Source of the DNA: Ruminiclostridium cellulolyticum H10
GTDB lineage: Bacteria; Bacillota; Clostridia; Acetivibrionales; DSM-1351
NCBI RefSeq assembly: GCF_000022065.1
Contig: NC_011898.1
Coordinates: 372,001-436,000 of the forward strand
DNA: 64,000 nucleotides
Direction of reading: 5' to 3'
The notes under the pieces are model-generated. The model was given only the letters and a program-made list of their open reading frames with translations. It made no database searches and was not told the origin of the DNA. Made by a program: the position numbers and the translations under genes. Shown piece after piece: positions 1 to 64,000 of the stretch; position 1 is the first letter of the stretch; each line of letters starts with the position of its first letter.

Positions 1-67
1 GAGTATTATTCTTAATGGATAAGCAAATGATAAACTTGAAATTATGCGAAAGGACGGTAAAAAGTAA

Positions 68-1258
68 ATGATAGAAATAAAGAAGAATATATACTGGTGC
101 GGAATTAGAGACTGGGGACTGAGTGTTTTTCATGGACATGAACTATCAACTCACAGAGGAACTTCATACAATTCATATATTATTAGAGATAAAAAGACTG
201 TACTTATTGATACTGTCTGGGACCCATACAAGGAGCAATTTGTAGAGGATCTTGATAAGAGTATAGGACTTTCAAATATAGATGCTATTGTTATTAATCA
301 TATGGAACCTGACCATGGAGGTAGCCTGGGACTTTTGATGAGCAAAATACCAAATACTCCCATATACTGTACAAAAAATGGTTCTGAAATTATCAAAAAG
401 TATTTTGAGAAGGATTGGAATTTTAACATAGTTAAAACAGGCGATGTTCTTGATTTAGGAGAGCATAAGCTCCATTTTGTTGATATGCAGATGATTCATT
501 GGCCTGACAGTATGCTTGTGTACGTTGAAGGTGCTAAATTGGTTATTTCAAATGATGCTTTTGGACAGCATTACTGTGGAACGGCTCTTTTTAATGATCA
601 GGTTGATACATGTGAACTTTATCAGGAAGCAATAAAATATTATGCAAATATTCTTACACCCTTCAGACCTCTTATAAAGAAGAAGATAGAACAGATTATG
701 GCAATGAATCTAGATATTGACATGATTGCACCAAGCCATGGTGTTATCTGGAGAGATAATCCATCCCAAATTATCAAGAAATATGTCGAGTGGGCAGACC
801 CCAACTTTAATGAGGGATACGCAGCGATTATCTACGATACAATGTACCATACTACCAGAGCTATGGCCGAAGCAATAGGAAGAGGCTTTGAAGAAGAAGG
901 TGTAAGCTATAGGATAATCAACGCTGCCACCCGAGACAAGAGCGACCTGAATGTGGAGATTTTCAAGGCAAATGCTGTTCTCATAGGAAGCTGTACGGTA
1001 AATAATACAGTTACAAGACCAATAGCAGCCTTATTGGAGGAAATTAAGTCGCTTAAAATAAAGAGTAAGCTTGCTGCTGGATTCGGAGCATATGGATGGA
1101 GCGGGGAGGCTCACAAGAAGATTAGTAAGGAGTTAGGGGATGCCGGATTGACTATTGGTGCTGAACCACTGGGCTTCAGATACAAAATGTTAGAGCAGGA
1201 AGTTGAGCAGTGTGTCGAAATGGGACGTAACATTGCCAGACAACTTAAAGCAAAATAA
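68..1258 (+). CDS. fprA: Flavodiiron protein (A-type flavoprotein, FprA-like)
   Basis: A 396-aa cytoplasmic flavoprotein. Residues 1-245 form a metallo-beta-lactamase-like domain with the diiron motif HMEPDH (His78, Glu80, Asp82, His83), a later Asp in SNDAFGQH and His in PSHG. Residues ~252-392 form a flavodoxin domain starting AAIIYDTMYHTT, which would bind FMN. Members of this family reduce O2 to water, or NO to N2O, using electrons from rubredoxin, and protect strict anaerobes; which substrate is used here cannot be told from sequence. Length is that of the simple two-domain class, with no fused rubredoxin. The upstream gene lies outside the window. Confidence 0.93.
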   Translation: MIEIKKNIYWCGIRDWGLSVFHGHELSTHRGTSYNSYIIRDKKTVLIDTVWDPYKEQFVEDLDKSIGLSNIDAIVINHMEPDHGGSLGLLMSKIPNTPIYCTKNGSEIIKKYFEKDWNFNIVKTGDVLDLGEHKLHFVDMQMIHWPDSMLVYVEGAKLVISNDAFGQHYCGTALFNDQVDTCELYQEAIKYYANILTPFRPLIKKKIEQIMAMNLDIDMIAPSHGVIWRDNPSQIIKKYVEWADPNFNEGYAAIIYDTMYHTTRAMAEAIGRGFEEEGVSYRIINAATRDKSDLNVEIFKANAVLIGSCTVNNTVTRPIAALLEEIKSLKIKSKLAAGFGAYGWSGEAHKKISKELGDAGLTIGAEPLGFRYKMLEQEVEQCVEMGRNIARQLKAK

Positions 1259-1302
1259 TATAGTAAAGTAGATTTTTCGTGTTTTTTTTAACAAAATGCT
1301 AC

Positions 1303-1328
1303 TTACAATATCATAAGTATGTTATAAT
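1303..1328 (+). promoter_or_regulatory. Possible promoter of the NifU-like/GGGtGRT pair
   Basis: A perfect TATAAT lies at 1323-1328. The only -35-like hexamer, TTACAA at 1303-1308, is just 14 bases upstream, which is short. If the -10 is used, transcription starts near 1335 and gives a leader of about 150 nt before the first gene. Confidence 0.4.
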
Positions 1329-1332
1329 ATAT

Positions 1333-1375
1333 GCTGGTATTTTGAATATTTATCTTCGAATACCAGCTTTTGTTT
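1333..1375 (+). terminator. Intrinsic terminator-like hairpin
   Basis: The arms GCTGGTATT (1333-1341) and AATACCAGC (1359-1367) pair perfectly, extend inward as TGAA/TTCG, and are followed by TTTTGTTTT. It would end the flavodiiron transcript. It also lies just after the possible -10 at 1323, so it could instead act in the leader of the next gene. Confidence 0.7.
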
Positions 1376-1483
1376 TGCTTCTCTGTATGTAGAAACAGAA
1401 GTACATTTAATCGAGGTAACAGGCCTCAAAATCAATAAAGCTATGAATAAAATTTCAAATAGTTATGCGAAGGGGGAAGTCAA

Positions 1484-2176
1484 ATGAATTACTCACATGA
1501 AGTTGAAAATATGTGTGTTGTAAAAAAGGGTCCTAATCACGGTCCTGCTCCAATACCTGAAGAAGGCAGATGGGTAAAGGCAAAAGAAGTCAAAGATATA
1601 TCCGGTTTGTCACACGGTATAGGCTGGTGTGCTCCACAGCAGGGAACATGTAAGTTGACATTGAACGTTAAGGAAGGAATTATCGAAGAATCTCTGGTTG
1701 AAACTATCGGATGTTCTGGAATGACTCACTCGGCAGCAATGGCAGCTGAAATCCTTCAAGGTAAAACAATTCTTGAAGCTTTGAACACTGACCTTGTCTG
1801 TGATGCTATAAACGTGGCTATGAGAGAAATATTCAAGCAGTTGGTATATGGAAGAACTCAATCTGCTTTTTCAGAAGATGGTCTTGTAATAGGTGCCGGC
1901 CTTGAGGATTTAGGTAAGGGCTTGCGTTCACAGGTTGGAACAATGTACGCAACAAAGGCAAAGGGTGCTAGATACCTTGAGATGGCCGAAGGATACATAC
2001 TTAGTATTGGACTTGATGCCGATAATGAAATAATCGGTTACAAGTTTGTACACCTTGGAAAAATGATGGATATGATCAAAAAGGGTGTTGACCCTAAGGA
2101 AGCTTATGAGAAGAATGTAGGTCAATACGGAAGATATGACGAAGCTGTTAAAGTAATAGATCCAAGACATGAATAA
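1484..2176 (+). CDS. NifU/IscU-like iron-sulfur scaffold-type protein
   Basis: A 230-aa protein whose middle resembles the NifU N-terminal/IscU fold: IGCSGMTHSAAMAAEIL followed by GKTILEAL and a Cys in LVCDAIN, with Cys at 49, 56, 77 and 106. IscU proteins use three conserved Cys to hold a nascent Fe-S cluster, so a cluster- or metal-binding role is inferred. The C-terminal ~100 residues (from ~GLEDLGKGLRSQVG) are not part of the usual scaffold and I do not recognise them. It lies 21 nt upstream of the GGGtGRT gene and is almost certainly co-transcribed. RBS GAAGGGGGA precedes the ATG. No cysteine desulfurase gene is nearby, so this is unlikely to be the housekeeping scaffold. Confidence 0.75.
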   Translation: MNYSHEVENMCVVKKGPNHGPAPIPEEGRWVKAKEVKDISGLSHGIGWCAPQQGTCKLTLNVKEGIIEESLVETIGCSGMTHSAAMAAEILQGKTILEALNTDLVCDAINVAMREIFKQLVYGRTQSAFSEDGLVIGAGLEDLGKGLRSQVGTMYATKAKGARYLEMAEGYILSIGLDADNEIIGYKFVHLGKMMDMIKKGVDPKEAYEKNVGQYGRYDEAVKVIDPRHE

Positions 2177-2197
2177 TTAAGGAGAGAGGTGATTACT

Positions 2198-3196
2198 GTG
2201 GTAAGATTTGAAGGTTATGAAAGAAGAATAGCTCAAATAGAGAAGTGTTTAGCTGAGTACGGCTTTAAGAGCCTTGAAGAAGTAAAAGATCTCTGTACTT
2301 CAAAGGGTATAGATGTAGATAGTATAGTTAGAGGAGTTCAGCCAATAGCATTTGAAAATGCAGTATGGGCTTATACTCTAGGATGCGGTATAGCACTCAA
2401 AAAGGGTGCTAAGGATGCGGCAGAAGCTGCTGAGGCTATAGGACTTGGACTTCAAGCTTTCTGTATCCCAGGTTCAGTTGCTGATTCAAGACAAGTTGGT
2501 ATAGGCCATGGAAATCTTGCAGCAATGCTTTTAAAAGAAGAAACAAAATGTTTCTGCTTCCTGGCAGGACATGAATCCTTTGCGGCAGCTGAAGGTGCTA
2601 TTGGTATAGCAAAGACAGCTAACAAGGTTAGAAAAGAACCTCTCCAGGTTATATTGAACGGACTTGGAAAAGATGCTGCTTACATAATTTCAAGAATAAA
2701 CGGTTTTACATATGTTGAAACTGACTATGATTTTGCAACAAACACTCTTAATGTTGTTAAAACAAAGGCTTACTCCAACGGAGACAAGTCAAAGGTCAGA
2801 GTTTACGGTGCTAATGATGTTCTAGAAGGCGTAGCTATTATGATGAAGGAAAACGTTGATGTTTCCATCACAGGTAACTCAACTAACCCGACAAGATTCC
2901 AGCACCTTGTTGCAGGAACTTATAAGAAATGGTCAAACGAGAATAACAAAAAATACTTCTCAGTTGCTTCAGGTGGAGGAACAGGAAGAACATTGCATCC
3001 TGACAACATGGCTGCAGGACCTGCTTCATACGGCTTAACCGATTCAATGGGTAGAATGCATGGAGATGCTCAGTTCGCTGGTTCATCTTCAGTTCCTGCT
3101 CACGTTGAAATGATGGGACTAATCGGAATGGGTAACAACCCAATGGTTGGTGCTACTGTTGCTGTTGCGGTTGCAATTGAAGAAAGCACAAAGTAA
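2198..3196 (+). CDS. GGGtGRT-family protein
   Basis: A 332-aa protein with the signature SGGGTGRTLHPDN near its C-terminus, which names a Pfam family of unknown function. It is rich in Ala and Gly with no signal peptide or membrane segment. The conserved stretches GIGHGNLAAMLL, FLAGHESFAAAEGAIGI and HGDAQFAGSSSVPAHVEMMGLIGMGNNPM suggest a nucleotide- or cofactor-binding enzyme, but the activity is not known. A GTG at 2198 was chosen because RBS GGAGAGAGG (2181-2189) is then 8 nt away; an alternative GTG at 2189 overlaps the RBS. It follows the NifU-like gene, and the pairing suggests the two proteins work together. Confidence 0.85.
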   Translation: MVRFEGYERRIAQIEKCLAEYGFKSLEEVKDLCTSKGIDVDSIVRGVQPIAFENAVWAYTLGCGIALKKGAKDAAEAAEAIGLGLQAFCIPGSVADSRQVGIGHGNLAAMLLKEETKCFCFLAGHESFAAAEGAIGIAKTANKVRKEPLQVILNGLGKDAAYIISRINGFTYVETDYDFATNTLNVVKTKAYSNGDKSKVRVYGANDVLEGVAIMMKENVDVSITGNSTNPTRFQHLVAGTYKKWSNENNKKYFSVASGGGTGRTLHPDNMAAGPASYGLTDSMGRMHGDAQFAGSSSVPAHVEMMGLIGMGNNPMVGATVAVAVAIEESTK

Positions 3197-3218
3197 TTAG
3201 AGAGATTATAATAAATGA

Positions 3219-3268
3219 GCAATGCACGTCATTTTGGAGATTTTCATTATGATGTGCATTGTTTTTAT
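3219..3268 (+). terminator. Intrinsic terminator after the GGGtGRT gene
   Basis: The arms CAATGCACGTCA (3220-3231) and TGATGTGCATTG (3250-3261) pair with one G-T wobble and are followed by TTTTT. Confidence 0.9.
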
Positions 3269-3452
3269 TTAAAAGAAAAATCTCAGACTTAATGTAGGTA
3301 ATCAAAAGAGTAATGTTGGTATTACATAGACTAAAAAATTTGTAATTATTTCAATTTAATCGAAAGAATATTATATATTCAAAAAGGAATTATAATATTA
3401 TCTGAAAGAGGTATTAAAAAATATATATCTTTAAAAAATTTTTTAATTAATA
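3269..3452. other. AT-rich intergenic region, nothing recognised
   Basis: This spans the gap between the terminator at 3268 and the ctsR promoter. It is very AT-rich, with runs of A and T around 3420-3450 that could act as an UP element. No ORF, RNA structure or repeat family was recognised. Confidence 0.5.
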
Positions 3453-3481
3453 TTGAACAAAGTAAAATTATGTATTATACT
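3453..3481 (+). promoter_or_regulatory. Sigma-A promoter of the ctsR operon
   Basis: TTGAAC (3453-3458), a 17-nt spacer and TATACT (3476-3481) make a near-consensus vegetative promoter. The expected start is near 3488, directly beside the CtsR operator. Confidence 0.8.
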
Positions 3482-3489
3482 ATATTTAA

Positions 3490-3506
3490 GGTCAAAGAAA
3501 GTCAAA
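3490..3506 (+). promoter_or_regulatory. CtsR operator (heptad direct repeat)
   Basis: GGTCAAA-GAA-AGTCAAA matches the known CtsR box (R-GTCAAA-NAN-R-GTCAAA) at every defined position. It lies at the predicted transcription start of the ctsR promoter, so CtsR would block initiation: autoregulation of the operon that encodes it. Confidence 0.93.
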
Positions 3507-3531
3507 ATCAATTTAGGTAGAGGGTGATAGT

Positions 3532-3990
3532 GTGGCAAGTTTAAGTGATTTGATTGAGGCTTTTATAAAGCAAATGATAGCGGACACAAACGGCTCAATA
3601 GAACTGCAGCGTAACGAACTTGCAAACCAGTTTAACTGCGTTCCGTCCCAGATTAACTATGTTATATCTACAAGATTTACCGCAGATAGAGGTTACTACG
3701 TTGAGAGCAGGCGTGGCGGCGGCGGGCATGTAAAAATAAAGCGTGTCAATATAAGTATACCCGGAAACTATCTTATGCATATAGTATCTTCAATGCGTTC
3801 AAGTATATCTCAGCAATCGGCAGAAGTGTTTATTAACAATTTTGTAGATTATGAGGTTATAAGTGAAAGAGAAGGATTTTTAATGAAAGCCGCTGTCAGT
3901 GATAAGGTCTTAGGGGGATTATCCATGCCGGACCGGGATATCATAAGGGCATCACTGCTTAAAAATATGATTATGAGCTTATTGGTTTAA
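3532..3990 (+). CDS. ctsR: CtsR, class III heat-shock repressor
   Basis: A 152-aa repressor. The N-terminal half is the winged-helix DNA-binding domain, with the Gly-rich wing ESRRGGGGHVKIKR typical of CtsR. The C-terminal half mediates dimerisation and recognition by McsB/ClpC. It starts at GTG 3532 behind RBS AGAGGGTGA. It is the first gene of ctsR-mcsA-mcsB-clpC, and a perfect CtsR box sits 26 nt upstream. In Bacillus, McsB phosphorylates CtsR on Arg in the wing and ClpCP degrades it on heat stress; all partners are encoded here in the same operon. Confidence 0.97.
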   Translation: MASLSDLIEAFIKQMIADTNGSIELQRNELANQFNCVPSQINYVISTRFTADRGYYVESRRGGGGHVKIKRVNISIPGNYLMHIVSSMRSSISQQSAEVFINNFVDYEVISEREGFLMKAAVSDKVLGGLSMPDRDIIRASLLKNMIMSLLV

Positions 3991-4032
3991 GAATATAATT
4001 TAAGGGTATTGTTTTTTAATGGAGGTAATTTT

Positions 4033-4521
4033 ATGCTTTGCCAGAATTGTCAGCAGAGAATTGCGAGTGTACATTTAACTCAGATTAAAAATAACACAAA
4101 GTTGGATATCTACCTTTGTGAAGAATGTGCACAGGAAATGAGCCAACAGGATTTTATTTCACCTTTCGGCTTTAATGACTTGATTAGCGGGTTGTTTGGG
4201 GCACAACTCAAACACGAGCCTTATGTAAAGCTTAAATGCAAAAACTGCGGGATGGAGTACAATGAATTTCTGAAAACGTCAAGATTGGGATGTTCCCAGT
4301 GCTACAAGGTGTTTGCAGATAAGCTGGATCCTATAGTAAAAAGACTTCACGGAAACGGGGAACATCATGGGAAAGTACCTTCAAGGGTCAGCAGCAATGT
4401 AAGTATTACGAATGAAATGGATAAGCTAAAGCAGCTCTTAAATGAAGCCATAAAGAACGAAAAGTATGAAGAAGCGGCGAAAATCCGAGACCGGATAAAA
4501 AGTCTGGAGGTGGAAGAATGA
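4033..4521 (+). CDS. mcsA: McsA, zinc-binding activator of McsB
   Basis: A 162-aa protein with four CxxC motifs in two pairs: CQNC and CEEC at the N-terminus, then CKNC and CSQC. These form two zinc-binding units. The C-terminus carries a UVR motif (KLKQLLNEAIKNEKYEEAAKIRD). The ATG at 4033 was chosen because GGAGG is at 4021-4025; an upstream in-frame start at 4009 lacks an RBS. McsA is known to activate the arginine kinase McsB and to bind CtsR. The stop overlaps the mcsB start by 4 nt. Confidence 0.95.
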   Translation: MLCQNCQQRIASVHLTQIKNNTKLDIYLCEECAQEMSQQDFISPFGFNDLISGLFGAQLKHEPYVKLKCKNCGMEYNEFLKTSRLGCSQCYKVFADKLDPIVKRLHGNGEHHGKVPSRVSSNVSITNEMDKLKQLLNEAIKNEKYEEAAKIRDRIKSLEVEE

Positions 4522-5540
4522 GTAAAAAACCTTCCGAAAAGGGCCCAGAGTTTGACATAGCAGTTTCCAGTAGAGTAAGATTGGCGAGAAATTTTGCTGA
4601 TATTCCATTTTCAGCAAGAATCAATCCAAAGCAGCAGGCCGAATTAATTAAAAGGATGCAGGAAATAATGGAAGAGTTTACTACTTATGGTAAACTTATG
4701 TTTGCAGATATGAATACTTTACACCCCGTAGATAGGCTTTCTCTGATGGAAAGGCATCTTATCAGTCCCGAACTGGCTGACAGCAAGGGTAGCAGCGGTG
4801 CATTCATAAATGAGAATGAAAACGTAAGCATAATGGTAAACGAAGAGGATCACTTACGCGTACAATCTATTTTTCCTGGAATACAGCTGGAGAAGGGATA
4901 CAAGGTTTGTGATGAAATTGACTCACTTATAGCTGAAAAAGCAGACTATGCCTTCGACGACAAGTATGGATATCTTACAAGCTGTCCAACCAACTTAGGT
5001 ACCGGCATGAGGGCTTCGGTAATGCTGCATCTACCTGCATTAGTTATGACAGGATATATGAAATCTATACTGGAAAGCTGTAATAAGGTAGGTGTTGCAG
5101 TCCGGGGAATATATGGTGAGAATAGTGAAGCGGTAGGAGATATGTTTCAGGTATCAAACCAGATTACCCTTGGGAGGAAGGAAGAGGAAACAATCTCTAG
5201 TATAGATGGTATCTGTAAGCAAATTATTGACAGGGAAAAGGCATTGAGACTGCAACTCTATAAGAAAAATCTATACAAGTTTGAAGATAAAATATTCAGA
5301 TCCTATGGGATATTAAAAAATGCAAGAGTCCTTTCATCCCAAGAATGTTTCAAACTTCTTTCAGATGTAAGACTTGGGGTAAGTATGGGCATAATTAAGG
5401 ATATAGATATAGTTACATTGAATGAAACTATTGTGTTGTCGCAGCCGGCAACACTTCAAAAAATATCAGGAAATCAGCTTGAGCAGGATCAAAGAGATAT
5501 AAAGAGGGCTGAATTAATTAGAATGAAAATTACAAAATAA
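4518..5540 (+). CDS. mcsB: McsB, protein arginine kinase
   Basis: A 340-aa member of the ATP:guanido phosphotransferase family, shorter than eukaryotic creatine and arginine kinases as is usual for McsB. It has SSRVRLARN near residue 20, which lines the ATP site, and SCPTNLGTGMRASVMLHLP, which contains the reactive Cys. In this family it phosphorylates Arg in proteins, marking them for ClpC-ClpP. The start codon overlaps the mcsA stop (ATGA), pointing to coupled translation of the two partners. Confidence 0.96.
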   Translation: MSKKPSEKGPEFDIAVSSRVRLARNFADIPFSARINPKQQAELIKRMQEIMEEFTTYGKLMFADMNTLHPVDRLSLMERHLISPELADSKGSSGAFINENENVSIMVNEEDHLRVQSIFPGIQLEKGYKVCDEIDSLIAEKADYAFDDKYGYLTSCPTNLGTGMRASVMLHLPALVMTGYMKSILESCNKVGVAVRGIYGENSEAVGDMFQVSNQITLGRKEEETISSIDGICKQIIDREKALRLQLYKKNLYKFEDKIFRSYGILKNARVLSSQECFKLLSDVRLGVSMGIIKDIDIVTLNETIVLSQPATLQKISGNQLEQDQRDIKRAELIRMKITK

Positions 5541-5561
5541 GTATACGAGAGGTGATGAAAG

Positions 5562-7994
5562 ATGTATCAACGTTTTACAGAAAAGGCAGAGAGGGCTATA
5601 GGATTTTCCCAGCAGGCTGCCGTAGATTTGGGGCATAATTATGTCGGTACTGAACATATACTCTTAGGACTTGTAAAAGAAGGAACAGGTGTTGCAGCAA
5701 GGGTACTTCAAGGTCAGGGAATAACCGAGGAGAAAATTCTCAAAGAGATTGAAGAACTTATCGGAAAAGGAGATGCCGAGGGAACACAGCCTGTAGGGTT
5801 TACTCCCAGAACAAAGAGAGTGCTCGAGCTTGCTTTTAAAGAGGCAAGAAGAATGGGACAGGGCTACATTGGTACGGAGCATCTGCTTTTAGGGATTATG
5901 AAAGAAGGAGAAAGTGTTGCAGTCAGGATTCTGATGGATTTGGGAGTAGACCCCCAAAAGCTTCTGAATGAGCTTGTTAAAATTCTTACGGAAGAGACTC
6001 CGGGTTCCAACGGGTCTGCAAAGGGAAACAGTTCAAACTCAAATACACCGACCTTGAACCAGTTTGGCAGGGATTTAACTGATATGGCAAGAGACGGGAA
6101 AATTGACCCTGTTATAGGGCGAGACAAGGAAATTGAAAGGGTTATTCAAATCCTTAGCAGAAGAACCAAAAATAATCCATGTTTAATAGGGGAGCCTGGG
6201 GTAGGTAAGACTGCCATAGCAGAAGGTCTGGCCCAAAAAATTGTAGAGGGAAATATCCCCGAGATTTTAAGCAACAAGAGAGTTGTTACCCTTGATTTAT
6301 CCTCAATGGTTGCAGGTGCAAAGTACAGAGGTGAATTTGAAGACAGGCTTAAAAAGGCAATGGAAGAAATCAGAAAGGCGGCAAACGTCATATTGTTCAT
6401 TGATGAGCTGCATACAATAGTAGGTGCAGGAGCAGCTGAAGGTGCAATTGATGCATCAAACATACTCAAGCCATCCCTTGCAAGAGGTGAAATTCAGGTT
6501 ATAGGTGCAACCACCTTAAATGAGTACAGAAAACATATAGAAAAGGACGCAGCTCTTGAAAGAAGATTTCAACCTATAACCGTAGGGGAGCCTTCCAAGG
6601 AAGAGGCTGTTGAAATATTAAAGGGCGTTCGTGATAAGTATGAGGCACACCATAGGGTAAAGATTACCGATGATGCACTCGAAGCCGCAGTCAAGTTGGG
6701 GGACAGATATATAACAGACAGATTTCTGCCGGACAAGGCTATTGACCTGATTGATGAGGCGGCTTCCAGAATAAGGCTAAAAACCTTTACGGCTCCGCCA
6801 GATTTAAAGGAAATGGAAGAGAGGGTTGAAAAACTAGGTAAGGAAAAAGAAGATGCCATCAGATGTCAGGAGTTTGAAAAAGCCGCAAGAATAAGGGATG
6901 ATGAGCAAAAGCTAAAAAGTGAGCTGGAAAAGATAAGGGACCAATGGCATCAGAAGAATCAAACCAAGACAGATACTGTTACTGAGGACGATATAGCAGA
7001 TATTGTTGCCAGTTGGACAGGTATACCTGTAAGACGTCTTGCCGAAGAAGAATCCGAAAGACTCCTGAAAATGGAGGATACACTCCACAAGCGTGTAATC
7101 GGTCAGGATGAAGCGGTAAAATCAATATCAAAAGCTATCAGAAGGGGACGTGTAGGACTGAAAGACCCAAAACGACCGGTTGGATCATTTATATTTATGG
7201 GCCCCACCGGAGTAGGTAAGACTGAGCTTTGTAAAGCATTGGCAGAAGCAATGTTCGGCGATGAAAAGTCAATGATTCGTGTTGATATGTCCGAGTTCAT
7301 GGAAAAGCACAGCGTGTCCAAACTGGTAGGTTCACCTCCGGGCTACGTAGGCTATGACGAGGGCGGGCAGCTTACTGAAAGGGTAAGAAGAAAGCCGTAT
7401 TCAGTCCTTCTGTTTGATGAAATAGAAAAGGCACATCCCGATATTTTCAATATACTGTTACAAATACTTGAGGATGGCAGACTTACCGATTCACAGGGGC
7501 GTGTGGTCGATTTCAGAAATACCATAATAATCATGACATCGAATGTGGGTGCTAGGACAATTACTGAACCTAAAAGACTTGGATTCTCAGCTTCAAATGA
7601 TGAGAGTGCAAAGAATTATGAGGATATGAAGAGCAATGTAATGAGCGAACTTAAAAAGATGTTCAGGCCGGAGTTCCTTAACAGGATTGATGATATAATT
7701 GTTTTCCACCCGTTAAGCAAGGAAAACATAAAAGAAATTGTACGCCTCATGCTGGATGTTCTTGTAAATAGACTCAAGGCTAATGAAATAATAATGGAAG
7801 TTAGTGAAGAGGCCATGGGATATCTGGCACAAAAGGGCTTCGACCCTGTGTTTGGAGCAAGACCTTTAAGACGTGCAATTCAAAGTATGGTAGAGGATAA
7901 GCTGGCAGAAGACATGCTTGAAGGAAAGGTCAAAGCCGGAGATAGCATCAGAATAGACTTAGACGGAGAAAATATTGTTGTTATTAAAAAGTAA
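5562..7994 (+). CDS. clpC: ClpC, AAA+ unfoldase of the ClpCP protease
   Basis: An 810-aa Hsp100 ATPase. It has the double Clp N domain (residues 1-145), AAA+ module 1 with GEPGVGKT (~residue 211), a middle domain with a UVR-like segment ([15 protein letters not shown]) typical of ClpC, and AAA+ module 2 with GPTGVGKT (~547) and [14 protein letters not shown]. The C-terminal domain ends in VVIKK. ClpC unfolds proteins for ClpP and is targeted by McsB-made phospho-arginine. It is the last gene of the operon, with a strong terminator 43 nt downstream. Length is as expected. Confidence 0.97.
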
Positions 7995-8036
7995 GCAAAG
8001 ACTGGTATTTCCGATCAACTAAAAAAGAATATGACA

Positions 8037-8084
8037 ATAAAAAACCCCTCGTTTGGCCATAATAGGCCAAACGAGGGGTTTTTA
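8037..8084 (+). terminator. Strong intrinsic terminator after clpC
   Basis: An 18-bp perfect stem, AAAACCCCTCGTTTGGCC (8041-8058) with its complement at 8065-8082, around a 6-nt loop. It is followed by T residues and marks the end of the ctsR operon. Confidence 0.95.
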
Positions 8085-8110
8085 AAATGCCTTGATTATT
8101 TCCGATATGT

Positions 8111-8139
8111 TTGACGCCTAAATTTTACAGATATACAAT
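8111..8139 (+). promoter_or_regulatory. Promoter of the radical-SAM peptide operon
   Basis: TTGACG (8111-8116), a 17-nt spacer and TACAAT (8134-8139). The expected start is near 8146, giving a leader of about 50 nt before the maturase gene. Confidence 0.65.
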
Positions 8140-8198
8140 TAATCCCAGTAAGAGTATAAAATGTAATGAACCCAAATATCGGAAAGGAAGTCTGTATT

Positions 8199-9605
8199 AT
8201 GATTATATATAAACTTATAAAGACTCCGTTACAATATTATGTTTATGACAGGAATAAGAACAAAATCCTAAATATTAGTAAGGAAGAATATCAGGAACTT
8301 GATAGATTAAATAAAAAAGAAATTACTGAAAAAGAAGCAGTCTGTCTTAAAAAATTTCAGAAGTACGGATATTTAAAAGATAGTATTCTCGAAGAAATAG
8401 TTCATCCGGAAACCAAATATATTAAGCATCATCTTGACCACAGAGTACAATTTCTCATATTACAGGTTACACAAAGTTGTAATCTCAGATGTAATTATTG
8501 TACATATTCAGGTAATTATACTAATAGAGTTCACTCCGGTAAGTCAATGTCATGGGAGTTGGCAAAAAAGTCAATTGACTATTTATATGATCATTCAAAT
8601 GAAATTGAGAAAGTCAGGATAAGTTTTTACGGCGGAGAACCATTGCTTAGATTTGACTTAATAAAAAGATGTGTACAATACGTTAAAGAAGCTTATCCCG
8701 ATAGAATCACAGACTATGGAATTACTACCAATGGCACACTTCTTTCAGGTGAAATAGCTGAATTTCTCATAGATAATCAGTTCTCTATTACCATAAGCCT
8801 CGACGGCTCCAAGAAGGATCATGATGCAAACAGAAAGTTTGCAAATGGGGAAGGCAGTTTTAATACTATCATTAATAATATTAAAGACATAAGTAAACAT
8901 AACAAGGGATTTATTAAAAATATCAGATTTAATACCGTTTTAAATCCAAAATCAGATTATGGTACGGTGAGGAATTATTTCAATTCAGAAGATGTTGTAT
9001 GTGATGCCGGAGTCGGTCTTAGTCTCATGGAAGAAATCAACTATAAGGGGGATATCTCCTTTAGCAATGAGTTTATTAATATAAGAAGATATGATTACTT
9101 TCTATTATTAATGACCATGGTAAAGAAATTAAAAAAAGAAGCAATACCCAAGTTTATGTCTGAAATAAAAGCAGGTATTGATATTGATTACTCTACGATG
9201 GAGGATGTTAACAACCTGAATAAGACATGGCATCACGGAGGTCCTTGTATAGCAGGTGCAATGAGAATGTTTGTGAATACAGATGGCGTAATCTACCCCT
9301 GCGAAAAAGCGGTTGAAACTAGCGAAGCTATGAAAATAGGCGAGATGGATGAAGGTACGGATTCCCAAAAGGTGTCGGAAATAATGAATATAGGAAAAAT
9401 ATCAGAAAAGGATTGTAAAAGCTGCTGGGCCATAAACTGGTGCTCTATGTGTGCATTGTATGCGGAGAAGGACGGAAAATTTGATGTAGCAACCAAAAGG
9501 AAGAATTGTGCCAAATCTTTTATAGAGGTGCAAGAAAAACTTTTGAACATATGTGCTTTAAAAGAATTCGGATATAAATTTGGAAAGGAGGAAATGTATG
9601 TATAA
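8199..9605 (+). CDS. Radical SAM/SPASM peptide maturase (CcpM-like, TIGR04068 type)
   Basis: A 468-aa radical SAM enzyme. The SAM-binding [4Fe-4S] motif is CNLRCNYC (Cys94, 98, 101), followed by SFYGGEP and TTNGTLL, as in peptide-modifying maturases. Residues ~345-440 form a SPASM domain with Cys at 350, 368, 406, 409, 415, 418 and 437 for auxiliary clusters. The first ~75 residues could be a leader-binding domain. The family fit is to the maturases of clostridial Cys-rich peptides, which is supported by the three downstream genes. The chemistry is inferred to be Cys thioether formation. ATG 8199 has RBS GGAAAGGAAG; an earlier in-frame ATG lacks one. The 3' end overlaps the next gene by 8 nt. 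Confidence 0.9.
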   Translation: MIIYKLIKTPLQYYVYDRNKNKILNISKEEYQELDRLNKKEITEKEAVCLKKFQKYGYLKDSILEEIVHPETKYIKHHLDHRVQFLILQVTQSCNLRCNYCTYSGNYTNRVHSGKSMSWELAKKSIDYLYDHSNEIEKVRISFYGGEPLLRFDLIKRCVQYVKEAYPDRITDYGITTNGTLLSGEIAEFLIDNQFSITISLDGSKKDHDANRKFANGEGSFNTIINNIKDISKHNKGFIKNIRFNTVLNPKSDYGTVRNYFNSEDVVCDAGVGLSLMEEINYKGDISFSNEFINIRRYDYFLLLMTMVKKLKKEAIPKFMSEIKAGIDIDYSTMEDVNNLNKTWHHGGPCIAGAMRMFVNTDGVIYPCEKAVETSEAMKIGEMDEGTDSQKVSEIMNIGKISEKDCKSCWAINWCSMCALYAEKDGKFDVATKRKNCAKSFIEVQEKLLNICALKEFGYKFGKEEMYV

Positions 9606-10680
9606 GCTTCTGGTTTATCCCTTTAGTATGGAAGATTACTGCATAACAAAATATCGTAATATGCTTCAGGGGTATGAACTTACAAGTCTCGTATGCCTTG
9701 AGGGTGCCTGTGAAACCGGTAGAGATGCAGGAGAATTTAACGAAGTTGAATCCGGTTTAATAATAACTGATGATTATAGTGCTGAAATTGATAAATGCAA
9801 TGTAGTACTTTTGTTGGATAAAAATTTTAATGAATTTGAAGAAACATACATTAAAAGAATTAATACTGCAGTATCAAAAAACAAAATTGTTTTGACCAAT
9901 AAGAAAATATACGATTTTTGCGTTAAAGAGTTTTCCGACAATAAGAATATTAGGATACTGGACAATATTCAGGAGTACGGATTGAATTATTTTACAAATG
10001 ACAGGAAAATTACACAGCCGGATATTCCTGTTATAACAGTTATGTCAATGGGGGAAAGCTGCAATAAATTTGAAGCACAGCTTGACCTGAGAAAGAAATT
10101 TCAGGATAAGGGATATAAGGTGTTACAGTTTGGTACAAAGGATTATTGTGATTTATACGGCTTCAGAAATATTCCGTCCTTTCTCATGTCAAAAGACATA
10201 TCAATTGATAGAAAAATATACTTGTTTAATTACTATATAAACAAGGAAGTATTAAAGGATGATTATGATGTGATTATAATAGGCGTTGCGGGAGGTATTC
10301 TTCCTGTTAACAGGTATGTCACAAATTATTTTGGTGAGATTCCTCTCATTGTATCTTCAGCTCTGAATATAGATATAAACGTTCTATGCTTATATCATAA
10401 TAATGAAATAAAGAAGGAAAACCTTTATGAATGTCGTGAATTCAACAAAGGAAGGCTGGGTTGCTTTACAGACTATTATTATATGTCTGATAGGCAATTC
10501 AGAATAACATATGAACACGATATAGTATATTTTATGCTGGACAGAAAGAACTGTATAAATAGTATGCCGGTTATAAACGATGAATCACTTAAATTCTGTC
10601 ATGTTTTGGATACTGATGTTAAGGAAAACATGCTTAATTCCTTGGTAGAAGAATTGGAAGGGAATGTGGCACTTGTTTAA
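9598..10680 (+). CDS. Peptide maturation system protein (TIGR04066-like)
   Basis: A 360-aa soluble protein with no signal peptide or membrane helix. It resembles the TIGR04066 family, which is known only from clostridial loci with a radical SAM maturase and Cys-rich precursor. A central Rossmann-like stretch (PVITVMSMGESCNKFEAQLDL, then DVIIIGVAGGILPVN) hints at a nucleotide-binding fold related to P-loop proteins but without a standard Walker A. Its biochemical role is unknown. ATG 9598 has RBS AAAGGAGG and overlaps the maturase stop, so the two are translationally coupled. Confidence 0.75.
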   Translation: MYKLLVYPFSMEDYCITKYRNMLQGYELTSLVCLEGACETGRDAGEFNEVESGLIITDDYSAEIDKCNVVLLLDKNFNEFEETYIKRINTAVSKNKIVLTNKKIYDFCVKEFSDNKNIRILDNIQEYGLNYFTNDRKITQPDIPVITVMSMGESCNKFEAQLDLRKKFQDKGYKVLQFGTKDYCDLYGFRNIPSFLMSKDISIDRKIYLFNYYINKEVLKDDYDVIIIGVAGGILPVNRYVTNYFGEIPLIVSSALNIDINVLCLYHNNEIKKENLYECREFNKGRLGCFTDYYYMSDRQFRITYEHDIVYFMLDRKNCINSMPVINDESLKFCHVLDTDVKENMLNSLVEELEGNVALV

Positions 10681-10693
10681 AAAGGGGGAACCT

Positions 10694-10969
10694 ATGAATA
10701 AATGCGAAGTAATGAATGAAATTAAAAAAACTGTTTTGAGGATAACAGGGATTATTATAGAAGATGAAAATGACAATATTATTGGATGCCATCATATTTA
10801 CCCCATTGTATATGCTATTTATATTGTTGAAGAACTTGAAAAAGTATTTGGGAAAGAGGTTTCAGATATATTTACTGAAAATGATTATACCATCTGGGAG
10901 TTAACAAATTTGGCAGATGCCATTATGAATAAATGCAGGAGTTCTGTAGAAACGCTTCAGGTAATTTAA
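10694..10969 (+). CDS. Acyl-carrier-related protein of the peptide system
   Basis: A 91-aa protein with the helix pattern of an acyl carrier protein, e.g. YAIYIVEELEKVFGKEVSD in place of the usual LIMALEEEFG. The DSL serine that takes phosphopantetheine is missing: the matching place reads IIGCHHIYPI. Proteins of this type (TIGR04069-like) are known companions of TIGR04066 and CcpM. It probably acts as a docking or carrier partner without a pantetheine arm, although the Cys in GCHH could in principle carry a group; that is speculation. RBS AAAGGGGGA precedes ATG 10694. Confidence 0.7.
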   Translation: MNKCEVMNEIKKTVLRITGIIIEDENDNIIGCHHIYPIVYAIYIVEELEKVFGKEVSDIFTENDYTIWELTNLADAIMNKCRSSVETLQVI

Positions 10970-10985
10970 TGATTGCAGGGGGTAT

Positions 10986-11007
10986 ATCATTTATTTTATT
11001 AAATGAT
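10986..11007 (+). other. Hairpin just upstream of the precursor peptide gene
   Basis: A perfect 8-bp inverted repeat, ATCATTTA (10986-10993) and TAAATGAT (11000-11007), with a 6-nt loop. It has no T-run, so it is not a standard terminator. It sits between the acyl-carrier-like gene and the precursor RBS and could mark an mRNA processing or stability site. Confidence 0.4.
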
Positions 11008-11036
11008 TACATAAAAACTATTAAGGAGGTATTTTT

Positions 11037-11228
11037 ATGGAGAAATTATCCAAAAGAAATGAGTTAGTACCTAACACTGTTATGGCATTTTCGTGTCCCT
11101 GTGCTAGCGTCTGTAGCTGTGCTTCAAGGTGTGGCGGAAATGGAACAGCAGATAGTGCTATCAGTAGCAGTCTCAGATCAAGCGAGTATATAGTAGCATC
11201 CTCAGCAATATCCAGCACATTTGGTTGA
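11037..11228 (+). CDS. Cys-rich RiPP precursor (CLI_3235 bacteriocin-like)
   Basis: A 63-aa peptide. A short leader (MEKLSKRNELVPNTVMAF) is followed by SCPCASVCSCASRCGG, which has five Cys spaced CxCx3CxCx3C. The tail is rich in Ser, Ala, Thr and Gly and has no Cys. The Cys spacing and length fit the CLI_3235 family of clostridial bacteriocin-like precursors. The adjacent maturase is expected to crosslink Cys sulfur to residues of the tail or core (inferred). RBS AAGGAGG (11023-11029) is the strongest in the locus, and a terminator follows at once, both fitting a highly expressed short peptide. No protease or exporter gene is adjacent. Confidence 0.85.
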   Translation: MEKLSKRNELVPNTVMAFSCPCASVCSCASRCGGNGTADSAISSSLRSSEYIVASSAISSTFG

Positions 11229-11244
11229 TAAAGTTCTTGACCAC

Positions 11245-11280
11245 AAAAGGAGTGCCTTTACAGGTACTCCCCCTTTTTTG
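11245..11280 (+). terminator. Terminator between the RiPP operon and the glycosyltransferase
   Basis: GGAGTGCC (11249-11256) pairs with GGTACTCC (11263-11270), followed by CCCTTTTTT. The minus-strand sequence has a run of A before the stem, so it may also stop the facing gene. Confidence 0.85.
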
Positions 11281-11281
11281 A

Positions 11282-12544
11282 TTACCCATTGCTGTTCTCC
11301 AGTTCATTTATACTAATCTGTCTTGTATGAACAGTGTGGTTCCATTCCTTGTTATTTTTCTCCAGGATGCCTTGTATGGTAATTGGAATCCAAGTCAGGC
11401 AATAGTAGGGGTAAATAATAAACCCAAGTATCACCTTCAAGCTGAATTTTTTCTCTGCCAGAATAACCAGCGGCCCGTAAAACATCTCAAAGAGCCCCAT
11501 TAAATACCATACTTGAACCGGAAATACGTATTGTACGCTGTAAAGAGGAAATTGGGGATAAACTGTTTGCACCCACATCATAACAGTCATTAATCCCACG
11601 AAAATGAATCTTATAGGTTGAAACAAATATAAGGCACAATCAAGGGAGGTAAGATCTCCTTTAAAAAGAGCTTTCTTAAATAAAGCCCCAAGGTATTTCT
11701 GTGCACATTCCGCATGACCCTGCATCCATCTTTTTCGCTGGTGCCATGACTGTTTGAGTGTAATAGGTTTTTCATCATATACTACGGCTTCGTGTGCCCA
11801 TCCTATTTTAACTCCGTTTAAGGCCATCTTCATGGTGTATTCCAGATCTTCGGTCAGGCAGGTAGCTCCCCATTTTAAAGTTTTGAGAATGGAAGTATCT
11901 ATACAAAACCCGGTTCCGCATAAGCCGCAGCTTAGCTTCAGATAGTATCTGGGGAGTTGATAAATTCTGTTTGAAAGCCAGAAAGCAATTGAATAGGAAC
12001 AGGTTATCCAGCTGTCATATGGGTTTTTACTATCAATGTAACCCTGAACTACCTTGAAACCCTTGCACATTTGTTTATTCATTTCTAACAGGAAATTCTG
12101 AGATACCAAATTATCCGCATCAAAAACTGCAATGGCATCATAGCTCGTATCCATATGAAAAATTCTGTGAAACATCCATTCAAGTGCATGTCCTTTACCC
12201 TTTTTAGAGGCATCCTCACGGATATGTACCTTTGCACCGAATCTTCGGGCAATTCCGGCAGTATTGTCTGTACAATTATCTGCTATAACAAATACGTCAT
12301 ACAAGTTTTTAGGATAATTCAGTTTAAAAAGACTGTCTACTATATGGCCAATTACGAGCTCCTCATTATGGGCAGCTACTACAAGGGCAAACCGTTTTGT
12401 TGGAATAATATTTTGTGGGGACTTTTGTCTCCTTTTCACCCAGCCAAAAATAGAGATTCCAAAGAAATAACAGCCTGCTATGAATATCAGTATTTGAATA
12501 AATTCACTAATATAATAAATTATATTAAAAAATATATTTTGCAT
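11282..12544 (-). CDS. Membrane glycosyltransferase, family 2
   Basis: A 420-aa processive-type GT2 enzyme. It has an N-terminal membrane helix (residues ~8-35), a cytoplasmic GT-A domain with AAHNEE, the metal-binding DAD (142-144), the TED motif (231-233) and QxxRW (QRKRW, 269-273), then two or three C-terminal membrane segments. This layout is that of BcsA/NodC/PgaC-like synthases that build and often export beta-linked polysaccharide. The product cannot be told. It converges on the peptide operon and shares its terminator, so a role in the peptide system is not implied. RBS GGAGGAAG precedes the start. Confidence 0.85.
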   Translation of the reverse strand: MQNIFFNIIYYISEFIQILIFIAGCYFFGISIFGWVKRRQKSPQNIIPTKRFALVVAAHNEELVIGHIVDSLFKLNYPKNLYDVFVIADNCTDNTAGIARRFGAKVHIREDASKKGKGHALEWMFHRIFHMDTSYDAIAVFDADNLVSQNFLLEMNKQMCKGFKVVQGYIDSKNPYDSWITCSYSIAFWLSNRIYQLPRYYLKLSCGLCGTGFCIDTSILKTLKWGATCLTEDLEYTMKMALNGVKIGWAHEAVVYDEKPITLKQSWHQRKRWMQGHAECAQKYLGALFKKALFKGDLTSLDCALYLFQPIRFIFVGLMTVMMWVQTVYPQFPLYSVQYVFPVQVWYLMGLFEMFYGPLVILAEKKFSLKVILGFIIYPYYCLTWIPITIQGILEKNNKEWNHTVHTRQISINELENSNG

Positions 12545-12649
12545 TTCTTCCTCCTTATAATATCTTTCATTTACTCGTATTATCTCGCTTAATCTTAGAA
12601 TTTCATATCAACCCGAGAGCGTTATTTGGACAAATATTCTGTATTAGTA

Positions 12650-12991
12650 TAATACTGGATTATACTGGTTAGCCTTCGGCTAGACTGCGCTTGTTTTTTG
12701 CTATCACGCCAATGGCTTCCACATGTCTCTGGCGACAAACCTCCTATGTCTCACTGGGTCATGCCCTAAATTCCTTCGTCCTGTCTTGTCCAGAGGTGGA
12801 ATGTCAGTCATGCTCCTAAACTGGGTCGTGCCCTAATGGAAAATATTCAACCTGACTATCCCGGCTCTCAATTGTCAATGCTCTTCTAAAACTAATCGAT
12901 ACACTTTAAACATCACTTTTTCTTACCATATATCCGTTACTCGCAGTCATTGGTTTCAGATTCTTTATGGCATAGTCCTCAAATCAGTAGG
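12650..12991 (-). other. Non-coding flank of the IS110 element, candidate bridge RNA region
   Basis: About 340 nt without a gene lie downstream of the transposase (read on the minus strand). It holds three copies of a GTCATGCCCTAAA-like motif, at 12758-12770, 12807-12820 and 12826-12837. Two of these belong to a 17-nt repeat (ACTGGGTCRTGCCCTAA at 12753-12769 and 12820-12836, one mismatch). A small hairpin TAGCC-TTC-GGCTA lies near 12669. IS110-group elements are known to make a structured guide (bridge) RNA from a non-coding end. The exact element end was not found. Confidence 0.45.
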
Positions 12992-14275
12992 CTATGCTGC
13001 CTTCATCATTGGTCTTTTAATATCGTTCATCATCTTTTCAGCATCATAGTGGCTACCTGTTTTTAGTATTGCATAAAATACTCTTATCAACTTGCCGCAT
13101 AAGGCTACTATTGACTGCATTTTCTTAAGTGGCTTGTTATCTCTATTAATGTAGTATAGGTGCAACTGCCTAAATTCAGGGTTTCTAGCTACTAATGGCA
13201 ATACTGCTTGAAATATGGCATATCTGCCGTCAGAGCGTCCCCTTCTGGTTATTGTTGTTTTGCCTTGATGCTTGCCAGAGCTGTTTTCTCTTAGGTTTAA
13301 CCCAAATAGTTTTACTATTTGCTCTGGAGCATCAAATCTACTAATATCTCCTACAGCACCTAAGAACCCTGCCACAGCTACAATTCCTATTCCTTTTATA
13401 CCTAAAAGCATACTTGCACTCGGAATTTCTTTTACTTGTGCTTCTACTTTTTGCATTATCAGCTCAAGCCTGTGACCATGAATCATATATTCGTCTAGAA
13501 GAGTTTCAATCTCCAGAACTGCTGATTCCAGACCATGCTTTAGTCCAATGGATTCTTCTGCTGCTTTTATGAGCTTCTGGGCATGTTTATGTCCAACCGC
13601 TCTTTTGACTTCCTCTTTCCATGTTGCTACTATTTTTTCCTCACCTGTTTTAATTACTGCCTGTGGAGTAGGAAAATGCTTCAGTGTAAGCAACGCCGCC
13701 TTTCCAGTCCATTTCTTGAAAACAGTACTAAACTCAGGAAAGTATATTGCTAACCATCGTTTTACTCTATTTTGTATGCTAATCAACTGCACAACATTTT
13801 GCCTGCGTAATTCCATCAGATTTCTTATTTCTCGATATACACCTTCAGGCATGTACGGTATTAGATATCTTCCGTCCTTGACTAGCATTGCAATCGTTTT
13901 TGGATCTTTACGGTCATGCTTGCTTGGGGTGTTATCATCTAGTTCCTTTGAGCGTTTTACATGGTAAGGATTAACCATACCAAACTCTACACCCATGTTC
14001 TGCAAGTGACTTCCAAACCCCTACCAGTAATGCCCGGTGGGCTCCATTCCTACGAATGTTTTTGTCTTTTGATTTCTCTTCATCAGGTCTGTAACCCAAA
14101 TATCAAAGGCATTGAAACCCTCTCTTGTATTCTCAAACCTAAATGCTCTTTTAGAAAATTCAAATCCTCTGAAATCAAAAGCCCTGGCGAAGTGGACCTC
14201 GCTACCGATATCTACTCCAACCACCATTGTTTCAGGTGTGATTTGCATTAACTTATTGTTTTGTGTACAATTCAT
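12992..14275 (-). pseudogene. IS110-family transposase, broken by one in-frame amber codon
   Basis: Reads on the minus strand from ATG 14275. The first 84 codons give VVGVDIGS (first Asp) and MEPTGHYW (Glu) of the DEDD/RuvC-like catalytic domain. A TAG follows at 14023-14021, and the same frame then continues GFGSHLQNMGVEFG and DRKDPKTIA (the remaining Asp pair) through the C-terminal transposase_20-like domain (LLGIKGIGIVAVAGFLGAVGD) with its conserved Ser region. No frameshift is needed, so a single base change separates it from an intact ~420-aa recombinase. A restart at ATG 14005 would lack the first Asp and Glu and be inactive. Confidence 0.88.
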
Positions 14276-14400
14276 ATTAGTTACCCTCCGTTTATTTGAT
14301 TTGTGCCTTCATTTGTGGTGTTCAGCACATTTCATATTTTACGTGAGGGTATTAATTTTTTCAAAGACCATTTTTCTTACTTACAGGAATGCTCCATAAT
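14276..14400 (-). other. Non-coding upstream flank of the IS110 element
   Basis: This segment precedes the transposase on the minus strand. TACCCTC (14283-14289) and GAGGGTA (around 14345-14351) can pair and would enclose a ~55-nt region with a further GTGC/GCAC pairing, so a structured RNA is possible. The outer boundary of the element was not found, and no target duplication was seen. Confidence 0.4.
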
Positions 14401-14451
14401 AGTATTTATCCGAAATAGTTTGTGCATAAATAAATTAAATTATTTATATAA

Positions 14452-14482
14452 TTGGTACTCTATAAATTCAATATGCTATAAT
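14452..14482 (+). promoter_or_regulatory. Extended -10 promoter of the GH15 gene
   Basis: TGCTATAAT (14474-14482) is an extended -10 element. TTGGTA at 14452-14457 is a weak -35 at 19 nt. A perfect DnaA-box-like TGTGCATAA lies upstream at 14421-14429, probably by chance. Confidence 0.55.
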
Positions 14483-14507
14483 GAGGTAGTAAAATGCGGA
14501 GGTTTTT

Positions 14508-16442
14508 ATGCAAAAATCATATTATAACAACGCAATTACCGGAAATTCTTCAATGCTGGCATGTTTTAGTGAAAGAGCTGAACTTTTAAGACTTTTTTGG
14601 CCCGATATTGATTATATCCAGAATTTGGATAAAATGTTTCTTGGACTATTTGAGAAAAATAAAACAGGAAGCACTGTCTGGCTTAATGACATCCGGTGTG
14701 AACATCATCAGGAATACCTTCCTGATTCTAATATAATTAAAAACATGGTTACAAATTTTTTTGACGGATACAAGGTAGTACTATATGACTTTGTACATCC
14801 TGAAATGGATGTTTTGGTACGAAGATTTGAAATAGAGAATTTACGCGGCGAGAGCAGGGAATTGGGACTAATGAGTTTTTCAGCCGCCACCAGCAGTGAT
14901 TCAGAGGTGGCATGCAGCTTGTTTGATTTCATGAATGAAGCACTGGTTCATTATAAGCCGGACAGCTATATTGCCGTTACATCAGATATTCCTGTATACC
15001 AGTTCCAAATCGGTAATAATGCCAATGATGCCGCTGTTAATACATATCTGTATGGCAAGGACGATATAGGAATGATGAAGGATGCGGCCATATCATGGGA
15101 TCTGGGAGTTTTTCAGCCTCATGCTGTAAAGACTACAAATGTATATCTATGTGCGGCAGATACCCTGAAATCCTGTAAAGCTCTTGTAAGAAGAGTAAAA
15201 ACAGTAGGAGGGCTTACAGCCTTCAGAGAGACAGGGCGGTACTGGAAGGATTATCTGGAGAAAACAACTAAATTAAAATCAGGTAACACTCTTTTGGATG
15301 ACTTATATAAAAGATCCCTGCTTGTATTCAGACTGATGTATAGTAAAAAAAGCGGCGGATTGATGGCTGCACCTGAAGTTGATGAATATTTTACAAAATG
15401 CGGGAAATATGCCTATTGCTGGGGAAGGGATGCGGCCTTTATAACAGGTGCACTGGACATTGGAGGATTGTGCGAAAGTGTTGACCATTTTTATAAATGG
15501 GCTGTAAACGTTCAGGATGAGGACGGGAGCTGGCAGCAGAGATATCATATGAACGGTAATTTAGGTCCCTGCTGGGGGCTTCAGGTGGATGAGACAGGGA
15601 CAATAATCTGGGGAATGTTGAACCACTATAACTATACAAAAAATACAGACTTTCTGAAATCCGTGTGGGATAGTGTAAAAGCGGCCGCAGATTTCCTTGT
15701 GAGGTTTATAGACAGTGAAACAGGTCTCCCAAGGCCCAGCTTTGACTTATGGGAAGAGAGATATGGAGAACATGCATATTCCTCGGCTTCCGTATGTGCA
15801 GGACTCAAGTCTGCATCAGAAATGGCACGTATACTGGGAAAACCTTCCCAAGAATATATTCAATGGGAGACAACAGCAGACAGTATTAAAAAGGCAATAG
15901 TTAAATACTTTTGGAAAGAAGATTACAGACGTTTTATCAGAAGCATACGGGTAAAATTAAACGGCTTCGGGCAGGAGCCTTCTTCTGATACTATGCTGAT
16001 TAAGGTAAATCCAAAGGGCTATGTAAGGGATGTAACAAAAGAGGATTGGATTGTAGATGTAAGCCTTGTTGGATTGGGTATTCCCTTTGAAATTTTTGAG
16101 TTGAATGATCCAATGTTGAGGGATACAGTTTCATTAATTGAACAAGTCCTTACGGCACAAGGAGTTGGCGGAATAAAAAGATATGAAAACGACACATATA
16201 TAGGCGGAAATCCGTGGATTCTTACCACCCTTTGGATAGCATTGTACCATGCTAAATCAGGAAACTATAAAAAAGCAAAGGAATATCTGATATGGGCTGC
16301 AAGTGGAAAAACAGAACTGGGTCTGCTGCCGGAACAGATTAACAGGGATACGGGAAAACCAGAATGGATAATTCCGCTTACATGGTCTCACGCAATGTAC
16401 GTGCACGTTTATTCAGAGCTTATAAATGCGGGTGTACTGTAA
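14508..16442 (+). CDS. GH15 glucoamylase-like glucosidase, cytoplasmic
   Basis: A 644-aa glycoside hydrolase family 15 protein. Residues 1-~260 form the N-terminal beta-sandwich typical of bacterial GH15, and the rest is the (alpha/alpha)6 barrel. The general acid lies in FDLWEERYGEHAY (Glu416/417) and the general base in GLLPEQINRDTGKP (Glu609). There is no signal peptide, so it should act inside the cell on glycogen or imported malto-oligosaccharides, releasing glucose. Some GH15 proteins cleave trehalose or isomalto-sugars instead. It lies 17 nt upstream of radA, a position not seen in the classical clpC-radA block, so it was probably inserted there. RBS GCGGAGG. Confidence 0.88.
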   Translation: MQKSYYNNAITGNSSMLACFSERAELLRLFWPDIDYIQNLDKMFLGLFEKNKTGSTVWLNDIRCEHHQEYLPDSNIIKNMVTNFFDGYKVVLYDFVHPEMDVLVRRFEIENLRGESRELGLMSFSAATSSDSEVACSLFDFMNEALVHYKPDSYIAVTSDIPVYQFQIGNNANDAAVNTYLYGKDDIGMMKDAAISWDLGVFQPHAVKTTNVYLCAADTLKSCKALVRRVKTVGGLTAFRETGRYWKDYLEKTTKLKSGNTLLDDLYKRSLLVFRLMYSKKSGGLMAAPEVDEYFTKCGKYAYCWGRDAAFITGALDIGGLCESVDHFYKWAVNVQDEDGSWQQRYHMNGNLGPCWGLQVDETGTIIWGMLNHYNYTKNTDFLKSVWDSVKAAADFLVRFIDSETGLPRPSFDLWEERYGEHAYSSASVCAGLKSASEMARILGKPSQEYIQWETTADSIKKAIVKYFWKEDYRRFIRSIRVKLNGFGQEPSSDTMLIKVNPKGYVRDVTKEDWIVDVSLVGLGIPFEIFELNDPMLRDTVSLIEQVLTAQGVGGIKRYENDTYIGGNPWILTTLWIALYHAKSGNYKKAKEYLIWAASGKTELGLLPEQINRDTGKPEWIIPLTWSHAMYVHVYSELINAGVL

Positions 16443-16459
16443 TATATATGGAAAATTAA

Positions 16460-17860
16460 ATGCAAAAAGTGGGGTTGATTAATATAAAAAACAAGACGGT
16501 TTTCAAGTGCAGTAATTGCGGATACGTATCCCCAAAGTGGGTGGGGAGATGTCCGGAATGCGACAACTGGAACACCTTTGAAGAAAGGGAAATACAAAAT
16601 CAAAAGAACTCCAGGTCAGCTTCGGCAAGGATAACAAAGCCTTTAGTGAGGCTGACTCAAGTTAAGGCCGGTAATAGTGACCGTATTGTAACAGGTATTA
16701 ATGAGTTCAACAGGGTTATGGGCGGGGGGATAGTAAAGGACTCAATAACCATAATCACAGCTAAACCCGGTGCAGGAAAATCTACATTGCTTTTACAGGT
16801 TGCAGGGGATGTTGCATCAAAAGGCCTGAAAGTGCTTTATGCATCTGGTGAGGAAAGCGAAAGCCAGATAAAAAGCAGGGCTGACCGGATTTTTAATAAA
16901 ATTGAAGACGGTGTGTGGGTATACTCCGACAATAGTATGGATAACGTACTTAATGTTGTTTCACAGGTAGACCCGGACCTTTTAATAGTAGACAGTATAC
17001 AGACATTTATTTTAGAAGGCTTCCCCGGTTCCAGGGCGGGTTCTCCTACGCAAACCATGGAGTGTGCCAATGAGCTTCTTAAACTGGCAAAAGACCCTGT
17101 ACGGCCCAGAGCGGTTTTTCTGGTAGGTCAGATGAATAAAAGCGAGGAAATAGCCGGGCTCAGGGCACTTGAACATTTAGTAGACACAGTACTAATTTTG
17201 GATGGTGACAATGAAGAAGAGCTTCGAGGGCTTTCAGTGTCAAAAAACAGGTTTGGCAGCACCTGGGAGAGAGGCTATTTCTCAATGACTGAAAACGGTC
17301 TGGAATCAATTGATAATCCGTCAGAGTATTTTATGACCAGCCGGGATAAAAATGAAAAAGTGTCGGGATGTGCACTTACTGTTGTCAAAGACGGTTCAAG
17401 ACCGATTATTGTAGAGATAGAAAGCCTTGTATCAAAAACATATACGCCGTATCCTTCCAGAATCGGAGAATGTGTGAGAAGAGAACAGCTTAACACCCTG
17501 ATATCCATACTGGAACAAAGGGGAAGAATATCTCTTTATGATAAGGATGTTGTTATAAAGACCACTGGTGGTCTTAAATTCAAAGAGCCGGCTGTAAACC
17601 TGTCAATAATAATGAGTATTGTATCATCTGTTTATGATAAGGAAATACCTAATGACACAGCGTTCATTTCAGACGTTGGGCTAACAGGAGAATTAAAAAA
17701 GGTCCCTTCACTTGAGTTGAGAATCAGAGAGCTTGACAGGAGAGGCTTCGGACATGTTTATGTAGCTAAGAATGCACTTATAAGGTCACTGGATATAAAA
17801 AATATAGAGGTACATGAAGTAAAATCTATTCAAGAAGTTATAGGTATGGTTTTCAAATAA
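16460..17860 (+). CDS. radA: RadA (Sms), DNA repair helicase-like ATPase
   Basis: A 466-aa protein. It has an N-terminal C4 zinc finger CSNCGY...CPEC (Cys17, 20, 31, 34), a RecA-like ATPase with AKPGAGKST (Walker A, ~102-110), the RadA-specific SKNRFGST motif, and a C-terminal Lon-protease-like domain without catalytic Ser. RadA processes branched recombination intermediates. The start is uncertain: ATG 16460 lacks a good RBS and TTG 16475 is preceded by GTGGGG. It is followed by disA, as in Bacillus, where RadA also binds c-di-AMP biology partners. Confidence 0.96.
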   Translation: MQKVGLINIKNKTVFKCSNCGYVSPKWVGRCPECDNWNTFEEREIQNQKNSRSASARITKPLVRLTQVKAGNSDRIVTGINEFNRVMGGGIVKDSITIITAKPGAGKSTLLLQVAGDVASKGLKVLYASGEESESQIKSRADRIFNKIEDGVWVYSDNSMDNVLNVVSQVDPDLLIVDSIQTFILEGFPGSRAGSPTQTMECANELLKLAKDPVRPRAVFLVGQMNKSEEIAGLRALEHLVDTVLILDGDNEEELRGLSVSKNRFGSTWERGYFSMTENGLESIDNPSEYFMTSRDKNEKVSGCALTVVKDGSRPIIVEIESLVSKTYTPYPSRIGECVRREQLNTLISILEQRGRISLYDKDVVIKTTGGLKFKEPAVNLSIIMSIVSSVYDKEIPNDTAFISDVGLTGELKKVPSLELRIRELDRRGFGHVYVAKNALIRSLDIKNIEVHEVKSIQEVIGMVFK

Positions 17861-17898
17861 AGAAAATGAATTTTAGCTTTTGTATCGTTATTTATAAA

Positions 17899-17927
17899 TT
17901 GTTATATACATTATTTTATTGTAAAAT
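17899..17927 (+). promoter_or_regulatory. Promoter of disA
   Basis: TTGTTA (17899-17904), a 17-nt spacer and TAAAAT (17922-17927). A second -10-like TATAAT lies at 17935-17940. This would let disA be transcribed apart from radA. Confidence 0.55.
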
Positions 17928-17976
17928 AGTCTAGTATAATTACAAAGTTTAGAGTCAAATGGAGGGGCAATTAAAA

Positions 17977-19062
17977 ATGAGGTTGGAGAGATTAAAAAAC
18001 GATAGCTTTTTAGATGTTTTGAAGATGATGGCACCGGGAACTACACTCAGAGAGGGTCTGGAAAACATATTAAAGGCAAAAACCGGTGCCCTGATTGTTA
18101 TCGGAGACTCTCCAGAGGTAATAAAGATAGTTGACGGCGGATTTACCATAAACAAGCCCTATACCTCATCACACCTTTATGAACTTGCAAAAATGGACGG
18201 AGCCATAGTTGTCAGTAAGGATTTAAAGGTAATTCTGTACGCAAATGCACTCCTCATACCTGACCCTACTATAGTAACTACTGAAACGGGAACTAGACAT
18301 AAAACAGCAGAGAGGTTTGCAAAACAGACGGGTGAGATTGTAGTATGTATTTCCCAAAGACGAAATGTCATTACACTATATAAGGATAGCAAAAAATATA
18401 TACTCAGGGATACTTCTACAATATTGACCCGTGCCAATCAGGCTTTGCAGACTCTTGAAAAGTACAAAAGTGTACTTGATGCCGGAATAAAGAAATTAAA
18501 TGTATTGGAACTTGAAGATATAGTTACGCTCAACGATGTGACATATGTTATCCAAAGAACAGAGATGGTAATGCGTATTGTTGATGAGATTGACAGATAT
18601 ATCTGCGAATTAGGAAATGAAGGAAGACTAGTAAGTATGCAGCTGGAGGAGCTTGTCCAGAACGTCGAGAATAATGTATGGCTTGTTATTGAGGACTACT
18701 CAATAAAGAAAGATGGAATAAACACAAATGACATAGTAAAACACCTTCGCAATTTATCAAATGATGAGCTTGTAGACCAAACAAGCGTTGCAAAGCTATT
18801 AGGTTTCTCCGGGGCAACGGTTTCACTGGATACTTCTGTTTTACCAAAAGGGTATAGAATGTTGAGCCGACTGCCGAAACTTCCTGTTACCATCATGAAA
18901 AATATGATAAATGAGTTTCAGAATCTTCAGGGAGTAGTAAAAGCAAGCATTGAAGATTTGGATAAAGTGGAAGGCATAGGGGAAGTAAGGGCAAAATCCA
19001 TTACGGAAGGTCTTTTAAGAATAAAGGAGCAAACCACAATGGATAAAAGATCAATATATTAA
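17977..19062 (+). CDS. disA: DisA, diadenylate cyclase and DNA integrity scanner
   Basis: A 361-aa protein. The DAC domain (residues ~1-140) has the active-site motifs MDGAIVVS (DGA 74-76) and GTRHKTAERFA (RHK ~107-109), and would make c-di-AMP from two ATP. A helical linker follows, then a C-terminal helix-hairpin-helix DNA-binding domain (DLDKVEGIGEVRAKSI). DisA is known to scan DNA and slow c-di-AMP synthesis at branched structures. ATG 17977 was chosen because GGAGG (17961-17965) is 11 nt upstream; an earlier in-frame ATG at 17959 has none. Octameric assembly is a family property. Confidence 0.97.
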   Translation: MRLERLKNDSFLDVLKMMAPGTTLREGLENILKAKTGALIVIGDSPEVIKIVDGGFTINKPYTSSHLYELAKMDGAIVVSKDLKVILYANALLIPDPTIVTTETGTRHKTAERFAKQTGEIVVCISQRRNVITLYKDSKKYILRDTSTILTRANQALQTLEKYKSVLDAGIKKLNVLELEDIVTLNDVTYVIQRTEMVMRIVDEIDRYICELGNEGRLVSMQLEELVQNVENNVWLVIEDYSIKKDGINTNDIVKHLRNLSNDELVDQTSVAKLLGFSGATVSLDTSVLPKGYRMLSRLPKLPVTIMKNMINEFQNLQGVVKASIEDLDKVEGIGEVRAKSITEGLLRIKEQTTMDKRSIY

Positions 19063-19124
19063 ACAGTTTTTGAACTAAAGATAAAGTGCTAGAGAATTGA
19101 CTTCACTTGACAGTATCTGAATAA

Positions 19125-20366
19125 TGTTGGGCAATATCTCCTCTGGACAATAATTAAATTGTAGGAGGAGATTTCAATTATGACAGCACAAGATCGTATA
19201 GTTAAAAACAAAATGAGCCTGATTGAGTTGGCCGAATATCTTCAAAACGTAAGTGAAGCATGTAAAATTCATGGAGTCAGCAGACAGCACTTCTATGATA
19301 TTAAGAAAGCTTACGAGGAAAATGGTCTGGAAGGATTAAAGGACAAGACCAGAAGAAAGCCTTGTATGAAAAACAGGGTTGCTCCAGAAACTGAGGAAGC
19401 CGTATTAAGAATAGCATATGAAAAGCCGGCATACGGGCAGCTCAGGGCAAGTAACGAACTGAGAAAACAAGGAGTTCTTGTATCAGCCGGAGGGGTAAGA
19501 TCAATCTGGCAGAGATATAATATAGAAACCTTTGACAAGAGACTCAAAAAGCTTGAAGAAAAGGCTGCCAAGGAAGGCATACTTTACACTGAAGATCAGC
19601 TCGCTGCTCTGGAAAAGGCACAGCAGGAAAAGAATATATCCATAGACGAGATAGATACCCAGCACCCGGGATATTTGCTGGCACAGGACACTTTCTATGT
19701 GGGCTATATCAAAGGTGTTGGACGTATATATCAGCAAACTGCCATAGATACTTATTCGGCAGTGGGATTCGCAAAATTATATACAGCCAAGGTACCAGTA
19801 ACAGCAGCAGATATATTAAATGACAGAGTCTTACCGTTCTTTGAGAATCATATGATACCGATAATGAGAGTACTCACAGACAGAGGAACGGAGTACTGTG
19901 GAGCACCTGAGAAACACTTGTATGAGTTATTTCTGCAGATGAACGACATTGAGCACACAATGACAAAGGCTAAAAGCCCTCAAACAAACGGTATATGCGA
20001 GCGTTTTAACCAAACAATTCTGAATGAATTTTATAAACCCGCATTCCGAAGGACAATGTATAAATCAGTTGAACAAATGCAGGAGGATTTGGATTTTTAT
20101 ATGCTGGAATACAACGAAGAGCGAACACATCAGGGGAAAAGGTGTAAAGGCAAGACGCCGATGCAGACATTTCTTGACAGCTTGCCTCTTGCCCGAGAGA
20201 AGCTCCTGAATGATCCTGCGAGTTAATTTGTAGGGTCTAGCCCGCCCGGCGATGAGGGCAAAAAAGATATCAGACCAGGCGCCGGTTTGACATAGAAAGG
20301 CACCTCCATATTGGAAGTGCCGAATAAACAAAACTTAATATTTCCCAGAGGAGTGTCAACCCAAGT
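19125..20366 (+). mobile_element. IS481-family insertion sequence
   Basis: About 1.24 kb. Imperfect terminal inverted repeats are visible. The left end reads TTGGG-N6-CTCCTCTGG (19127-19146). The right end, reverse-complemented, reads TTGGG-N6-CTCCTCTGG (20364 back to 20345), and the match then continues as a looser A/T stretch. One transposase gene fills the element. The last base at each end and the target duplication could not be fixed. A hairpin of 10-bp arms (20299-20321) lies between the transposase and the right end. It is inserted just after disA. Confidence 0.8.
19180..20226 (+). CDS. IS481-family transposase (DDE)
   Basis: A 348-aa single-ORF transposase that looks intact. It has an N-terminal helix-turn-helix (NVSEACKIHGVSRQHFYDIKKAY), an HTH_29/leucine-zipper-type middle, and an rve integrase core with Asp in LAQDTFYVG, Asp in VLTDRGTEYCG and Glu in NGICERFNQTIL. 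All three DDE residues are present, so the copy may be active. RBS GGAGGAG precedes ATG 19180. It ends in PASN-like residues before a short non-coding tail that leads to the right inverted repeat. Confidence 0.93.
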   Translation: MTAQDRIVKNKMSLIELAEYLQNVSEACKIHGVSRQHFYDIKKAYEENGLEGLKDKTRRKPCMKNRVAPETEEAVLRIAYEKPAYGQLRASNELRKQGVLVSAGGVRSIWQRYNIETFDKRLKKLEEKAAKEGILYTEDQLAALEKAQQEKNISIDEIDTQHPGYLLAQDTFYVGYIKGVGRIYQQTAIDTYSAVGFAKLYTAKVPVTAADILNDRVLPFFENHMIPIMRVLTDRGTEYCGAPEKHLYELFLQMNDIEHTMTKAKSPQTNGICERFNQTILNEFYKPAFRRTMYKSVEQMQEDLDFYMLEYNEERTHQGKRCKGKTPMQTFLDSLPLAREKLLNDPAS

Positions 20367-20382
20367 ACCGTTCAGGACAGAT

Positions 20383-20413
20383 AAAGGGATTAACATATAC
20401 GTTAACCCCTTTT
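20383..20413. terminator. Hairpin between IS481 and the 20.4-kb gene
   Basis: AAAGGGATTAAC (20383-20394) and GTTAACCCCTTT (20401-20412) pair with one mismatch. It has four T residues on the plus side. It may terminate transcripts from either side; the T-run is weak. Confidence 0.45.
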
Positions 20414-20415
20414 AA

Positions 20416-20811
20416 TCATCTTAGATTATATTTACCAAGCATACGTATTCTATCATTTTCCTTCAAAATAATATCATAAAGATTTAAATCCAACGTGTTG
20501 CAGATAGAAGCCAGATAAAACAGATTTCTTCCCATATCACGTTCTATCGCATCCCTGCAATTGTCACACAAAGTACCTTCAACGTGCCCGTTAGCAGAGT
20601 TCTTCATCTCATCAAAGCTGGCATCATCAGAAACATCCTGTTTATGAGCATTGATTGATAAACAGCCACATTGAGTAACAGTTTTAATAACCGCCCTGTT
20701 TACTCTGGAATTAGAATCTTGATATTTTGTAATCAAATCTAGAATACTCTTATTTCTTACAAGCAGTTCCTGTGCAGTGTATTGAAAATCATCTACAAGT
20801 ATATCCTTCAT
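20416..20811 (-). CDS. Conserved hypothetical, possible MazG-like fold
   Basis: A 131-aa soluble protein I do not firmly recognise. It has four Cys (TQCGC and LCDNC), which could bind a metal. The C-terminal part (MGRNLFYLASICNTLDLNLYDII) resembles the last helices of MazG-type nucleotide pyrophosphohydrolases (ELGDVLWYLAALANELGLDLEEV), but the metal-binding acids of that fold are not obvious. ATG 20811 was chosen over GTG 20820 because the RBS GAGGTG would overlap the latter. A good minus-strand promoter lies upstream. It is divergent from carD. Confidence 0.6.
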   Translation of the reverse strand: MKDILVDDFQYTAQELLVRNKSILDLITKYQDSNSRVNRAVIKTVTQCGCLSINAHKQDVSDDASFDEMKNSANGHVEGTLCDNCRDAIERDMGRNLFYLASICNTLDLNLYDIILKENDRIRMLGKYNLR

Positions 20812-20844
20812 GTGATTCACCTCAGTATTTGGATGTCTGATTTT

Positions 20845-20874
20845 ATTATACGTTTACCAATGAGCTACTGTCAA
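20845..20874 (-). promoter_or_regulatory. Promoter of the 20.4-kb conserved gene
   Basis: Read on the minus strand: TTGACA (20874-20869), an 18-nt spacer and TATAAT (20850-20845). Both hexamers are perfect. Confidence 0.75.
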
Positions 20875-20932
20875 ACCCAAAAACAGTATTTAACAAAAAT
20901 AATTTTAAATGTTAATAGATATATTTGATTTT

Positions 20933-20961
20933 TTGACATTGAAAATTCTTTGTAGTATACT
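20933..20961 (+). promoter_or_regulatory. Near-consensus promoter upstream of carD
   Basis: TTGACA (20933-20938), a 17-nt spacer and TATACT (20956-20961). The expected start is near 20968, only ~30 nt before a terminator-like hairpin. A weaker second promoter, TTGACT (21055-21060) with TTAAAT, lies beyond the hairpin. Confidence 0.75.
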
Positions 20962-20967
20962 AAAATT

Positions 20968-21043
20968 AATGAGAAAATTTTATATAAATTAAACCAAACG
21001 CACTTTAACTATAGCATAGTGCGTTTTAGTATTTTTGTTTTAT
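20968..21043 (+). ncRNA. Possible ~70-nt small RNA or attenuated leader of carD
   Basis: The transcript from the 20933-20961 promoter would run into AAACGCACT (20996-21004) paired with AGTGCGTTT (21018-21026), followed by TTAGTATTTTTGTTTT, i.e. an intrinsic terminator. No ORF lies inside. It is either a stand-alone small RNA or a termination control in the carD leader. It does not match an RNA family I know. Confidence 0.5.
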
Positions 21044-21147
21044 TAATTTACAGCTTGACTGAATGTAAACATTTCGTTTAAATTCATTTAAGCTTTTGGA
21101 TATACAAAAGTTTGATAGATTTGCGTTATTTTTTATGGAGGAATGCT

Positions 21148-21627
21148 ATGTATAACGTAGGAGATAAAATTGTATATCCCATGCATGGTGCGGGTGTTAT
21201 TGAATCCATTGAGGAGAAGGAAATACTTGGAAAGACATGCAGCTATTATGTTATGAAAATACCTATCGGTGATTTAAAGGTTATGATACCTACAAACAAT
21301 ATTACTGATATAGGTATAAGAGACGTAATAAGTGTTTCTGAAGCTGACAGTGTCTTTGATTTTTTGAAGAACGGTCAGCATGAAATCCCGTCCAACTGGA
21401 ATAAACGTTATCGGGAAAACATGGTAAAGATTAAGAGCGGTGACATTTTTGAAGTGGCTGATGTTGTAAGAGGCCTGATGCAAAGAGAGAAGGAAAAGGG
21501 GCTTTCTACAGGCGAAAGAAAAATGTTAAGCAGTGCCAAACAGATATTAATAAGTGAATTGGTTCTTGCAAAAGGCATCAATCAACATGATGTTGAGGTC
21601 AAAATCCAAGAGTACCTTTACGGCTGA
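21148..21627 (+). CDS. CarD/CdnL-family RNA polymerase-binding regulator
   Basis: A 159-aa protein of the CarD_CdnL_TRCF family. The N-terminal Tudor-like RNAP-interacting domain begins YNVGDKIVYPMHGAGVIESIEEKEILG, and a helical C-terminal domain contains the DNA-contacting region. Family members bind the RNAP beta subunit and stabilise open complexes, mainly at rRNA promoters. ATG 21148 was chosen because GGAGG (21138-21142) lies just upstream. It precedes the PIN-TRAM gene by about 24 nt and they are probably co-transcribed. Confidence 0.92.
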   Translation: MYNVGDKIVYPMHGAGVIESIEEKEILGKTCSYYVMKIPIGDLKVMIPTNNITDIGIRDVISVSEADSVFDFLKNGQHEIPSNWNKRYRENMVKIKSGDIFEVADVVRGLMQREKEKGLSTGERKMLSSAKQILISELVLAKGINQHDVEVKIQEYLYG

Positions 21628-21651
21628 AAGTGCCTTTGAAGGAGAATGAAT

Positions 21652-22692
21652 GTGCTAAACAGGATTATTAAAATTTCTTTTTCTATTCTAGGAGCTATTA
21701 CCGGAGTTACTATATTAAATACAATTTTACTGATGAATTTTAAAATAGGTGAAAATTTAAAAGTGCCATTAATGCTACTGTTTTCATCTGTTTTTTGTGC
21801 CCTTTTTTACTTTATGGCAGCTAAGATAATTGAAGTTCTCATAGGTTTTATTGATAAAATTGAAAGAGGCATACAAAACGTAACCATGTCAGAGCTGATA
21901 CTTGGTGCTGCCGGACTTATACTAGGACTTATTGTGGCAAACCTTGTAAGTACACCTATAATAAAGATTCAAATAATAGGCCTTCCCATTGCTGTAATTA
22001 TCAATATACTGTTCGGTCTGATGGGTGTTATCCTGTCACAAAGAAAGAAAAATGAAAGTATAATGGATATTTTCAAGGAGCAATCATCTGCCCGGAATAC
22101 CAAACTTATTGATACATGTACCATAATTGACGGGAGAATTGTTGACATATTCAATGCAGGGTTTTTAGAAGGCGACATGGTAATTCCTACTTATGTTCTC
22201 GAAGAATTAAGGCATATAGCTGATTCTCAGGACGGGCTAAGAAGAGCCAGGGGGAGAAGGGGACTGGATATCCTTAATATGCTTCAAAAGGATAACAATA
22301 ATATTGTAAAAATAGACGAAACAGATTACCCTGATATACAGGAAACTGATGAAAAACTTCTTAGAACAGCCCAAAAGCTTAAATGTAAGCTGGTAACCAT
22401 AGATTACAATCTTACAAAGGTAGCTGCTTTGAAGGGAATACAGGTTCTCAATATAAATGACCTTGCCAATGCGGTTAAGCCTCTTGCCCTACCCGGGGAA
22501 GAGATGAATATTCTGGTTGTGAAAGATGGAAAGGAAAACGGGCAGGGTGTTGGGTTTTTGGAGGACGGTACGATGATAGTGGTCGACGGGGGTAAAAAGT
22601 ACCTTGGACAGACAATATCGGTAATGGTAACAAGTGTACTTCAAACATCGGCAGGCCGCATGGTTTTTGTAAAACCCAATATAAGTGATTAA
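21652..22692 (+). CDS. Membrane-anchored PIN/TRAM-domain protein (YacL-like)
   Basis: A 346-aa protein. Four membrane helices occupy residues ~1-125, followed by a PIN nuclease-like domain (LIDTCTIIDGRIVDIF, then an acidic VLEELRHIADS and the Asp of TIDYNLTKVA) and a C-terminal TRAM domain (~residues 280-340) that could bind RNA. The order disA-yacL-ispD is conserved in Firmicutes. GTG 21652 has RBS AAGGAG at 7 nt; an ATG at 21646 is too close. The substrate is unknown. Confidence 0.9.
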   Translation: MLNRIIKISFSILGAITGVTILNTILLMNFKIGENLKVPLMLLFSSVFCALFYFMAAKIIEVLIGFIDKIERGIQNVTMSELILGAAGLILGLIVANLVSTPIIKIQIIGLPIAVIINILFGLMGVILSQRKKNESIMDIFKEQSSARNTKLIDTCTIIDGRIVDIFNAGFLEGDMVIPTYVLEELRHIADSQDGLRRARGRRGLDILNMLQKDNNNIVKIDETDYPDIQETDEKLLRTAQKLKCKLVTIDYNLTKVAALKGIQVLNINDLANAVKPLALPGEEMNILVVKDGKENGQGVGFLEDGTMIVVDGGKKYLGQTISVMVTSVLQTSAGRMVFVKPNISD

Positions 22693-22721
22693 CAAAACAT
22701 AAGTTATGGAGGCATTTCAAT

Positions 22722-23432
22722 TTGAATCAAATTATACAATCTGAAAAAGTAACTGCAATTATAACCGCAGCAGGGAAGGGTACGAGAATGAAGTCAAGTA
22801 TTAACAAACAGTATATCGAAATAGCGGGCGTACCTGTACTTGCCAGAACTATAAGTGCTTTTGAGAATTGTTCCGAGGTTGACAATATAATACTTGTTGT
22901 TAATGAGGAGGATATAAATTTTTGTAAGAATGAAATAGTTGAGGAATTTAATTTTACAAAGGTAATATCCCTTGTGAGCGGAGGTGCTGAACGGCAGAAC
23001 TCGGTTTATAAGGGACTTTGTTCTATTAGGGATAAAGATGGAGTTGTACTGATTCATGATGGTGCAAGACCCTTTGTAACAAATGAAAACATCGTAGATT
23101 GTATCAATGCCGTAAGAGAATATGGAGCCTGCGGAATCGGAGTCCGGTCAAAGGATACTATTAAGATTTCTGATGAAAATGGGTTTGTGCAGTTAACCCC
23201 GGACAGAAGCAGCCTTTGGAGTATTCAAACACCCCAGGGCTTTATGTATGAAATTATAAAGAATGCCCACGATAAAGCTGTACAAAACGGATATATAGGA
23301 ACGGATGACATGGTTTTGGTTGAGAAATTGGGGATACCGGTTAAAATTGTGGAAGGCAACTATCAAAATATAAAAATTACTACTCCCGAGGATTTAATAA
23401 TGGGAGAGTCTTTGCTATCTTCTGGTAAATAG
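22722..23432 (+). CDS. ispD: IspD, 2-C-methyl-D-erythritol 4-phosphate cytidylyltransferase
   Basis: A 236-aa nucleotidyltransferase. The signature IITAAGKGTRMKSSINKQY is the CTP-binding loop, with VLIHDGARPFV and ALVD-type motifs further on. It makes CDP-ME in the non-mevalonate isoprenoid pathway. The start is TTG 22722 with GGAGG at 22708-22712. The next step but one, IspF, would come from the ispF-like gene 2 kb away, which has lost key residues. Confidence 0.94.
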   Translation: MNQIIQSEKVTAIITAAGKGTRMKSSINKQYIEIAGVPVLARTISAFENCSEVDNIILVVNEEDINFCKNEIVEEFNFTKVISLVSGGAERQNSVYKGLCSIRDKDGVVLIHDGARPFVTNENIVDCINAVREYGACGIGVRSKDTIKISDENGFVQLTPDRSSLWSIQTPQGFMYEIIKNAHDKAVQNGYIGTDDMVLVEKLGIPVKIVEGNYQNIKITTPEDLIMGESLLSSGK

Positions 23433-23451
23433 TAAGAAGGGAAAGTGATTT

Positions 23452-25086
23452 ATGGGAAGCTTAAAAAGTCTGCTTAAAATAATACCATTTATCAAAAAGT
23501 ACCGTTTATTTTTCTGTATTGGCATGGTAGGTACCATATTGTGTTCAGTAGCTTCTGTTCCCATACCTTACTTTATTGGGTATATACTTGATAATGTTGT
23601 GGCAGGGTCAAAGAGCTACAAAGCATTATATTATTATATTGGATTAATTGCATTGCTATATGTACTCAGGTATGTTATCTCTTTTGTAGCCCAATATATG
23701 TTTGCCAAAGTTAGCAATGAAGTTACCAATGAAATGAGATATTCGGTAATCGGTAAGGTTTTAGACCTACCAATGAATTATTTATCCAGTACTGAAAAGG
23801 GATATGTTCAAAGTAGAATAGGGGAATGCGGCAACGTCAGTGTTGTATTTTCACCGTCAAATATAGGATTGGTTCTTGGTTTGGTCGACGCAGTGGCTGC
23901 GGCAATAGCTATGTTTTCGCTGAATTTCAAACTGGCGTTGGTAACTGTTGTTCTATCACCCGTATTTTACTTTTCCTCCAAGGCTTCAGCCGGAGGATTC
24001 ATGAAGGTAACTCACCAAATGCTGGAATCAAATGCTGTTTTAAACGGAGAATGTTTTGAAATAATAAACGGGATAGAAGACATAAAGATACTAAACGGCA
24101 AAGAAAATCAGTTAAAGAGATTTAAAACCAAGCTTGATGACCTTGTAAAAAAGAGTATAAAGCAAAGTAAATCAATATTGATTTTTATTGAGAATATTAC
24201 AATCGCCAACAATATAGGAACTCTTATAATACTGCTGATCGCAGGAATTCTGATTATAAGAGGTCAGTTTACGATAGGTTTGTATACTTCGTTTTCTTTG
24301 TACATAGGAAGAGTTTTTGGTGCCAGTCAGGGTTTGGCAACGGCGGGAACCACAATAAAACCTGCATGTATGAGTATAGAGAGATTGTACGAGCTATTGG
24401 ATATGAAAGGCGAGGACGATGGTAAAACAAAGAATATTGAAAACATAATTGATTCCATAAAGGCGGAAAATGTCACATTCAGATATAACAACAATGACAG
24501 GAATGTTATTAATTCACTAAGCTTTGAAATAAACAAGGGAGAAAAAGTTCTTTTACGAGGTGAAAACGGTTCAGGAAAATCGACACTTATAAAGCTTCTG
24601 GTTGGACTGTATACACCGAATGAGGGAAATATACTTTTCAATAATACGGATTTGACTACCATTAATAATAAAAGCTTAAGGGATAGAATCGGTATTGTTT
24701 CCCAAAGTATTTTCCTGTTCAGAGGGACTGTTCTTGATAATATATTATACGGTCAGAATGAGAAAAAACGTGAAGATGTTGAACTGCTGATAAAAAAGCT
24801 CAATCTGGAAGCATATATAAACAGACTACCAAAAGGGTTAGATTCCGAAATATCTCAGAATACAGCCGGGATTTCAGGGGGACAGGCACAGGTAATTGCC
24901 TTCATACGTGCAATGCTTTTAGAAAAGGATGTTGTAATACTTGATGAGCCTATTTCAAATGTGGACGTTGAAACACGGGATATAATATTGAATATTTTGA
25001 AGAATAACGAATATAAAGGAATTCTTATTGTTGTTTCCCATATTGTAGATAATATGGAATTTATAAACAAAGTTATTGAATTTTAA
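23452..25086 (+). CDS. ABC transporter, fused permease-ATPase (exporter type)
   Basis: A 544-aa half-transporter. Six membrane helices lie in residues ~15-300 (ABC type-1 exporter fold) and an ATPase domain follows, with GENGSGKST (Walker A), ISGGQAQ (signature with Ile in place of Leu), VVILDEP (Walker B) and VVSH. There is no N-terminal C39 peptidase domain, so it does not itself cut leader peptides. The substrate is unknown. It is a homodimer or pairs with a gene elsewhere. It separates ispD from the ispF-like gene, which in other Firmicutes are adjacent. Confidence 0.9.
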   Translation: MGSLKSLLKIIPFIKKYRLFFCIGMVGTILCSVASVPIPYFIGYILDNVVAGSKSYKALYYYIGLIALLYVLRYVISFVAQYMFAKVSNEVTNEMRYSVIGKVLDLPMNYLSSTEKGYVQSRIGECGNVSVVFSPSNIGLVLGLVDAVAAAIAMFSLNFKLALVTVVLSPVFYFSSKASAGGFMKVTHQMLESNAVLNGECFEIINGIEDIKILNGKENQLKRFKTKLDDLVKKSIKQSKSILIFIENITIANNIGTLIILLIAGILIIRGQFTIGLYTSFSLYIGRVFGASQGLATAGTTIKPACMSIERLYELLDMKGEDDGKTKNIENIIDSIKAENVTFRYNNNDRNVINSLSFEINKGEKVLLRGENGSGKSTLIKLLVGLYTPNEGNILFNNTDLTTINNKSLRDRIGIVSQSIFLFRGTVLDNILYGQNEKKREDVELLIKKLNLEAYINRLPKGLDSEISQNTAGISGGQAQVIAFIRAMLLEKDVVILDEPISNVDVETRDIILNILKNNEYKGILIVVSHIVDNMEFINKVIEF

Positions 25087-25090
25087 CTAA

Positions 25091-25365
25091 AAAAGGGGCT
25101 GTTACTGTTTTAGCTCCTGTACTCCCATATAAAATATATCAATGATTGCTTCCAAGATATTTGCAAGAGTTTCTAGCGTCTCATCTTAGGATATTTTACC
25201 TTCGCTCACATTCATCGTCCATGATTCATTGTGTCGCTAAAACCTACATCGTGTAGGTTTTCCGATAAACATCTGCAAATATCTTTAATCAAGCTCCCAT
25301 TGATACAATTTATACTCTGAGTACGGGCTAAAAAAGATAAAATTAATTTTGCGACAACCCCTTTT
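25091..25365. repeat. MITE-like fold-back repeat, long copy
   Basis: Ends AAAAGGGGCTGT (25091-25102) and ACAACCCCTTTT (25354-25365) are inverted with one mismatch. Inside, further inverted pairs occur (AAGATATTTGCA/TGCAAATATCTT, ATCAATG/CATTGAT) along with a perfect hairpin of 10-bp arms, AAAACCTACA-TCG-TGTAGGTTTT (25239-25261). No gene is inside. It shares TGTACTCCCATATAA and CAAAATTAATTTT with the element at 28453-28578. It fills the convergent gap between the ABC and ispF-like genes and probably stops both transcripts. Confidence 0.65.
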
Positions 25366-25372
25366 ACAGTTT

Positions 25373-25843
25373 TTAAATTGCAGTAACTATACAAAAAGCC
25401 TGTACGCCTTTACCCTGACCAAATGCTGTTAGACCTTCACCAGTTGTGGCTGTTATGCCAACACAGTTTTCCGGAATACCTAAAAGTTCGGATATTGATT
25501 TTCGCATTTCGGCAATCTTGGGTGAAATTTTAGGGTAGGAGCACTCTATTGATATTGAAACATGTACTACCTTGACATCAACCAGATATTTGAGAGCTTC
25601 TCGAAGGTATTCAGAACTGTCTGTAATTCCTCTTTCAAGACACATTTCATCGCTGACTTTTCCAAGTATGTTTACACAGGTTACTCCGGATATGGCGTTG
25701 GTAAGTGCATGGAGAACTACATCTGCATCACTGTTACCGTCTAAAGGAGTAACATCATCAAAAATCACGCCACCTAGTATAAATTTTTTAGAATTGTTTT
25801 GAAAATCAAATCTGTGGCTATCCTGACCTATTCCAACTTTCAT
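25373..25843 (-). CDS. IspF-like protein with altered active site
   Basis: A 156-aa protein aligned along its length with IspF (MECDP synthase). The zinc ligands Asp8, His10 and His45 (GQDSH, VVLHAL) and the Ser38-Asp39 pair are kept. The usual HSD is NSD (Asn37), the usual LxD after the His is LTN (Asn49), and the GDIGxHFPDTD loop is replaced by VNILGKVSDEM. The C-terminal KATTTEGLGFTGRGEG region reads TATTGEGLTAFGQGKG. A true IspF function is therefore doubtful. ATG 25843 has RBS GGAGA. It faces the ABC gene. Confidence 0.75.
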   Translation of the reverse strand: MKVGIGQDSHRFDFQNNSKKFILGGVIFDDVTPLDGNSDADVVLHALTNAISGVTCVNILGKVSDEMCLERGITDSSEYLREALKYLVDVKVVHVSISIECSYPKISPKIAEMRKSISELLGIPENCVGITATTGEGLTAFGQGKGVQAFCIVTAI

Positions 25844-25913
25844 AGTATTCTCCATTTCTTTTAAAATGTTCAAACACATTATATTATATCCTTTAAGCCC
25901 CATGCAAGCACTA

Positions 25914-25944
25914 TTGACATACCATGGTAAATATATTATATAAT
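25914..25944 (+). promoter_or_regulatory. Promoter of proS
   Basis: TTGACA (25914-25919) with TATAAT at 25939-25944 (19-nt spacer) or TATATA at 25937-25942 (17). The leader to the ATG is about 110 nt. Confidence 0.65.
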
Positions 25945-26061
25945 AGTAGTTAGAACTTTTTCGACTTGCCTGTCGGGGCTTGTATATCAAGGAAGTTGGC
26001 AGGTGGATAATGATAAATGGCGATAAACTTAACTGTTAAAATACAGTAACTGGAGGTAACG

Positions 26062-27498
26062 ATGGCAAAGGATAAAAAACTGGTAGAAGAAATAACTTCT
26101 ATGAACGATGATTTCGGTCAGTGGTATACCGATGTTATAAAAAAAGCCGAGCTTGTAGACTATTCAAGCGTTAGAGGATGTATGGTTATCAAGCCCTATG
26201 GCTATGCAATATGGGAAAATATTCAGAAGTCTTTGGATACAAGATTTAAGGAGACAGGGCATGAAAATGTTTACATGCCTATGTTTATACCGGAAAGCCT
26301 ATTGTTGAAAGAAAAGGAACATGTCGAAGGGTTTGCACCGGAAGTTGCATGGGTAACCCATGGCGGAGATGAAAAGCTGACAGAAAGACTTTGTGTAAGA
26401 CCTACTTCTGAAACTTTATTTTGTGAGCACTATTCCAATTCTATTCAATCCTATAGAGACCTGCCAAAACTCTACAACCAATGGTGTTCTGTAGTAAGAT
26501 GGGAAAAGACTACAAGGCCATTTTTAAGAACACTTGAATTTCTGTGGCAGGAAGGACATACTGCACATGCTACAGCTGAGGAAGCTCAGGAAGAGACCAT
26601 AAGAATGCTTAACGTATACGCAGATGTTTTGGAAAATGTACTTGCAATACCTGTAATAAAAGGAAGAAAAACTGAAAAGGAAAAGTTTGCAGGAGCCCAT
26701 GCTACGTACACTGTTGAAAGTCTCATGCATGATGGCAAGGCTTTACAGTCGGGTACATCCCATAATTTTGGTGATGGGTTTGCAAAGGCTTTTGATATTC
26801 AATATACAGATAAGAACAATCAACTCCAATATGTGCACCAGACATCCTGGGGTGTGACTACACGACTTATAGGTGCAATCATAATGGTACATGGAGACGA
26901 CAGCGGTTTGGTTCTCCCTCCGGCAATAGCTCCAACACAGTTAGTTATAATACCGGTTTCCCAACACAAGGAAGGTGTTTTGGAGAAGGCAAATGAATTA
27001 AAACAGAAGCTTTCCGCTAAGTTCAGGGTAAAAATGGACGATAGCGACAAAATGCCGGGATGGAAATTCAGTGAATATGAGATGAAGGGTGTTCCTCTGC
27101 GTATTGAAATAGGACCAAAAGATATTGAAAAGAATCAGGCTGTGTTGGTTAGAAGGGACAACAGGGAAAAAATATTTGTTTCTTTGGATAATCTTGAAGA
27201 AACCGTTGTAAACACTCTTGCAGACGTACAGAAATCACTTCTTGAAAAGGCAAGGGAGCTAAGGGATAAGAAAACTTATATTGCTGCAACTCTTGAAGAG
27301 TTTGACCAGATAATAAATAGTACACCGGGCTTTGTAAAAGGTATGTGGTGCGGAGAACGTGAGTGTGAAGACCTGGTTAAGGAAAAGACAGGTGCAACAG
27401 CCAGATGTATGCCTTTGGAACAGGAGCAGCTGTCAGACAAGTGTATGTGCTGCGGTAAGCCTGCGAAGTCTATGGTATACTGGGGCAAGGCATATTAA
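26062..27498 (+). CDS. proS: Prolyl-tRNA synthetase, archaeal/eukaryote-like type
   Basis: A 478-aa class II synthetase of the type without the editing insert. It has motif 2 ([23 protein letters not shown]) and motif 3 ([20 protein letters not shown]), then the anticodon-binding domain and a C-terminal zinc-type domain (CGERECE ... KCMCCGK) ending in a Tyr, as in the archaeal form. It charges tRNA-Pro. The ~110-nt leader has no T-box motif, so control by uncharged tRNA is not visible. RBS CTGGAGG. A terminator follows. Confidence 0.96.
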
Positions 27499-27514
27499 TA
27501 ATCAATAAATATTT

Positions 27515-27553
27515 ACAAACAGGTAGTATGTATGACGACTACCTGTTTTTTAT
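27515..27553 (+). terminator. Intrinsic terminator after proS
   Basis: AAACAGGTAGT (27517-27527) and ACTACCTGTTT (27538-27548) form an 11-bp perfect stem followed by TTTTTA. Confidence 0.92.
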
Positions 27554-27662
27554 TTTTAATTAATATTTCTCAATTCTGTAAATAAATATGGAAAACATGT
27601 CAATACTATCAACATAAGGCTATTTATCCAAATACAGTTATTTAATAGCAGGAGGGGTTGTA

Positions 27663-28448
27663 ATGAAAAAAAGGAAAAAAGCAGCAATAGTATTGATTGT
27701 TTTAGTTTCAGCGTTTACTCTTTTACCTATTGGTACTTTACAGTACAGAGTAGATGCTTCACAGTCATATCAAAACTTGGCCTCATCGGCAGGAATGATT
27801 ACGGCACAGGATGTTAACCTGCGTACCGGCCCTAATACTAAGTTTGACAGTCTTTACAAACTGAAAAAAGGTCATAAGTTAACGGTCATGGGAAAGCTTG
27901 GGGACTGGTATGCGGTTTATGACAGTGCCAATGGAAATATCGGTGCAGTATCAGCCCGGTATTTGAAAGTAGCTCAGCCAAAAGCAGTAGCAAAGGCAAA
28001 GAAGGTCAATACAGTTAAGAGTAACTCTAATGAAACCGTACAGAAGGCTGTGGCAGCTAAAGTTATAGATGTCTCGCCTGATGAAAAGGCCTTATTGGAT
28101 ATGGTTAATAACGCCAGAAGGGAAGAGGGATTGAATCCTCTGACCATTGATGAAAATCTGGTGAAGATAGCCAGACTAAAGGCCACTGATATGAAAAATA
28201 ACAATTACTTCAGCCACACGTCTTCATATTACGGAACTCCCTTTGATATGATGAAAAAATACGGAGTAAAGTTCAGTATTGCAGGTGAGAACCTTGCGGG
28301 CAATCAGTCCATGGAGAAGGCACTGACAGCATGGCTTAAAGAAAACGGAAACAATCTGTACAACAAAGAATTTACCCACACAGGTATAGGTGTTGTGGAG
28401 AGTCCCACATACGGTAAGTTATTTGTGGAAATGTTTATGAAGAAGTAA
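27663..28448 (+). CDS. Secreted SH3b and CAP-domain protein (YkwD-like)
   Basis: A 261-aa protein. A signal peptide (residues 1-~32, basic start then AAIVLIVLVSAFTLLPIG) is followed by a bacterial SH3 domain (~45-105, ITAQDVNLRTGPNTKFDSLYKL) and a C-terminal CAP/SCP domain (~140-261) with HTGIGVVESP. Bacterial CAP proteins are often spore- or wall-associated; the activity is unknown. SH3b domains bind cell-wall peptidoglycan. RBS GGAGGGG at 27650-27656. It faces the pseudouridine synthase gene across a MITE-like repeat. Confidence 0.9.
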   Translation: MKKRKKAAIVLIVLVSAFTLLPIGTLQYRVDASQSYQNLASSAGMITAQDVNLRTGPNTKFDSLYKLKKGHKLTVMGKLGDWYAVYDSANGNIGAVSARYLKVAQPKAVAKAKKVNTVKSNSNETVQKAVAAKVIDVSPDEKALLDMVNNARREEGLNPLTIDENLVKIARLKATDMKNNNYFSHTSSYYGTPFDMMKKYGVKFSIAGENLAGNQSMEKALTAWLKENGNNLYNKEFTHTGIGVVESPTYGKLFVEMFMKK

Positions 28449-28452
28449 AGAC

Positions 28453-28578
28453 AAAAGGGCTGCCCAAAATTAATTTTTATTTTTTTTAACTTGTACTCCC
28501 ATATAAGATTGTATATGAAAGCAATCTTATATGGGAGTACCAACAAAAACTTTATGTTTTGCAGCAGCCCATCTTTTT
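28453..28578. repeat. MITE-like fold-back repeat, short copy
   Basis: A perfect 19-bp inverted repeat, GTACTCCCATATAAGATTG (28493-28511) with its complement at 28522-28540, around a 10-nt loop. Outer arms GGGCTGC (28457-28463) and GCAGCCC (28564-28570) close it, flanked by A- and T-runs. It shares 15 nt (TGTACTCCCATATAA) and a CAAAATTAATTTT block with the long copy at 25091-25365. It likely terminates both convergent genes. Confidence 0.75.
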
Positions 28579-28580
28579 GT

Positions 28581-29492
28581 TCACAGTTTTTTATTCTGTC
28601 TACCGGCTACTTGTTCCAAACTAAATGGAGGATCGATGGACACTGTTTTTTTATTCAAATAATTTAAGTGTCTTGCACTACTCTGAAAGTTAAATGTAAG
28701 CCTGCTGGCACAAAGCAGCTGGTACTTTGCATTGTACTGCTTGTTTTCGGCGTTTTTGCCATATTTGCCGTCTCCTATTATCGGATGGCCATAATAGGCA
28801 AGATGAGCCCTTATTTGATGGGTTCTGCCTGTAACAAGCTCCACCTCAAGAAGATTCAGGGAATTCATAGAAGCCAGTATACGGTATCTGGTTATTATCT
28901 GAACGGAATTTCTGGTTTTTTCAGGGTTTATGAATACTCTGCTGAGCTTCTCGTTTTTTTCGAGATAATCAACCAGCTCTGCATTTTTCTTTTCCATCTT
29001 ACCTGAAACAATGCAGGTGTAATACTTCTGTATTTCTCTATTCTTTATTTTTTCCAGCATTACTTCAAGAGTGGCAGGGTTTTTGGCTATGATCACAAGC
29101 CCGCTGGTATTTCTGTCAAGTCTGTGACACAAGGCCAGATTGGGCCCATATATGCTTTGCAGCTTATCAATCAGAGTTGCTTCCTTTTGATTTTTGTCAG
29201 GATGAACAGGAATACCGGTTTCCTTGTTTACAATTAAAAGATTGTCATCGTCGTAAACTACCGAAAAACCATCGTCGTCACGGCCAATCAGATAATCGTC
29301 AATGATATAGATATCTATCTTATCTCCGAAGCTAACGATATAGTCCTCTTTTATACGAACTCCATTAACTTTAATATCCTTTTTGCGAAGTGCCTTGTAT
29401 AGCATACCCGAAGCAAGATTAGGGAAAAAATCACGTACTACCCTGTCTATTTTTTTGCCTTCATGGTTTTCTTCTGCTGTAATTGATCTCAT
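28581..29492 (-). CDS. RluA-family pseudouridine synthase
   Basis: A 303-aa enzyme. An N-terminal S4 RNA-binding domain (residues ~1-70) is followed by the RluA catalytic domain with the active Asp in HRLDRNTSGLVIIAK and the later motif GRTHQIRAHLAYYGHPIIGD. It converts uridine to pseudouridine in rRNA or tRNA; the exact site cannot be told because this family has several members per genome. It starts 1 nt after the stop of the upstream nucleotidyltransferase gene, so they are one transcript. Confidence 0.93.
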   Translation of the reverse strand: MRSITAEENHEGKKIDRVVRDFFPNLASGMLYKALRKKDIKVNGVRIKEDYIVSFGDKIDIYIIDDYLIGRDDDGFSVVYDDDNLLIVNKETGIPVHPDKNQKEATLIDKLQSIYGPNLALCHRLDRNTSGLVIIAKNPATLEVMLEKIKNREIQKYYTCIVSGKMEKKNAELVDYLEKNEKLSRVFINPEKTRNSVQIITRYRILASMNSLNLLEVELVTGRTHQIRAHLAYYGHPIIGDGKYGKNAENKQYNAKYQLLCASRLTFNFQSSARHLNYLNKKTVSIDPPFSLEQVAGRQNKKL

Positions 29493-29493
29493 A

Positions 29494-31926
29494 TTAGCTG
29501 TTAGTAATAATCCTTTCTACAATATTGTGAAATCTTACACAATGTTCTTTGGCCGTAACGGCAGAGCTTCCTTCAGAAATTATTTTAAAGGCCGGGGTGT
29601 CGGCGTCAGGTATGATAAGCACCCAGCCGTCTTCAAGGTAGAGCTTGATACCATCAATAAGTTCAGCTTTTTTGTCTTTATTATCATTAATTATTCTTCG
29701 CATTACTGTACCTTTTAACTCCCACGGACAATAAATACTTTTCCTGTCTATATAAATCTTGGGAATTTCAAGAAGCAGCTGATTTAAGGTTATTCCTGAT
29801 ACACACATGTATTCTATTATTTTAACAAGACCTGCTATTGCATCAAAATTAAGTACAAGCTGGTCAAAGTCAGCGGAGTTGTTTCTCCTGTTTAAAATCT
29901 CATCCATAACTGCCTGCAGGCAATTTTTAGTACGTTTGACTACACAACGGTATCTTAAAGCCAGCCTTTCTATCACTTCAGAACTTGTAATGGGCACATA
30001 AAAAGTCGTTCCCGGCGATCTCTTGAAAACTATAAGGGAAATAAAGGCCTGGAATAAATCATCTTTTACAATAATACCTTCTCTGCTTATCAGAGTAAGA
30101 TTTTCACCGTTACTGTCAATTATAGCACCGAATTCGCAATCTGTTTCAACTAATACTGAAGTTACCAAAGATATATCCACGCAGTTCTGGTGGCTGATAA
30201 CCTGACAGCCCATGTTTGTCAGCATAGGGCCTACAATTGAACGTACAAATTCTGATCTGGAAAATATACATACCTTGGGGTTGTGCTGCTTTATAGCATT
30301 TACATTGGTATTCTGAATCAGGTTCCTTACATAATAACTGCTGAAATCAGTAATATTATTAAGTCTGCTTATCTGCTGGGATGAACACCTTTTAAAGTCT
30401 TCGCGGAAGAAGGAATTCTCTATTTTACGTTCCGAGGACCTGCTTATTGAAGTTCCTCTTGAATCCATAAAATCTACTCTTACTACATTGGGGTTATCCA
30501 TATCCGTCTTTATGTGGATGCCTCCGTCTGCTTTTAGAAAGCCTATGGCATATCTGGATATAGGAGTCAGAAGGCTGCTCATGTTGAATACTTCAACTCC
30601 TACAGAAAGTATGCCTGAAATAAATGCGTGCTTGAACATACGGGCCGAGTTTGAATTTGTTGAGCTTACTACAACCTTTGATCCTGTTTTAAGGTGTGAA
30701 CCATAGGCGGCACCTAGCCTGGTGGCATATTCGGGGGATATATCCACATTTATAATGCCCGATATACCGTTTTCACCGAAAATTTTACTATTATGTCTTG
30801 AACCCCAAATCATGTTTCTATCAACTATGGCAAGGGGTTCTACAATTTTCTCCGGCCAAAGCCGTATATTGGGTTTTATTATGGCCCGTTCATTTATTTT
30901 ACAGCCTTCTCCTATCACCGAATTTTCGAATACTGAGACATAATTTTTGAGATTGACATGATTACACAGTATTGCACCTCTGAGTTCGCTTCCGTACTCT
31001 ATGTAGCAGTTGTCCCACAAGATACTTCTTACAACGGATACATCATTTTTGACAATTGTATTGTTACCTATAACTGTATAGCTTCCTATAACTGTACCAC
31101 TACCTATTTTGCAGTTGGAGCCTATAACACAGGGAGGAATAATCCGGGCATTTTTGTCAATAACTGTACCGGGTCCAACCCAGATATTTTCATCTAGTTC
31201 TTCACCTATATCTATTTTTAAATTTTTATTGAGAATATCATAATGTGAGTTTATATAAGAACGTGTGTCACCGATATCACACCAGTAGTCATTACTGACA
31301 TAGCCAAATATTTTCTTGGAAGAGGAGAGAAGAGCAGGGAAAACATCCCGGCTGAAATCAGTATTTTTACCTACCTCAATATAACTTAAAATTTCAGGTT
31401 CCAGTATATAGATACCGGTATTAACCATGTCGCTGAATATCTCACCCCAGCTGGGTTTTTCAACAAACCCTTTTATAGAGCCGTCTTCATCAGTTAGAAC
31501 AACTCCATACTCCAGAGGTACATCAACCTTTGTAAGTATAAGTGTTGCAATGGATTTCTTAGAACGGTGATATTCCAAAGCATTTTCTATATTCAGATCA
31601 GTAAGAGAGTCACCGCTTATAACAATAAAGGTTTCATCTAAAAATTCCCGGGCATTTTTTATGCCGCCGGCAGTACCCAAAGGAGATTCTTCAAGAAAGT
31701 AATATATGTTTACTCCGCAAGAATGTCCGCTGCCGAAGTAATCTTTAATTATTTGAGGATGATACAATAATGTAATGCCAATGTCAGTAATACCGTAACT
31801 TTTTAACAAACCAATAGTATGTTCCAATACAGGTTTGTTCATTATTGGAACCATCGGTTTTGGCAAATCACAAGTAAGGGGTCGGAGCCTAGAACCTTCG
31901 CCGCCTGCCATAATAATAGCTTTCAC
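29494..31926 (-). CDS. Sugar-1-phosphate nucleotidyltransferase fused to a degenerate phosphomutase
   Basis: An 810-aa fusion. Residues 1-~230 are a nucleotidyltransferase ([25 protein letters not shown]). Residues ~245-365 are left-handed beta-helix repeats, and ~370-800 are phosphomannomutase-like. In the last part the catalytic TASHNP is replaced by IKTDMDNPN and the metal loop DGDxDR by IDSNGEN, so mutase activity is unlikely. Such fusions are usually annotated mannose-1-phosphate guanylyltransferase; the sugar is not certain. GTG 31926 has RBS GGGG at 7 nt; a TTG at 31941 lies before the RBS. It is followed directly by rluA-type gene. Confidence 0.85.
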
Positions 31927-31989
31927 ACTATCACCCCGCAATCCTGGTATTTGATGCTACTGGTTAAGTTTTCCTATTATATATAATAT

Positions 31990-32286
31990 TCATCTTTTAT
32001 TGTAATAATCCTTTAATATTTTAATGTCCTCAACTCCAAAACTTCCCTCGAGTAGAGAAAGAGCATTTTGTTTATTATCAGGCTCAACTTCAACAACCAA
32101 CTTTACAACGGTGGATAAGAAGGCTCCCGGGAATTTTTTAATTGATTGTTTTTGGTCTATTCCAGCAAGAAGTCCAAACTCGGTAGTGGTAAGATAAGCC
32201 CTTTGTATTCCCTTATCCTTTAAACTGCCAAGGATATTTTTGGCATCAGATATATTGTTATATAGAAAAACAAGCTCTTCCTGCAT
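31990..32286 (-). CDS. Small conserved hypothetical protein
   Basis: A 98-aa soluble protein I do not recognise. It has an alternating pattern of strands and helices (EELVFLYNN..., VVKLVVEVEPDNKQNALSLLEGSFGVEDIKIL) that looks ACT-like or ferredoxin-like. There are no Cys and no signal. RBS GGAGG is well placed before ATG 32286. It lies upstream of the nucleotidyltransferase fusion with a 63-nt gap. Confidence 0.65.
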   Translation of the reverse strand: MQEELVFLYNNISDAKNILGSLKDKGIQRAYLTTTEFGLLAGIDQKQSIKKFPGAFLSTVVKLVVEVEPDNKQNALSLLEGSFGVEDIKILKDYYNKR

Positions 32287-32383
32287 AATTTAGCAGCCTC
32301 CTAGACTTAATTACAAATAGTATTTGTAACATTACTAGGAATTAAGCAGGATTATTTTATTTATTTATTGGTACTTTTTTAGG

Positions 32384-32797
32384 TTAATTCTTAAACGTAA
32401 ACACTTTGTTGAGCAAAAAGCTTATAAGGGTATAGAAAACCATTCCTATAAGCTGAGAGATATTTTTTTCAATGTGCATTTTTTCAACAAGTAAAACAAC
32501 GAAGCCAAGCTGCATTGCATAACATACTGCAAAGACCAATGAAAATCTTATAAACTGGCTTAAGGTTGACTTCTGATTACCTTTGAATGTCCAGAATTTA
32601 TTTAAAATAAAGCTGTTAATAAAGCCGCATACATAGCCTGCCCCATTTGCAAGTTTATAGGAAACGCCAAAAGCATTTTGAAGAACAAACAATACTATCA
32701 TGGTGATAATCGTATTTATTACTCCTACAAGGCCATACTTTACCATCTGCCTCATAATATTGCCGAACTTGTCCTTGAGGATACCGAAAGAGTTCAT
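32384..32797 (-). CDS. GtrA-family membrane protein
   Basis: A 137-aa protein with four membrane helices and the GtrA signatures VKYGLVGVINTIITMIVL and LNKFWTFKG near the first pair, repeated as FLLNKVFTF at the end. GtrA proteins are thought to move lipid-linked sugars across the membrane for polysaccharide or teichoic-acid decoration. The start is ambiguous: ATG 32797 has GGG at 11 nt; ATG 32806 and GTG 32809 are too near the RBS. No glycosyltransferase is adjacent on this strand. Confidence 0.88.
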   Translation of the reverse strand: MNSFGILKDKFGNIMRQMVKYGLVGVINTIITMIVLFVLQNAFGVSYKLANGAGYVCGFINSFILNKFWTFKGNQKSTLSQFIRFSLVFAVCYAMQLGFVVLLVEKMHIEKNISQLIGMVFYTLISFLLNKVFTFKN

Positions 32798-32955
32798 TAT
32801 ATTCATCACCCTTTTTAAACATATTTGATATTATAGAAGTATATAATACTATGGCAGAACCCTGCCCTAGTTACTTAATAATTTTACCATAAAATTTGCC
32901 TGAAAAGCCAGGAGGGTGAAAAGCTGTACCAACTTAATTTGATTGGAGATAGAAT

Positions 32956-33642
32956 ATGTCTAAATTCATGAAAAAGATTTCACTTCTTGACACAAGTAAA
33001 AACCAGGTTCCTTTTAGCAAAAACCGGGCACTGCATACTATGATGGCAGCCTATGCTATAGTTTTTATTATTCTATCAATAAAACCTGTTAATACATTTG
33101 AATGGTGGTACGAAAGTATTGTTCCTCTGACAGTAATAATATTGCTTGGCCTTTTTTATTCGAAAAACAGACTTACAAATACTGCATATCTTTGTATACT
33201 GACAGTGCTGGTTTTACATGCAGTAGGGGCACATTATACATACACTGCCTGCCCAATAGGAATGTGGATGAGTCGGATTTTCGGCTTTAATAGAAACCAT
33301 TTTGATAGTATAGTTAATTTTTTCTTTGGTTTGCTCATTTCAATACCTGTTTTGGAAAGCATATATTACAGGATAAGAATACGATATATCGGTGCATGTA
33401 TGTTGTCAGTAGTAATTATTCTGGCTGCCTCGGCATTCTATGAGCTTTTTCAGATGTTTTCAACAATGATACTGAGTGACGGACGTATGGAGATTTTTTT
33501 AGGTATTCAGGGAGATTTATGGGATTCTCAAAAAGATATGGCGTTTGTAGTGCTAGGTGCTTTTATGTCAATGAGTACCTGCATAATATTTAGAATTAAT
33601 AAGAATCATAAAATACATATGGTAAGATACCGAAAAAATTAG
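32956..33642 (+). CDS. DUF2238 (YjdF-like) membrane protein
   Basis: A 228-aa protein with about six membrane helices. The conserved charged residues of DUF2238 are visible: HAVGAHYTYTACPIG, RNHFDS, and FYELFQ followed by QGDLWDSQKDM. The His, Glu and Asp residues inside membrane segments suggest a metal or proton site. The function is unknown. It is 16 nt upstream of the UV-endonuclease gene. Confidence 0.85.
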   Translation: MSKFMKKISLLDTSKNQVPFSKNRALHTMMAAYAIVFIILSIKPVNTFEWWYESIVPLTVIILLGLFYSKNRLTNTAYLCILTVLVLHAVGAHYTYTACPIGMWMSRIFGFNRNHFDSIVNFFFGLLISIPVLESIYYRIRIRYIGACMLSVVIILAASAFYELFQMFSTMILSDGRMEIFLGIQGDLWDSQKDMAFVVLGAFMSMSTCIIFRINKNHKIHMVRYRKN

Positions 33643-33658
33643 TTTAATGGAGACATAA

Positions 33659-34621
33659 ATGATATTCAGATTGGGATTTGTAGCAATGACGCTAGACCTC
33701 GAAGATTGTTCGCCGTCTGGAACGGTAACATATGCAGCATATAACAAGCTCAAGGATGAAGCCGCAAAACATGCGAGATTGGTACGGGTAGCTAGATGCA
33801 ATATTAACAATACTTTAAGGATTCTGAAAAACAGCCTTGCATTAGATATTAAAGTATACCGATTGACATCAAAGCTAATTCCATTAGCTACTCACAGTGA
33901 ACTAAAGGATTGGAATTATGTTTCTGACTTTTGTGAGGAATTTGAACGTCTGGGTGAATATATACGTGCCAATAATTTCAGAATAAGTGCACATCCTGAC
34001 CATTTTACAATACTTAACCCGATAAAACCTGAGATTTTGGAATCCTCTCTGCGTGATTTGGATTATCATGTCAGGCTCTTTGAGGCAATGGGATTGTATG
34101 ATTGCAGGTACAAGCTTGTTTTGCATGTGGGAGGGCTTTATGGCGATAAGGAAAAATCCATTGCAAGATTTAAAGAAAATTTTTTGAAACTGCCTGACAG
34201 GATATCAAAAAGAATAATACTTGAAAATGACGATAAATCCTTTACTGCTGCCGATGTTCTGGAAATTTGTGAGGATTTGAAAATTCCCATGGTACTTGAT
34301 GTCCATCATCATAGATGTGTAAACTATGGTGAGAAATTAGGAGAATTGCTTGACAGGATATACAAAACATGGGACTTGCAGGATGATCCGCCAAAGGTTC
34401 ACTATTCAAGTCCAAAGAATGAAAAGGAGTTCAGAAGTCATGCTGACTATGTTGACTTAACTGAATTTCTGGATTTCCTTCATACTGCAAAAAAGTCAGA
34501 AAGGGATATTGATATTATGCTTGAGGCAAAAATGAAGGACAAAGCACTGCAAAAGCTTTCCGGCGAGCTTGCTGAGATTCCGGAAATCACAAGATTGGAC
34601 AAGGCAACATTCCAGATATAG
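33659..34621 (+). CDS. uvsE: UV-damage endonuclease UvsE/UVDE
   Basis: A 320-aa TIM-barrel endonuclease. The family motifs are FRISAHPDHFTILN (metal His), LVLHVGGLYGDKEKSI, RIILENDDKSFTA (metal Glu) and VLDVHHHRCV (metal Asp/His). It nicks DNA 5' to UV photoproducts and abasic sites without a lyase step. Its length is standard. RBS TAATGGAGA precedes ATG 33659, 16 nt after DUF2238. Confidence 0.93.
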   Translation: MIFRLGFVAMTLDLEDCSPSGTVTYAAYNKLKDEAAKHARLVRVARCNINNTLRILKNSLALDIKVYRLTSKLIPLATHSELKDWNYVSDFCEEFERLGEYIRANNFRISAHPDHFTILNPIKPEILESSLRDLDYHVRLFEAMGLYDCRYKLVLHVGGLYGDKEKSIARFKENFLKLPDRISKRIILENDDKSFTAADVLEICEDLKIPMVLDVHHHRCVNYGEKLGELLDRIYKTWDLQDDPPKVHYSSPKNEKEFRSHADYVDLTEFLDFLHTAKKSERDIDIMLEAKMKDKALQKLSGELAEIPEITRLDKATFQI

Positions 34622-34740
34622 CAAACAATATTACAAAAATTGATTTATAATTTATTTGTTATTTGTATAAAATAATGCTGATGGCTTGCAACCAGTCATT
34701 AATATAAAAGGTGTAATAAACTTAAAAAGGGGTGCTGTAT

Positions 34741-34869
34741 ATGGATAAAGGTAAACCAAAAAGCAGTGACAATGAAAAACTTACATTTGAAAATGACCAG
34801 CTTGGAGAAAACAAGGATAATAAAGAAGCAAGGCAGCAGTCTTGTAATTGCAGTAAAGAAAACAAGTAG
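34741..34869 (+). CDS. Small hydrophilic protein, 42 aa
   Basis: ATG 34741 follows a good RBS (AAAAAGGGG), and the frame ends at TAG 34869. The peptide is highly charged (MDKGKPKSSDNEKLTFENDQ...), with CNC near the end (QQSCNCSKENK). A clear terminator follows at once, which supports a real short gene. The function is unknown. Confidence 0.6.
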   Translation: MDKGKPKSSDNEKLTFENDQLGENKDNKEARQQSCNCSKENK

Positions 34870-34886
34870 TTGTACCGTTGTATGTA

Positions 34887-34920
34887 ATAAGAATCGGTTT
34901 TAAGGCCGATTCTTATTTTA
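34887..34920 (+). terminator. Intrinsic terminator
   Basis: ATAAGAATCGG (34887-34897) and CCGATTCTTAT (34906-34916), a perfect 11-bp stem followed by TTTTA. Confidence 0.88.
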
Positions 34921-35008
34921 TGTAATGCCGTTTTCTTTTCTTGTGGTAAAATTTAATATATAATATTATTCAATTACCGATAACTAACATAACAACGGAG
35001 GCACAAAT

Positions 35009-37165
35009 ATGACAGACATAGTCGGGCAGTTAATCAGGGAATTCAACTTGAAGCCTTTTCAGGTGCAAAATACAGTTAAACTTATAGATGAAGGAAATAC
35101 AATACCATTTATAGCTCGTTATAGAAAAGAAGTTACGGGAGAACTTAACGACCAGGTTTTAAGAGAGCTTAACGAGCGCTTAGTGTATTTAAGAAATCTG
35201 GATGAACGGCGGGAAGATGTAAGAAGGCTTATAGAGGAGCAGGGCAAACTTACGGAAGAAATAGTGAAATCTCTAGATTCAGCCATGACACTACAGGAAA
35301 TAGAGGATATTTACAGACCTTACAAGTTAAAAAGGAAAACACGGGCATCTGTTGCCAGGGAAAAAGGTCTTGAACCCCTTGCTACCATTATATATTCACA
35401 GCTTCCAACAAAAACTTCTATAAATGAAATTGCTTCAAGGTATATTAACGAGGAAAAAGGAATAAACAGTGTGGATGAAGCTATTAAAGGAGCTTTAGAT
35501 ATAATAGCCGAGGAAGTTTCCGATAATGCTGAATTCAGAAAGGTTTTAAGAGAAATAATATTTAAAAATGGCCTTGTAATGTCTTTCGGTAAAAAGGATG
35601 AGGACTCTGTATACAGAATGTACTATGATTTTAAGGAACCCGTATCAAAGATAGCAAGACATCGAGTTCTTGCCTTAAACAGGGGGGAGAAGGAAGATTT
35701 CCTGAGTGTAAAAATAGATTTAAACGAGGACTTGTGTCTGAATTTTTTAAAGTCTAACACTCTTAAAAACACAAATACTGAAATGTCTAAATATGTTGAA
35801 TCCGCTGTTGAGGATTCTTTTAAAAGACTGATTTTTCCGTCTTTGGAGAGGGATATACGCAATCAGCTTACGGAGTTAGCTGAGGATCAGGCTATAAAGG
35901 TATTTTCCGAGAATCTGAGGAACCTTCTGCTTCAGCCGCCTGTCAAGGACAGGGTGGTACTTGGTCTTGACCCGGCATACAGGACAGGTTGTAAGCTGGC
36001 AGTAGTGGATGGAACGGGTAAAGTGCTGGAGACTACCGTTATCTATCCGACTCCGCCTCAGAACAAAATAGATGAGGCAAAAAAGAAAGTAAAAGAACTT
36101 ATTAAAAAGTACGAAGTTGACATAATTTCAATTGGAAACGGTACAGCCTCCAAGGAATCTGAGATATTTGTAGCTGATTTGCTGAAGGAAATAGACAGAG
36201 AGGTTTACTATATGGTGGTAAGCGAGGCGGGTGCATCGGTATATTCGGCCTCGAAGCTTGGTGCGGAAGAATTTCCGGATTTTGACGTTGCTCTCCGAAG
36301 TGCTGTTTCCATTGCAAGAAGGCTTCAAGACCCTCTGGCAGAGCTGGTAAAGATCGACCCTAAAGCAATCGGGGTTGGACAATACCAGCATGATATGAAC
36401 CAGAAAAGACTTGATGAGTCTCTTGGCGGAGTGGTAGAGGATTGTGTAAACAATGTGGGTGTTGATTTGAATACAGCTTCTGCACCTTTACTTTCTTATG
36501 TTTCAGGGATAAGCACTGCAATTGCAAAGAATGTTGTTGAGTACAGAGAGGAAAACGGAAAATTTAAGGCAAGAAATGAACTAAAAAAGGTAAAGAAGCT
36601 TGGAAACAAGACATTTGAACAATGTGCAGGCTTTTTAAGAATAACAGATGGTGAAAACATTCTTGATAATACGTCCGTTCATCCCGAATCATATAAAGCA
36701 GCAAAGCTCCTTTTGGAGAAGATGGGCTATTCTTTGGAAGATGTGAGAGCAAAAAAACTTTCAGGACTTGACAATAAGGTTCAGCAGGCAGGAATGTCTC
36801 GTATAGCAGAGGAACTAGGTATTGGTGTACCGACCTTAAAGGATATAATAAATGAACTGCTAAAGCCGGGAAGAGACCCCAGGGACGAATTGCCAAAACC
36901 AATGCTTCACTCGGATGTACTTCATATGGAGGACCTGAAACAGGGAATGATACTCACTGGAACGGTAAGAAACGTAGCTGATTTCGGTGCTTTTGTTGAT
37001 ATAGGAGTTCATCAGGACGGACTTGTGCATATATCTCAGCTGGCTGACAAATATGTTAAAAATCCCATGGATGTAGTTGCTGTGGGGGATATAGTAAAAG
37101 TCAAGATTCTTGAAGTGGATGTTGAAAGAAAGAGAATATCCCTTACTATGAAAGAAATAAACTAA
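35009..37165 (+). CDS. Tex-family RNA-binding transcription accessory protein
   Basis: A 718-aa protein with the full Tex order: N-terminal helical domains (LIDEGNTIPFIARYRKEVTGEL), a YqgF-like RNase H fold (VVLGLDPAYRTGCKLAVVDG), helix-hairpin-helix motifs (LLSYVSGISTAIAKNVVEYR), and a C-terminal S1 domain (~residues 645-716, GMILTGTVRNVADFGAFVDIG). Tex binds nucleic acid and affects transcription; the precise role is unclear. RBS GGAGG before ATG 35009. Confidence 0.95.
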   Translation: MTDIVGQLIREFNLKPFQVQNTVKLIDEGNTIPFIARYRKEVTGELNDQVLRELNERLVYLRNLDERREDVRRLIEEQGKLTEEIVKSLDSAMTLQEIEDIYRPYKLKRKTRASVAREKGLEPLATIIYSQLPTKTSINEIASRYINEEKGINSVDEAIKGALDIIAEEVSDNAEFRKVLREIIFKNGLVMSFGKKDEDSVYRMYYDFKEPVSKIARHRVLALNRGEKEDFLSVKIDLNEDLCLNFLKSNTLKNTNTEMSKYVESAVEDSFKRLIFPSLERDIRNQLTELAEDQAIKVFSENLRNLLLQPPVKDRVVLGLDPAYRTGCKLAVVDGTGKVLETTVIYPTPPQNKIDEAKKKVKELIKKYEVDIISIGNGTASKESEIFVADLLKEIDREVYYMVVSEAGASVYSASKLGAEEFPDFDVALRSAVSIARRLQDPLAELVKIDPKAIGVGQYQHDMNQKRLDESLGGVVEDCVNNVGVDLNTASAPLLSYVSGISTAIAKNVVEYREENGKFKARNELKKVKKLGNKTFEQCAGFLRITDGENILDNTSVHPESYKAAKLLLEKMGYSLEDVRAKKLSGLDNKVQQAGMSRIAEELGIGVPTLKDIINELLKPGRDPRDELPKPMLHSDVLHMEDLKQGMILTGTVRNVADFGAFVDIGVHQDGLVHISQLADKYVKNPMDVVAVGDIVKVKILEVDVERKRISLTMKEIN

Positions 37166-37243
37166 AACTATTTTTTTTATAGGCTATTGTGGTATTATTA
37201 AAATAAGCGTTTTTTATAATTAAAAGATGGGAAGAAGAATGAT

Positions 37244-38131
37244 ATGGGGACAGTTAATAAAGCGTTACATTTGATTGCCAAGAGACCATCGGTGTTGTTG
37301 CTGACAGCACTTATCAGTATCGTGGTTTGTGTTTTTGAATATTTTTTTATGACTCTTTTTTATGGAATAACAATGTTTAAAACAGGTAGTCCCTTTGATG
37401 ACTACGTAAATATAATTCAATTTGTAATAAATGCAGTTTCCGTACCTGAGACAGCTGTTAAAATCATATTAGTGCTGGCAATTGCAGTGGTTTCGGCATC
37501 TTTGATTCTTGGACTAATATTCTCAGGATGTTTCAACATACTTTATAATGCAGTTCAAGGCAAAGAGAAAAAGGCAGGAAGTGAATTTGTTCACGGGGTA
37601 AAGAAGTATTTTCTAAGGATGATTTCACTGAATCTGTGGACTATATGTGCAGTTTTTATTTTTGTTATTTACGTATTAATAGCGACTATTCCTGCGGCAA
37701 TTGTGGTAGATAATTCAATTAGCGGAACCATGAATCCTTTGGCCGGAGTGGTTCTTTCCATCATAACTGCAATTGTACTGTTTTTCAGCTATACTTTTTT
37801 CAGGCAGTATATAGCGTTTTGGTATCCATCGGCTATTGCTTATGAAAAAAGTCATTTTAAAATGGCAAAAAAAGTATCGGACAGGAACTTCTGGCCTTTA
37901 CTATCCAAATTTATAGCATTTGATATTATATTAGTTTTGTTCGATATTTTATACATAATTGCTAATTTTACATTGGCTAATACACAGGTTGTATCAGGGA
38001 CTATAAATACTATCCTGATTGTTGTAAATATTGTATTTAAAACAATAGTTTTTGCAATCTTAATTTGTTTTGTATTTTCATCTTTTAAAAAATGTAATGA
38101 TGATTATAAATATAAAGAACAAATCCGTTAA
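37244..38131 (+). CDS. Six-helix membrane protein of unknown function
   Basis: A 295-aa protein with about six hydrophobic segments (e.g. VLLLTALISIVVCVFEYFFM; ILVLAIAVVSASLILGLIF; LWTICAVFIFVIYVLIATIP). No motif identifies a family with confidence; it resembles the multi-pass DUF-type proteins related to glycerophosphodiesterase membrane domains. Its 3' end overlaps the last codon of the minus-strand gene at 38128 by 3 nt. Confidence 0.7.
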   Translation: MGTVNKALHLIAKRPSVLLLTALISIVVCVFEYFFMTLFYGITMFKTGSPFDDYVNIIQFVINAVSVPETAVKIILVLAIAVVSASLILGLIFSGCFNILYNAVQGKEKKAGSEFVHGVKKYFLRMISLNLWTICAVFIFVIYVLIATIPAAIVVDNSISGTMNPLAGVVLSIITAIVLFFSYTFFRQYIAFWYPSAIAYEKSHFKMAKKVSDRNFWPLLSKFIAFDIILVLFDILYIIANFTLANTQVVSGTINTILIVVNIVFKTIVFAILICFVFSSFKKCNDDYKYKEQIR

Positions 38132-38514
38132 AATATATCCAACAACAGATATAGGAGAATAATCAGCAGAAGCTCATCTTCCACCTTGTCTGTAAACAGC
38201 AGTACGATAAGACCTACAAGCAGCAGGTCATCAAAATAAATATCATAATCAAAAACCGTAAACAGTGGGCTTCCAGATCGTTCTGTTCTATCTCCTGTCC
38301 CCAGAATCGATGAAAGGAAACTCAAAGGTTTTGGGGTTTTTGTTTCACGACTGGCAGGTTCTTTGGGAGGCAATGCCTCTTCTGTCTGCGGATTGACTGT
38401 TTGTTCTTCTGTAATCGTCAAATTCTGCTCATTTTGCTCATGCCCGCTTTGCTGCTGAGCAGAGTGGTTTTTATTATATCTGCGGGAGTTCGGGGGACGT
38501 TTTCTGTAAACCAT
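38128..38514 (-). CDS. Small protein with hydrophobic C-terminus
   Basis: A 128-aa protein. Residues 1-~75 are basic and Gln/Pro/Glu-rich (MVYRKRPPNSRRYNKNHSAQ), and the end is hydrophobic and acidic (DDLLLVGLIVLLFTDKVEDELLLIILLYLLLDIF). That looks like a short membrane-seeking tail of two segments, as in some clostridial spore-coat or sporulation proteins. ATG 38514 has RBS AGGAG; an earlier in-frame start at 38523 overlaps it. It is first downstream of two other small genes on the same strand. Confidence 0.65.
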   Translation of the reverse strand: MVYRKRPPNSRRYNKNHSAQQQSGHEQNEQNLTITEEQTVNPQTEEALPPKEPASRETKTPKPLSFLSSILGTGDRTERSGSPLFTVFDYDIYFDDLLLVGLIVLLFTDKVEDELLLIILLYLLLDIF

Positions 38515-38567
38515 ACTATCCACTCCTAAAAAAGCTTTGGGTATGACCAGAGAGTAAATTGTTTTGC

Positions 38568-38969
38568 TTAAACAGAACGTCCCTCCGATTCATCCAACAT
38601 CTTGGTTAAACTGCCGATTTTAATAATTTTCATACACTTCTGAAGTTTTTTTTGTCTGTTATCATTGAGGTAGGGCTTTACCGCATTAAGCAGATTAACT
38701 CTTGGATCCTTAGCGGTGTTAAGCATATTCATAGCCTTTTTCATTTTTCTGGCCATATCGGCAAGGTCATCTGTATCAGCTCTGGAAGTCTCTTCAGGCG
38801 GATTTGATTTTTCTGAAGAGTTGTCATCTGATGAGGTTTCGTCCTTTGAATTATTTGCTGACATGAACATATTCAAAAGCCCCTTCACATTGTCAGGAAT
38901 ACCGCTGTTAGAATCCTGCCCCAGCATTTCGGCTATCTGTTTTATCTTATCTCCCATGTCGTCACTCAT
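38568..38969 (-). CDS. Acidic helical protein, 133 aa
   Basis: Unrecognised. It is hydrophilic, with a Ser/Asp/Glu-rich middle (SANNSKDETSSDDNSSEKSN) between two helical parts; the C-terminal part (LLNAVKPYLNDNRQKKLQKCMKIIKIG) resembles the YvgL/coat-associated helical repeats of spore-former proteins only vaguely. RBS GGAGG is 8 nt before ATG 38969. It is likely in one transcript with 39006-39320. Confidence 0.65.
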   Translation of the reverse strand: MSDDMGDKIKQIAEMLGQDSNSGIPDNVKGLLNMFMSANNSKDETSSDDNSSEKSNPPEETSRADTDDLADMARKMKKAMNMLNTAKDPRVNLLNAVKPYLNDNRQKKLQKCMKIIKIGSLTKMLDESEGRSV

Positions 38970-39005
38970 CAAAATACCTCCAAGTAATTGAATATATGTA
39001 CAAAA

Positions 39006-39320
39006 CTAGGAATTTAGAAAATCGTTAACCTTTTTCATTATAACGTCACTGTCTTTTCCAAGGATTTTTTGCAGCTTGTCAAGGTCCTTCTGGGTTATCT
39101 TCTTTTTTATTTCATCTTTATCAATTTTTATATTTTTAAGTTTTTCTTCATCAAATTCGTTTACTTTTTCCATAAGTTCATCCTTGTTAATAGCCGAAAG
39201 CTTTTTTTCAAGATCTTTGGTACTGTCTTTCTTCAGCATATCTATAGCTTTATTTACTTTTGATTGGACCATTTTATCCTGCATCATTTCCTGAATTTTT
39301 TTACCTAAAGAATCCCCCAT
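39006..39320 (-). CDS. Lys-rich helical protein, 104 aa
   Basis: Unrecognised. It is strongly charged, rich in Lys, Asp and Glu, and predicted all-helical (MGDSLGKKIQEMMQDKMVQS ... LDKLQKILGKDSDVIMKKVN). There are no Cys, signal or membrane segment. RBS GGAGG before ATG 39320. It is 36 nt upstream of the next small gene on the strand. Confidence 0.65.
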   Translation of the reverse strand: MGDSLGKKIQEMMQDKMVQSKVNKAIDMLKKDSTKDLEKKLSAINKDELMEKVNEFDEEKLKNIKIDKDEIKKKITQKDLDKLQKILGKDSDVIMKKVNDFLNS

Positions 39321-39416
39321 AAATAATACCTCCTATAAATCCTGTTTCCAACAATATCATTACAGTGTATGCTGTATGGTTGGACTAATATGTTGGATTA
39401 TATCCCTTGAATCTGA

Positions 39417-39451
39417 AATAGAAGCTTGGATATGTAACCCAAGCTTCTATT
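39417..39451. terminator. Perfect hairpin with weak T-run
   Basis: AATAGAAGCTTGG (39417-39429) and CCAAGCTTCTATT (39439-39451), a 13-bp perfect stem. It lies between two small genes on the minus strand. The T-run is poor on both strands, so it may be a partial terminator or processing site. Confidence 0.5.
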
Positions 39452-39479
39452 CAAACTACTCTTAACAGCTTTGACAAAA

Positions 39480-39686
39480 TTAATCGCGACAACAGTCATC
39501 TTGATTATTGCAAAGGAAGAATATAAGCAGGATAACAGCCAGACATACCAACCAATCGCAATCCTCATTGAAGAAATTACCGCCGAAGAATCCATTGTTA
39601 CCACCACAGCAGCAGCAGATAATTATTATTAGTATTAATATCCACCACCAGTCAAAACCGTTAGAAGAACCACCAAAACATCCCAT
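39480..39686 (-). CDS. Small Gly/Cys-rich hydrophobic protein
   Basis: A 68-aa protein: MGCFGGSS, then a WWWILILIIIICCCCGG membrane segment, a Gly/Phe/Asn-rich turn and a second hydrophobic segment (WLVCLAVILLIFFLC) with a Cys-rich end. It looks like the short, Gly-rich, membrane-spanning proteins of spore-formers (YjcZ-like), but this is a resemblance only. RBS GGAGG before ATG 39686. It is the first of four small minus-strand genes. Confidence 0.65.
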   Translation of the reverse strand: MGCFGGSSNGFDWWWILILIIIICCCCGGNNGFFGGNFFNEDCDWLVCLAVILLIFFLCNNQDDCCRD

Positions 39687-39860
39687 GATTTTACCTCCAA
39701 ATAAAAGATTTAAGATACTGCATATTATGAATTTTCATTAAAAGGTGTTACACATGAAATAAATAATTTTTAAAAAATATTGTTTGATAATTCTATAAAA
39801 AGGGTATAGTATTCTGGTATATTGCATGTAATTAAAGCTGCCTAATGGAGGTTAATTATT

Positions 39861-40736
39861 ATGGTTGATGTAATTATAATAGGCAAGGGGCCTGCGGGTA
39901 TTTCAGCTTCACTATATACGGTGCGTGCAGGACTGAGGACACTGGTTATAGGGCTGGATAATAGTGTACTTAATAAAGCGGACAGAATTGAAAACTATTA
40001 TGGTTTCGCTGAGCCTGTATCCGGGAAGTACCTTTTGGAACAGGGTGAGAAACAGGCCAGACGCCTTGGGGTTAAGTTTATTCAGAGCGAGGTGATAGCT
40101 TTAGAAAAAGCCGAGTATTTTGAAGTATATACAACACAGGACAATTATTCTGCAAAAGCGGTGCTCATGGCTACAGGACAACAGACAAAAAAGGTCAACA
40201 TTGACGGTTTGGAAAAATTTGAAGGAAGAGGTGTAAGCTATTGCACAACCTGTGACGGTTTTTTCTATAGAGGGCTTAAAGTCGGCCTAGTAGGATTTAA
40301 GGACTACGCAATACATGAGGTTATGGAGCTGGAGCCCCTAACAAAAGATATTACCATTTATACGAACGGTAATGAATTGCAGCTTACGGATAAATATAAA
40401 TTCCATGCTTCAAGATTTACGATCAATGATAAAAAAATTACATCTGTAGTGGGTAAAGAAGTTGTTGAGGGAATAGTATTTGAAGACGGTTCAGTTGCAA
40501 ATCTTGACGGCTTGTTTGTAGCATTTGAATCTGCATCAAGTATAGATTTTGCCAGAAAGCTGGGAGTAATAACAAAAAATAATTCCATTGTAGTGGATGA
40601 AAATCAAAGTACAAATCTAAAAGGCCTGTTTGCGGCAGGAGACTGTATTGGTGGTTTTAAGCAAATTTCAACGGCAGTAGGTCAGGGAGCTATGGCTGGC
40701 AAAAGAATTATAGAGTTTGTGAGAAATAATTCCTAA
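39861..40736 (+). CDS. Thioredoxin-reductase-like flavoprotein lacking NADPH motifs
   Basis: A 291-aa protein with the thioredoxin reductase fold. The FAD motif is VIIIGKGPAGISASLY (residues 4-19), the redox-active disulfide CTTC is at 128-131 in SYCTTCDGFFYRG, and the FAD-contacting GLFAAGDCIGG lies near the end. The second dinucleotide domain, which should start GGGDSAxEEA, reads VGLVGFKDYAIHEV, and the HRRxxxR NADPH-phosphate motif is absent (YTNGNELQL). It therefore probably takes electrons from another donor, as the ferredoxin-dependent thioredoxin reductases of clostridia do. No thioredoxin gene is adjacent. Confidence 0.85.
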   Translation: MVDVIIIGKGPAGISASLYTVRAGLRTLVIGLDNSVLNKADRIENYYGFAEPVSGKYLLEQGEKQARRLGVKFIQSEVIALEKAEYFEVYTTQDNYSAKAVLMATGQQTKKVNIDGLEKFEGRGVSYCTTCDGFFYRGLKVGLVGFKDYAIHEVMELEPLTKDITIYTNGNELQLTDKYKFHASRFTINDKKITSVVGKEVVEGIVFEDGSVANLDGLFVAFESASSIDFARKLGVITKNNSIVVDENQSTNLKGLFAAGDCIGGFKQISTAVGQGAMAGKRIIEFVRNNS

Positions 40737-40832
40737 AAAAACAGGTCAATTTCCCTGAAAAATGTACAGAAAGTGCCTGCTTTCAGTTAAAATAGCTGTC
40801 TGAACTTTTTTATTACCTTGTTTTAGTACATA

Positions 40833-40861
40833 TTGAAAAAATTTACAATTAGTGATAAAAT
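40833..40861 (+). promoter_or_regulatory. Promoter of the histidine kinase gene
   Basis: TTGAAA (40833-40838), a 17-nt spacer and TAAAAT (40856-40861), 50 nt before the ATG. Confidence 0.55.
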
Positions 40862-40912
40862 ATGACCACGCCTTAAAAGTAAAAATAGTATTACTTGAAT
40901 AGGAGAAGGAAT

Positions 40913-42319
40913 ATGTTTGGCATATTTATATTACTGTGGATAATTTCTATTCTGATAATTTATGCAAACCCCAAAGAATACTGGGCGTGGTGTGCAAGCC
41001 TCTGCCTGCTGTTTAATGGCTTCGGTGGACTGTCAGCGGTTTTAGGTGATAAACTCATTCCTTATTTAGAAGCTTGCGGCAACGAAAATCTGATTTTTGC
41101 AAGCCGTATATTTAAAGGAACTGCCGACATTCTTCAGCATTACTTTGCCACATATGTTTTTTTGATTTTTGTTCTTCTTTTTACAAATTTTCTGAATATC
41201 CAAATGAAGTCAATTATTAAAAAAACAATTGTGGGTTTACTTTCTGTTCCAAGTATTCTGATGCTTTTCCTTTATCCCATAACCCCCGACTTTAATCCAA
41301 ACTATGGTATCTTATCCTGTTGGGTATGTGTCTATACGCTTTTAGCCAATATAATTCTGATTATAAGTATAGTAAAGGAAAAGGATGACTATACCAAAAC
41401 CCAGAGAATTCTGACCTCTTTATATGCAGTCCCTTCTACCATATGCGTACTCTGGACAAGTTACATATCTGTTGCAATAGGCTATAGTCGGGTTTGGAAG
41501 GCTAATGTATGGGTTATAGCCGGCGAATTTATCTTATTTATTGTATTCTGCCTGAAATACGGAATGCTGGGAATACATTTCAAAATTGAAAGAATAAATA
41601 TTGACAATAACATAGATTCAATTATCGGGGGAATGAGTATTGTTTCCCATGCAATAAAAAATGAGGTTTCAACTATTAATCTGTGTGTTGAGACTATAAT
41701 GTGCGTAGAAAAAACAAGTCCCGGTATGGCACATAAATTGTCTATAATAAAAAACTCTTGTAAAAATCTCCTTGAATTCACAAGAAAAGTAAGTGAGATA
41801 AAACTGTATAAGATGAATTTTAAACCATGTCTTTTAAGCGAAATCACAACTGAGGTAATAAATCAGGTTGCACCTTCTATTTGTGAAAAGAATATCCAAA
41901 TAATCAATGAAAGTAAAATAGATATTACAATGCTTATTGATCCCGTTCACGTCTCCGAAGTATTGAAAAACCTTATTATAAACGCTATTGAAGCCATACC
42001 ATCTGAGGGTATCATCAGTGTGAATGCTGAATTCCTAAACAATAAAAAACTATGTATTAGGGTTTCTGATAATGGAATAGGTATTCCAAAAGATTTTATA
42101 AACAAGGTTATGACACCGTTTTTCTCTACGAAAAAAGGAAAAAATAATTTTGGATTGGGATTAAGCTATTGTTTTAAGGTAATGAAATCTCATAACGGAA
42201 ATCTTCAAATAAAAAGTAAGGAAAATCAGGGGACTGATATGTGCCTGATATTTCCCATAAATAAGGTTGTACACGTTTACAGTAAGTCTTTACCAAAAAA
42301 CAAAAGTTATCATTTATAG
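40913..42319 (+). CDS. Orphan membrane sensor histidine kinase
   Basis: A 468-aa kinase. About seven or eight membrane helices occupy residues 1-~225, similar to 7TM-type sensor regions. A phosphoacceptor-like stretch IVSHAIKNEVSTIN (His in HxxKN) follows, then the HATPase domain with the N box NLIINAIEAIP, DNGIGIPKD (G1) and GLGLSYC (G2). No response regulator is adjacent, so it is an orphan; orphan kinases in clostridia often feed Spo0A, but that is not shown here. ATG 40913 was chosen, with RBS AGGAGAAGG just upstream; an in-frame TTG at 40895 precedes it. Confidence 0.88.
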   Translation: MFGIFILLWIISILIIYANPKEYWAWCASLCLLFNGFGGLSAVLGDKLIPYLEACGNENLIFASRIFKGTADILQHYFATYVFLIFVLLFTNFLNIQMKSIIKKTIVGLLSVPSILMLFLYPITPDFNPNYGILSCWVCVYTLLANIILIISIVKEKDDYTKTQRILTSLYAVPSTICVLWTSYISVAIGYSRVWKANVWVIAGEFILFIVFCLKYGMLGIHFKIERINIDNNIDSIIGGMSIVSHAIKNEVSTINLCVETIMCVEKTSPGMAHKLSIIKNSCKNLLEFTRKVSEIKLYKMNFKPCLLSEITTEVINQVAPSICEKNIQIINESKIDITMLIDPVHVSEVLKNLIINAIEAIPSEGIISVNAEFLNNKKLCIRVSDNGIGIPKDFINKVMTPFFSTKKGKNNFGLGLSYCFKVMKSHNGNLQIKSKENQGTDMCLIFPINKVVHVYSKSLPKNKSYHL

Positions 42320-42452
42320 TTATTTTAACTTATATCAAAAAATATTGACAAGTTTAGAATACTTCCTCATGCTTGGGCATAAAAATAGTTGTGTAAGGGA
42401 TGAATATTCATAAATACAACTTTTAACATTTTAATGTGAGGTGCATAAAAAA

Positions 42453-43190
42453 ATGCGAAAACTAATATGTCTATTTATGGTATTTGGAACGATTTTTACT
42501 ATGCTTACAGGCTGTGGATTTAAAAGTGAAGAGACGCAAAGTGATGAATTAACTCCTGTCAGCAGTCTTACAATAGGTCAGGAAGAAGCTAATGGCTTAA
42601 AGGATAAAACTCCGGTTCAGTTATACTTCATCAACGAACAGGGCATAAAACTTGCTGCAGAAACAAGATATATACAAAATACAGATGTGGGTAAGGGTAA
42701 CGAACATATGGCAACAGTTATTCTCAAGGAACTTATAAGCGGTCCTGCGAAGGGAAGTCTTTTAAAAGCTTCTGTTCCAAAGGAAGCAAAAGTACTTACA
42801 GATATAAAGATAAAGGACGGTGTGGCAACAGTCGACCTTTCAAAGGATTTTATCGAAAAGCATCCGGGAGGGAAAAAGAATGAACAGCTTACACTTTACT
42901 CCATTGTAAATACCCTTACAGAAATAAAGGATATAACATCGGTACAATTCAGAGTAAACGGAAAAGTAACTAAAGAATTCAAGGGGAGCTATCAAATCGA
43001 CATAGCTTACTCAAGAGACACCCATCTTATAAGCAATGAACCCGGTAAAGATAGCACAATAAAAACAACAGCTGAGGATAAGGATAATACAAGAGATAAA
43101 ACAGCACAGCCTACAAAAGAGGATGAAACCAAGAAGACCAATTCCGATGCGGAAACAAATGCTGATTTGGAAGATGAAATTTTAGAATAA
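42453..43190 (+). CDS. GerMN-domain lipoprotein
   Basis: A 245-aa protein. A lipoprotein signal with lipobox LTGC (MRKLICLFMVFGTIFTMLTG, Cys21) is followed by a linker and one GerMN domain (~residues 50-190: VQLYFINEQGIKLAAETR ... VATVDLSKDFIEKHPGG). The tail is charged, of low complexity and Lys/Asp/Thr-rich. GerMN domains occur in spore-germination and sporulation-channel proteins; here the partner is unknown. ATG 42453 has RBS GAGGTG; GTG 42441 overlaps it. Confidence 0.85.
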   Translation: MRKLICLFMVFGTIFTMLTGCGFKSEETQSDELTPVSSLTIGQEEANGLKDKTPVQLYFINEQGIKLAAETRYIQNTDVGKGNEHMATVILKELISGPAKGSLLKASVPKEAKVLTDIKIKDGVATVDLSKDFIEKHPGGKKNEQLTLYSIVNTLTEIKDITSVQFRVNGKVTKEFKGSYQIDIAYSRDTHLISNEPGKDSTIKTTAEDKDNTRDKTAQPTKEDETKKTNSDAETNADLEDEILE

Positions 43191-43215
43191 TTCCGGTTGG
43201 CCATCTGTTATATAC

Positions 43216-43268
43216 AACAAGGTATCTTTTAGGATAATACAACTCCTTTAAGATACCTTGTTTTTTGC
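43216..43268 (+). terminator. Intrinsic terminator after the GerMN gene
   Basis: CAAGGTATCTT (43218-43228) and AAGATACCTTG (43250-43260) form a perfect stem followed by TTTTTT. It also faces the FmdB-like gene from the other side. Confidence 0.9.
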
Positions 43269-43297
43269 AATGATATATTATATCAGGAAAGAAAAAA

Positions 43298-43513
43298 TTA
43301 GTGATTACAACAACCACCGCATACATGTCTTTTGGGGCAGTCTCCGCCGGAGTCCTTTCTTGACTGAATAATATTGACATTCTTAAATATGGTCTCAAGA
43401 TCATTGCTACCGCAGTCGGGACATTTAATTTCCCTGTTTTCACGCTGGGACATTTTAGCCATTACGTTGAATTCACTGCCACACTTGCTGCATTTTAAAT
43501 CATAAAACGGCAT
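43298..43513 (-). CDS. FmdB-type zinc-ribbon protein
   Basis: A 71-aa protein with two CxxC knuckles, LKCSKCGSEF and IKCPDCGSNDL, spaced as in the FmdB/CxxC_CXXC_SSSS zinc ribbon. The C-terminus is Cys/Gly/His-rich (CPKRHVCGGCCNH) and could bind another metal. FmdB-like proteins are small putative regulators. RBS AAAGGAGG before ATG 43513. Confidence 0.85.
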   Translation of the reverse strand: MPFYDLKCSKCGSEFNVMAKMSQRENREIKCPDCGSNDLETIFKNVNIIQSRKDSGGDCPKRHVCGGCCNH

Positions 43514-43647
43514 TAAATCTACCTCCTTTACAATTAGTATTATATCATCTTAAAAAACAGTGATAAATAGTTGAATAATTAAAACTTAAATACGGACAAT
43601 AAGTATTGTTTGTAATAAATAGTTCCGTAAATAATGGAGGAGCAGTT

Positions 43648-44586
43648 ATGCATACAGTTTGGAAGGGCTCTATCAGTTTCGGTTTGGTAAATATTCCTGT
43701 AAAAATGTTTACGGCAACGGAAGATAAGGATATCCGATTTAAGTACATCCATAAGGAATGTCACAGCCCGGTAAAGTACAAAAAGGTGTGTCCTGTCTGT
43801 AATAAAGAAGTTCAGCCTGAAGATATTGTCCGGGGATTTGAATATGAGCCCGGTAAGTACGTTATTATGACGGGGGAGGATTTTGAATCCCTTCAAGTTA
43901 AAAGCGAAAAAACTGTTGAGATAATAGATTTTGTAAAACTTGAAGAAGTCGATCCTGTATATTTTGATAAGACATATTTTCTTGCACCGCAAGAAACCGG
44001 AGGCAAAGCTTATACGCTTTTAAGAGAGGCCTTGGGGCAGAAGGAAAAAATCGCTGTTTCTAAAATTACCATAAGAGATAGGGAATCACTGGCGGTAATA
44101 AGGGTCTATAAAAATGTACTGGTTCTTGAAACAATATTTTATCCTGACGAAGTAAAAGATTCTGCCCAGGTACCCGGCATACCTGAAGCCACAAAGACAA
44201 CTCCGGCCGAACTGGATATGGCAACACAGCTTATAGATAATCTGACTACTGCTTTTGACCCGTCAAAATATGTAGATACCTACAGGGAAAAGCTTGTGGA
44301 ACTCATTAATGCAAAGGTAGAAGGAAAACAGGTAGTAGCAAGAAAAGAAGTTGAAAAAGAAAATGTTGTAAGCCTTATGGAGGCATTGCAACGAAGTATA
44401 CAAATGTCAAAGGGGACTAATAAAAATGAAAAAGATAAGGACGCTGATAAGGCTGATAAAAGTGTTAAGAATGTTAAAAACAGTAAGAAGGACCAGGTAT
44501 CAAAGGTAGAAAATACTAAAAACATAACAACGGAAGAAAAACCGAAGAAGCGTACAAGGAAAACCAGAGAGAAGGTTGAATCATGA
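43648..44586 (+). CDS. ku: Ku, DNA end-binding protein of bacterial NHEJ
   Basis: A 312-aa Ku protein. The core begins MHTVWKGSISFGLVNIPVKM and holds the C-type knuckle CHSPVKYKKVCPVC, and the rest is the beta-barrel bridge fold. The C-terminal ~60 residues are Lys-rich and low complexity, which in other bacteria helps DNA end bridging. ATG 43648 has RBS GGAGG at 43636-43640. The ligase gene starts within its last codons (overlap 4 nt), giving an operon ku-lig-pol. Confidence 0.96.
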   Translation: MHTVWKGSISFGLVNIPVKMFTATEDKDIRFKYIHKECHSPVKYKKVCPVCNKEVQPEDIVRGFEYEPGKYVIMTGEDFESLQVKSEKTVEIIDFVKLEEVDPVYFDKTYFLAPQETGGKAYTLLREALGQKEKIAVSKITIRDRESLAVIRVYKNVLVLETIFYPDEVKDSAQVPGIPEATKTTPAELDMATQLIDNLTTAFDPSKYVDTYREKLVELINAKVEGKQVVARKEVEKENVVSLMEALQRSIQMSKGTNKNEKDKDADKADKSVKNVKNSKKDQVSKVENTKNITTEEKPKKRTRKTREKVES

Positions 44587-45557
44587 AATGGATTATACCA
44601 ATGGAGCCGGTGATTTGTCCTAATGTCAAGACAGGTGCTGACTACATCCATGAGATAAAATGGGATGGTATAAGAGGAATGGTTTATATTCAGGATGGAA
44701 GTGTTAAAATTTATACAAAGAAGGGCAAAGAAAGGACAGGTTTTTATCCGGAACTGGATGTTTTTAAAAAGGGTCTTGGAGGACAAAATGCCGTTTTTGA
44801 CGGGGAACTTGTAGTTTTAGATGAAAACGGAGTTCCCTCTTTCTATAAAAGTTTGATACGAGAACGAGTTCGCAATAGCGGAAAATTGAAATATTACACA
44901 AATGCATACCCCGTTTGCTATATGGTATTTGATATTTTGCAGTATGGTGACAATATCCTTGTGAACATGCCTTTAATGGATAGAAAACAAATCCTTGACA
45001 AAAATTTAAGTTCGATAACAGGGAATGATACCGGAATATTTTTAACAAAAGTGTACCCCAACGGCAAAGATCTGTTTGAAAAAATGAAAGAGCAGAACAT
45101 GGAAGGTATTGTTTCCAAAAAAACTGACAGCCTGTATATAGGCGGAAAAAAACACGAAGCATGGTTTAAAACGAAATTTATAAAAAAAATGCTTTGCGTA
45201 GTAGGCGCAATACAATGGAAGTCATTGCAGCCTAATTCGTTGGTTCTTGGTATTAAGCCGGGAGATAGCCAAAAGCTTGTATACGTGGGTAAAGCTTCAA
45301 TAGGACTGAAACAGTCCGATTTGATGCTTATAAGGGAGTACAGCGGGCAGCTTGAACAGGAGCAATGCCCCTTTACTTCAGAGGAAATGGTTCAGCTGGA
45401 TAGAACCGGAGAAAAGTTTACATGGTTATATCCTGCTCTTACATGCTGGATTAGCTTTCTCGAATTGACAAATGACGGGCATTTGAGACATCCAAAAATA
45501 GAAGGATTTGCTTTACTTCCTGCGGAAGAGGCAGACGGAAAGGTGTTGACCGAATAA
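44583..45557 (+). CDS. ATP-dependent DNA ligase (LigD ligase domain)
   Basis: A 324-aa stand-alone ligase. Motif I is IHEIKWDGIR with the nucleotidyl-accepting Lys in KWDG. Later motifs are FDGELVVLDENG, MVFDILQYG, EGIVSKK and AWFKTKFIKK (motif V), followed by an OB domain (~residues 205-315). It would seal ends held by Ku. There is no fused polymerase or phosphoesterase domain; the polymerase is the next gene, and its ATG overlaps this stop by 1 nt. Confidence 0.94.
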   Translation: MKWIIPMEPVICPNVKTGADYIHEIKWDGIRGMVYIQDGSVKIYTKKGKERTGFYPELDVFKKGLGGQNAVFDGELVVLDENGVPSFYKSLIRERVRNSGKLKYYTNAYPVCYMVFDILQYGDNILVNMPLMDRKQILDKNLSSITGNDTGIFLTKVYPNGKDLFEKMKEQNMEGIVSKKTDSLYIGGKKHEAWFKTKFIKKMLCVVGAIQWKSLQPNSLVLGIKPGDSQKLVYVGKASIGLKQSDLMLIREYSGQLEQEQCPFTSEEMVQLDRTGEKFTWLYPALTCWISFLELTNDGHLRHPKIEGFALLPAEEADGKVLTE

Positions 45558-46471
45558 TGGCTACTGTAACAGATGTTCTAAAGGTTGAAATAGAAAACAA
45601 AGTAATTGACATAAAAAATCCTGATAAACTTTTTTGGCCGGAAGCCGGAATTACCAAACTTGAGTATGTGAAAACAATGACAAAACTAGCTCCCTTTTTA
45701 ATAAAATATTCGAAACACAGAATGTTGACGTCAATTCGTTATCCTCACGGGATAAACGACAAAAGCTTCTTTCAGAAGGAAAAGCCTCAGGGTACGCCTG
45801 AGTGGGTGGAAACAGTTGAATTCAATCAAAAAAACTATATTAACCTCAATTCGGCTGCGACACTTGTATGGCTCTGCACTCAGGCTGCATTGGAGCTTCA
45901 CACCAGCTTTAACGTTCATGAAAAACCAAACCATCCGTCAAGCCTTGTATTTGATCTGGATCCTGACGATGACCTTCACTTTGAGGATGTTGCAGAGCTT
46001 GCAGGCAGAATACACGAAACACTGGAAGCCTTAGGTATAATGGACTTTATTAAAACCTCCGGTGCAACAGGACTGCAAATATTTGTTCCGGTAGCTGCGA
46101 AGTTTGACTATGACACTGCCCGCAGCCTCAATGAGTTTTTTGCACAATATTTTGCAGAAAAGCTCAGAAGTACGGTGACAATAGAAAGAATGAAGAAGAA
46201 AAGGGAGGGCAAAATTTATTTTGACTGGCAGCAAATGTGGACCGGAAAAAGCATGATAACCGCTTATTCAGCAAGAGCGGTGAAAAGTGCGGCTGTTTCG
46301 GCTCCCATAGAATGGAGTGAGCTAAATGATGTACGCCCAGAAATGTTTACTTTGAAAAATATTATTAACAGGCTGGAGCAAAAGGGAGATATTTTTGAAC
46401 CGAGTCTGAAATGCGACAATTCACCGCAGTTAAACGAAATTTCGAAACAGATTGAAGCTGCCAAGAAGTAA
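45557..46471 (+). CDS. NHEJ primase-polymerase (LigD polymerase domain)
   Basis: A 304-aa AEP-type polymerase, homologous to the LigD Pol domain. It has NPDKLFWPEAGITKLEYV at the start, the catalytic acids in VFDLDPDDDLHFEDV, the SGATGLQIFVPV motif, and the later acid in KIYFDWQQM. Such enzymes fill gaps, prefer ribonucleotides and tolerate mismatches when ends are joined. Expressed from the third gene of the NHEJ operon and not fused to the ligase. The phosphoesterase domain of LigD is not seen here. Confidence 0.93.
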   Translation: MATVTDVLKVEIENKVIDIKNPDKLFWPEAGITKLEYVKTMTKLAPFLIKYSKHRMLTSIRYPHGINDKSFFQKEKPQGTPEWVETVEFNQKNYINLNSAATLVWLCTQAALELHTSFNVHEKPNHPSSLVFDLDPDDDLHFEDVAELAGRIHETLEALGIMDFIKTSGATGLQIFVPVAAKFDYDTARSLNEFFAQYFAEKLRSTVTIERMKKKREGKIYFDWQQMWTGKSMITAYSARAVKSAAVSAPIEWSELNDVRPEMFTLKNIINRLEQKGDIFEPSLKCDNSPQLNEISKQIEAAKK

Positions 46472-46475
46472 AAAG

Positions 46476-46504
46476 TTGTTATATTAATAAATATTGTATA
46501 AAAT
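46476..46504 (+). promoter_or_regulatory. Promoter of galE
   Basis: TTGTTA (46476-46481), a 17-nt spacer and TAAAAT (46499-46504), the same hexamers as at disA. The leader is about 70 nt. Confidence 0.5.
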
Positions 46505-46559
46505 ATGGTTATGGTTTAATTTAAAGAGTATCATTGTTGTTTTGAAGAAGACAACGTAA

Positions 46560-47597
<1,038 letters not shown>

Positions 47598-47625
47598 TTA
47601 TAATTGGCAAGGAGAGAATTTTAAC

Positions 47626-48555
47626 ATGGAAAACAACACAGCTTTAGTAATAATGGCAGCAGGTATGGGAAGCAGATACGGCGGTTTGAAGCAAATTGAC
47701 CCTGTTGGGCCAAACGGCGAAATAATTATGGAATACTCCATTTATGATGCTATCAGAGCGGGATTTAACAAGGTTGTTTTTATAATAAAAAAGGAAATAG
47801 AGGATACTTTCAGAGAAGTAATCGGTAAAAAAATAGAGGGAATTATTGATGTAGAATATGTTTATCAAAAAGTAGACAATCTGCCTCAAGGTTTTAGTGT
47901 TCCCGACGGGAGAGTAAAACCCTGGGGAACGGGACATGCTGTGCTAAGTGCCAAAGATGCCGTTAAAACTCCTTTTGCAGTTATAAATGCAGATGATTTT
48001 TATGGGGCTGAAACACATAGGCTTTTAAAGGGATTTCTGACCAATAATCAGGATGCGGATAACAAATACAAGTACTGCATGGTTGGATTCGTTATAGAGA
48101 ACACACTTACTGAAAACGGCCATGTTGCCAGAGGGGTTTGCAATGTAGACAGCCAAGGGAACCTCATTGATATTCATGAAAGAACAAAGATTGTGAAATT
48201 TGGAAATGAGACTAAATACACCGAGGACGATACAAATTGGATCAAAATACCCGAAAAGAGTATTGTGTCTATGAATACATGGGGCTTTAATCCAAGTATT
48301 CTCCATGAACTTGAGGATCGCTTTCCAGACTTTCTGAGAAAAAATAAGGAAAATATCTTGAAAGCTGAATATTTTCTTCCTACAGTTGTAGATGACCTTA
48401 TCAAGGAAGGAAAGGCAGATGTAAAGGTACTTTCAACTGCTGACAAGTGGTACGGTGTTACATATAAGGAAGACAAGCCTATTGTTAAGAAATCGATAAG
48501 TGATATGGTTTCAGGCCACAAATATCCTAACCGACTTTGGGAGAATATAAAATAA
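47626..48555 (+). CDS. Sugar nucleotidyltransferase-like protein
   Basis: A 309-aa protein. It starts ALVIMAAGMGSRYGGLKQIDPVG, a nucleotidyltransferase loop with the usual GGLGTRL replaced by a GMGSRYGGLK form, followed by VINADDFYG. It is not the usual GalU, which is shorter of motif and has PKxxLPV. The pairing with galE suggests it makes a UDP-sugar from a sugar phosphate; the substrate is unknown. RBS AAGGAGAG. Confidence 0.8.
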   Translation: MENNTALVIMAAGMGSRYGGLKQIDPVGPNGEIIMEYSIYDAIRAGFNKVVFIIKKEIEDTFREVIGKKIEGIIDVEYVYQKVDNLPQGFSVPDGRVKPWGTGHAVLSAKDAVKTPFAVINADDFYGAETHRLLKGFLTNNQDADNKYKYCMVGFVIENTLTENGHVARGVCNVDSQGNLIDIHERTKIVKFGNETKYTEDDTNWIKIPEKSIVSMNTWGFNPSILHELEDRFPDFLRKNKENILKAEYFLPTVVDDLIKEGKADVKVLSTADKWYGVTYKEDKPIVKKSISDMVSGHKYPNRLWENIK

Positions 48556-48632
48556 ATTGTACATAATTTACCAACTAGGTCATTTTATAGGCAACTATTG
48601 CATCATTTGTATATGTATGGAAAAATTAATTA

Positions 48633-48661
48633 TTGAAAATTAGGGCCATATGTAATATAAT
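48633..48661 (+). promoter_or_regulatory. Promoter of the small zinc-ribbon gene
   Basis: TTGAAA (48633-48638), a 17-nt spacer and TATAAT (48656-48661). The start near 48668 gives a short leader. Confidence 0.7.
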
Positions 48662-48695
48662 GTAAAACAAATACCTGTGAAATGAGGGAGATAAA

Positions 48696-48959
48696 ATGTA
48701 CACTGACAAAACCTTGGTTTGCAAAGAATGTGAAAATGAATTTATTTTTTCTGCGGGTGAACAGGAGTTCTACGCTGAAAAGGGATTTCAGAATGAACCT
48801 ACCAGATGTAAGGCATGTAGAAGTAAGCGTGACCATTCATCCAAAAGAGAATTATTTGAGGCTGTTTGTGCAGAATGTGGGCAAACCACAAAGGTTCCTT
48901 TCAAACCTCATTTAGATAAGCCTGTATTATGTAGCAAATGTTTTGCTAATAAAAAATAG
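48696..48959 (+). CDS. Small zinc-ribbon protein, CxxC-rich
   Basis: An 87-aa protein with four CxxC pairs: CKEC, CKAC, CAEC and CSKC. The two halves look like treble-clef zinc ribbons (LVCKECENEFIFSAGEQEFY; AVCAECGQTTKVPFKP). It is of the probable-zinc-binding type found widely in clostridia, with no known function. RBS GAGGGAGAT. It is monocistronic: its own promoter lies upstream and a terminator downstream. Confidence 0.85.
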   Translation: MYTDKTLVCKECENEFIFSAGEQEFYAEKGFQNEPTRCKACRSKRDHSSKRELFEAVCAECGQTTKVPFKPHLDKPVLCSKCFANKK

Positions 48960-48995
48960 TACATACTTAAAAAGACATTATCAATAAAAAGGTAA

Positions 48996-49042
48996 TTAGG
49001 TTGACTGTAAGGTTTATACTCTGATGGTCAACCTGTTTTTAT
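48996..49042 (+). terminator. Intrinsic terminator
   Basis: AGGTTGAC (48998-49005) and GTCAACCT (49027-49034), followed by GTTTTT. Confidence 0.85.
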
Positions 49043-49067
49043 ATTATAAAAACAAACAGTACTAAAG

Positions 49068-49175
49068 TTATCCACAGTGAAAAGTTCCTATATTATAAGT
49101 TATAAACAAGGTTATTCACATTATCCACAGAAACATATACACAAAACAGGTGTTTTGTTGAATACCTGTGAAAAA
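49068..49175. promoter_or_regulatory. Cluster of DnaA boxes upstream of hpf
   Basis: Three perfect TTATNCACA boxes: TTATCCACA at 49068-49076, TTATTCACA at 49112-49120 and TTATCCACA at 49121-49129 (the last two abut in the same orientation). A fourth, with one mismatch, is reversed at 49167-49175 (TGTGAAAAA). The stretch has no gene. It may be a DnaA-controlled region or a DnaA-titrating site. Confidence 0.75.
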
Positions 49176-49231
49176 CCTTAAACATAAATAAGTTAAATTG
49201 TTATAAAATTATGTTTATTAGCAAAGCTTGG

Positions 49232-49261
49232 GAAGGATTTTTCGGTCATGGCGTAGAATAA
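49232..49261 (+). promoter_or_regulatory. Sigma-H-type promoter of hpf
   Basis: GAAGGATTT (49232-49240), a 12-nt spacer and GTAGAATAA (49253-49261). These match the B. subtilis sigma-H consensus (RNAGGAWWW-N11/12-RNNGAATWW) at all defined positions. Its start would be near 49268, 67 nt before hpf. Confidence 0.7.
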
Positions 49262-49334
49262 TACACTCATAACATGTACCGCTATTGGATATTATAAAGT
49301 AATACTTAGACAAAAATGGAGAGGGGCTGTTATT

Positions 49335-49865
49335 ATGAATATTATTATTAGCGGAAAGAATATTGAGATTACAGAGGCACTCAGAGAAAAAGTAACAAAA
49401 AAAGTTAAAAAATTGGAAAAGTTCTTTAACAGTGATACTGAAGTGCATGTAACACTGAGCGTTCAGAGAGTAAGCCAGATTGTTGAAATAACAATACCAT
49501 TCAATGGGGTAACATTAAGAGCAGAAGATCAGAATGAAGATATGTACACATCAATTGATAGAGTAATAGATTTAATAGAAAGACAGATAAGAAAAAATAA
49601 GACCAGACTGGAAAGAAGATTACACGATCATGATTTCAAAGTAGATAATTCAAAATTTACTTATGATGTTCAGGAGGAAACGGAATTCAAGGTAGTACGG
49701 TCAAAAAGGTTTGCGGTTAAACCTATGGATGTTGAAGAGGCAATATTGCAAATGAATCTGCTGGGGCATGAATTCTTTATGTTCTACAACGCAGATTCAA
49801 GGCAGGTAAACGTGGTTTATAAGAGAAAAGACGGAAATTACGGACTGATTGAACCTGAATTCTGA
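49335..49865 (+). CDS. hpf: HPF, long-form ribosome hibernation factor
   Basis: A 176-aa protein. The N-terminal ~100 residues form the ribosome-binding S30AE domain (MNIIISGKNIEITEALREKV), and the C-terminal ~55 residues form the dimerisation domain (KRFAVKPMDVEEAILQMNLLGHEFFMFYN) that pairs two ribosomes into 100S. It silences ribosomes in stationary phase or stress. A sigma-H-type promoter and DnaA boxes lie upstream, fitting stress- or growth-phase control. RBS GGAGAGGGG. A terminator follows. Confidence 0.96.
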   Translation: MNIIISGKNIEITEALREKVTKKVKKLEKFFNSDTEVHVTLSVQRVSQIVEITIPFNGVTLRAEDQNEDMYTSIDRVIDLIERQIRKNKTRLERRLHDHDFKVDNSKFTYDVQEETEFKVVRSKRFAVKPMDVEEAILQMNLLGHEFFMFYNADSRQVNVVYKRKDGNYGLIEPEF

Positions 49866-49870
49866 TAAAC

Positions 49871-49937
49871 AAAAGCAAAAAACAACATGTATCAGTAGGC
49901 TTATAAAGTAGCTGATACGTGTTTTTTTTGCTTTTTA
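49871..49937 (+). terminator. Intrinsic terminator after hpf
   Basis: ACATGTATCAG (49885-49895) pairs with CTGATACGTGT (49912-49922), with flanking A/T arms (AAAAGCAAAAAA and TTTTTTTTGC). Confidence 0.9.
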
Positions 49938-49984
49938 TAAGCACAGATTTAATAAGTTAACACATATAAATTTAGAAAACTAGT

Positions 49985-50013
49985 TTTACATTTAACTTAT
50001 AAAGTAATATAAT
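49985..50013 (+). promoter_or_regulatory. Promoter of the LtaS-like gene
   Basis: TTTACA (49985-49990), a 17-nt spacer and TATAAT (50008-50013). A second TATAAT lies at 50026-50031. Confidence 0.6.
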
Positions 50014-50058
50014 ACTTACAGTCTGTATAATTTAATAATTTCGGGAGAATTGTATTTT

Positions 50059-51936
50059 ATGCTGGGAAAACCTTCATATGGAATAGTCATGGTAAATCGC
50101 AGGCGTTTAGGCCGTAAAACCGGGTTAGTTAATTACCTTGCTCAGGAATGGATGGCAATATTGACCCTTGCAGTACTTCTGTTTAAATCAATAGTTCTTA
50201 TGGGATTTGTGTACAGCCCGGATAAATCCGTTATTGACATAACACGTGGTTTTAATAACATCAGGTACATGTCGGTGTGTGTGGCTTTTTTAATTATAAT
50301 CGTATCCTTTAATTACTTGGCTAAAGGAAAAGGGCGGTTATGGCTACTCCTCATATTAAATTTTCTGTGTTCATTTCTTTATGTATTCGACGCAGTGTAT
50401 CTTAGAGCAAACGGAAACTTTCTTTCAACCCAGCTATTGAGGCAAACCGGGAATGTAAATAATCTTTGGGGCAGTATTTTTGCAATGTTCAGGCCCTGTG
50501 ACATAGTATTTTTTATTGATATACCAATTCTTGTAGCAATACTGATAATTACAAGAAAGATGTATTACTCATCACCATTATTTACAAGTATGAAAACAAG
50601 GCTTATTGCTTTCGGTTCATTATTTGCCATGTCAGTAGCCTTTATTATAGGCAGCTATATTGTTATAGATGTATACGGAAACAATAAATACGCTTATATT
50701 TTCCATACTTACTGGAAGCCTGAAGCTACAATATGTAATGCCTCACCTTTGGGATATCATTTATATGATTGCTATGTATTCTTTGCAGATTTCAGGCCAT
50801 ACGAGATATCAGAAAAAGAGCGTACAGAGATTCAAAAGTGGATTGACGACAAAAAGGAAAACCTACCGGATAACAGCTATAAGGGTATGTACCAGGGTAA
50901 AAACCTACTCGTGCTGCAGGTAGAGTCTCTGGAGAACTTTGTTATAGGGCAGTCTGTAAATGGACAGGAAATTACTCCCATATTGAACAAGCTGCTGAAG
51001 AACAGCATATATTTTGATAATTATTATACTCAGGTTAACGAGGGAACAAGTTCTGATGCAGAACTTATGACCAACACATCTGTTTTCCCGGTGCGGAAAG
51101 GAAGTACATTTTTCCGATTCCCGTATACAGAATATAATTCACTGCCTAAGATAATGGGAAAGTACGGTTATTCTACAAAGGCGATTCATCCTGATGACGG
51201 TGCATACTGGAATTGGAAAGAAGCACTGACAAACATGGGCTTCCAACAGTGTATAGATTCCAAAAGCTTCAAAATGGATGAGATAATATTTCTGGGATTA
51301 AGCGACGGTTCCTATTTCAGACAGATAAAGGATACTATTATCCAGCAAAAGCAGCCGTTTTACAATTTTATGATTACTCTTACAAGTCATTCGCCGTTTG
51401 AAATGCCTAAAGAGCATCAATACTTAAATTTAGACAGCTACCTTGAAAACACAAGGCTTGGGGGTTACTTCCAGAGTATAAACTATACTGACAGATACAT
51501 AGGGACTTTCCTTGATGAACTTGATAAGGCAGGAATACTGGATAATACGGTAGTAGCTATATACGGGGACCATGATTCCGTTCATAAATATTTTGATGAC
51601 CAAATCAGGGAGATAAAGCCGTCGCAAAGCTGGTGGCTTGAAAATGATAAAAAAATACCTCTCATTTTATATGAAAAGGGACAGACTCCGCAGGTTATAC
51701 ACACAACAGGAGGGCAGATTGATTTAATGTCGACCCTGCTCTATTCTTTCGGAATAGAAAAAAGTGAATACGAATCCACGTCATTTGGAAGAAACCTTCT
51801 TAATACACAGCAGGACTACGTATTACTGGCCGACGGGGAATTTAGAGGTAATATTGACAAGGCTAAGCAAAAGGAACTGCTGGACGGACTTGAATACGCG
51901 GATATGGCAATAAAGACAAACTTTTTCAAAAAATAG
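50059..51936 (+). CDS. LtaS-like membrane sulfatase (phosphoglycerol transferase type)
   Basis: A 625-aa protein. Five membrane helices are in residues ~25-205, followed by an extracellular sulfatase/alkaline-phosphatase-fold domain. The nucleophile Thr lies in NEGTSSDAELM; metal residues are in VLQVESLENF, YGDHDSV and the HTTGGQIDLMSTLL region. It resembles lipoteichoic acid synthases that polymerise glycerol phosphate on lipid, but the substrate is not proven. ATG 50059 has RBS GGGAGAA at about 10 nt; a TTG at 50050 is also in frame. It is followed 17 nt later by shikimate kinase. Confidence 0.88.
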   Translation: MLGKPSYGIVMVNRRRLGRKTGLVNYLAQEWMAILTLAVLLFKSIVLMGFVYSPDKSVIDITRGFNNIRYMSVCVAFLIIIVSFNYLAKGKGRLWLLLILNFLCSFLYVFDAVYLRANGNFLSTQLLRQTGNVNNLWGSIFAMFRPCDIVFFIDIPILVAILIITRKMYYSSPLFTSMKTRLIAFGSLFAMSVAFIIGSYIVIDVYGNNKYAYIFHTYWKPEATICNASPLGYHLYDCYVFFADFRPYEISEKERTEIQKWIDDKKENLPDNSYKGMYQGKNLLVLQVESLENFVIGQSVNGQEITPILNKLLKNSIYFDNYYTQVNEGTSSDAELMTNTSVFPVRKGSTFFRFPYTEYNSLPKIMGKYGYSTKAIHPDDGAYWNWKEALTNMGFQQCIDSKSFKMDEIIFLGLSDGSYFRQIKDTIIQQKQPFYNFMITLTSHSPFEMPKEHQYLNLDSYLENTRLGGYFQSINYTDRYIGTFLDELDKAGILDNTVVAIYGDHDSVHKYFDDQIREIKPSQSWWLENDKKIPLILYEKGQTPQVIHTTGGQIDLMSTLLYSFGIEKSEYESTSFGRNLLNTQQDYVLLADGEFRGNIDKAKQKELLDGLEYADMAIKTNFFKK

Positions 51937-51953
51937 AGGCTTTCGGAGGGAAT

Positions 51954-52457
51954 ATGAAAAATATTATTCTTATTGGAATGCCAAGTGCTGGTAAAAGTAC
52001 AGTGGGAGTTATCGTGGCAAAGCACCGTGGAATGTCATTTGTTGACACTGATGTGCTGATACAGACAACTCAAGGAAGGCTCCTGCAAGAAATTTTAAAC
52101 AATGACGGTACAGATGCTTTCCTGAAAATAGAAGAGTCTTCCGTACTTTCACTTAATTGCTCTGACACGGTTATTGCAACGGGAGGAAGTGCGGTATACA
52201 GTGAGAAGGCTATGGATTACTTAAAGAGAACTGGAACAGTTATCTACTTGTATGTAGATATGGAGACTGTTAATAAAAGGCTTAAAAATCTAAAAACAAG
52301 AGGCGTTGTTTTAGGTCCTGGGGAAAGTTTGGAATACATTTACAGTAAAAGACAACCCTTGTATGAAAAGTATGCAGATATAATAATAGATTGCTCAGAG
52401 ACTACAATCGATTCAACAGTGGAAATGATACATGAACGACTTGATTCCTTGTCATAA
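51954..52457 (+). CDS. aroK: Shikimate kinase
   Basis: A 167-aa monofunctional kinase. The P-loop is GMPSAGKSTVG (residues 8-18), the substrate Asp lies in FVDTDVLIQ, and VIATGGSAV is the shikimate-binding loop. It makes shikimate 3-phosphate in the aromatic amino-acid pathway. It follows the LtaS-like gene by 17 nt, so it is co-transcribed with an unrelated gene. RBS CGGAGGG. A hairpin follows. Confidence 0.92.
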   Translation: MKNIILIGMPSAGKSTVGVIVAKHRGMSFVDTDVLIQTTQGRLLQEILNNDGTDAFLKIEESSVLSLNCSDTVIATGGSAVYSEKAMDYLKRTGTVIYLYVDMETVNKRLKNLKTRGVVLGPGESLEYIYSKRQPLYEKYADIIIDCSETTIDSTVEMIHERLDSLS

Positions 52458-52480
52458 AACTTGAAATGAAATATAATTAT

Positions 52481-52508
52481 TATGCCGGGTAAACCTATCC
52501 GGCATTTA
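52481..52508 (+). terminator. Likely terminator after aroK
   Basis: ATGCCGG (52482-52488) and CCGGCAT (52499-52505), then TTTATAAT. The stem is short and the T-run brief. Confidence 0.6.
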
Positions 52509-52570
52509 TAATGTTAATCACTTAATCGCATAAATTATTTTAGGCAATATATTGAGGTACGGAGGGAAAA

Positions 52571-54928
52571 ATGGATTTATTAAACGGCTTGAACAAGGAG
52601 CAAAAAGAAGCAGTTCTTCATAATGAAGGTCCTCTTCTGATATTAGCCGGAGCGGGGTCGGGCAAAACAAGAGTTCTTACGCATAGGATAGCGTATCTTA
52701 TTGAGCAGCATGGAATATACCCTTCAAATATACTGGCTATAACCTTTACAAATAAAGCAGCAAGAGAGATGAAAGAAAGAATAGCCGGACTTATCGGCGA
52801 TTTAAGCAATGATATGTGGGTGGGTACGTTTCACTCCATCTGTATAAGAATACTCAGAAGGGATATTGAAAAGCTTGGATATGACAGAAGCTTTGTAATA
52901 TATGATACCCAGGACCAGCAGGTGGTAATAAAAGAATGTATTAAGGAACTAAGTATAAACGAAAAAAACTTTCCTCCCAAATCAGTCCTTGAAACAATAG
53001 GAAAACAGAAGGATGAGCTTATAGATGCTGTGCATTATGAAAAGCTGTATGCTTCAGATTTCAGAATGGGAAAGATAGCAAAAATATACAAGTTATATGA
53101 AAAAAAATTAAAAGCAAATAATGCTCTTGATTTTGATGATATTATTATGAATACAATAAAACTTTTTGACAAGTACCCGGAGGTGCTAGACTATTATCAA
53201 AGAAGGTTCAGGTATATTTTGGTTGATGAGTATCAGGACACTAATACTGCCCAGTACACGCTTGTCCGTAAATTATCTGAGGCACAAGAGAACCTCTGTG
53301 TTGTGGGTGACGATGACCAGTCAATATACGGTTGGAGAGGTGCAAATATCAGAAATATTCTTGATTTCGAGAAGGATTTCAAAAAATGTTGTACTATCAA
53401 GCTGGAGCAGAACTATAGGTCAACACAAAATATACTTGATGCCGCAAACCATGTTATCGGCAATAATACGGGCAGAAAATGCAAGAGCCTCTGGACAGAC
53501 AACAAGGGCGGAAGCAAGATAGTAATATGCGAAAATGACAACGAACATGAAGAGGCCCTTTATGCAGCAAGGGAAATTCAGCGGTTAATATTTGATGAAG
53601 ACAGAAAATATAAGGACTTTGCAGTACTTTACAGAATAAATGCCCAGTCCCGTGTGCTTGAAGAAATGTTTATGCGGGAAGGAATACCGTACAAGATTGT
53701 AGGCGGACAAAAATTCTATGACAGAAAAGAAATCAAAGATATAATTGCGTACATGCGGTTGGTACAGAATCCCGGGGACAATGTCAGCCTGAAAAGGGTA
53801 ATCAATGTACCTAAAAGGGGAATTGGAGATACTACCGTTGAAAATGCAGAGATATTAGCATATCAAGGTGATGTATCCTTGTTTACTGTAATTTCAAATG
53901 CTGAAGAGTTTCCTTCATTAAAAAGGGCTGCTCAGAAATTAGGAAACTTTTCACTTATGATAAATAAATTCAGGACCATGAAGGAACATATGACCATATC
54001 CCAAATGTTGGATATGGTAGTTGAAGATTCCGGGATTCTGAGAGAATACGAGCTGGAGAATACCGTTGAAGCTCAGTCAAGAATTGAGAATATAAAAGAA
54101 TTAAAATCAGTTGCCATAGAGTTTGAAAAACAAAGTGAGGACAATTCACTGGAAGAATTCCTTGCACATATATCTCTGGTTTCAGACATTGACAGTCTCC
54201 AAGAGGATCAGGATTACGTGGTTCTTATGACAATGCACAGCGCAAAGGGGTTGGAATTCCCGGTCGTATTTATTCCGGGGATGGAGGAAGGCGTGTTCCC
54301 GGGTTACAGGGCAATCACTGAAGGGCCTGAACAGTTGGAAGAAGAGAGAAGGCTTTGCTATGTGGGCATTACCAGAGCAAGGGAAAAGCTATATCTGTCA
54401 AATGCCCGTTTCAGGACTCTGTTCGGAAATTCAAGCTATAACAGGCCGTCCAGGTTTTTAGCGGAGATACCTGAAGAACTTGTTGAGTACCCTTTTAAAT
54501 CAACATCCCATACCCGTAATACGTCCCAAAACTCAGGTTCAGCCTTCAAACAGTCTGGCGATAGAATACCAAGAACGAACCCGGCTGTGGCATCAGGTAC
54601 ACCTACTGGTTCAGGTTCTTTGAAGGATTTATTGAATTCAAACCTTGTTACTCGTGGTTTCGGAGGCAGCTCGGCAGGTACATCTGGAAAAAATCCTTCA
54701 GGTCAGCAGTCTAACAGCTTTGGGCGTACACCGATGAAATCATCATCTGGAGCTTCCGATTCATCAGTTGCCTTTAGTGTAGGTGATAAAGTTGAGCATA
54801 AGAAATTCGGAAAAGGAACTATTTCAAAAGTAACGGCTGACAGCAATGACCAAATATTGGAAATACAGTTCGAAGGTGCTGGAATGAAAAGACTGATGGC
54901 TTCCATGGCAAATTTAGTAAGATTATAA
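52571..54928 (+). CDS. pcrA: PcrA, UvrD-type DNA helicase
   Basis: A 785-aa SF1 helicase. Motif I is AGAGSGKT (26-33), motif II is DEYQDTN, and motif IV-VI regions include QNYRST and VGITRARE. The C-terminal ~130 residues are Ser/Gly/Asn-rich (a disordered linker) ending in a Tudor-like domain (FSVGDKVEHKKFGKGTISKV) known to bind RNA polymerase. It unwinds DNA in repair and removes roadblocks. RBS CGGAGGG. It precedes the beta-glucosidase by 22 nt. Confidence 0.96.
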   Translation: MDLLNGLNKEQKEAVLHNEGPLLILAGAGSGKTRVLTHRIAYLIEQHGIYPSNILAITFTNKAAREMKERIAGLIGDLSNDMWVGTFHSICIRILRRDIEKLGYDRSFVIYDTQDQQVVIKECIKELSINEKNFPPKSVLETIGKQKDELIDAVHYEKLYASDFRMGKIAKIYKLYEKKLKANNALDFDDIIMNTIKLFDKYPEVLDYYQRRFRYILVDEYQDTNTAQYTLVRKLSEAQENLCVVGDDDQSIYGWRGANIRNILDFEKDFKKCCTIKLEQNYRSTQNILDAANHVIGNNTGRKCKSLWTDNKGGSKIVICENDNEHEEALYAAREIQRLIFDEDRKYKDFAVLYRINAQSRVLEEMFMREGIPYKIVGGQKFYDRKEIKDIIAYMRLVQNPGDNVSLKRVINVPKRGIGDTTVENAEILAYQGDVSLFTVISNAEEFPSLKRAAQKLGNFSLMINKFRTMKEHMTISQMLDMVVEDSGILREYELENTVEAQSRIENIKELKSVAIEFEKQSEDNSLEEFLAHISLVSDIDSLQEDQDYVVLMTMHSAKGLEFPVVFIPGMEEGVFPGYRAITEGPEQLEEERRLCYVGITRAREKLYLSNARFRTLFGNSSYNRPSRFLAEIPEELVEYPFKSTSHTRNTSQNSGSAFKQSGDRIPRTNPAVASGTPTGSGSLKDLLNSNLVTRGFGGSSAGTSGKNPSGQQSNSFGRTPMKSSSGASDSSVAFSVGDKVEHKKFGKGTISKVTADSNDQILEIQFEGAGMKRLMASMANLVRL

Positions 54929-54950
54929 AATCAAAGGGTGGGTGTTTAAT

Positions 54951-56303
54951 ATGGCATTCAAAGAAGGTTTCGTTTGGGGTACGGCAACAGCATCATATCA
55001 AATTGAAGGAGCTGTTAACGAAGGCGGAAGAGGTGAGTCCGTTTGGGATGAATTTTGCAGGATGAAAGGCAAAATTGATGACGATGATAACGGAGATTCT
55101 GCATGTGACAGTTATCACAGATATTCTGAGGACATACAGCTTATGAAGGAAATCGGTATTAAGGCATATAGGTTTTCCATAAGCTGGACCAGGATTTTAC
55201 CCGATGGTATAGGTGAAATCAACATGGAAGGCGTAAACTACTACAATAATCTTATTAATGGGCTGCTGGAAAATGGTATAGAGCCATATGTAACTCTATT
55301 TCACTGGGACTACCCTATGGAGCTTCAATATAAGGGAGGATGGCTGAATCCTGAAAGTCCTCTTTGGTTTGAAAATTATGCAGCCATATGCTCAAGACTA
55401 TTTTCCGACAGAGTAAAGTACTGGATAACCAGCAACGAATCCCAGTGTTACATTGGATTTGGTTACGGCACAGGCTGGCATGCACCGGGCTTTAAGCTTC
55501 CGGTAAACCAGGTGGTAAGAGCTTGGCATCATAATTTAAAGGGATTGGGACTGGCTGCGAAAGCAATACGGGAAAATGCAAAGGGAGAAGTCAAAGTAGG
55601 GCTGGTAGCCTGCGGAGAGGTTGGAATTCCTGCATCAGACAGTGAGGCAGATATGCAGGCTGCACGTAATGTACTTTTTGACAGAGAGCATTCCGAGGAT
55701 TCAATCGATTTTGGATATGGGGACCTTTTCGAGCCTGCATTAAAGGGAGAGTATCCGAAAAGCCTAATCCCATATCTTCCTAAAGGCTGGCAGGAGGATA
55801 TGAAAGACATTTGTGTTCCTCTTGATTTTTTAGGCGTGAACGCTTATATAGGTTCTATTGTAGAAGCATGTGAAAATAAAAAATACAGACACCTTAAATT
55901 GCCTGTTGGTATAGGCAAAACTTCCATGGAATGGCCGTTTAAACCGGAAACTCTGTACTGGGTAACTAGATTTATATCCGAGAGATATAAATTGCCAGTA
56001 TACATTACAGAAAATGGCATGGCGAATAATGACTGGATAAGCACTGACGGAAAAATCAATGATACTCAGAGAGAAGACTATTTGAACCAATATCTTTCTG
56101 CACTGTCAAAGTCTATAGATGACGGAGCCGACGTAAGAGGATATTTTTACTGGTCACTCCTTGACAATTTTGAGTGGGCATACGGATATGCAAAGAGGTT
56201 TGGACTTGTATATGTAGATTACAGCAATTTCAGCCGAACTCTAAAACAGTCTGCATTAAGGTATAAGAAAATTATCGAATTAAATGGCGAAGTATTAAAA
56301 TAA
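54951..56303 (+). CDS. GH1 beta-glucosidase, cytoplasmic
   Basis: A 450-aa GH1 enzyme. It starts AFKEGFVWGTATASYQIEGA, and the nucleophile is in YITENGMA (Glu354). The acid-base Glu163 lies in TSNESQC, whereas most members have TFNEP, so Phe and Pro are both Ser here. It has no signal peptide and would cleave imported cellobiose or other beta-glucosides; 6-phospho specificity cannot be excluded. It follows pcrA and is likely read through from it. ATG 54951 has RBS AAAGGGTGGG. A strong terminator follows. Confidence 0.93.
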   Translation: MAFKEGFVWGTATASYQIEGAVNEGGRGESVWDEFCRMKGKIDDDDNGDSACDSYHRYSEDIQLMKEIGIKAYRFSISWTRILPDGIGEINMEGVNYYNNLINGLLENGIEPYVTLFHWDYPMELQYKGGWLNPESPLWFENYAAICSRLFSDRVKYWITSNESQCYIGFGYGTGWHAPGFKLPVNQVVRAWHHNLKGLGLAAKAIRENAKGEVKVGLVACGEVGIPASDSEADMQAARNVLFDREHSEDSIDFGYGDLFEPALKGEYPKSLIPYLPKGWQEDMKDICVPLDFLGVNAYIGSIVEACENKKYRHLKLPVGIGKTSMEWPFKPETLYWVTRFISERYKLPVYITENGMANNDWISTDGKINDTQREDYLNQYLSALSKSIDDGADVRGYFYWSLLDNFEWAYGYAKRFGLVYVDYSNFSRTLKQSALRYKKIIELNGEVLK

Positions 56304-56308
56304 AACCC

Positions 56309-56361
56309 AAAAGAAAAAAGTTTTAGAGAAATTTGTCTTTTTCTAAAACTTTTTTCTTTTT
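56309..56361 (+). terminator. Strong intrinsic terminator after the GH1 gene
   Basis: AAAAGAAAAAAGTTTTAGA (56309-56327) pairs with TCTAAAACTTTTTTCTTTT (56342-56360) along 19 bp, giving a T-rich end. Confidence 0.92.
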
Positions 56362-56394
56362 AGTGTGTATATATAATCAAGGTACATAAAAAGG

Positions 56395-56976
56395 GTGGGA
56401 AAATATTTGGATGTTTCGGATATAGCCATATTGAAAGAATACAAGAAGAATAGAAGACGAGGTCTGGAGCTTGTATATGACAGATATAAAAAATATGTTT
56501 ATACAATAGCGTTCCACTATGCAGGTAATAAGGAAGATGCTCTGGATATAACCCAGGAGGTTTTCATATCTGTATTTAAATCAATGGAAGGCTTTAAGGA
56601 ACAGTTTTCTATGCTGCCCTGGATTAAAAAAATTACCGTAAATAAGTGCCTTAATTTCTTGAGAAGTAAAAAACCAAACTTGTCTCTTAATGAAATCAAT
56701 GAAAACGGAGATGAACTGCAAAGTATTATAAGCTCAAATGAAAAAACAGATGATGAAGTTTTATGCAAAGAAACAAGGCAAATACTTGAACAATCAATCG
56801 GAAGTCTTCCTGAAAGGGAGAGGATGGTCGTACTGTTGAGACACATAAAGCAAATGAAATATAGTGAAATTGCAATTGTAATGAAGCTACCGCCAGGTAC
56901 TGTAAAAACACTTATACATAGAGCGAGAAAGACAATTAAGGAAAATATGATTAGCTTGGGTATTTGGGAGGTATAA
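56395..56976 (+). CDS. ECF-type RNA polymerase sigma factor
   Basis: A 193-aa sigma-70 family protein of the extracytoplasmic type. Region 2 is in residues ~25-90 (AIAFHYAGNKEDALDITQEVFISVFKS, then PWIKKITVNKCLNFLR) and region 4 in ~130-190 (LPERERMVVLLRHIKQMKYSEIAIVMKLPPGTVKTLIHRARK). The next gene encodes a ZAS-type anti-sigma. The start is GTG 56395 or TTG 56407, which has better RBS spacing. A TATAAT at 56372-56377 precedes it. The target regulon is unknown. Confidence 0.9.
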   Translation: MGKYLDVSDIAILKEYKKNRRRGLELVYDRYKKYVYTIAFHYAGNKEDALDITQEVFISVFKSMEGFKEQFSMLPWIKKITVNKCLNFLRSKKPNLSLNEINENGDELQSIISSNEKTDDEVLCKETRQILEQSIGSLPERERMVVLLRHIKQMKYSEIAIVMKLPPGTVKTLIHRARKTIKENMISLGIWEV

Positions 56977-56978
56977 AC

Positions 56979-57377
56979 ATGAGCTGTGACAAAGTAGATG
57001 CTTCATTGCTTCAGGAATATTTAGAGAGTACAATAGATCCCCTTGAAAAAATATTTATTGGAAATCATTTGAAAATATGTAAGGAATGTAGAAGAGAATT
57101 ATCAGAATTAAAGCTGTTGCTTTATGACCTTGATGACAAAAGTAATTATATAATTGAATACCCTCCAGAATTGGAAACAATGAGAGACGATATAATTGAC
57201 TCCTTTTTAGGGAAAAGGAAAAGTCCTTCCAAAAGAATTATTGAGATGCAGGTTGAAACTATCAAAACTACAGGTAAATTTATTGAGTTTTTGCCCGGGT
57301 CAAAGCAAGCACCAAAAGTTTTAAAGCAAGCATCAAAAGGATTAAAAAAAGGAGTCAAAAAATTAATTGCTAAGTAA
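56979..57377 (+). CDS. Putative ZAS-type anti-sigma factor
   Basis: A 132-aa protein with the zinc anti-sigma motif HxxxCxxC in NHLKICKECRREL (His30, Cys34, Cys37) in its N-terminal half. The C-terminal half has no clear membrane helix and ends in basic repeats (KQASKGLKKGVKKLIAK), so it looks cytoplasmic or peripherally bound. ZAS proteins hold their ECF partner inactive, often redox-sensitive. It starts 2 nt after the sigma gene stop. RBS GGGAGG. The ATG at 56979 was chosen; an earlier TTG at 56964 overlaps the RBS. Confidence 0.8.
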   Translation: MSCDKVDASLLQEYLESTIDPLEKIFIGNHLKICKECRRELSELKLLLYDLDDKSNYIIEYPPELETMRDDIIDSFLGKRKSPSKRIIEMQVETIKTTGKFIEFLPGSKQAPKVLKQASKGLKKGVKKLIAK

Positions 57378-57399
57378 TGTATTGTAAATGGAGGAACTG

Positions 57400-58101
57400 A
57401 TGGTAGCTCTTATAATAACTCTTAAAATAATTTCATATGTGTTTTTGATTATTGCTGCCTTAATTTTATTAATTATTTTTGTACCTTTCAAATACTACGC
57501 AGAGGGAGCAAAGAATGAGACCATTGTTGTAAAGGGCTACGCAAACTGGCTTTTTGGTGCTGTTACCATAAGATTTAACTATAACACCCAAGACGGCTTT
57601 GATACAAAATTCAACTTGTTCGGCATAAAGAAAGGCTTTAAGAAAAAAAATGAAAGCGAGCCATTAAAACAAGTCCGGGAAAGTAAGCTGAAAAAGACAA
57701 AGGATAAGCCTGCATATAGTTACTTTACATATGAAGTATTTATGCGGGGATTAAAATCAGTTTTTAAAATACTAAACCATTTCAAACCAAGCATATTCAG
57801 AATAGATGCCGAAGTAGGCTTTGAAGACCCAATGTACACGGGGTTGCTCTGTGCAATAAGAAACACATGGTTTGCAAGTTTTAATAAAGACAGTATTCGT
57901 ATTGAGACAAATTTTGAAGAGGAAACTCTAGAAGGTAGCTTTTTAATCGGCGGTGGAATTCAAATTTTCTATTTAATACTAGTTGGAATAGAATTTGTTT
58001 TTTCAAAGCCTTTCAAAAGTATATTATTTAAAAATATGAAGTATAAAATTAAGAGGAGGTTAAAAAAATGGCGAAAGGTTTCGATTTTTGTGAAAACATG
58101 A
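57400..58101 (+). CDS. DUF2953 membrane protein
   Basis: A 233-aa protein with one N-terminal membrane helix (ALIITLKIISYVFLIIAALI) and a DUF2953 domain after it. Family members are sporulation-linked and often sit beside GerW. RBS GGAGG at 57390-57394. Its last 34 nt overlap the next gene, so they are translationally linked. The role is unknown. Confidence 0.8.
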   Translation: MVALIITLKIISYVFLIIAALILLIIFVPFKYYAEGAKNETIVVKGYANWLFGAVTIRFNYNTQDGFDTKFNLFGIKKGFKKKNESEPLKQVRESKLKKTKDKPAYSYFTYEVFMRGLKSVFKILNHFKPSIFRIDAEVGFEDPMYTGLLCAIRNTWFASFNKDSIRIETNFEEETLEGSFLIGGGIQIFYLILVGIEFVFSKPFKSILFKNMKYKIKRRLKKWRKVSIFVKT

Positions 58102-58457
58102 GTGTTATTTTTGACAAACTGGAAAATTTCTTAAAGACAAAGACAGTAATAGGTGAACCTATTAAGATTGGTGATGTAACATTGATACCGTTTATAAATA
58201 TGAGCTTTGGGCTTGGATTAGGCGGAGGCACCGGTAATGATGATAAAGGTATGGGGGGAGAAGGTGGCGGAGGAGGAACAGGAGTAAGAATTTCTCCTAC
58301 AGCCGTTCTGGTTATTAGTGGTGATAAGGTAGAACTTCTTCCCATAAAGAAATCAGGTGGTTTGGATAAACTCCTTGATATGGTACCGGGTATTGTAGAA
58401 AAGATACAGGAAAAAAAAGAAGAGGAAGACTCTAAAAATGAGTTAAAGGAAGAGTAA
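58068..58457 (+). CDS. GerW-family (YtfJ) sporulation protein
   Basis: A 129-aa protein. It has the GerW/YtfJ signature of a Gly-rich stretch (GLGLGGGTGNDDKGMGGEGGG) between GDVTLIPFINMS and VRISPTAVLVI. In Bacillus YtfJ is made in the forespore and needed for germination response to L-alanine. It starts inside the DUF2953 frame with RBS AAGAGGAGG. A terminator follows at 58493. The ECF sigma upstream may drive it, although the fit to a forespore sigma was not tested. Confidence 0.85.
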   Translation: MAKGFDFCENMSVIFDKLENFLKTKTVIGEPIKIGDVTLIPFINMSFGLGLGGGTGNDDKGMGGEGGGGGTGVRISPTAVLVISGDKVELLPIKKSGGLDKLLDMVPGIVEKIQEKKEEEDSKNELKEE

Positions 58458-58492
58458 TAATCCGCTTTTATTATATTACAAGTTAAAACAGT

Positions 58493-58530
58493 AAAAACTG
58501 CTTGAAAAATTGTGATTCAAGCAGTTTTTT
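58493..58530 (+). terminator. Intrinsic terminator after gerW
   Basis: AAAAACTGCTTGAA (58493-58506) and TTCAAGCAGTTTTT (58516-58529), a perfect 14-bp stem with a T-run. Confidence 0.92.
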
Positions 58531-58767
58531 GCATTTAAGATATGATAATAAATTCCTTTCTCATACTTTTTACAAAATTAATGGTAAAATTAAGTATATT
58601 ATACATTCGTCTACTACACTTCATCTATTATCAAGCCAATTCGTCACTTTCCTTTGCCCCAAAATCATATGAAAGGAGGGTAAGTGTTTCAATTTTTTCA
58701 AAAGGTAAATTGAAAGTGTGGAATATAAGCAGGATTCAATATACTTAAAAGAAAGGAAGGAAAAAGC
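58531..58767 (+). promoter_or_regulatory. Leader region of the cellulosomal gene
   Basis: This stretch has no supported gene: an open frame of 68 codons from 58542 has a hydrophobic, His/Tyr-poor composition and no RBS. It includes a long leader with TATATT/TATTAT near 58595-58602 and an RBS GAAAGGAAGG before the GH5 ATG. A promoter is likely near 58570-58602, but the -35 was not fixed. Confidence 0.4.
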
Positions 58768-60966
58768 ATGAATAAACTGTTTTTTATAGTATCCTTGCTG
58801 GCTGCTTTGTTGATATTCCCTATAACAGCAAGTGCGGCCACAGATTCAACCCATCCCGGATTTAGAGTAGAGGGAAGATTTCTTTACGATAATACCGGAG
58901 AAAAGGTAATTCTCTATGGTGTAAACAAAATGTGCATATGGACTGACAAGGATGGTGTTCCGTCTTTTTCGGAAATAGCAAAAACAGGGGCAAATTGTGT
59001 AAGAATCACATGGGGATTAGATGGTTCTGCAGAAGATTTGGACACAGTAATTCGTAATTGTCGTGCTGAACACATGATTCCTATTATTGAACTTCACGAT
59101 GCCACCGGTGACTGGTCAAAGCTCCCTTTACTTGTGAATTACTGGGTAAGACCTGACATAGTGAATGTAATTAAAAAGCATCAAGAGTATTTATTAGTCA
59201 ATATAGGAAACGAAGTAGGGCAGACCGTAACTGAAGAAACCTTTAAAGCAGACTACGAGTCCGCTGTTAAGAAAATGAGGGATGCGGGAATTCACGTGCC
59301 TCTGGTTATAGATGCTTCGAGCTATGGTCAGAGCATAGATATGCTGCAGGCGTGCGGGCCTTATCTCATATCTGCCGATCCCGATAAAAATTTAATGTTC
59401 TCCGTACATATGTGGTGGCCTTATATGTGGGGACATTCAGATCAGGAAGTAATTGATGAAATTGCACAATCAGTAAATATAAATCTTCCTCTCATTGTTG
59501 GTGAATTCGGACATATGTGGGATGAAACTGAAAATGGTAAAATACCGTACAAAACAATTATGGAACAGTGCTATAAAAATCAAATTGGTTATCTTCCATG
59601 GGAATGGGGCCCCGGAAACAACCCTCAGACATTTTTGGATATGACGTCAGACAGTACCTTTGCTACATTGAACGACTACGGTAAGGAAGTTATGCTTAAT
59701 AATCAATACAGTGTAAAAAACATTGCCAAGAGACCTGCATCCATGCTATCAAATCTGCCTCCGGTTCTCCCGAAGGAACCCTTACCATATGGAAATCTAG
59801 CCTATAAAAAGCCGGTAACAGCTTCATCTATAGAAAGTACCCAAAACAATGAAAGTAATATAGTAGACGGAGATTTTGAAACAAGGTGGGCTTCACAGAT
59901 CTCAGACCCCAGCTGGATTTGCGTTGATCTTGGTGCAAAAAAAGACATAAACAGACTCATTATATGCTGGGAGGCTGCATATGCAACTCAATATAAAATT
60001 CAGGTATCAGATGATAAAAGTACATGGACTGATGTGATTACCCAGTATAACGGAACGGGAAAAACAGAAGATATAAAACTTTCATGCTCAGGCCGTTACC
60101 TTAGGATATACGGAATGCAGAGGATAAACTACCAATGGCCTTATTCAATCTGGGAGATAGGAGTATATGGCCCTGAATCAGAATTAAGTGCATCTATATC
60201 CCCGGCAGTAGCAGTATTTGACAAGAATCCTACCAATGCGGCGGATATATCGGTAACACTTGACTCTAAAAGTAATACATTTAACGAGGTATTAAACGGG
60301 ACATCTGTAAAGTTAGTAGCAGGACAAGATTACGTAATACAAGATAAAACAACTTTGATTATAAAAAAGGAATATCTGTTAGGACTGTCTGAGGGTACAA
60401 CTAAACTGATCTTTGATTACAGTGACGGAGTAGACCCGGTTCTAGCTATTGCTGTCGGAAATACAACACCGGATGGCTCTGTCCAAAATCCAATAATCAG
60501 TCCATCCAGTGTAACCTATGATAGAACATCTGCAACGGATTTAAGAGTAACTATATCTCCTAACGGTAATACTCTTACTTCAATTATAAATGGTTCAGAA
60601 CCTCTGGTTCCAAATGTAGATTTTACTATTTCGGGAGATACTGTAACAATTATGAGGAGCTACCTTGCAACTCAACCTTCTGATAACTTGAATCTGACTT
60701 TTGACTTTAGCGGAAATGGAATCGACCCAGTACTTACAGTAACCTTTCTTAAGGACACTATTTGTGGTGATGCAAACCAGGATGGAGTTATAGATGCCCT
60801 TGATTATGTAATACTCAAACAACATCTTTTAGGGCTGGTAACTCTGAATAATGATGTTATAAACATTCTTGACCTTAATCTGGACGGTACAACCGATGCA
60901 ATTGATTTGTCCATTTTCAAACAGTATTTGCTAGGCAAAATAACCTACCTTCCCGTCACCCCATAA
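58768..60966 (+). CDS. Cellulosomal GH5 mannanase-like enzyme with CBM32, two X2 modules and dockerin
   Basis: A 732-aa secreted protein. The signal peptide is residues 1-~23. The GH5 domain (~28-320) resembles subfamily 8 mannanases, with acid-base Glu149 (NIGNEVG) and nucleophile Glu246 (VGEFGHM). An F5/8-type (CBM32-like) module covers ~343-468 (VTASSIESTQNNES; WICVDLGAKKDIN). Two X2 modules lie at ~474-563 and ~574-661. A type I dockerin covers ~666-727, with repeats DANQDGVIDALDYVILKQHL and DLNLDGTTDAIDLSIFKQYL. Pairs AL and AI at the recognition positions fit R. cellulolyticum. It would act on mannan in the plant wall as part of a cellulosome. A terminator follows. Confidence 0.93.
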   Translation: MNKLFFIVSLLAALLIFPITASAATDSTHPGFRVEGRFLYDNTGEKVILYGVNKMCIWTDKDGVPSFSEIAKTGANCVRITWGLDGSAEDLDTVIRNCRAEHMIPIIELHDATGDWSKLPLLVNYWVRPDIVNVIKKHQEYLLVNIGNEVGQTVTEETFKADYESAVKKMRDAGIHVPLVIDASSYGQSIDMLQACGPYLISADPDKNLMFSVHMWWPYMWGHSDQEVIDEIAQSVNINLPLIVGEFGHMWDETENGKIPYKTIMEQCYKNQIGYLPWEWGPGNNPQTFLDMTSDSTFATLNDYGKEVMLNNQYSVKNIAKRPASMLSNLPPVLPKEPLPYGNLAYKKPVTASSIESTQNNESNIVDGDFETRWASQISDPSWICVDLGAKKDINRLIICWEAAYATQYKIQVSDDKSTWTDVITQYNGTGKTEDIKLSCSGRYLRIYGMQRINYQWPYSIWEIGVYGPESELSASISPAVAVFDKNPTNAADISVTLDSKSNTFNEVLNGTSVKLVAGQDYVIQDKTTLIIKKEYLLGLSEGTTKLIFDYSDGVDPVLAIAVGNTTPDGSVQNPIISPSSVTYDRTSATDLRVTISPNGNTLTSIINGSEPLVPNVDFTISGDTVTIMRSYLATQPSDNLNLTFDFSGNGIDPVLTVTFLKDTICGDANQDGVIDALDYVILKQHLLGLVTLNNDVINILDLNLDGTTDAIDLSIFKQYLLGKITYLPVTP

Positions 60967-60975
60967 AAATTATAG

Positions 60976-61007
60976 AAAACCGGCTCTCTAAGGGCCGGTT
61001 TTTTTAA
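60976..61007 (+). terminator. Intrinsic terminator after the GH5 gene
   Basis: AAAACCGGC (60976-60984) and GCCGGTTTT (60994-61002), followed by more T. Confidence 0.92.
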
Positions 61008-61035
61008 TCTCTGTATTTCTAAAGGATATTTACTG

Positions 61036-61064
61036 TTGACTGATATAATGAAATGGAATATAAT
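61036..61064 (+). promoter_or_regulatory. Promoter of the his operon
   Basis: TTGACT (61036-61041), a 17-nt spacer and TATAAT (61059-61064). The leader is about 75 nt; no T-box was recognised in it. Confidence 0.8.
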
Positions 61065-61146
61065 TAATATAATTTAGTAATTTAGCACTTTAACTCAATA
61101 AAGGAATTAAATAAAATCCAAATCTATATATGAGAGGTATTTGCTT

Positions 61147-62406
61147 ATGTCCAGATGGAAGATATATACACCTGATGGTGTACAGGATATCCTGTTTGAT
61201 GAATGTTACAAAAAAAGAGAAATAGAAAAAAGAATAAGAAACACATTCAGGTCATATGGCTATTATGAGATAGAAACTCCTACAATAGAATTTTTTGATG
61301 TATTTTCATCAGAGATAGAGCATTTTCCACAGGAATCAATGGTAAAGTTCTTTGATCAGAAAGGAAGAATTCTTGTATTAAGGCCTGACATAACAGTTCC
61401 GGTCGCAAGGATAACTGCCACAAAAAACAGAGATGTTCAGGTGCCTATAAAGTATTCCTATATAGGAAATGTTTTCAGGTTTAACGAAGTCGGAGGCGGT
61501 CGTCAGAATGAGTTTACACAGGCCGGGGTTGAGATGTTAGGTGATTCTTCATCAGAGAGCGATGCAGAAATAATCGCTATGGCAATAAACACACTGAAAT
61601 CTGTCGGCCTAAAAGAATTCAAAATAGAAATCGGGCAGGTTGAATTTTTTAAAGGATTGGCTGAGGAGGCAGGATTTTCAAATGAGGATATAGATGCTAT
61701 ATCAAAACAAATAGACAAAAAGGATCTTGTAGGTGTAGAAGAAATACTCAACCGATATGATATAAGTACAGAACTTAGGGAAATCGTTTTGAAGCTTACC
61801 GGATTATTTGGATCGGTTGACGTAATTAAGGAGTTTAAAAAAGCTTCAATTAACGGCAGAAGTCTCAAAGCAATTGAAAATGTAGAGGAAGTAGTATCTA
61901 TATTGTGTGATTATGGTTTATCGGAATATGTATCGATAGATCTGGGAATGTTAAAAAGTTTGAATTACGATACTGGAATAACCTTTCGAGGCTTTACAAA
62001 CGGAGTGGGCTTCCCGATACTTTCAGGAGCAAGATACGATAACCTTACGTCCAGTTTTGGGAAGGAGTGTCCTGCTACAGGCTTCTCATTAAGGATAAAT
62101 ATGCTTATGACAGCAATGGAAAAGGCGGGTCATACCTTTGAAAGACCTTCTGTGGATTCATTAGTATGTTATGAAAAAACGAACAGGAAAAGGGCAATAG
62201 AAATAGCAGAAGCCCTCAGAAAGCAGGATATGAAAATAGAAACCTTTGTTTTGACTAAAGGTATCGACCAGGCAAAAAAATACGCTGCTTCAAAGAAAAT
62301 CGGCGGAATTATATATATTAGAGACAACGATAAAATCACCGTATACGATATAAAAAACAATATAACAGAAGAAACCAGCTTCGATACCCTATTAAACAAT
62401 CAATAA
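61147..62406 (+). CDS. hisZ: HisZ, regulatory subunit of ATP phosphoribosyltransferase
   Basis: A 419-aa HisRS-like protein without synthetase activity. It has DGVQDILFDECYKKREIEKRI at the start, class II-like motifs (RILVLRPDITVPVARI; FRFNEVGGGRQNEFTQAGVEMLG), and lacks the anticodon domain of true HisRS. It pairs with the short HisG to give the first enzyme of histidine synthesis. ATG 61147 has RBS GAGAGG at 9 nt; TTG 61141 is too close to the RBS. It starts the his operon hisZ-hisG-hisD. Confidence 0.93.
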   Translation: MSRWKIYTPDGVQDILFDECYKKREIEKRIRNTFRSYGYYEIETPTIEFFDVFSSEIEHFPQESMVKFFDQKGRILVLRPDITVPVARITATKNRDVQVPIKYSYIGNVFRFNEVGGGRQNEFTQAGVEMLGDSSSESDAEIIAMAINTLKSVGLKEFKIEIGQVEFFKGLAEEAGFSNEDIDAISKQIDKKDLVGVEEILNRYDISTELREIVLKLTGLFGSVDVIKEFKKASINGRSLKAIENVEEVVSILCDYGLSEYVSIDLGMLKSLNYDTGITFRGFTNGVGFPILSGARYDNLTSSFGKECPATGFSLRINMLMTAMEKAGHTFERPSVDSLVCYEKTNRKRAIEIAEALRKQDMKIETFVLTKGIDQAKKYAASKKIGGIIYIRDNDKITVYDIKNNITEETSFDTLLNNQ

Positions 62407-62436
62407 TAAAATAATAAATTTGTGGGGAGTAAAAAC

Positions 62437-63081
62437 ATGAGATATTTGACAATTGCACTTTCAAAGGGCAGACTTACAGATATGTCGGTAGAAATCTTCG
62501 AGAAGATCGGAATAGACTGTACTGAACTAAAATCATCCACCAGAAAGTTAATACTGTCTGATGAAAAAAATAAGATAAAATTTTTCCTTGCAAAGCCCGC
62601 AGATGTGCCAACATATGTAGAATATGGGGCGGCGGACATAGGAATAGTGGGAAAGGACACACTGCTAGAAGAGGGCCGAAATCTTTATGAAGTGCTTGAT
62701 TTGGGATTTGCGGCCTGTAGAATGGCATTGGCCGGGCCGGCTGAACTGCAGGGAAAAATAGACGAACTTAATATAAAAAGAGTCGGCACCAAGTACCCAA
62801 ATATAACTAGAAACTATTTTGAAAAAACAAGAAGAGAAAGTGTTGAAATAATAAAGCTGAATGGATCTGTGGAACTTGCTCCATTAGTTGGTTTGTCAGA
62901 GGTTATTGTAGATTTGGTTGAAAGCGGAAGAACACTTAAAGAAAACGGCCTTGTAGTACTTGACACAATTGCGGATATCAGTGCAAGAATGGTCGTAAAC
63001 AGAGTAAGCATGAAAATGGAAAATGAACGGATACAGAAAATAATAGACGGAGTAAGAGATGAATTGTCCGTAAGGGGGTAA
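62437..63081 (+). CDS. hisG: HisG, ATP phosphoribosyltransferase, short form
   Basis: A 214-aa enzyme of the short type that depends on HisZ. It lacks the C-terminal ACT-like regulatory domain of the long form. Motifs are ALSKGRL (6-12), [12 protein letters not shown], and the PRPP-binding [13 protein letters not shown] near residue 170. It makes PR-ATP in the first step. RBS GGGGAG. It follows hisZ by 30 nt and precedes hisD by 4 nt. Confidence 0.95.
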
Positions 63082-63085
63082 CAGT

Positions 63086-64000
63086 ATGTTAAACATAGTA
63101 GATTTACGCAGTGACTTTGACGGATCTGCCGCAAAGAACTTATACAAAAAATTAACACAGAGAACCGCAACCCAAAACGGCGGGAACATAATCGACATTG
63201 TAGCAGAAATAATTGACAACGTTAAACAAAACGGCGACAGTGCATTAAAAGAATACACAAAAAAATTCGATAAAGCAGAAATTGAAACCATAAAAGTGAC
63301 GGAAGAGGAAATTACCTCCGCATACAAAAATGTTGACCCACAGCTAGTGGAGACTATAAAAAAATCAAAACAAAATATATGGAGCTTCCATGTGAGACAA
63401 CTTCAAAACAGTTGGATAGACCCTAAAGAGAACGGAACTATGCTGGGACAGCTTGTAAGGCCTCTTGAAAAGGTTGGTTTATATGTTCCTGGAGGAACAG
63501 CACCTCTTATTTCGTCAGTATTAATGACTGCGGTTCCTGCGAAAGTAGCCGGAGTAGAAAAGCTGATAATGTGTACACCGCCTTCGCAGGACGGAAGCAT
63601 AAACCCCGCAATACTTGTTGCGGCCAGAGAAGCCGGAGTGGATGAAGTATACAGGGCTGGAGGGGCACAGGCTGTTGCCGCTATGGCTTATGGAACAGAA
63701 ACCATACCTGCGGTGGATAAGGTATGCGGTCCGGGTAATGTGTATGTTGCTACAGCTAAAAGACTGGTATTTGGTGACTGCGATATTGATATGTTTGCCG
63801 GCCCAAGCGAGATATTGGTTATAGCAGATTCCAGTGCAGTACCCGAGTACGTGGCTGCAGATCTCCTTTCCCAGGCAGAACATGACATGCTGGCGTCCTC
63901 GGTTCTTGTTACAGATGATGTAAGCCTGTTGGACAGCGTAAAAACGGAAATAGAAAAGCAGCTTGTAATTCTTAAAAGAAACGAAATAATTGAGAAATCA
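63086..64000 (+). CDS. hisD: HisD, histidinol dehydrogenase (N-terminal part)
   Basis: The window ends inside this gene after 305 codons. It reads MLNIVDLRSDFDGSAAKNL and has LVRPLEKVGLYVPGGTAPL, RAGGAQAVAAMAYGTETIP, KVCGPGNVYVATAKR, MFAGPSEILVI, and LLSQAEHDMLASS (the zinc/catalytic site region). It oxidises L-histidinol to histidine in two steps using NAD. RBS AAGGGGG before ATG 63086. A full gene of this family is ~430 codons. Confidence 0.94.
   Translation, partial: MLNIVDLRSDFDGSAAKNLYKKLTQRTATQNGGNIIDIVAEIIDNVKQNGDSALKEYTKKFDKAEIETIKVTEEEITSAYKNVDPQLVETIKKSKQNIWSFHVRQLQNSWIDPKENGTMLGQLVRPLEKVGLYVPGGTAPLISSVLMTAVPAKVAGVEKLIMCTPPSQDGSINPAILVAAREAGVDEVYRAGGAQAVAAMAYGTETIPAVDKVCGPGNVYVATAKRLVFGDCDIDMFAGPSEILVIADSSAVPEYVAADLLSQAEHDMLASSVLVTDDVSLLDSVKTEIEKQLVILKRNEIIEKS

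Follow-up and report, generated by a model that had tools for sequence, protein, structure and literature searches.

The genome of the cellulose-degrading soil bacterium Ruminiclostridium cellulolyticum H10 encodes, next to clpC, a four-gene radical SAM operon of the CcpM/CLI_3235 type, whose product is probably a ribosomal peptide with five Cys residues cross-linked to a Cys-free tail as a thioether hairpin. While this kind of system is known, the operon belongs to a monophyletic offshoot in which a conserved protein, here called GCHH, is found where relatives have a TIGR04069 protein, and its TIGR04066 protein is predicted to adopt a P-loop fold.

Organization of the operon

The window, a stretch of 64,000 nucleotides, corresponds to positions 372001-436000 of a single-contig genome of 4,068,724 bases. 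Within it, the operon spans 8199-11228 and encodes a maturase, a TIGR04066 protein, a 91-aa protein and a 63-aa precursor, in that order (the first three are referred to as genes 1 to 3). The features are as follows:

8111..8139, + strand: sigma-70-type promoter TTGACG-17-TACAAT (10/12 matches; -35 and -10 conserved in four orthologous loci)
8199..9605, + strand: CcpM-type radical SAM/SPASM peptide maturase, 468 aa, Ccel_0328 (TIGR04068)
9598..10680, + strand: TIGR04066 protein, 360 aa, predicted DUF1611/DgcN-type P-loop fold (TIGR04066, AlphaFold2, Foldseek)
10694..10969, + strand: 91-aa GCHH protein, probably a diverged carrier-like protein (ACP fold), not TIGR04069 (hhalign, AlphaFold2, Foldseek)
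10990..11016, + strand: A+T-rich hairpin in the gap between gene 3 and the precursor gene (8-11 bp stem in 5/6 orthologues)
11037..11228, + strand: CLI_3235-type precursor, 63 aa, Ccel_0332 (TIGR04065, orthologue alignment)
11249..11279, + strand: intrinsic terminator (inverted repeat after the precursor in orthologues)

On the 5′ side, the operon is flanked by clpC (5562-7994) and its terminator-like repeat, and on the 3′ side, the terminator is followed by a convergent glycosyltransferase gene. A reading made from the sequence alone had described overlapping genes with their own promoter and terminator. The overlap is found at the junction of genes 1 and 2 (8 nt) but not at the other two, which are gaps of 13 and 67 nt. 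The promoter motif is by itself no rarer than chance (20 found versus 17.5 expected), but both hexamers recur in four orthologous loci, where the spacer sequence has diverged. The terminator is borne out, with inverted repeats 3′ of the precursor in five clpC-linked orthologues. An inverted repeat also lies on both sides of the promoter, TTTCCGATAT (8097-8107) and ATATCGGAAA (8176-8185); it is at least partly present in 3/4 other clpC-linked loci and is possibly an operator or an mRNA element. The hairpin at 10990-11016 may be an RNA processing or stabilising element, but its stem is conserved mostly through unchanged bases and is therefore no more than suggestive.

As had been noted from the sequence, no exporter or protease gene adjoins the operon. 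When the ORFs flanking approximately 50 related loci were scanned with crude motifs, subtilisin-like proteases were absent and ABC transporters few. The genome contains one clear C39-type exporter, to which we claim no link, as it is far from the operon and the precursor has no GG cleavage motif before its Cys cluster. Farther along the window, an IS110-like transposase, which appears to be split into parts of 337 and 84 aa, occupies 12992-14275 between the glycosyltransferase gene and a 644-aa gene and is not seen at the corresponding place in four orthologous loci; a second gene of transposase/integrase type (348 aa) lies at 19180-20226.

The maturase and its precursor

The sequence-only reading had assigned the operon to the CcpM/CLI_3235 group, and profile searches place three of its proteins far above the curated cut-offs: the SPASM maturase (TIGR04068, 630 bits, E 1.9e-189, cut-off 500), the gene 2 protein (TIGR04066, 377 bits, E 9e-113, cut-off 200) and the 63-aa precursor (TIGR04065, 64 bits, E 1e-17, cut-off 26). 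The assignment does not extend to the third protein, for which a TIGR04069 match had been predicted; it has none (cut-off 70 bits), even at an E value of 10. Pfam scans of genes 2 and 3 and the precursor returned no meaningful family.

The radical SAM motif of the maturase, CX3CX2C, corresponds to C94/98/101, and its SPASM cysteines are C350, C368, C406, C409, C415, C418 and C437, all of them, like those of the radical SAM motif, invariant across 16 relatives. The maturase profile aligns with CteB, the thermocellin/SCIFF maturase (PDB 5wgg), through the N-terminal region, the radical SAM core and the SPASM domain. Because this alignment starts at residue 4 and thus takes in the N-terminal region, leader recognition by the N-terminal domain of the maturase is likely. 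The CteB system differs in the Cys arrangement of its precursor and, to our knowledge, has no TIGR04066 or carrier-like partner. With NCBIfam models, the maturase falls between the sactipeptide (RumMC, 194 bits) and ranthipeptide (PapB, 201 bits) maturases, and for this reason, we do not predict which carbon is attacked.

The precursor consists of a leader (residues 1-18/19), a Cys cluster (20-32) and a Cys-free tail (33-63). The cluster, C20-P-C22-ASV-C26-S-C28-ASR-C32, has the CxCx3CxCx3C pattern recognized earlier. Throughout the family, the leader ends near AY/AF and is followed by a cluster of 2-7 Cys and then by a Cys-free tail. A similar division is familiar from the hairpin sactipeptides (thuricin CD, thurincin H and subtilosin A), which have an N-terminal Cys cluster and a Cys-free second half, although their maturase families and accessory genes differ from those described here.

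Cys count and tail length

Among 49 non-redundant precursors, the number of Cys predicts the length of the tail (Spearman 0.88, p = 7e-17, a p-value that, like the others in this comparison, ignores the shared ancestry of these related sequences), with a slope of about 3.4 residues per Cys. The correlation, which is comparative, is weaker out of sample, with a rho of 0.91 for 32 non-redundant precursors and of 0.75 for 16 precursors from other bacterial families that were not used to find the rule. When the Cys span is held, the partial correlation across the 49 precursors is 0.72; in the out-of-sample set alone, the span (0.78) does about as well as the count (0.75). The rule holds in 17 of 20 matched pairs with unequal Cys counts and fails in 2, with 1 tie, and in one clade, tails of 16, 21, 29 and 33-34 residues accompany 2, 4, 6 and 7 Cys. 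The simplest reading is that each Cys would have one acceptor in the tail, spaced about as in the hairpin sactipeptides. Since the Cys count predicts the tail length, which is indirect support, we favor a hairpin of this kind over local rings.

Local rings would be the outcome if the product were of the ranthipeptide type, which we regard as a tentative possibility. Each Cys would then be joined to a nearby β or γ carbon within the Cys cluster, as in freyrasin and the SCIFF peptides, and the tail would be a recognition or export segment. The slightly better score against PapB, the best PDB alignment being with a SCIFF maturase and the frequent Cx3C spacing all fit such a product, whereas four positions on from a Cys, the commonest residue is Cys itself, and a tail length that tracks Cys count, and Cys span less so, is unexpected for a tail that plays no part. 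It is very unlikely that the precursor is instead a Cys-rich metal-binding peptide that is not cross-linked. CxC motifs are indeed common in the family, but a metal-binding role leaves the Cys-tail scaling without a reason, and a complete radical SAM/SPASM peptide maturase adjoins the precursor. A product held together purely by disulfides is argued against by the odd number of Cys.

The TIGR04066 protein

In nearly all complete related loci, the TIGR04066 gene adjoins the maturase gene. A PDB profile search with 38 gene 2 relatives gave a DUF1611 protein (2g0t) as the best match (E 0.0011), while the Pfam DUF1611 model found no match in the gene 2 protein of the window at E values up to 1 and matched 1/38 relatives (E 0.011). 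The AlphaFold2 model of the gene 2 protein (pLDDT 75.7, pTM 0.80) has the DUF1611 proteins 2g0t and 2obn as its top Foldseek matches (E 3.4e-7 to 1.1e-5), with 2g0t aligned at an E value of 3.4e-7, a probability of 1.00 and a TM-score of 0.63. It also matches DgcN (7xrj), an N-acetyltransferase, with an E value of 2e-5. A DUF1611/DgcN-type P-loop fold is thus predicted, which is new for this protein, at 10-15% identity to the proteins of known structure. The Walker-A-like loop is modified (SMGESCNKF): in place of Gly-Lys, most relatives have Asn-Lys within GxxExTNKF, the Lys being nearly invariant, and in the offshoot, the first Gly of the loop is replaced by Ser. One distant relative has GSAAGSGK. 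Binding of a nucleotide or CoA is plausible. An active DgcN-like acyltransferase or other nucleotide-dependent enzyme, which together with the carrier-like protein would add a second modification to the thioether hairpin, such as N-terminal acylation, seems to us unlikely.

The GCHH protein and the offshoot

The sequence-only reading had called the third protein acyl-carrier-like, and although the TIGR04069 match fails, carrier-like ancestry, far diverged, is likely. Alignment of the GCHH protein with the TIGR04069 profile is weak (hhalign probability 73.6), and its AlphaFold2 model, of moderate confidence (pLDDT 71.7), finds carrier proteins in Foldseek, but weakly (E 0.09, TM about 0.6). Searched against the PDB, the TIGR04069 relatives find acyl carrier proteins (E 2.7e-6), but they have no attachment Ser, with Pro or Ala in most cases at the aligned position. 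In the GCHH protein, Pro likewise aligns with the phosphopantetheine-Ser position, and acyl carriage by the usual route appears unlikely from this alignment. The protein contains an invariant motif, IEDENDNI-(I/L)-GCHH, and is found only in the six offshoot loci, in 5/11 genomes of the genus.

Among the approximately 50 related loci, the offshoot comprises six, from five genomes, all with the order maturase, TIGR04066 protein, 91-aa protein and precursor, a leader beginning M(K/E)KLSKR and no TIGR04069 gene. In the remainder of the CcpM/CLI_3235 group (TIGR04068, TIGR04066, TIGR04065 and TIGR04069), by contrast, the precursor mostly comes first. The six maturases form a single clade with an SH-aLRT support of 100, and its stem is long, at 1.19 changes per site. 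The operon sits between clpC and the glycosyltransferase gene in 5/6 cases, while no maturase operon lies between these genes in genomes G002, G003, G008, G009 and G010. The simplest history would be that the operon was inserted once, in the common ancestor of the subclade, and has been retained. The H10 genome carries three such systems, and each of the other two includes a TIGR04069 protein (107 and 119 bits). Close to the system near 2.79 Mb, a run of genes includes what looks like an ordinary acyl carrier protein (GLNSVEF; L022:14963-15217).

Within the genus, 10/11 Ruminiclostridium genomes have 1-5 CLI_3235 precursors each. A contig scan for the family yielded few true members past the best seven or so, and a plasmid search yielded one diverged maturase only, without partner genes: that of Enterococcus raffinosus plasmid pHG52 (L255:4968-6278), which lies beside an IS6 transposase. 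In another ORF (L191:4913-5317), the C-terminal portion of a TIGR04066 protein runs into a TIGR04069 protein, apparently what a deletion left of an earlier system.

Within the offshoot, pN/pS is 0.15 for the maturase, 0.17 for the TIGR04066 gene, 0.24 for gene 3 and 0.45 for the precursor, compared to 0.04 for clpC. The ring region of the precursor is 43% identical between orthologues, with all five Cys kept in the five clpC-linked orthologues; the precursor of the sixth locus (G007b) has four. Machinery maintained by purifying selection around a changing core is the pattern expected of peptides for competition or kin recognition, and it does not tell these two apart. The long stem branch, the missing TIGR04069 gene and the lost Gly of the gene 2 loop could also be taken as signs of an operon that is decaying or out of use, but given the strong purifying selection, the intact frames, the conserved promoter and terminator and the presence of the operon in 5/5 subclade genomes, we find this highly improbable.

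Proposed product and relation to earlier work

From the gene set, its conservation and selection, and the Cys-tail scaling, we infer a cross-link chemistry and topology, accessory roles, export and function that, taken together, we consider moderately probable. The N-terminal recognition domain of the maturase would bind the leader (MEKLSKRNELVPNTVMAF-) of a ribosomal peptide, and SAM-derived radicals, with the SPASM clusters, would join the sulfurs of C20, C22, C26, C28 and C32 to carbons of the tail (35-63). The resulting ladder-like thioether hairpin would turn near G33-T37; with all five links formed, at 2.016 Da each, the peptide would be 10.08 Da lighter, taking the average mass of the full precursor from 6428.2 to 6418.1. 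Maturation would also need two obligate accessory proteins: the P-loop TIGR04066 protein, most likely a partner that binds a nucleotide or CoA, and the carrier-like protein of gene 3, most likely a scaffold that is not acylated. Leader removal and export would then be carried out by proteins encoded elsewhere, and the product, probably a signalling or antimicrobial peptide, would most likely act outside the cell, in competition or kin recognition.

The locus was initially described as an uncharacterised candidate. This holds for its chemistry, and in the literature that we searched, we found no mass spectrum or structure for any CLI_3235 product, including this peptide; the locus itself, however, already appears in two surveys, one from 2011 that calls it thuricin CD-like (PMC3132745) and one from 2014 that gives it as a putative sactipeptide cluster (PMC4289311). 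The former described Ccel_0327-0333 as including an AAA ATPase, a maturase with Cys94, Gly145 and Thr177, ORFs of 32 and 63 aa and a glycosyltransferase (PMC3132745), and both surveys took the 32-aa ORF, Ccel_0331, as a second precursor within Ccel_0328-0332. As none of the five orthologous loci has an uninterrupted frame with a start, and as it encodes no Cys, this ORF (10969-11067) is most likely not a gene. Despite the published annotation, a thuricin CD-like two-peptide sactibiotic made from Ccel_0331 and Ccel_0332 is already largely excluded, as that type has two maturases and two precursors, whereas we find one maturase, one conserved precursor and, in gene 2, a predicted DUF1611-type P-loop protein rather than a second radical SAM enzyme, and the curated models name the CcpM/CLI_3235 group.

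The SacP23 cluster of Paenibacillus polymyxa #23 shares the same three-model core and a CLI_3235 precursor but also encodes an ABC transporter and a subtilisin-like protease of its own, together with a TIGR04069 protein; when the whole cluster was placed in Bacillus subtilis, activity against Gram-positive bacteria was obtained (PMC10731318). Its product, whose structure is unsolved, has a mass of 3404 and a blocked N-terminus (PMC10731318), the latter of which would also fit N-terminal acylation of the kind considered above for the TIGR04066 protein. We found no clear match between this mass and fully linked fragments of its likely relatives, and the mass was uninformative as to the number of cross-links. 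A similar cluster with a protease and a transporter is known from Roseburia intestinalis (PMC4573289).

The CLI_3235 group is thus widespread in Ruminiclostridium, and one relative has been reported to inhibit MRSA. With the Cys-tail length rule, the cross-link topology becomes a prediction that can be tested directly, and the DUF1611/DgcN-type fold predicted for the nearly always present partner protein provides a concrete hypothesis for its function; were the second modification true, these peptides would form a doubly modified class. The offshoot, finally, shows that the carrier-related protein is either replaceable or able to diverge beyond recognition while the remainder of the system is kept.
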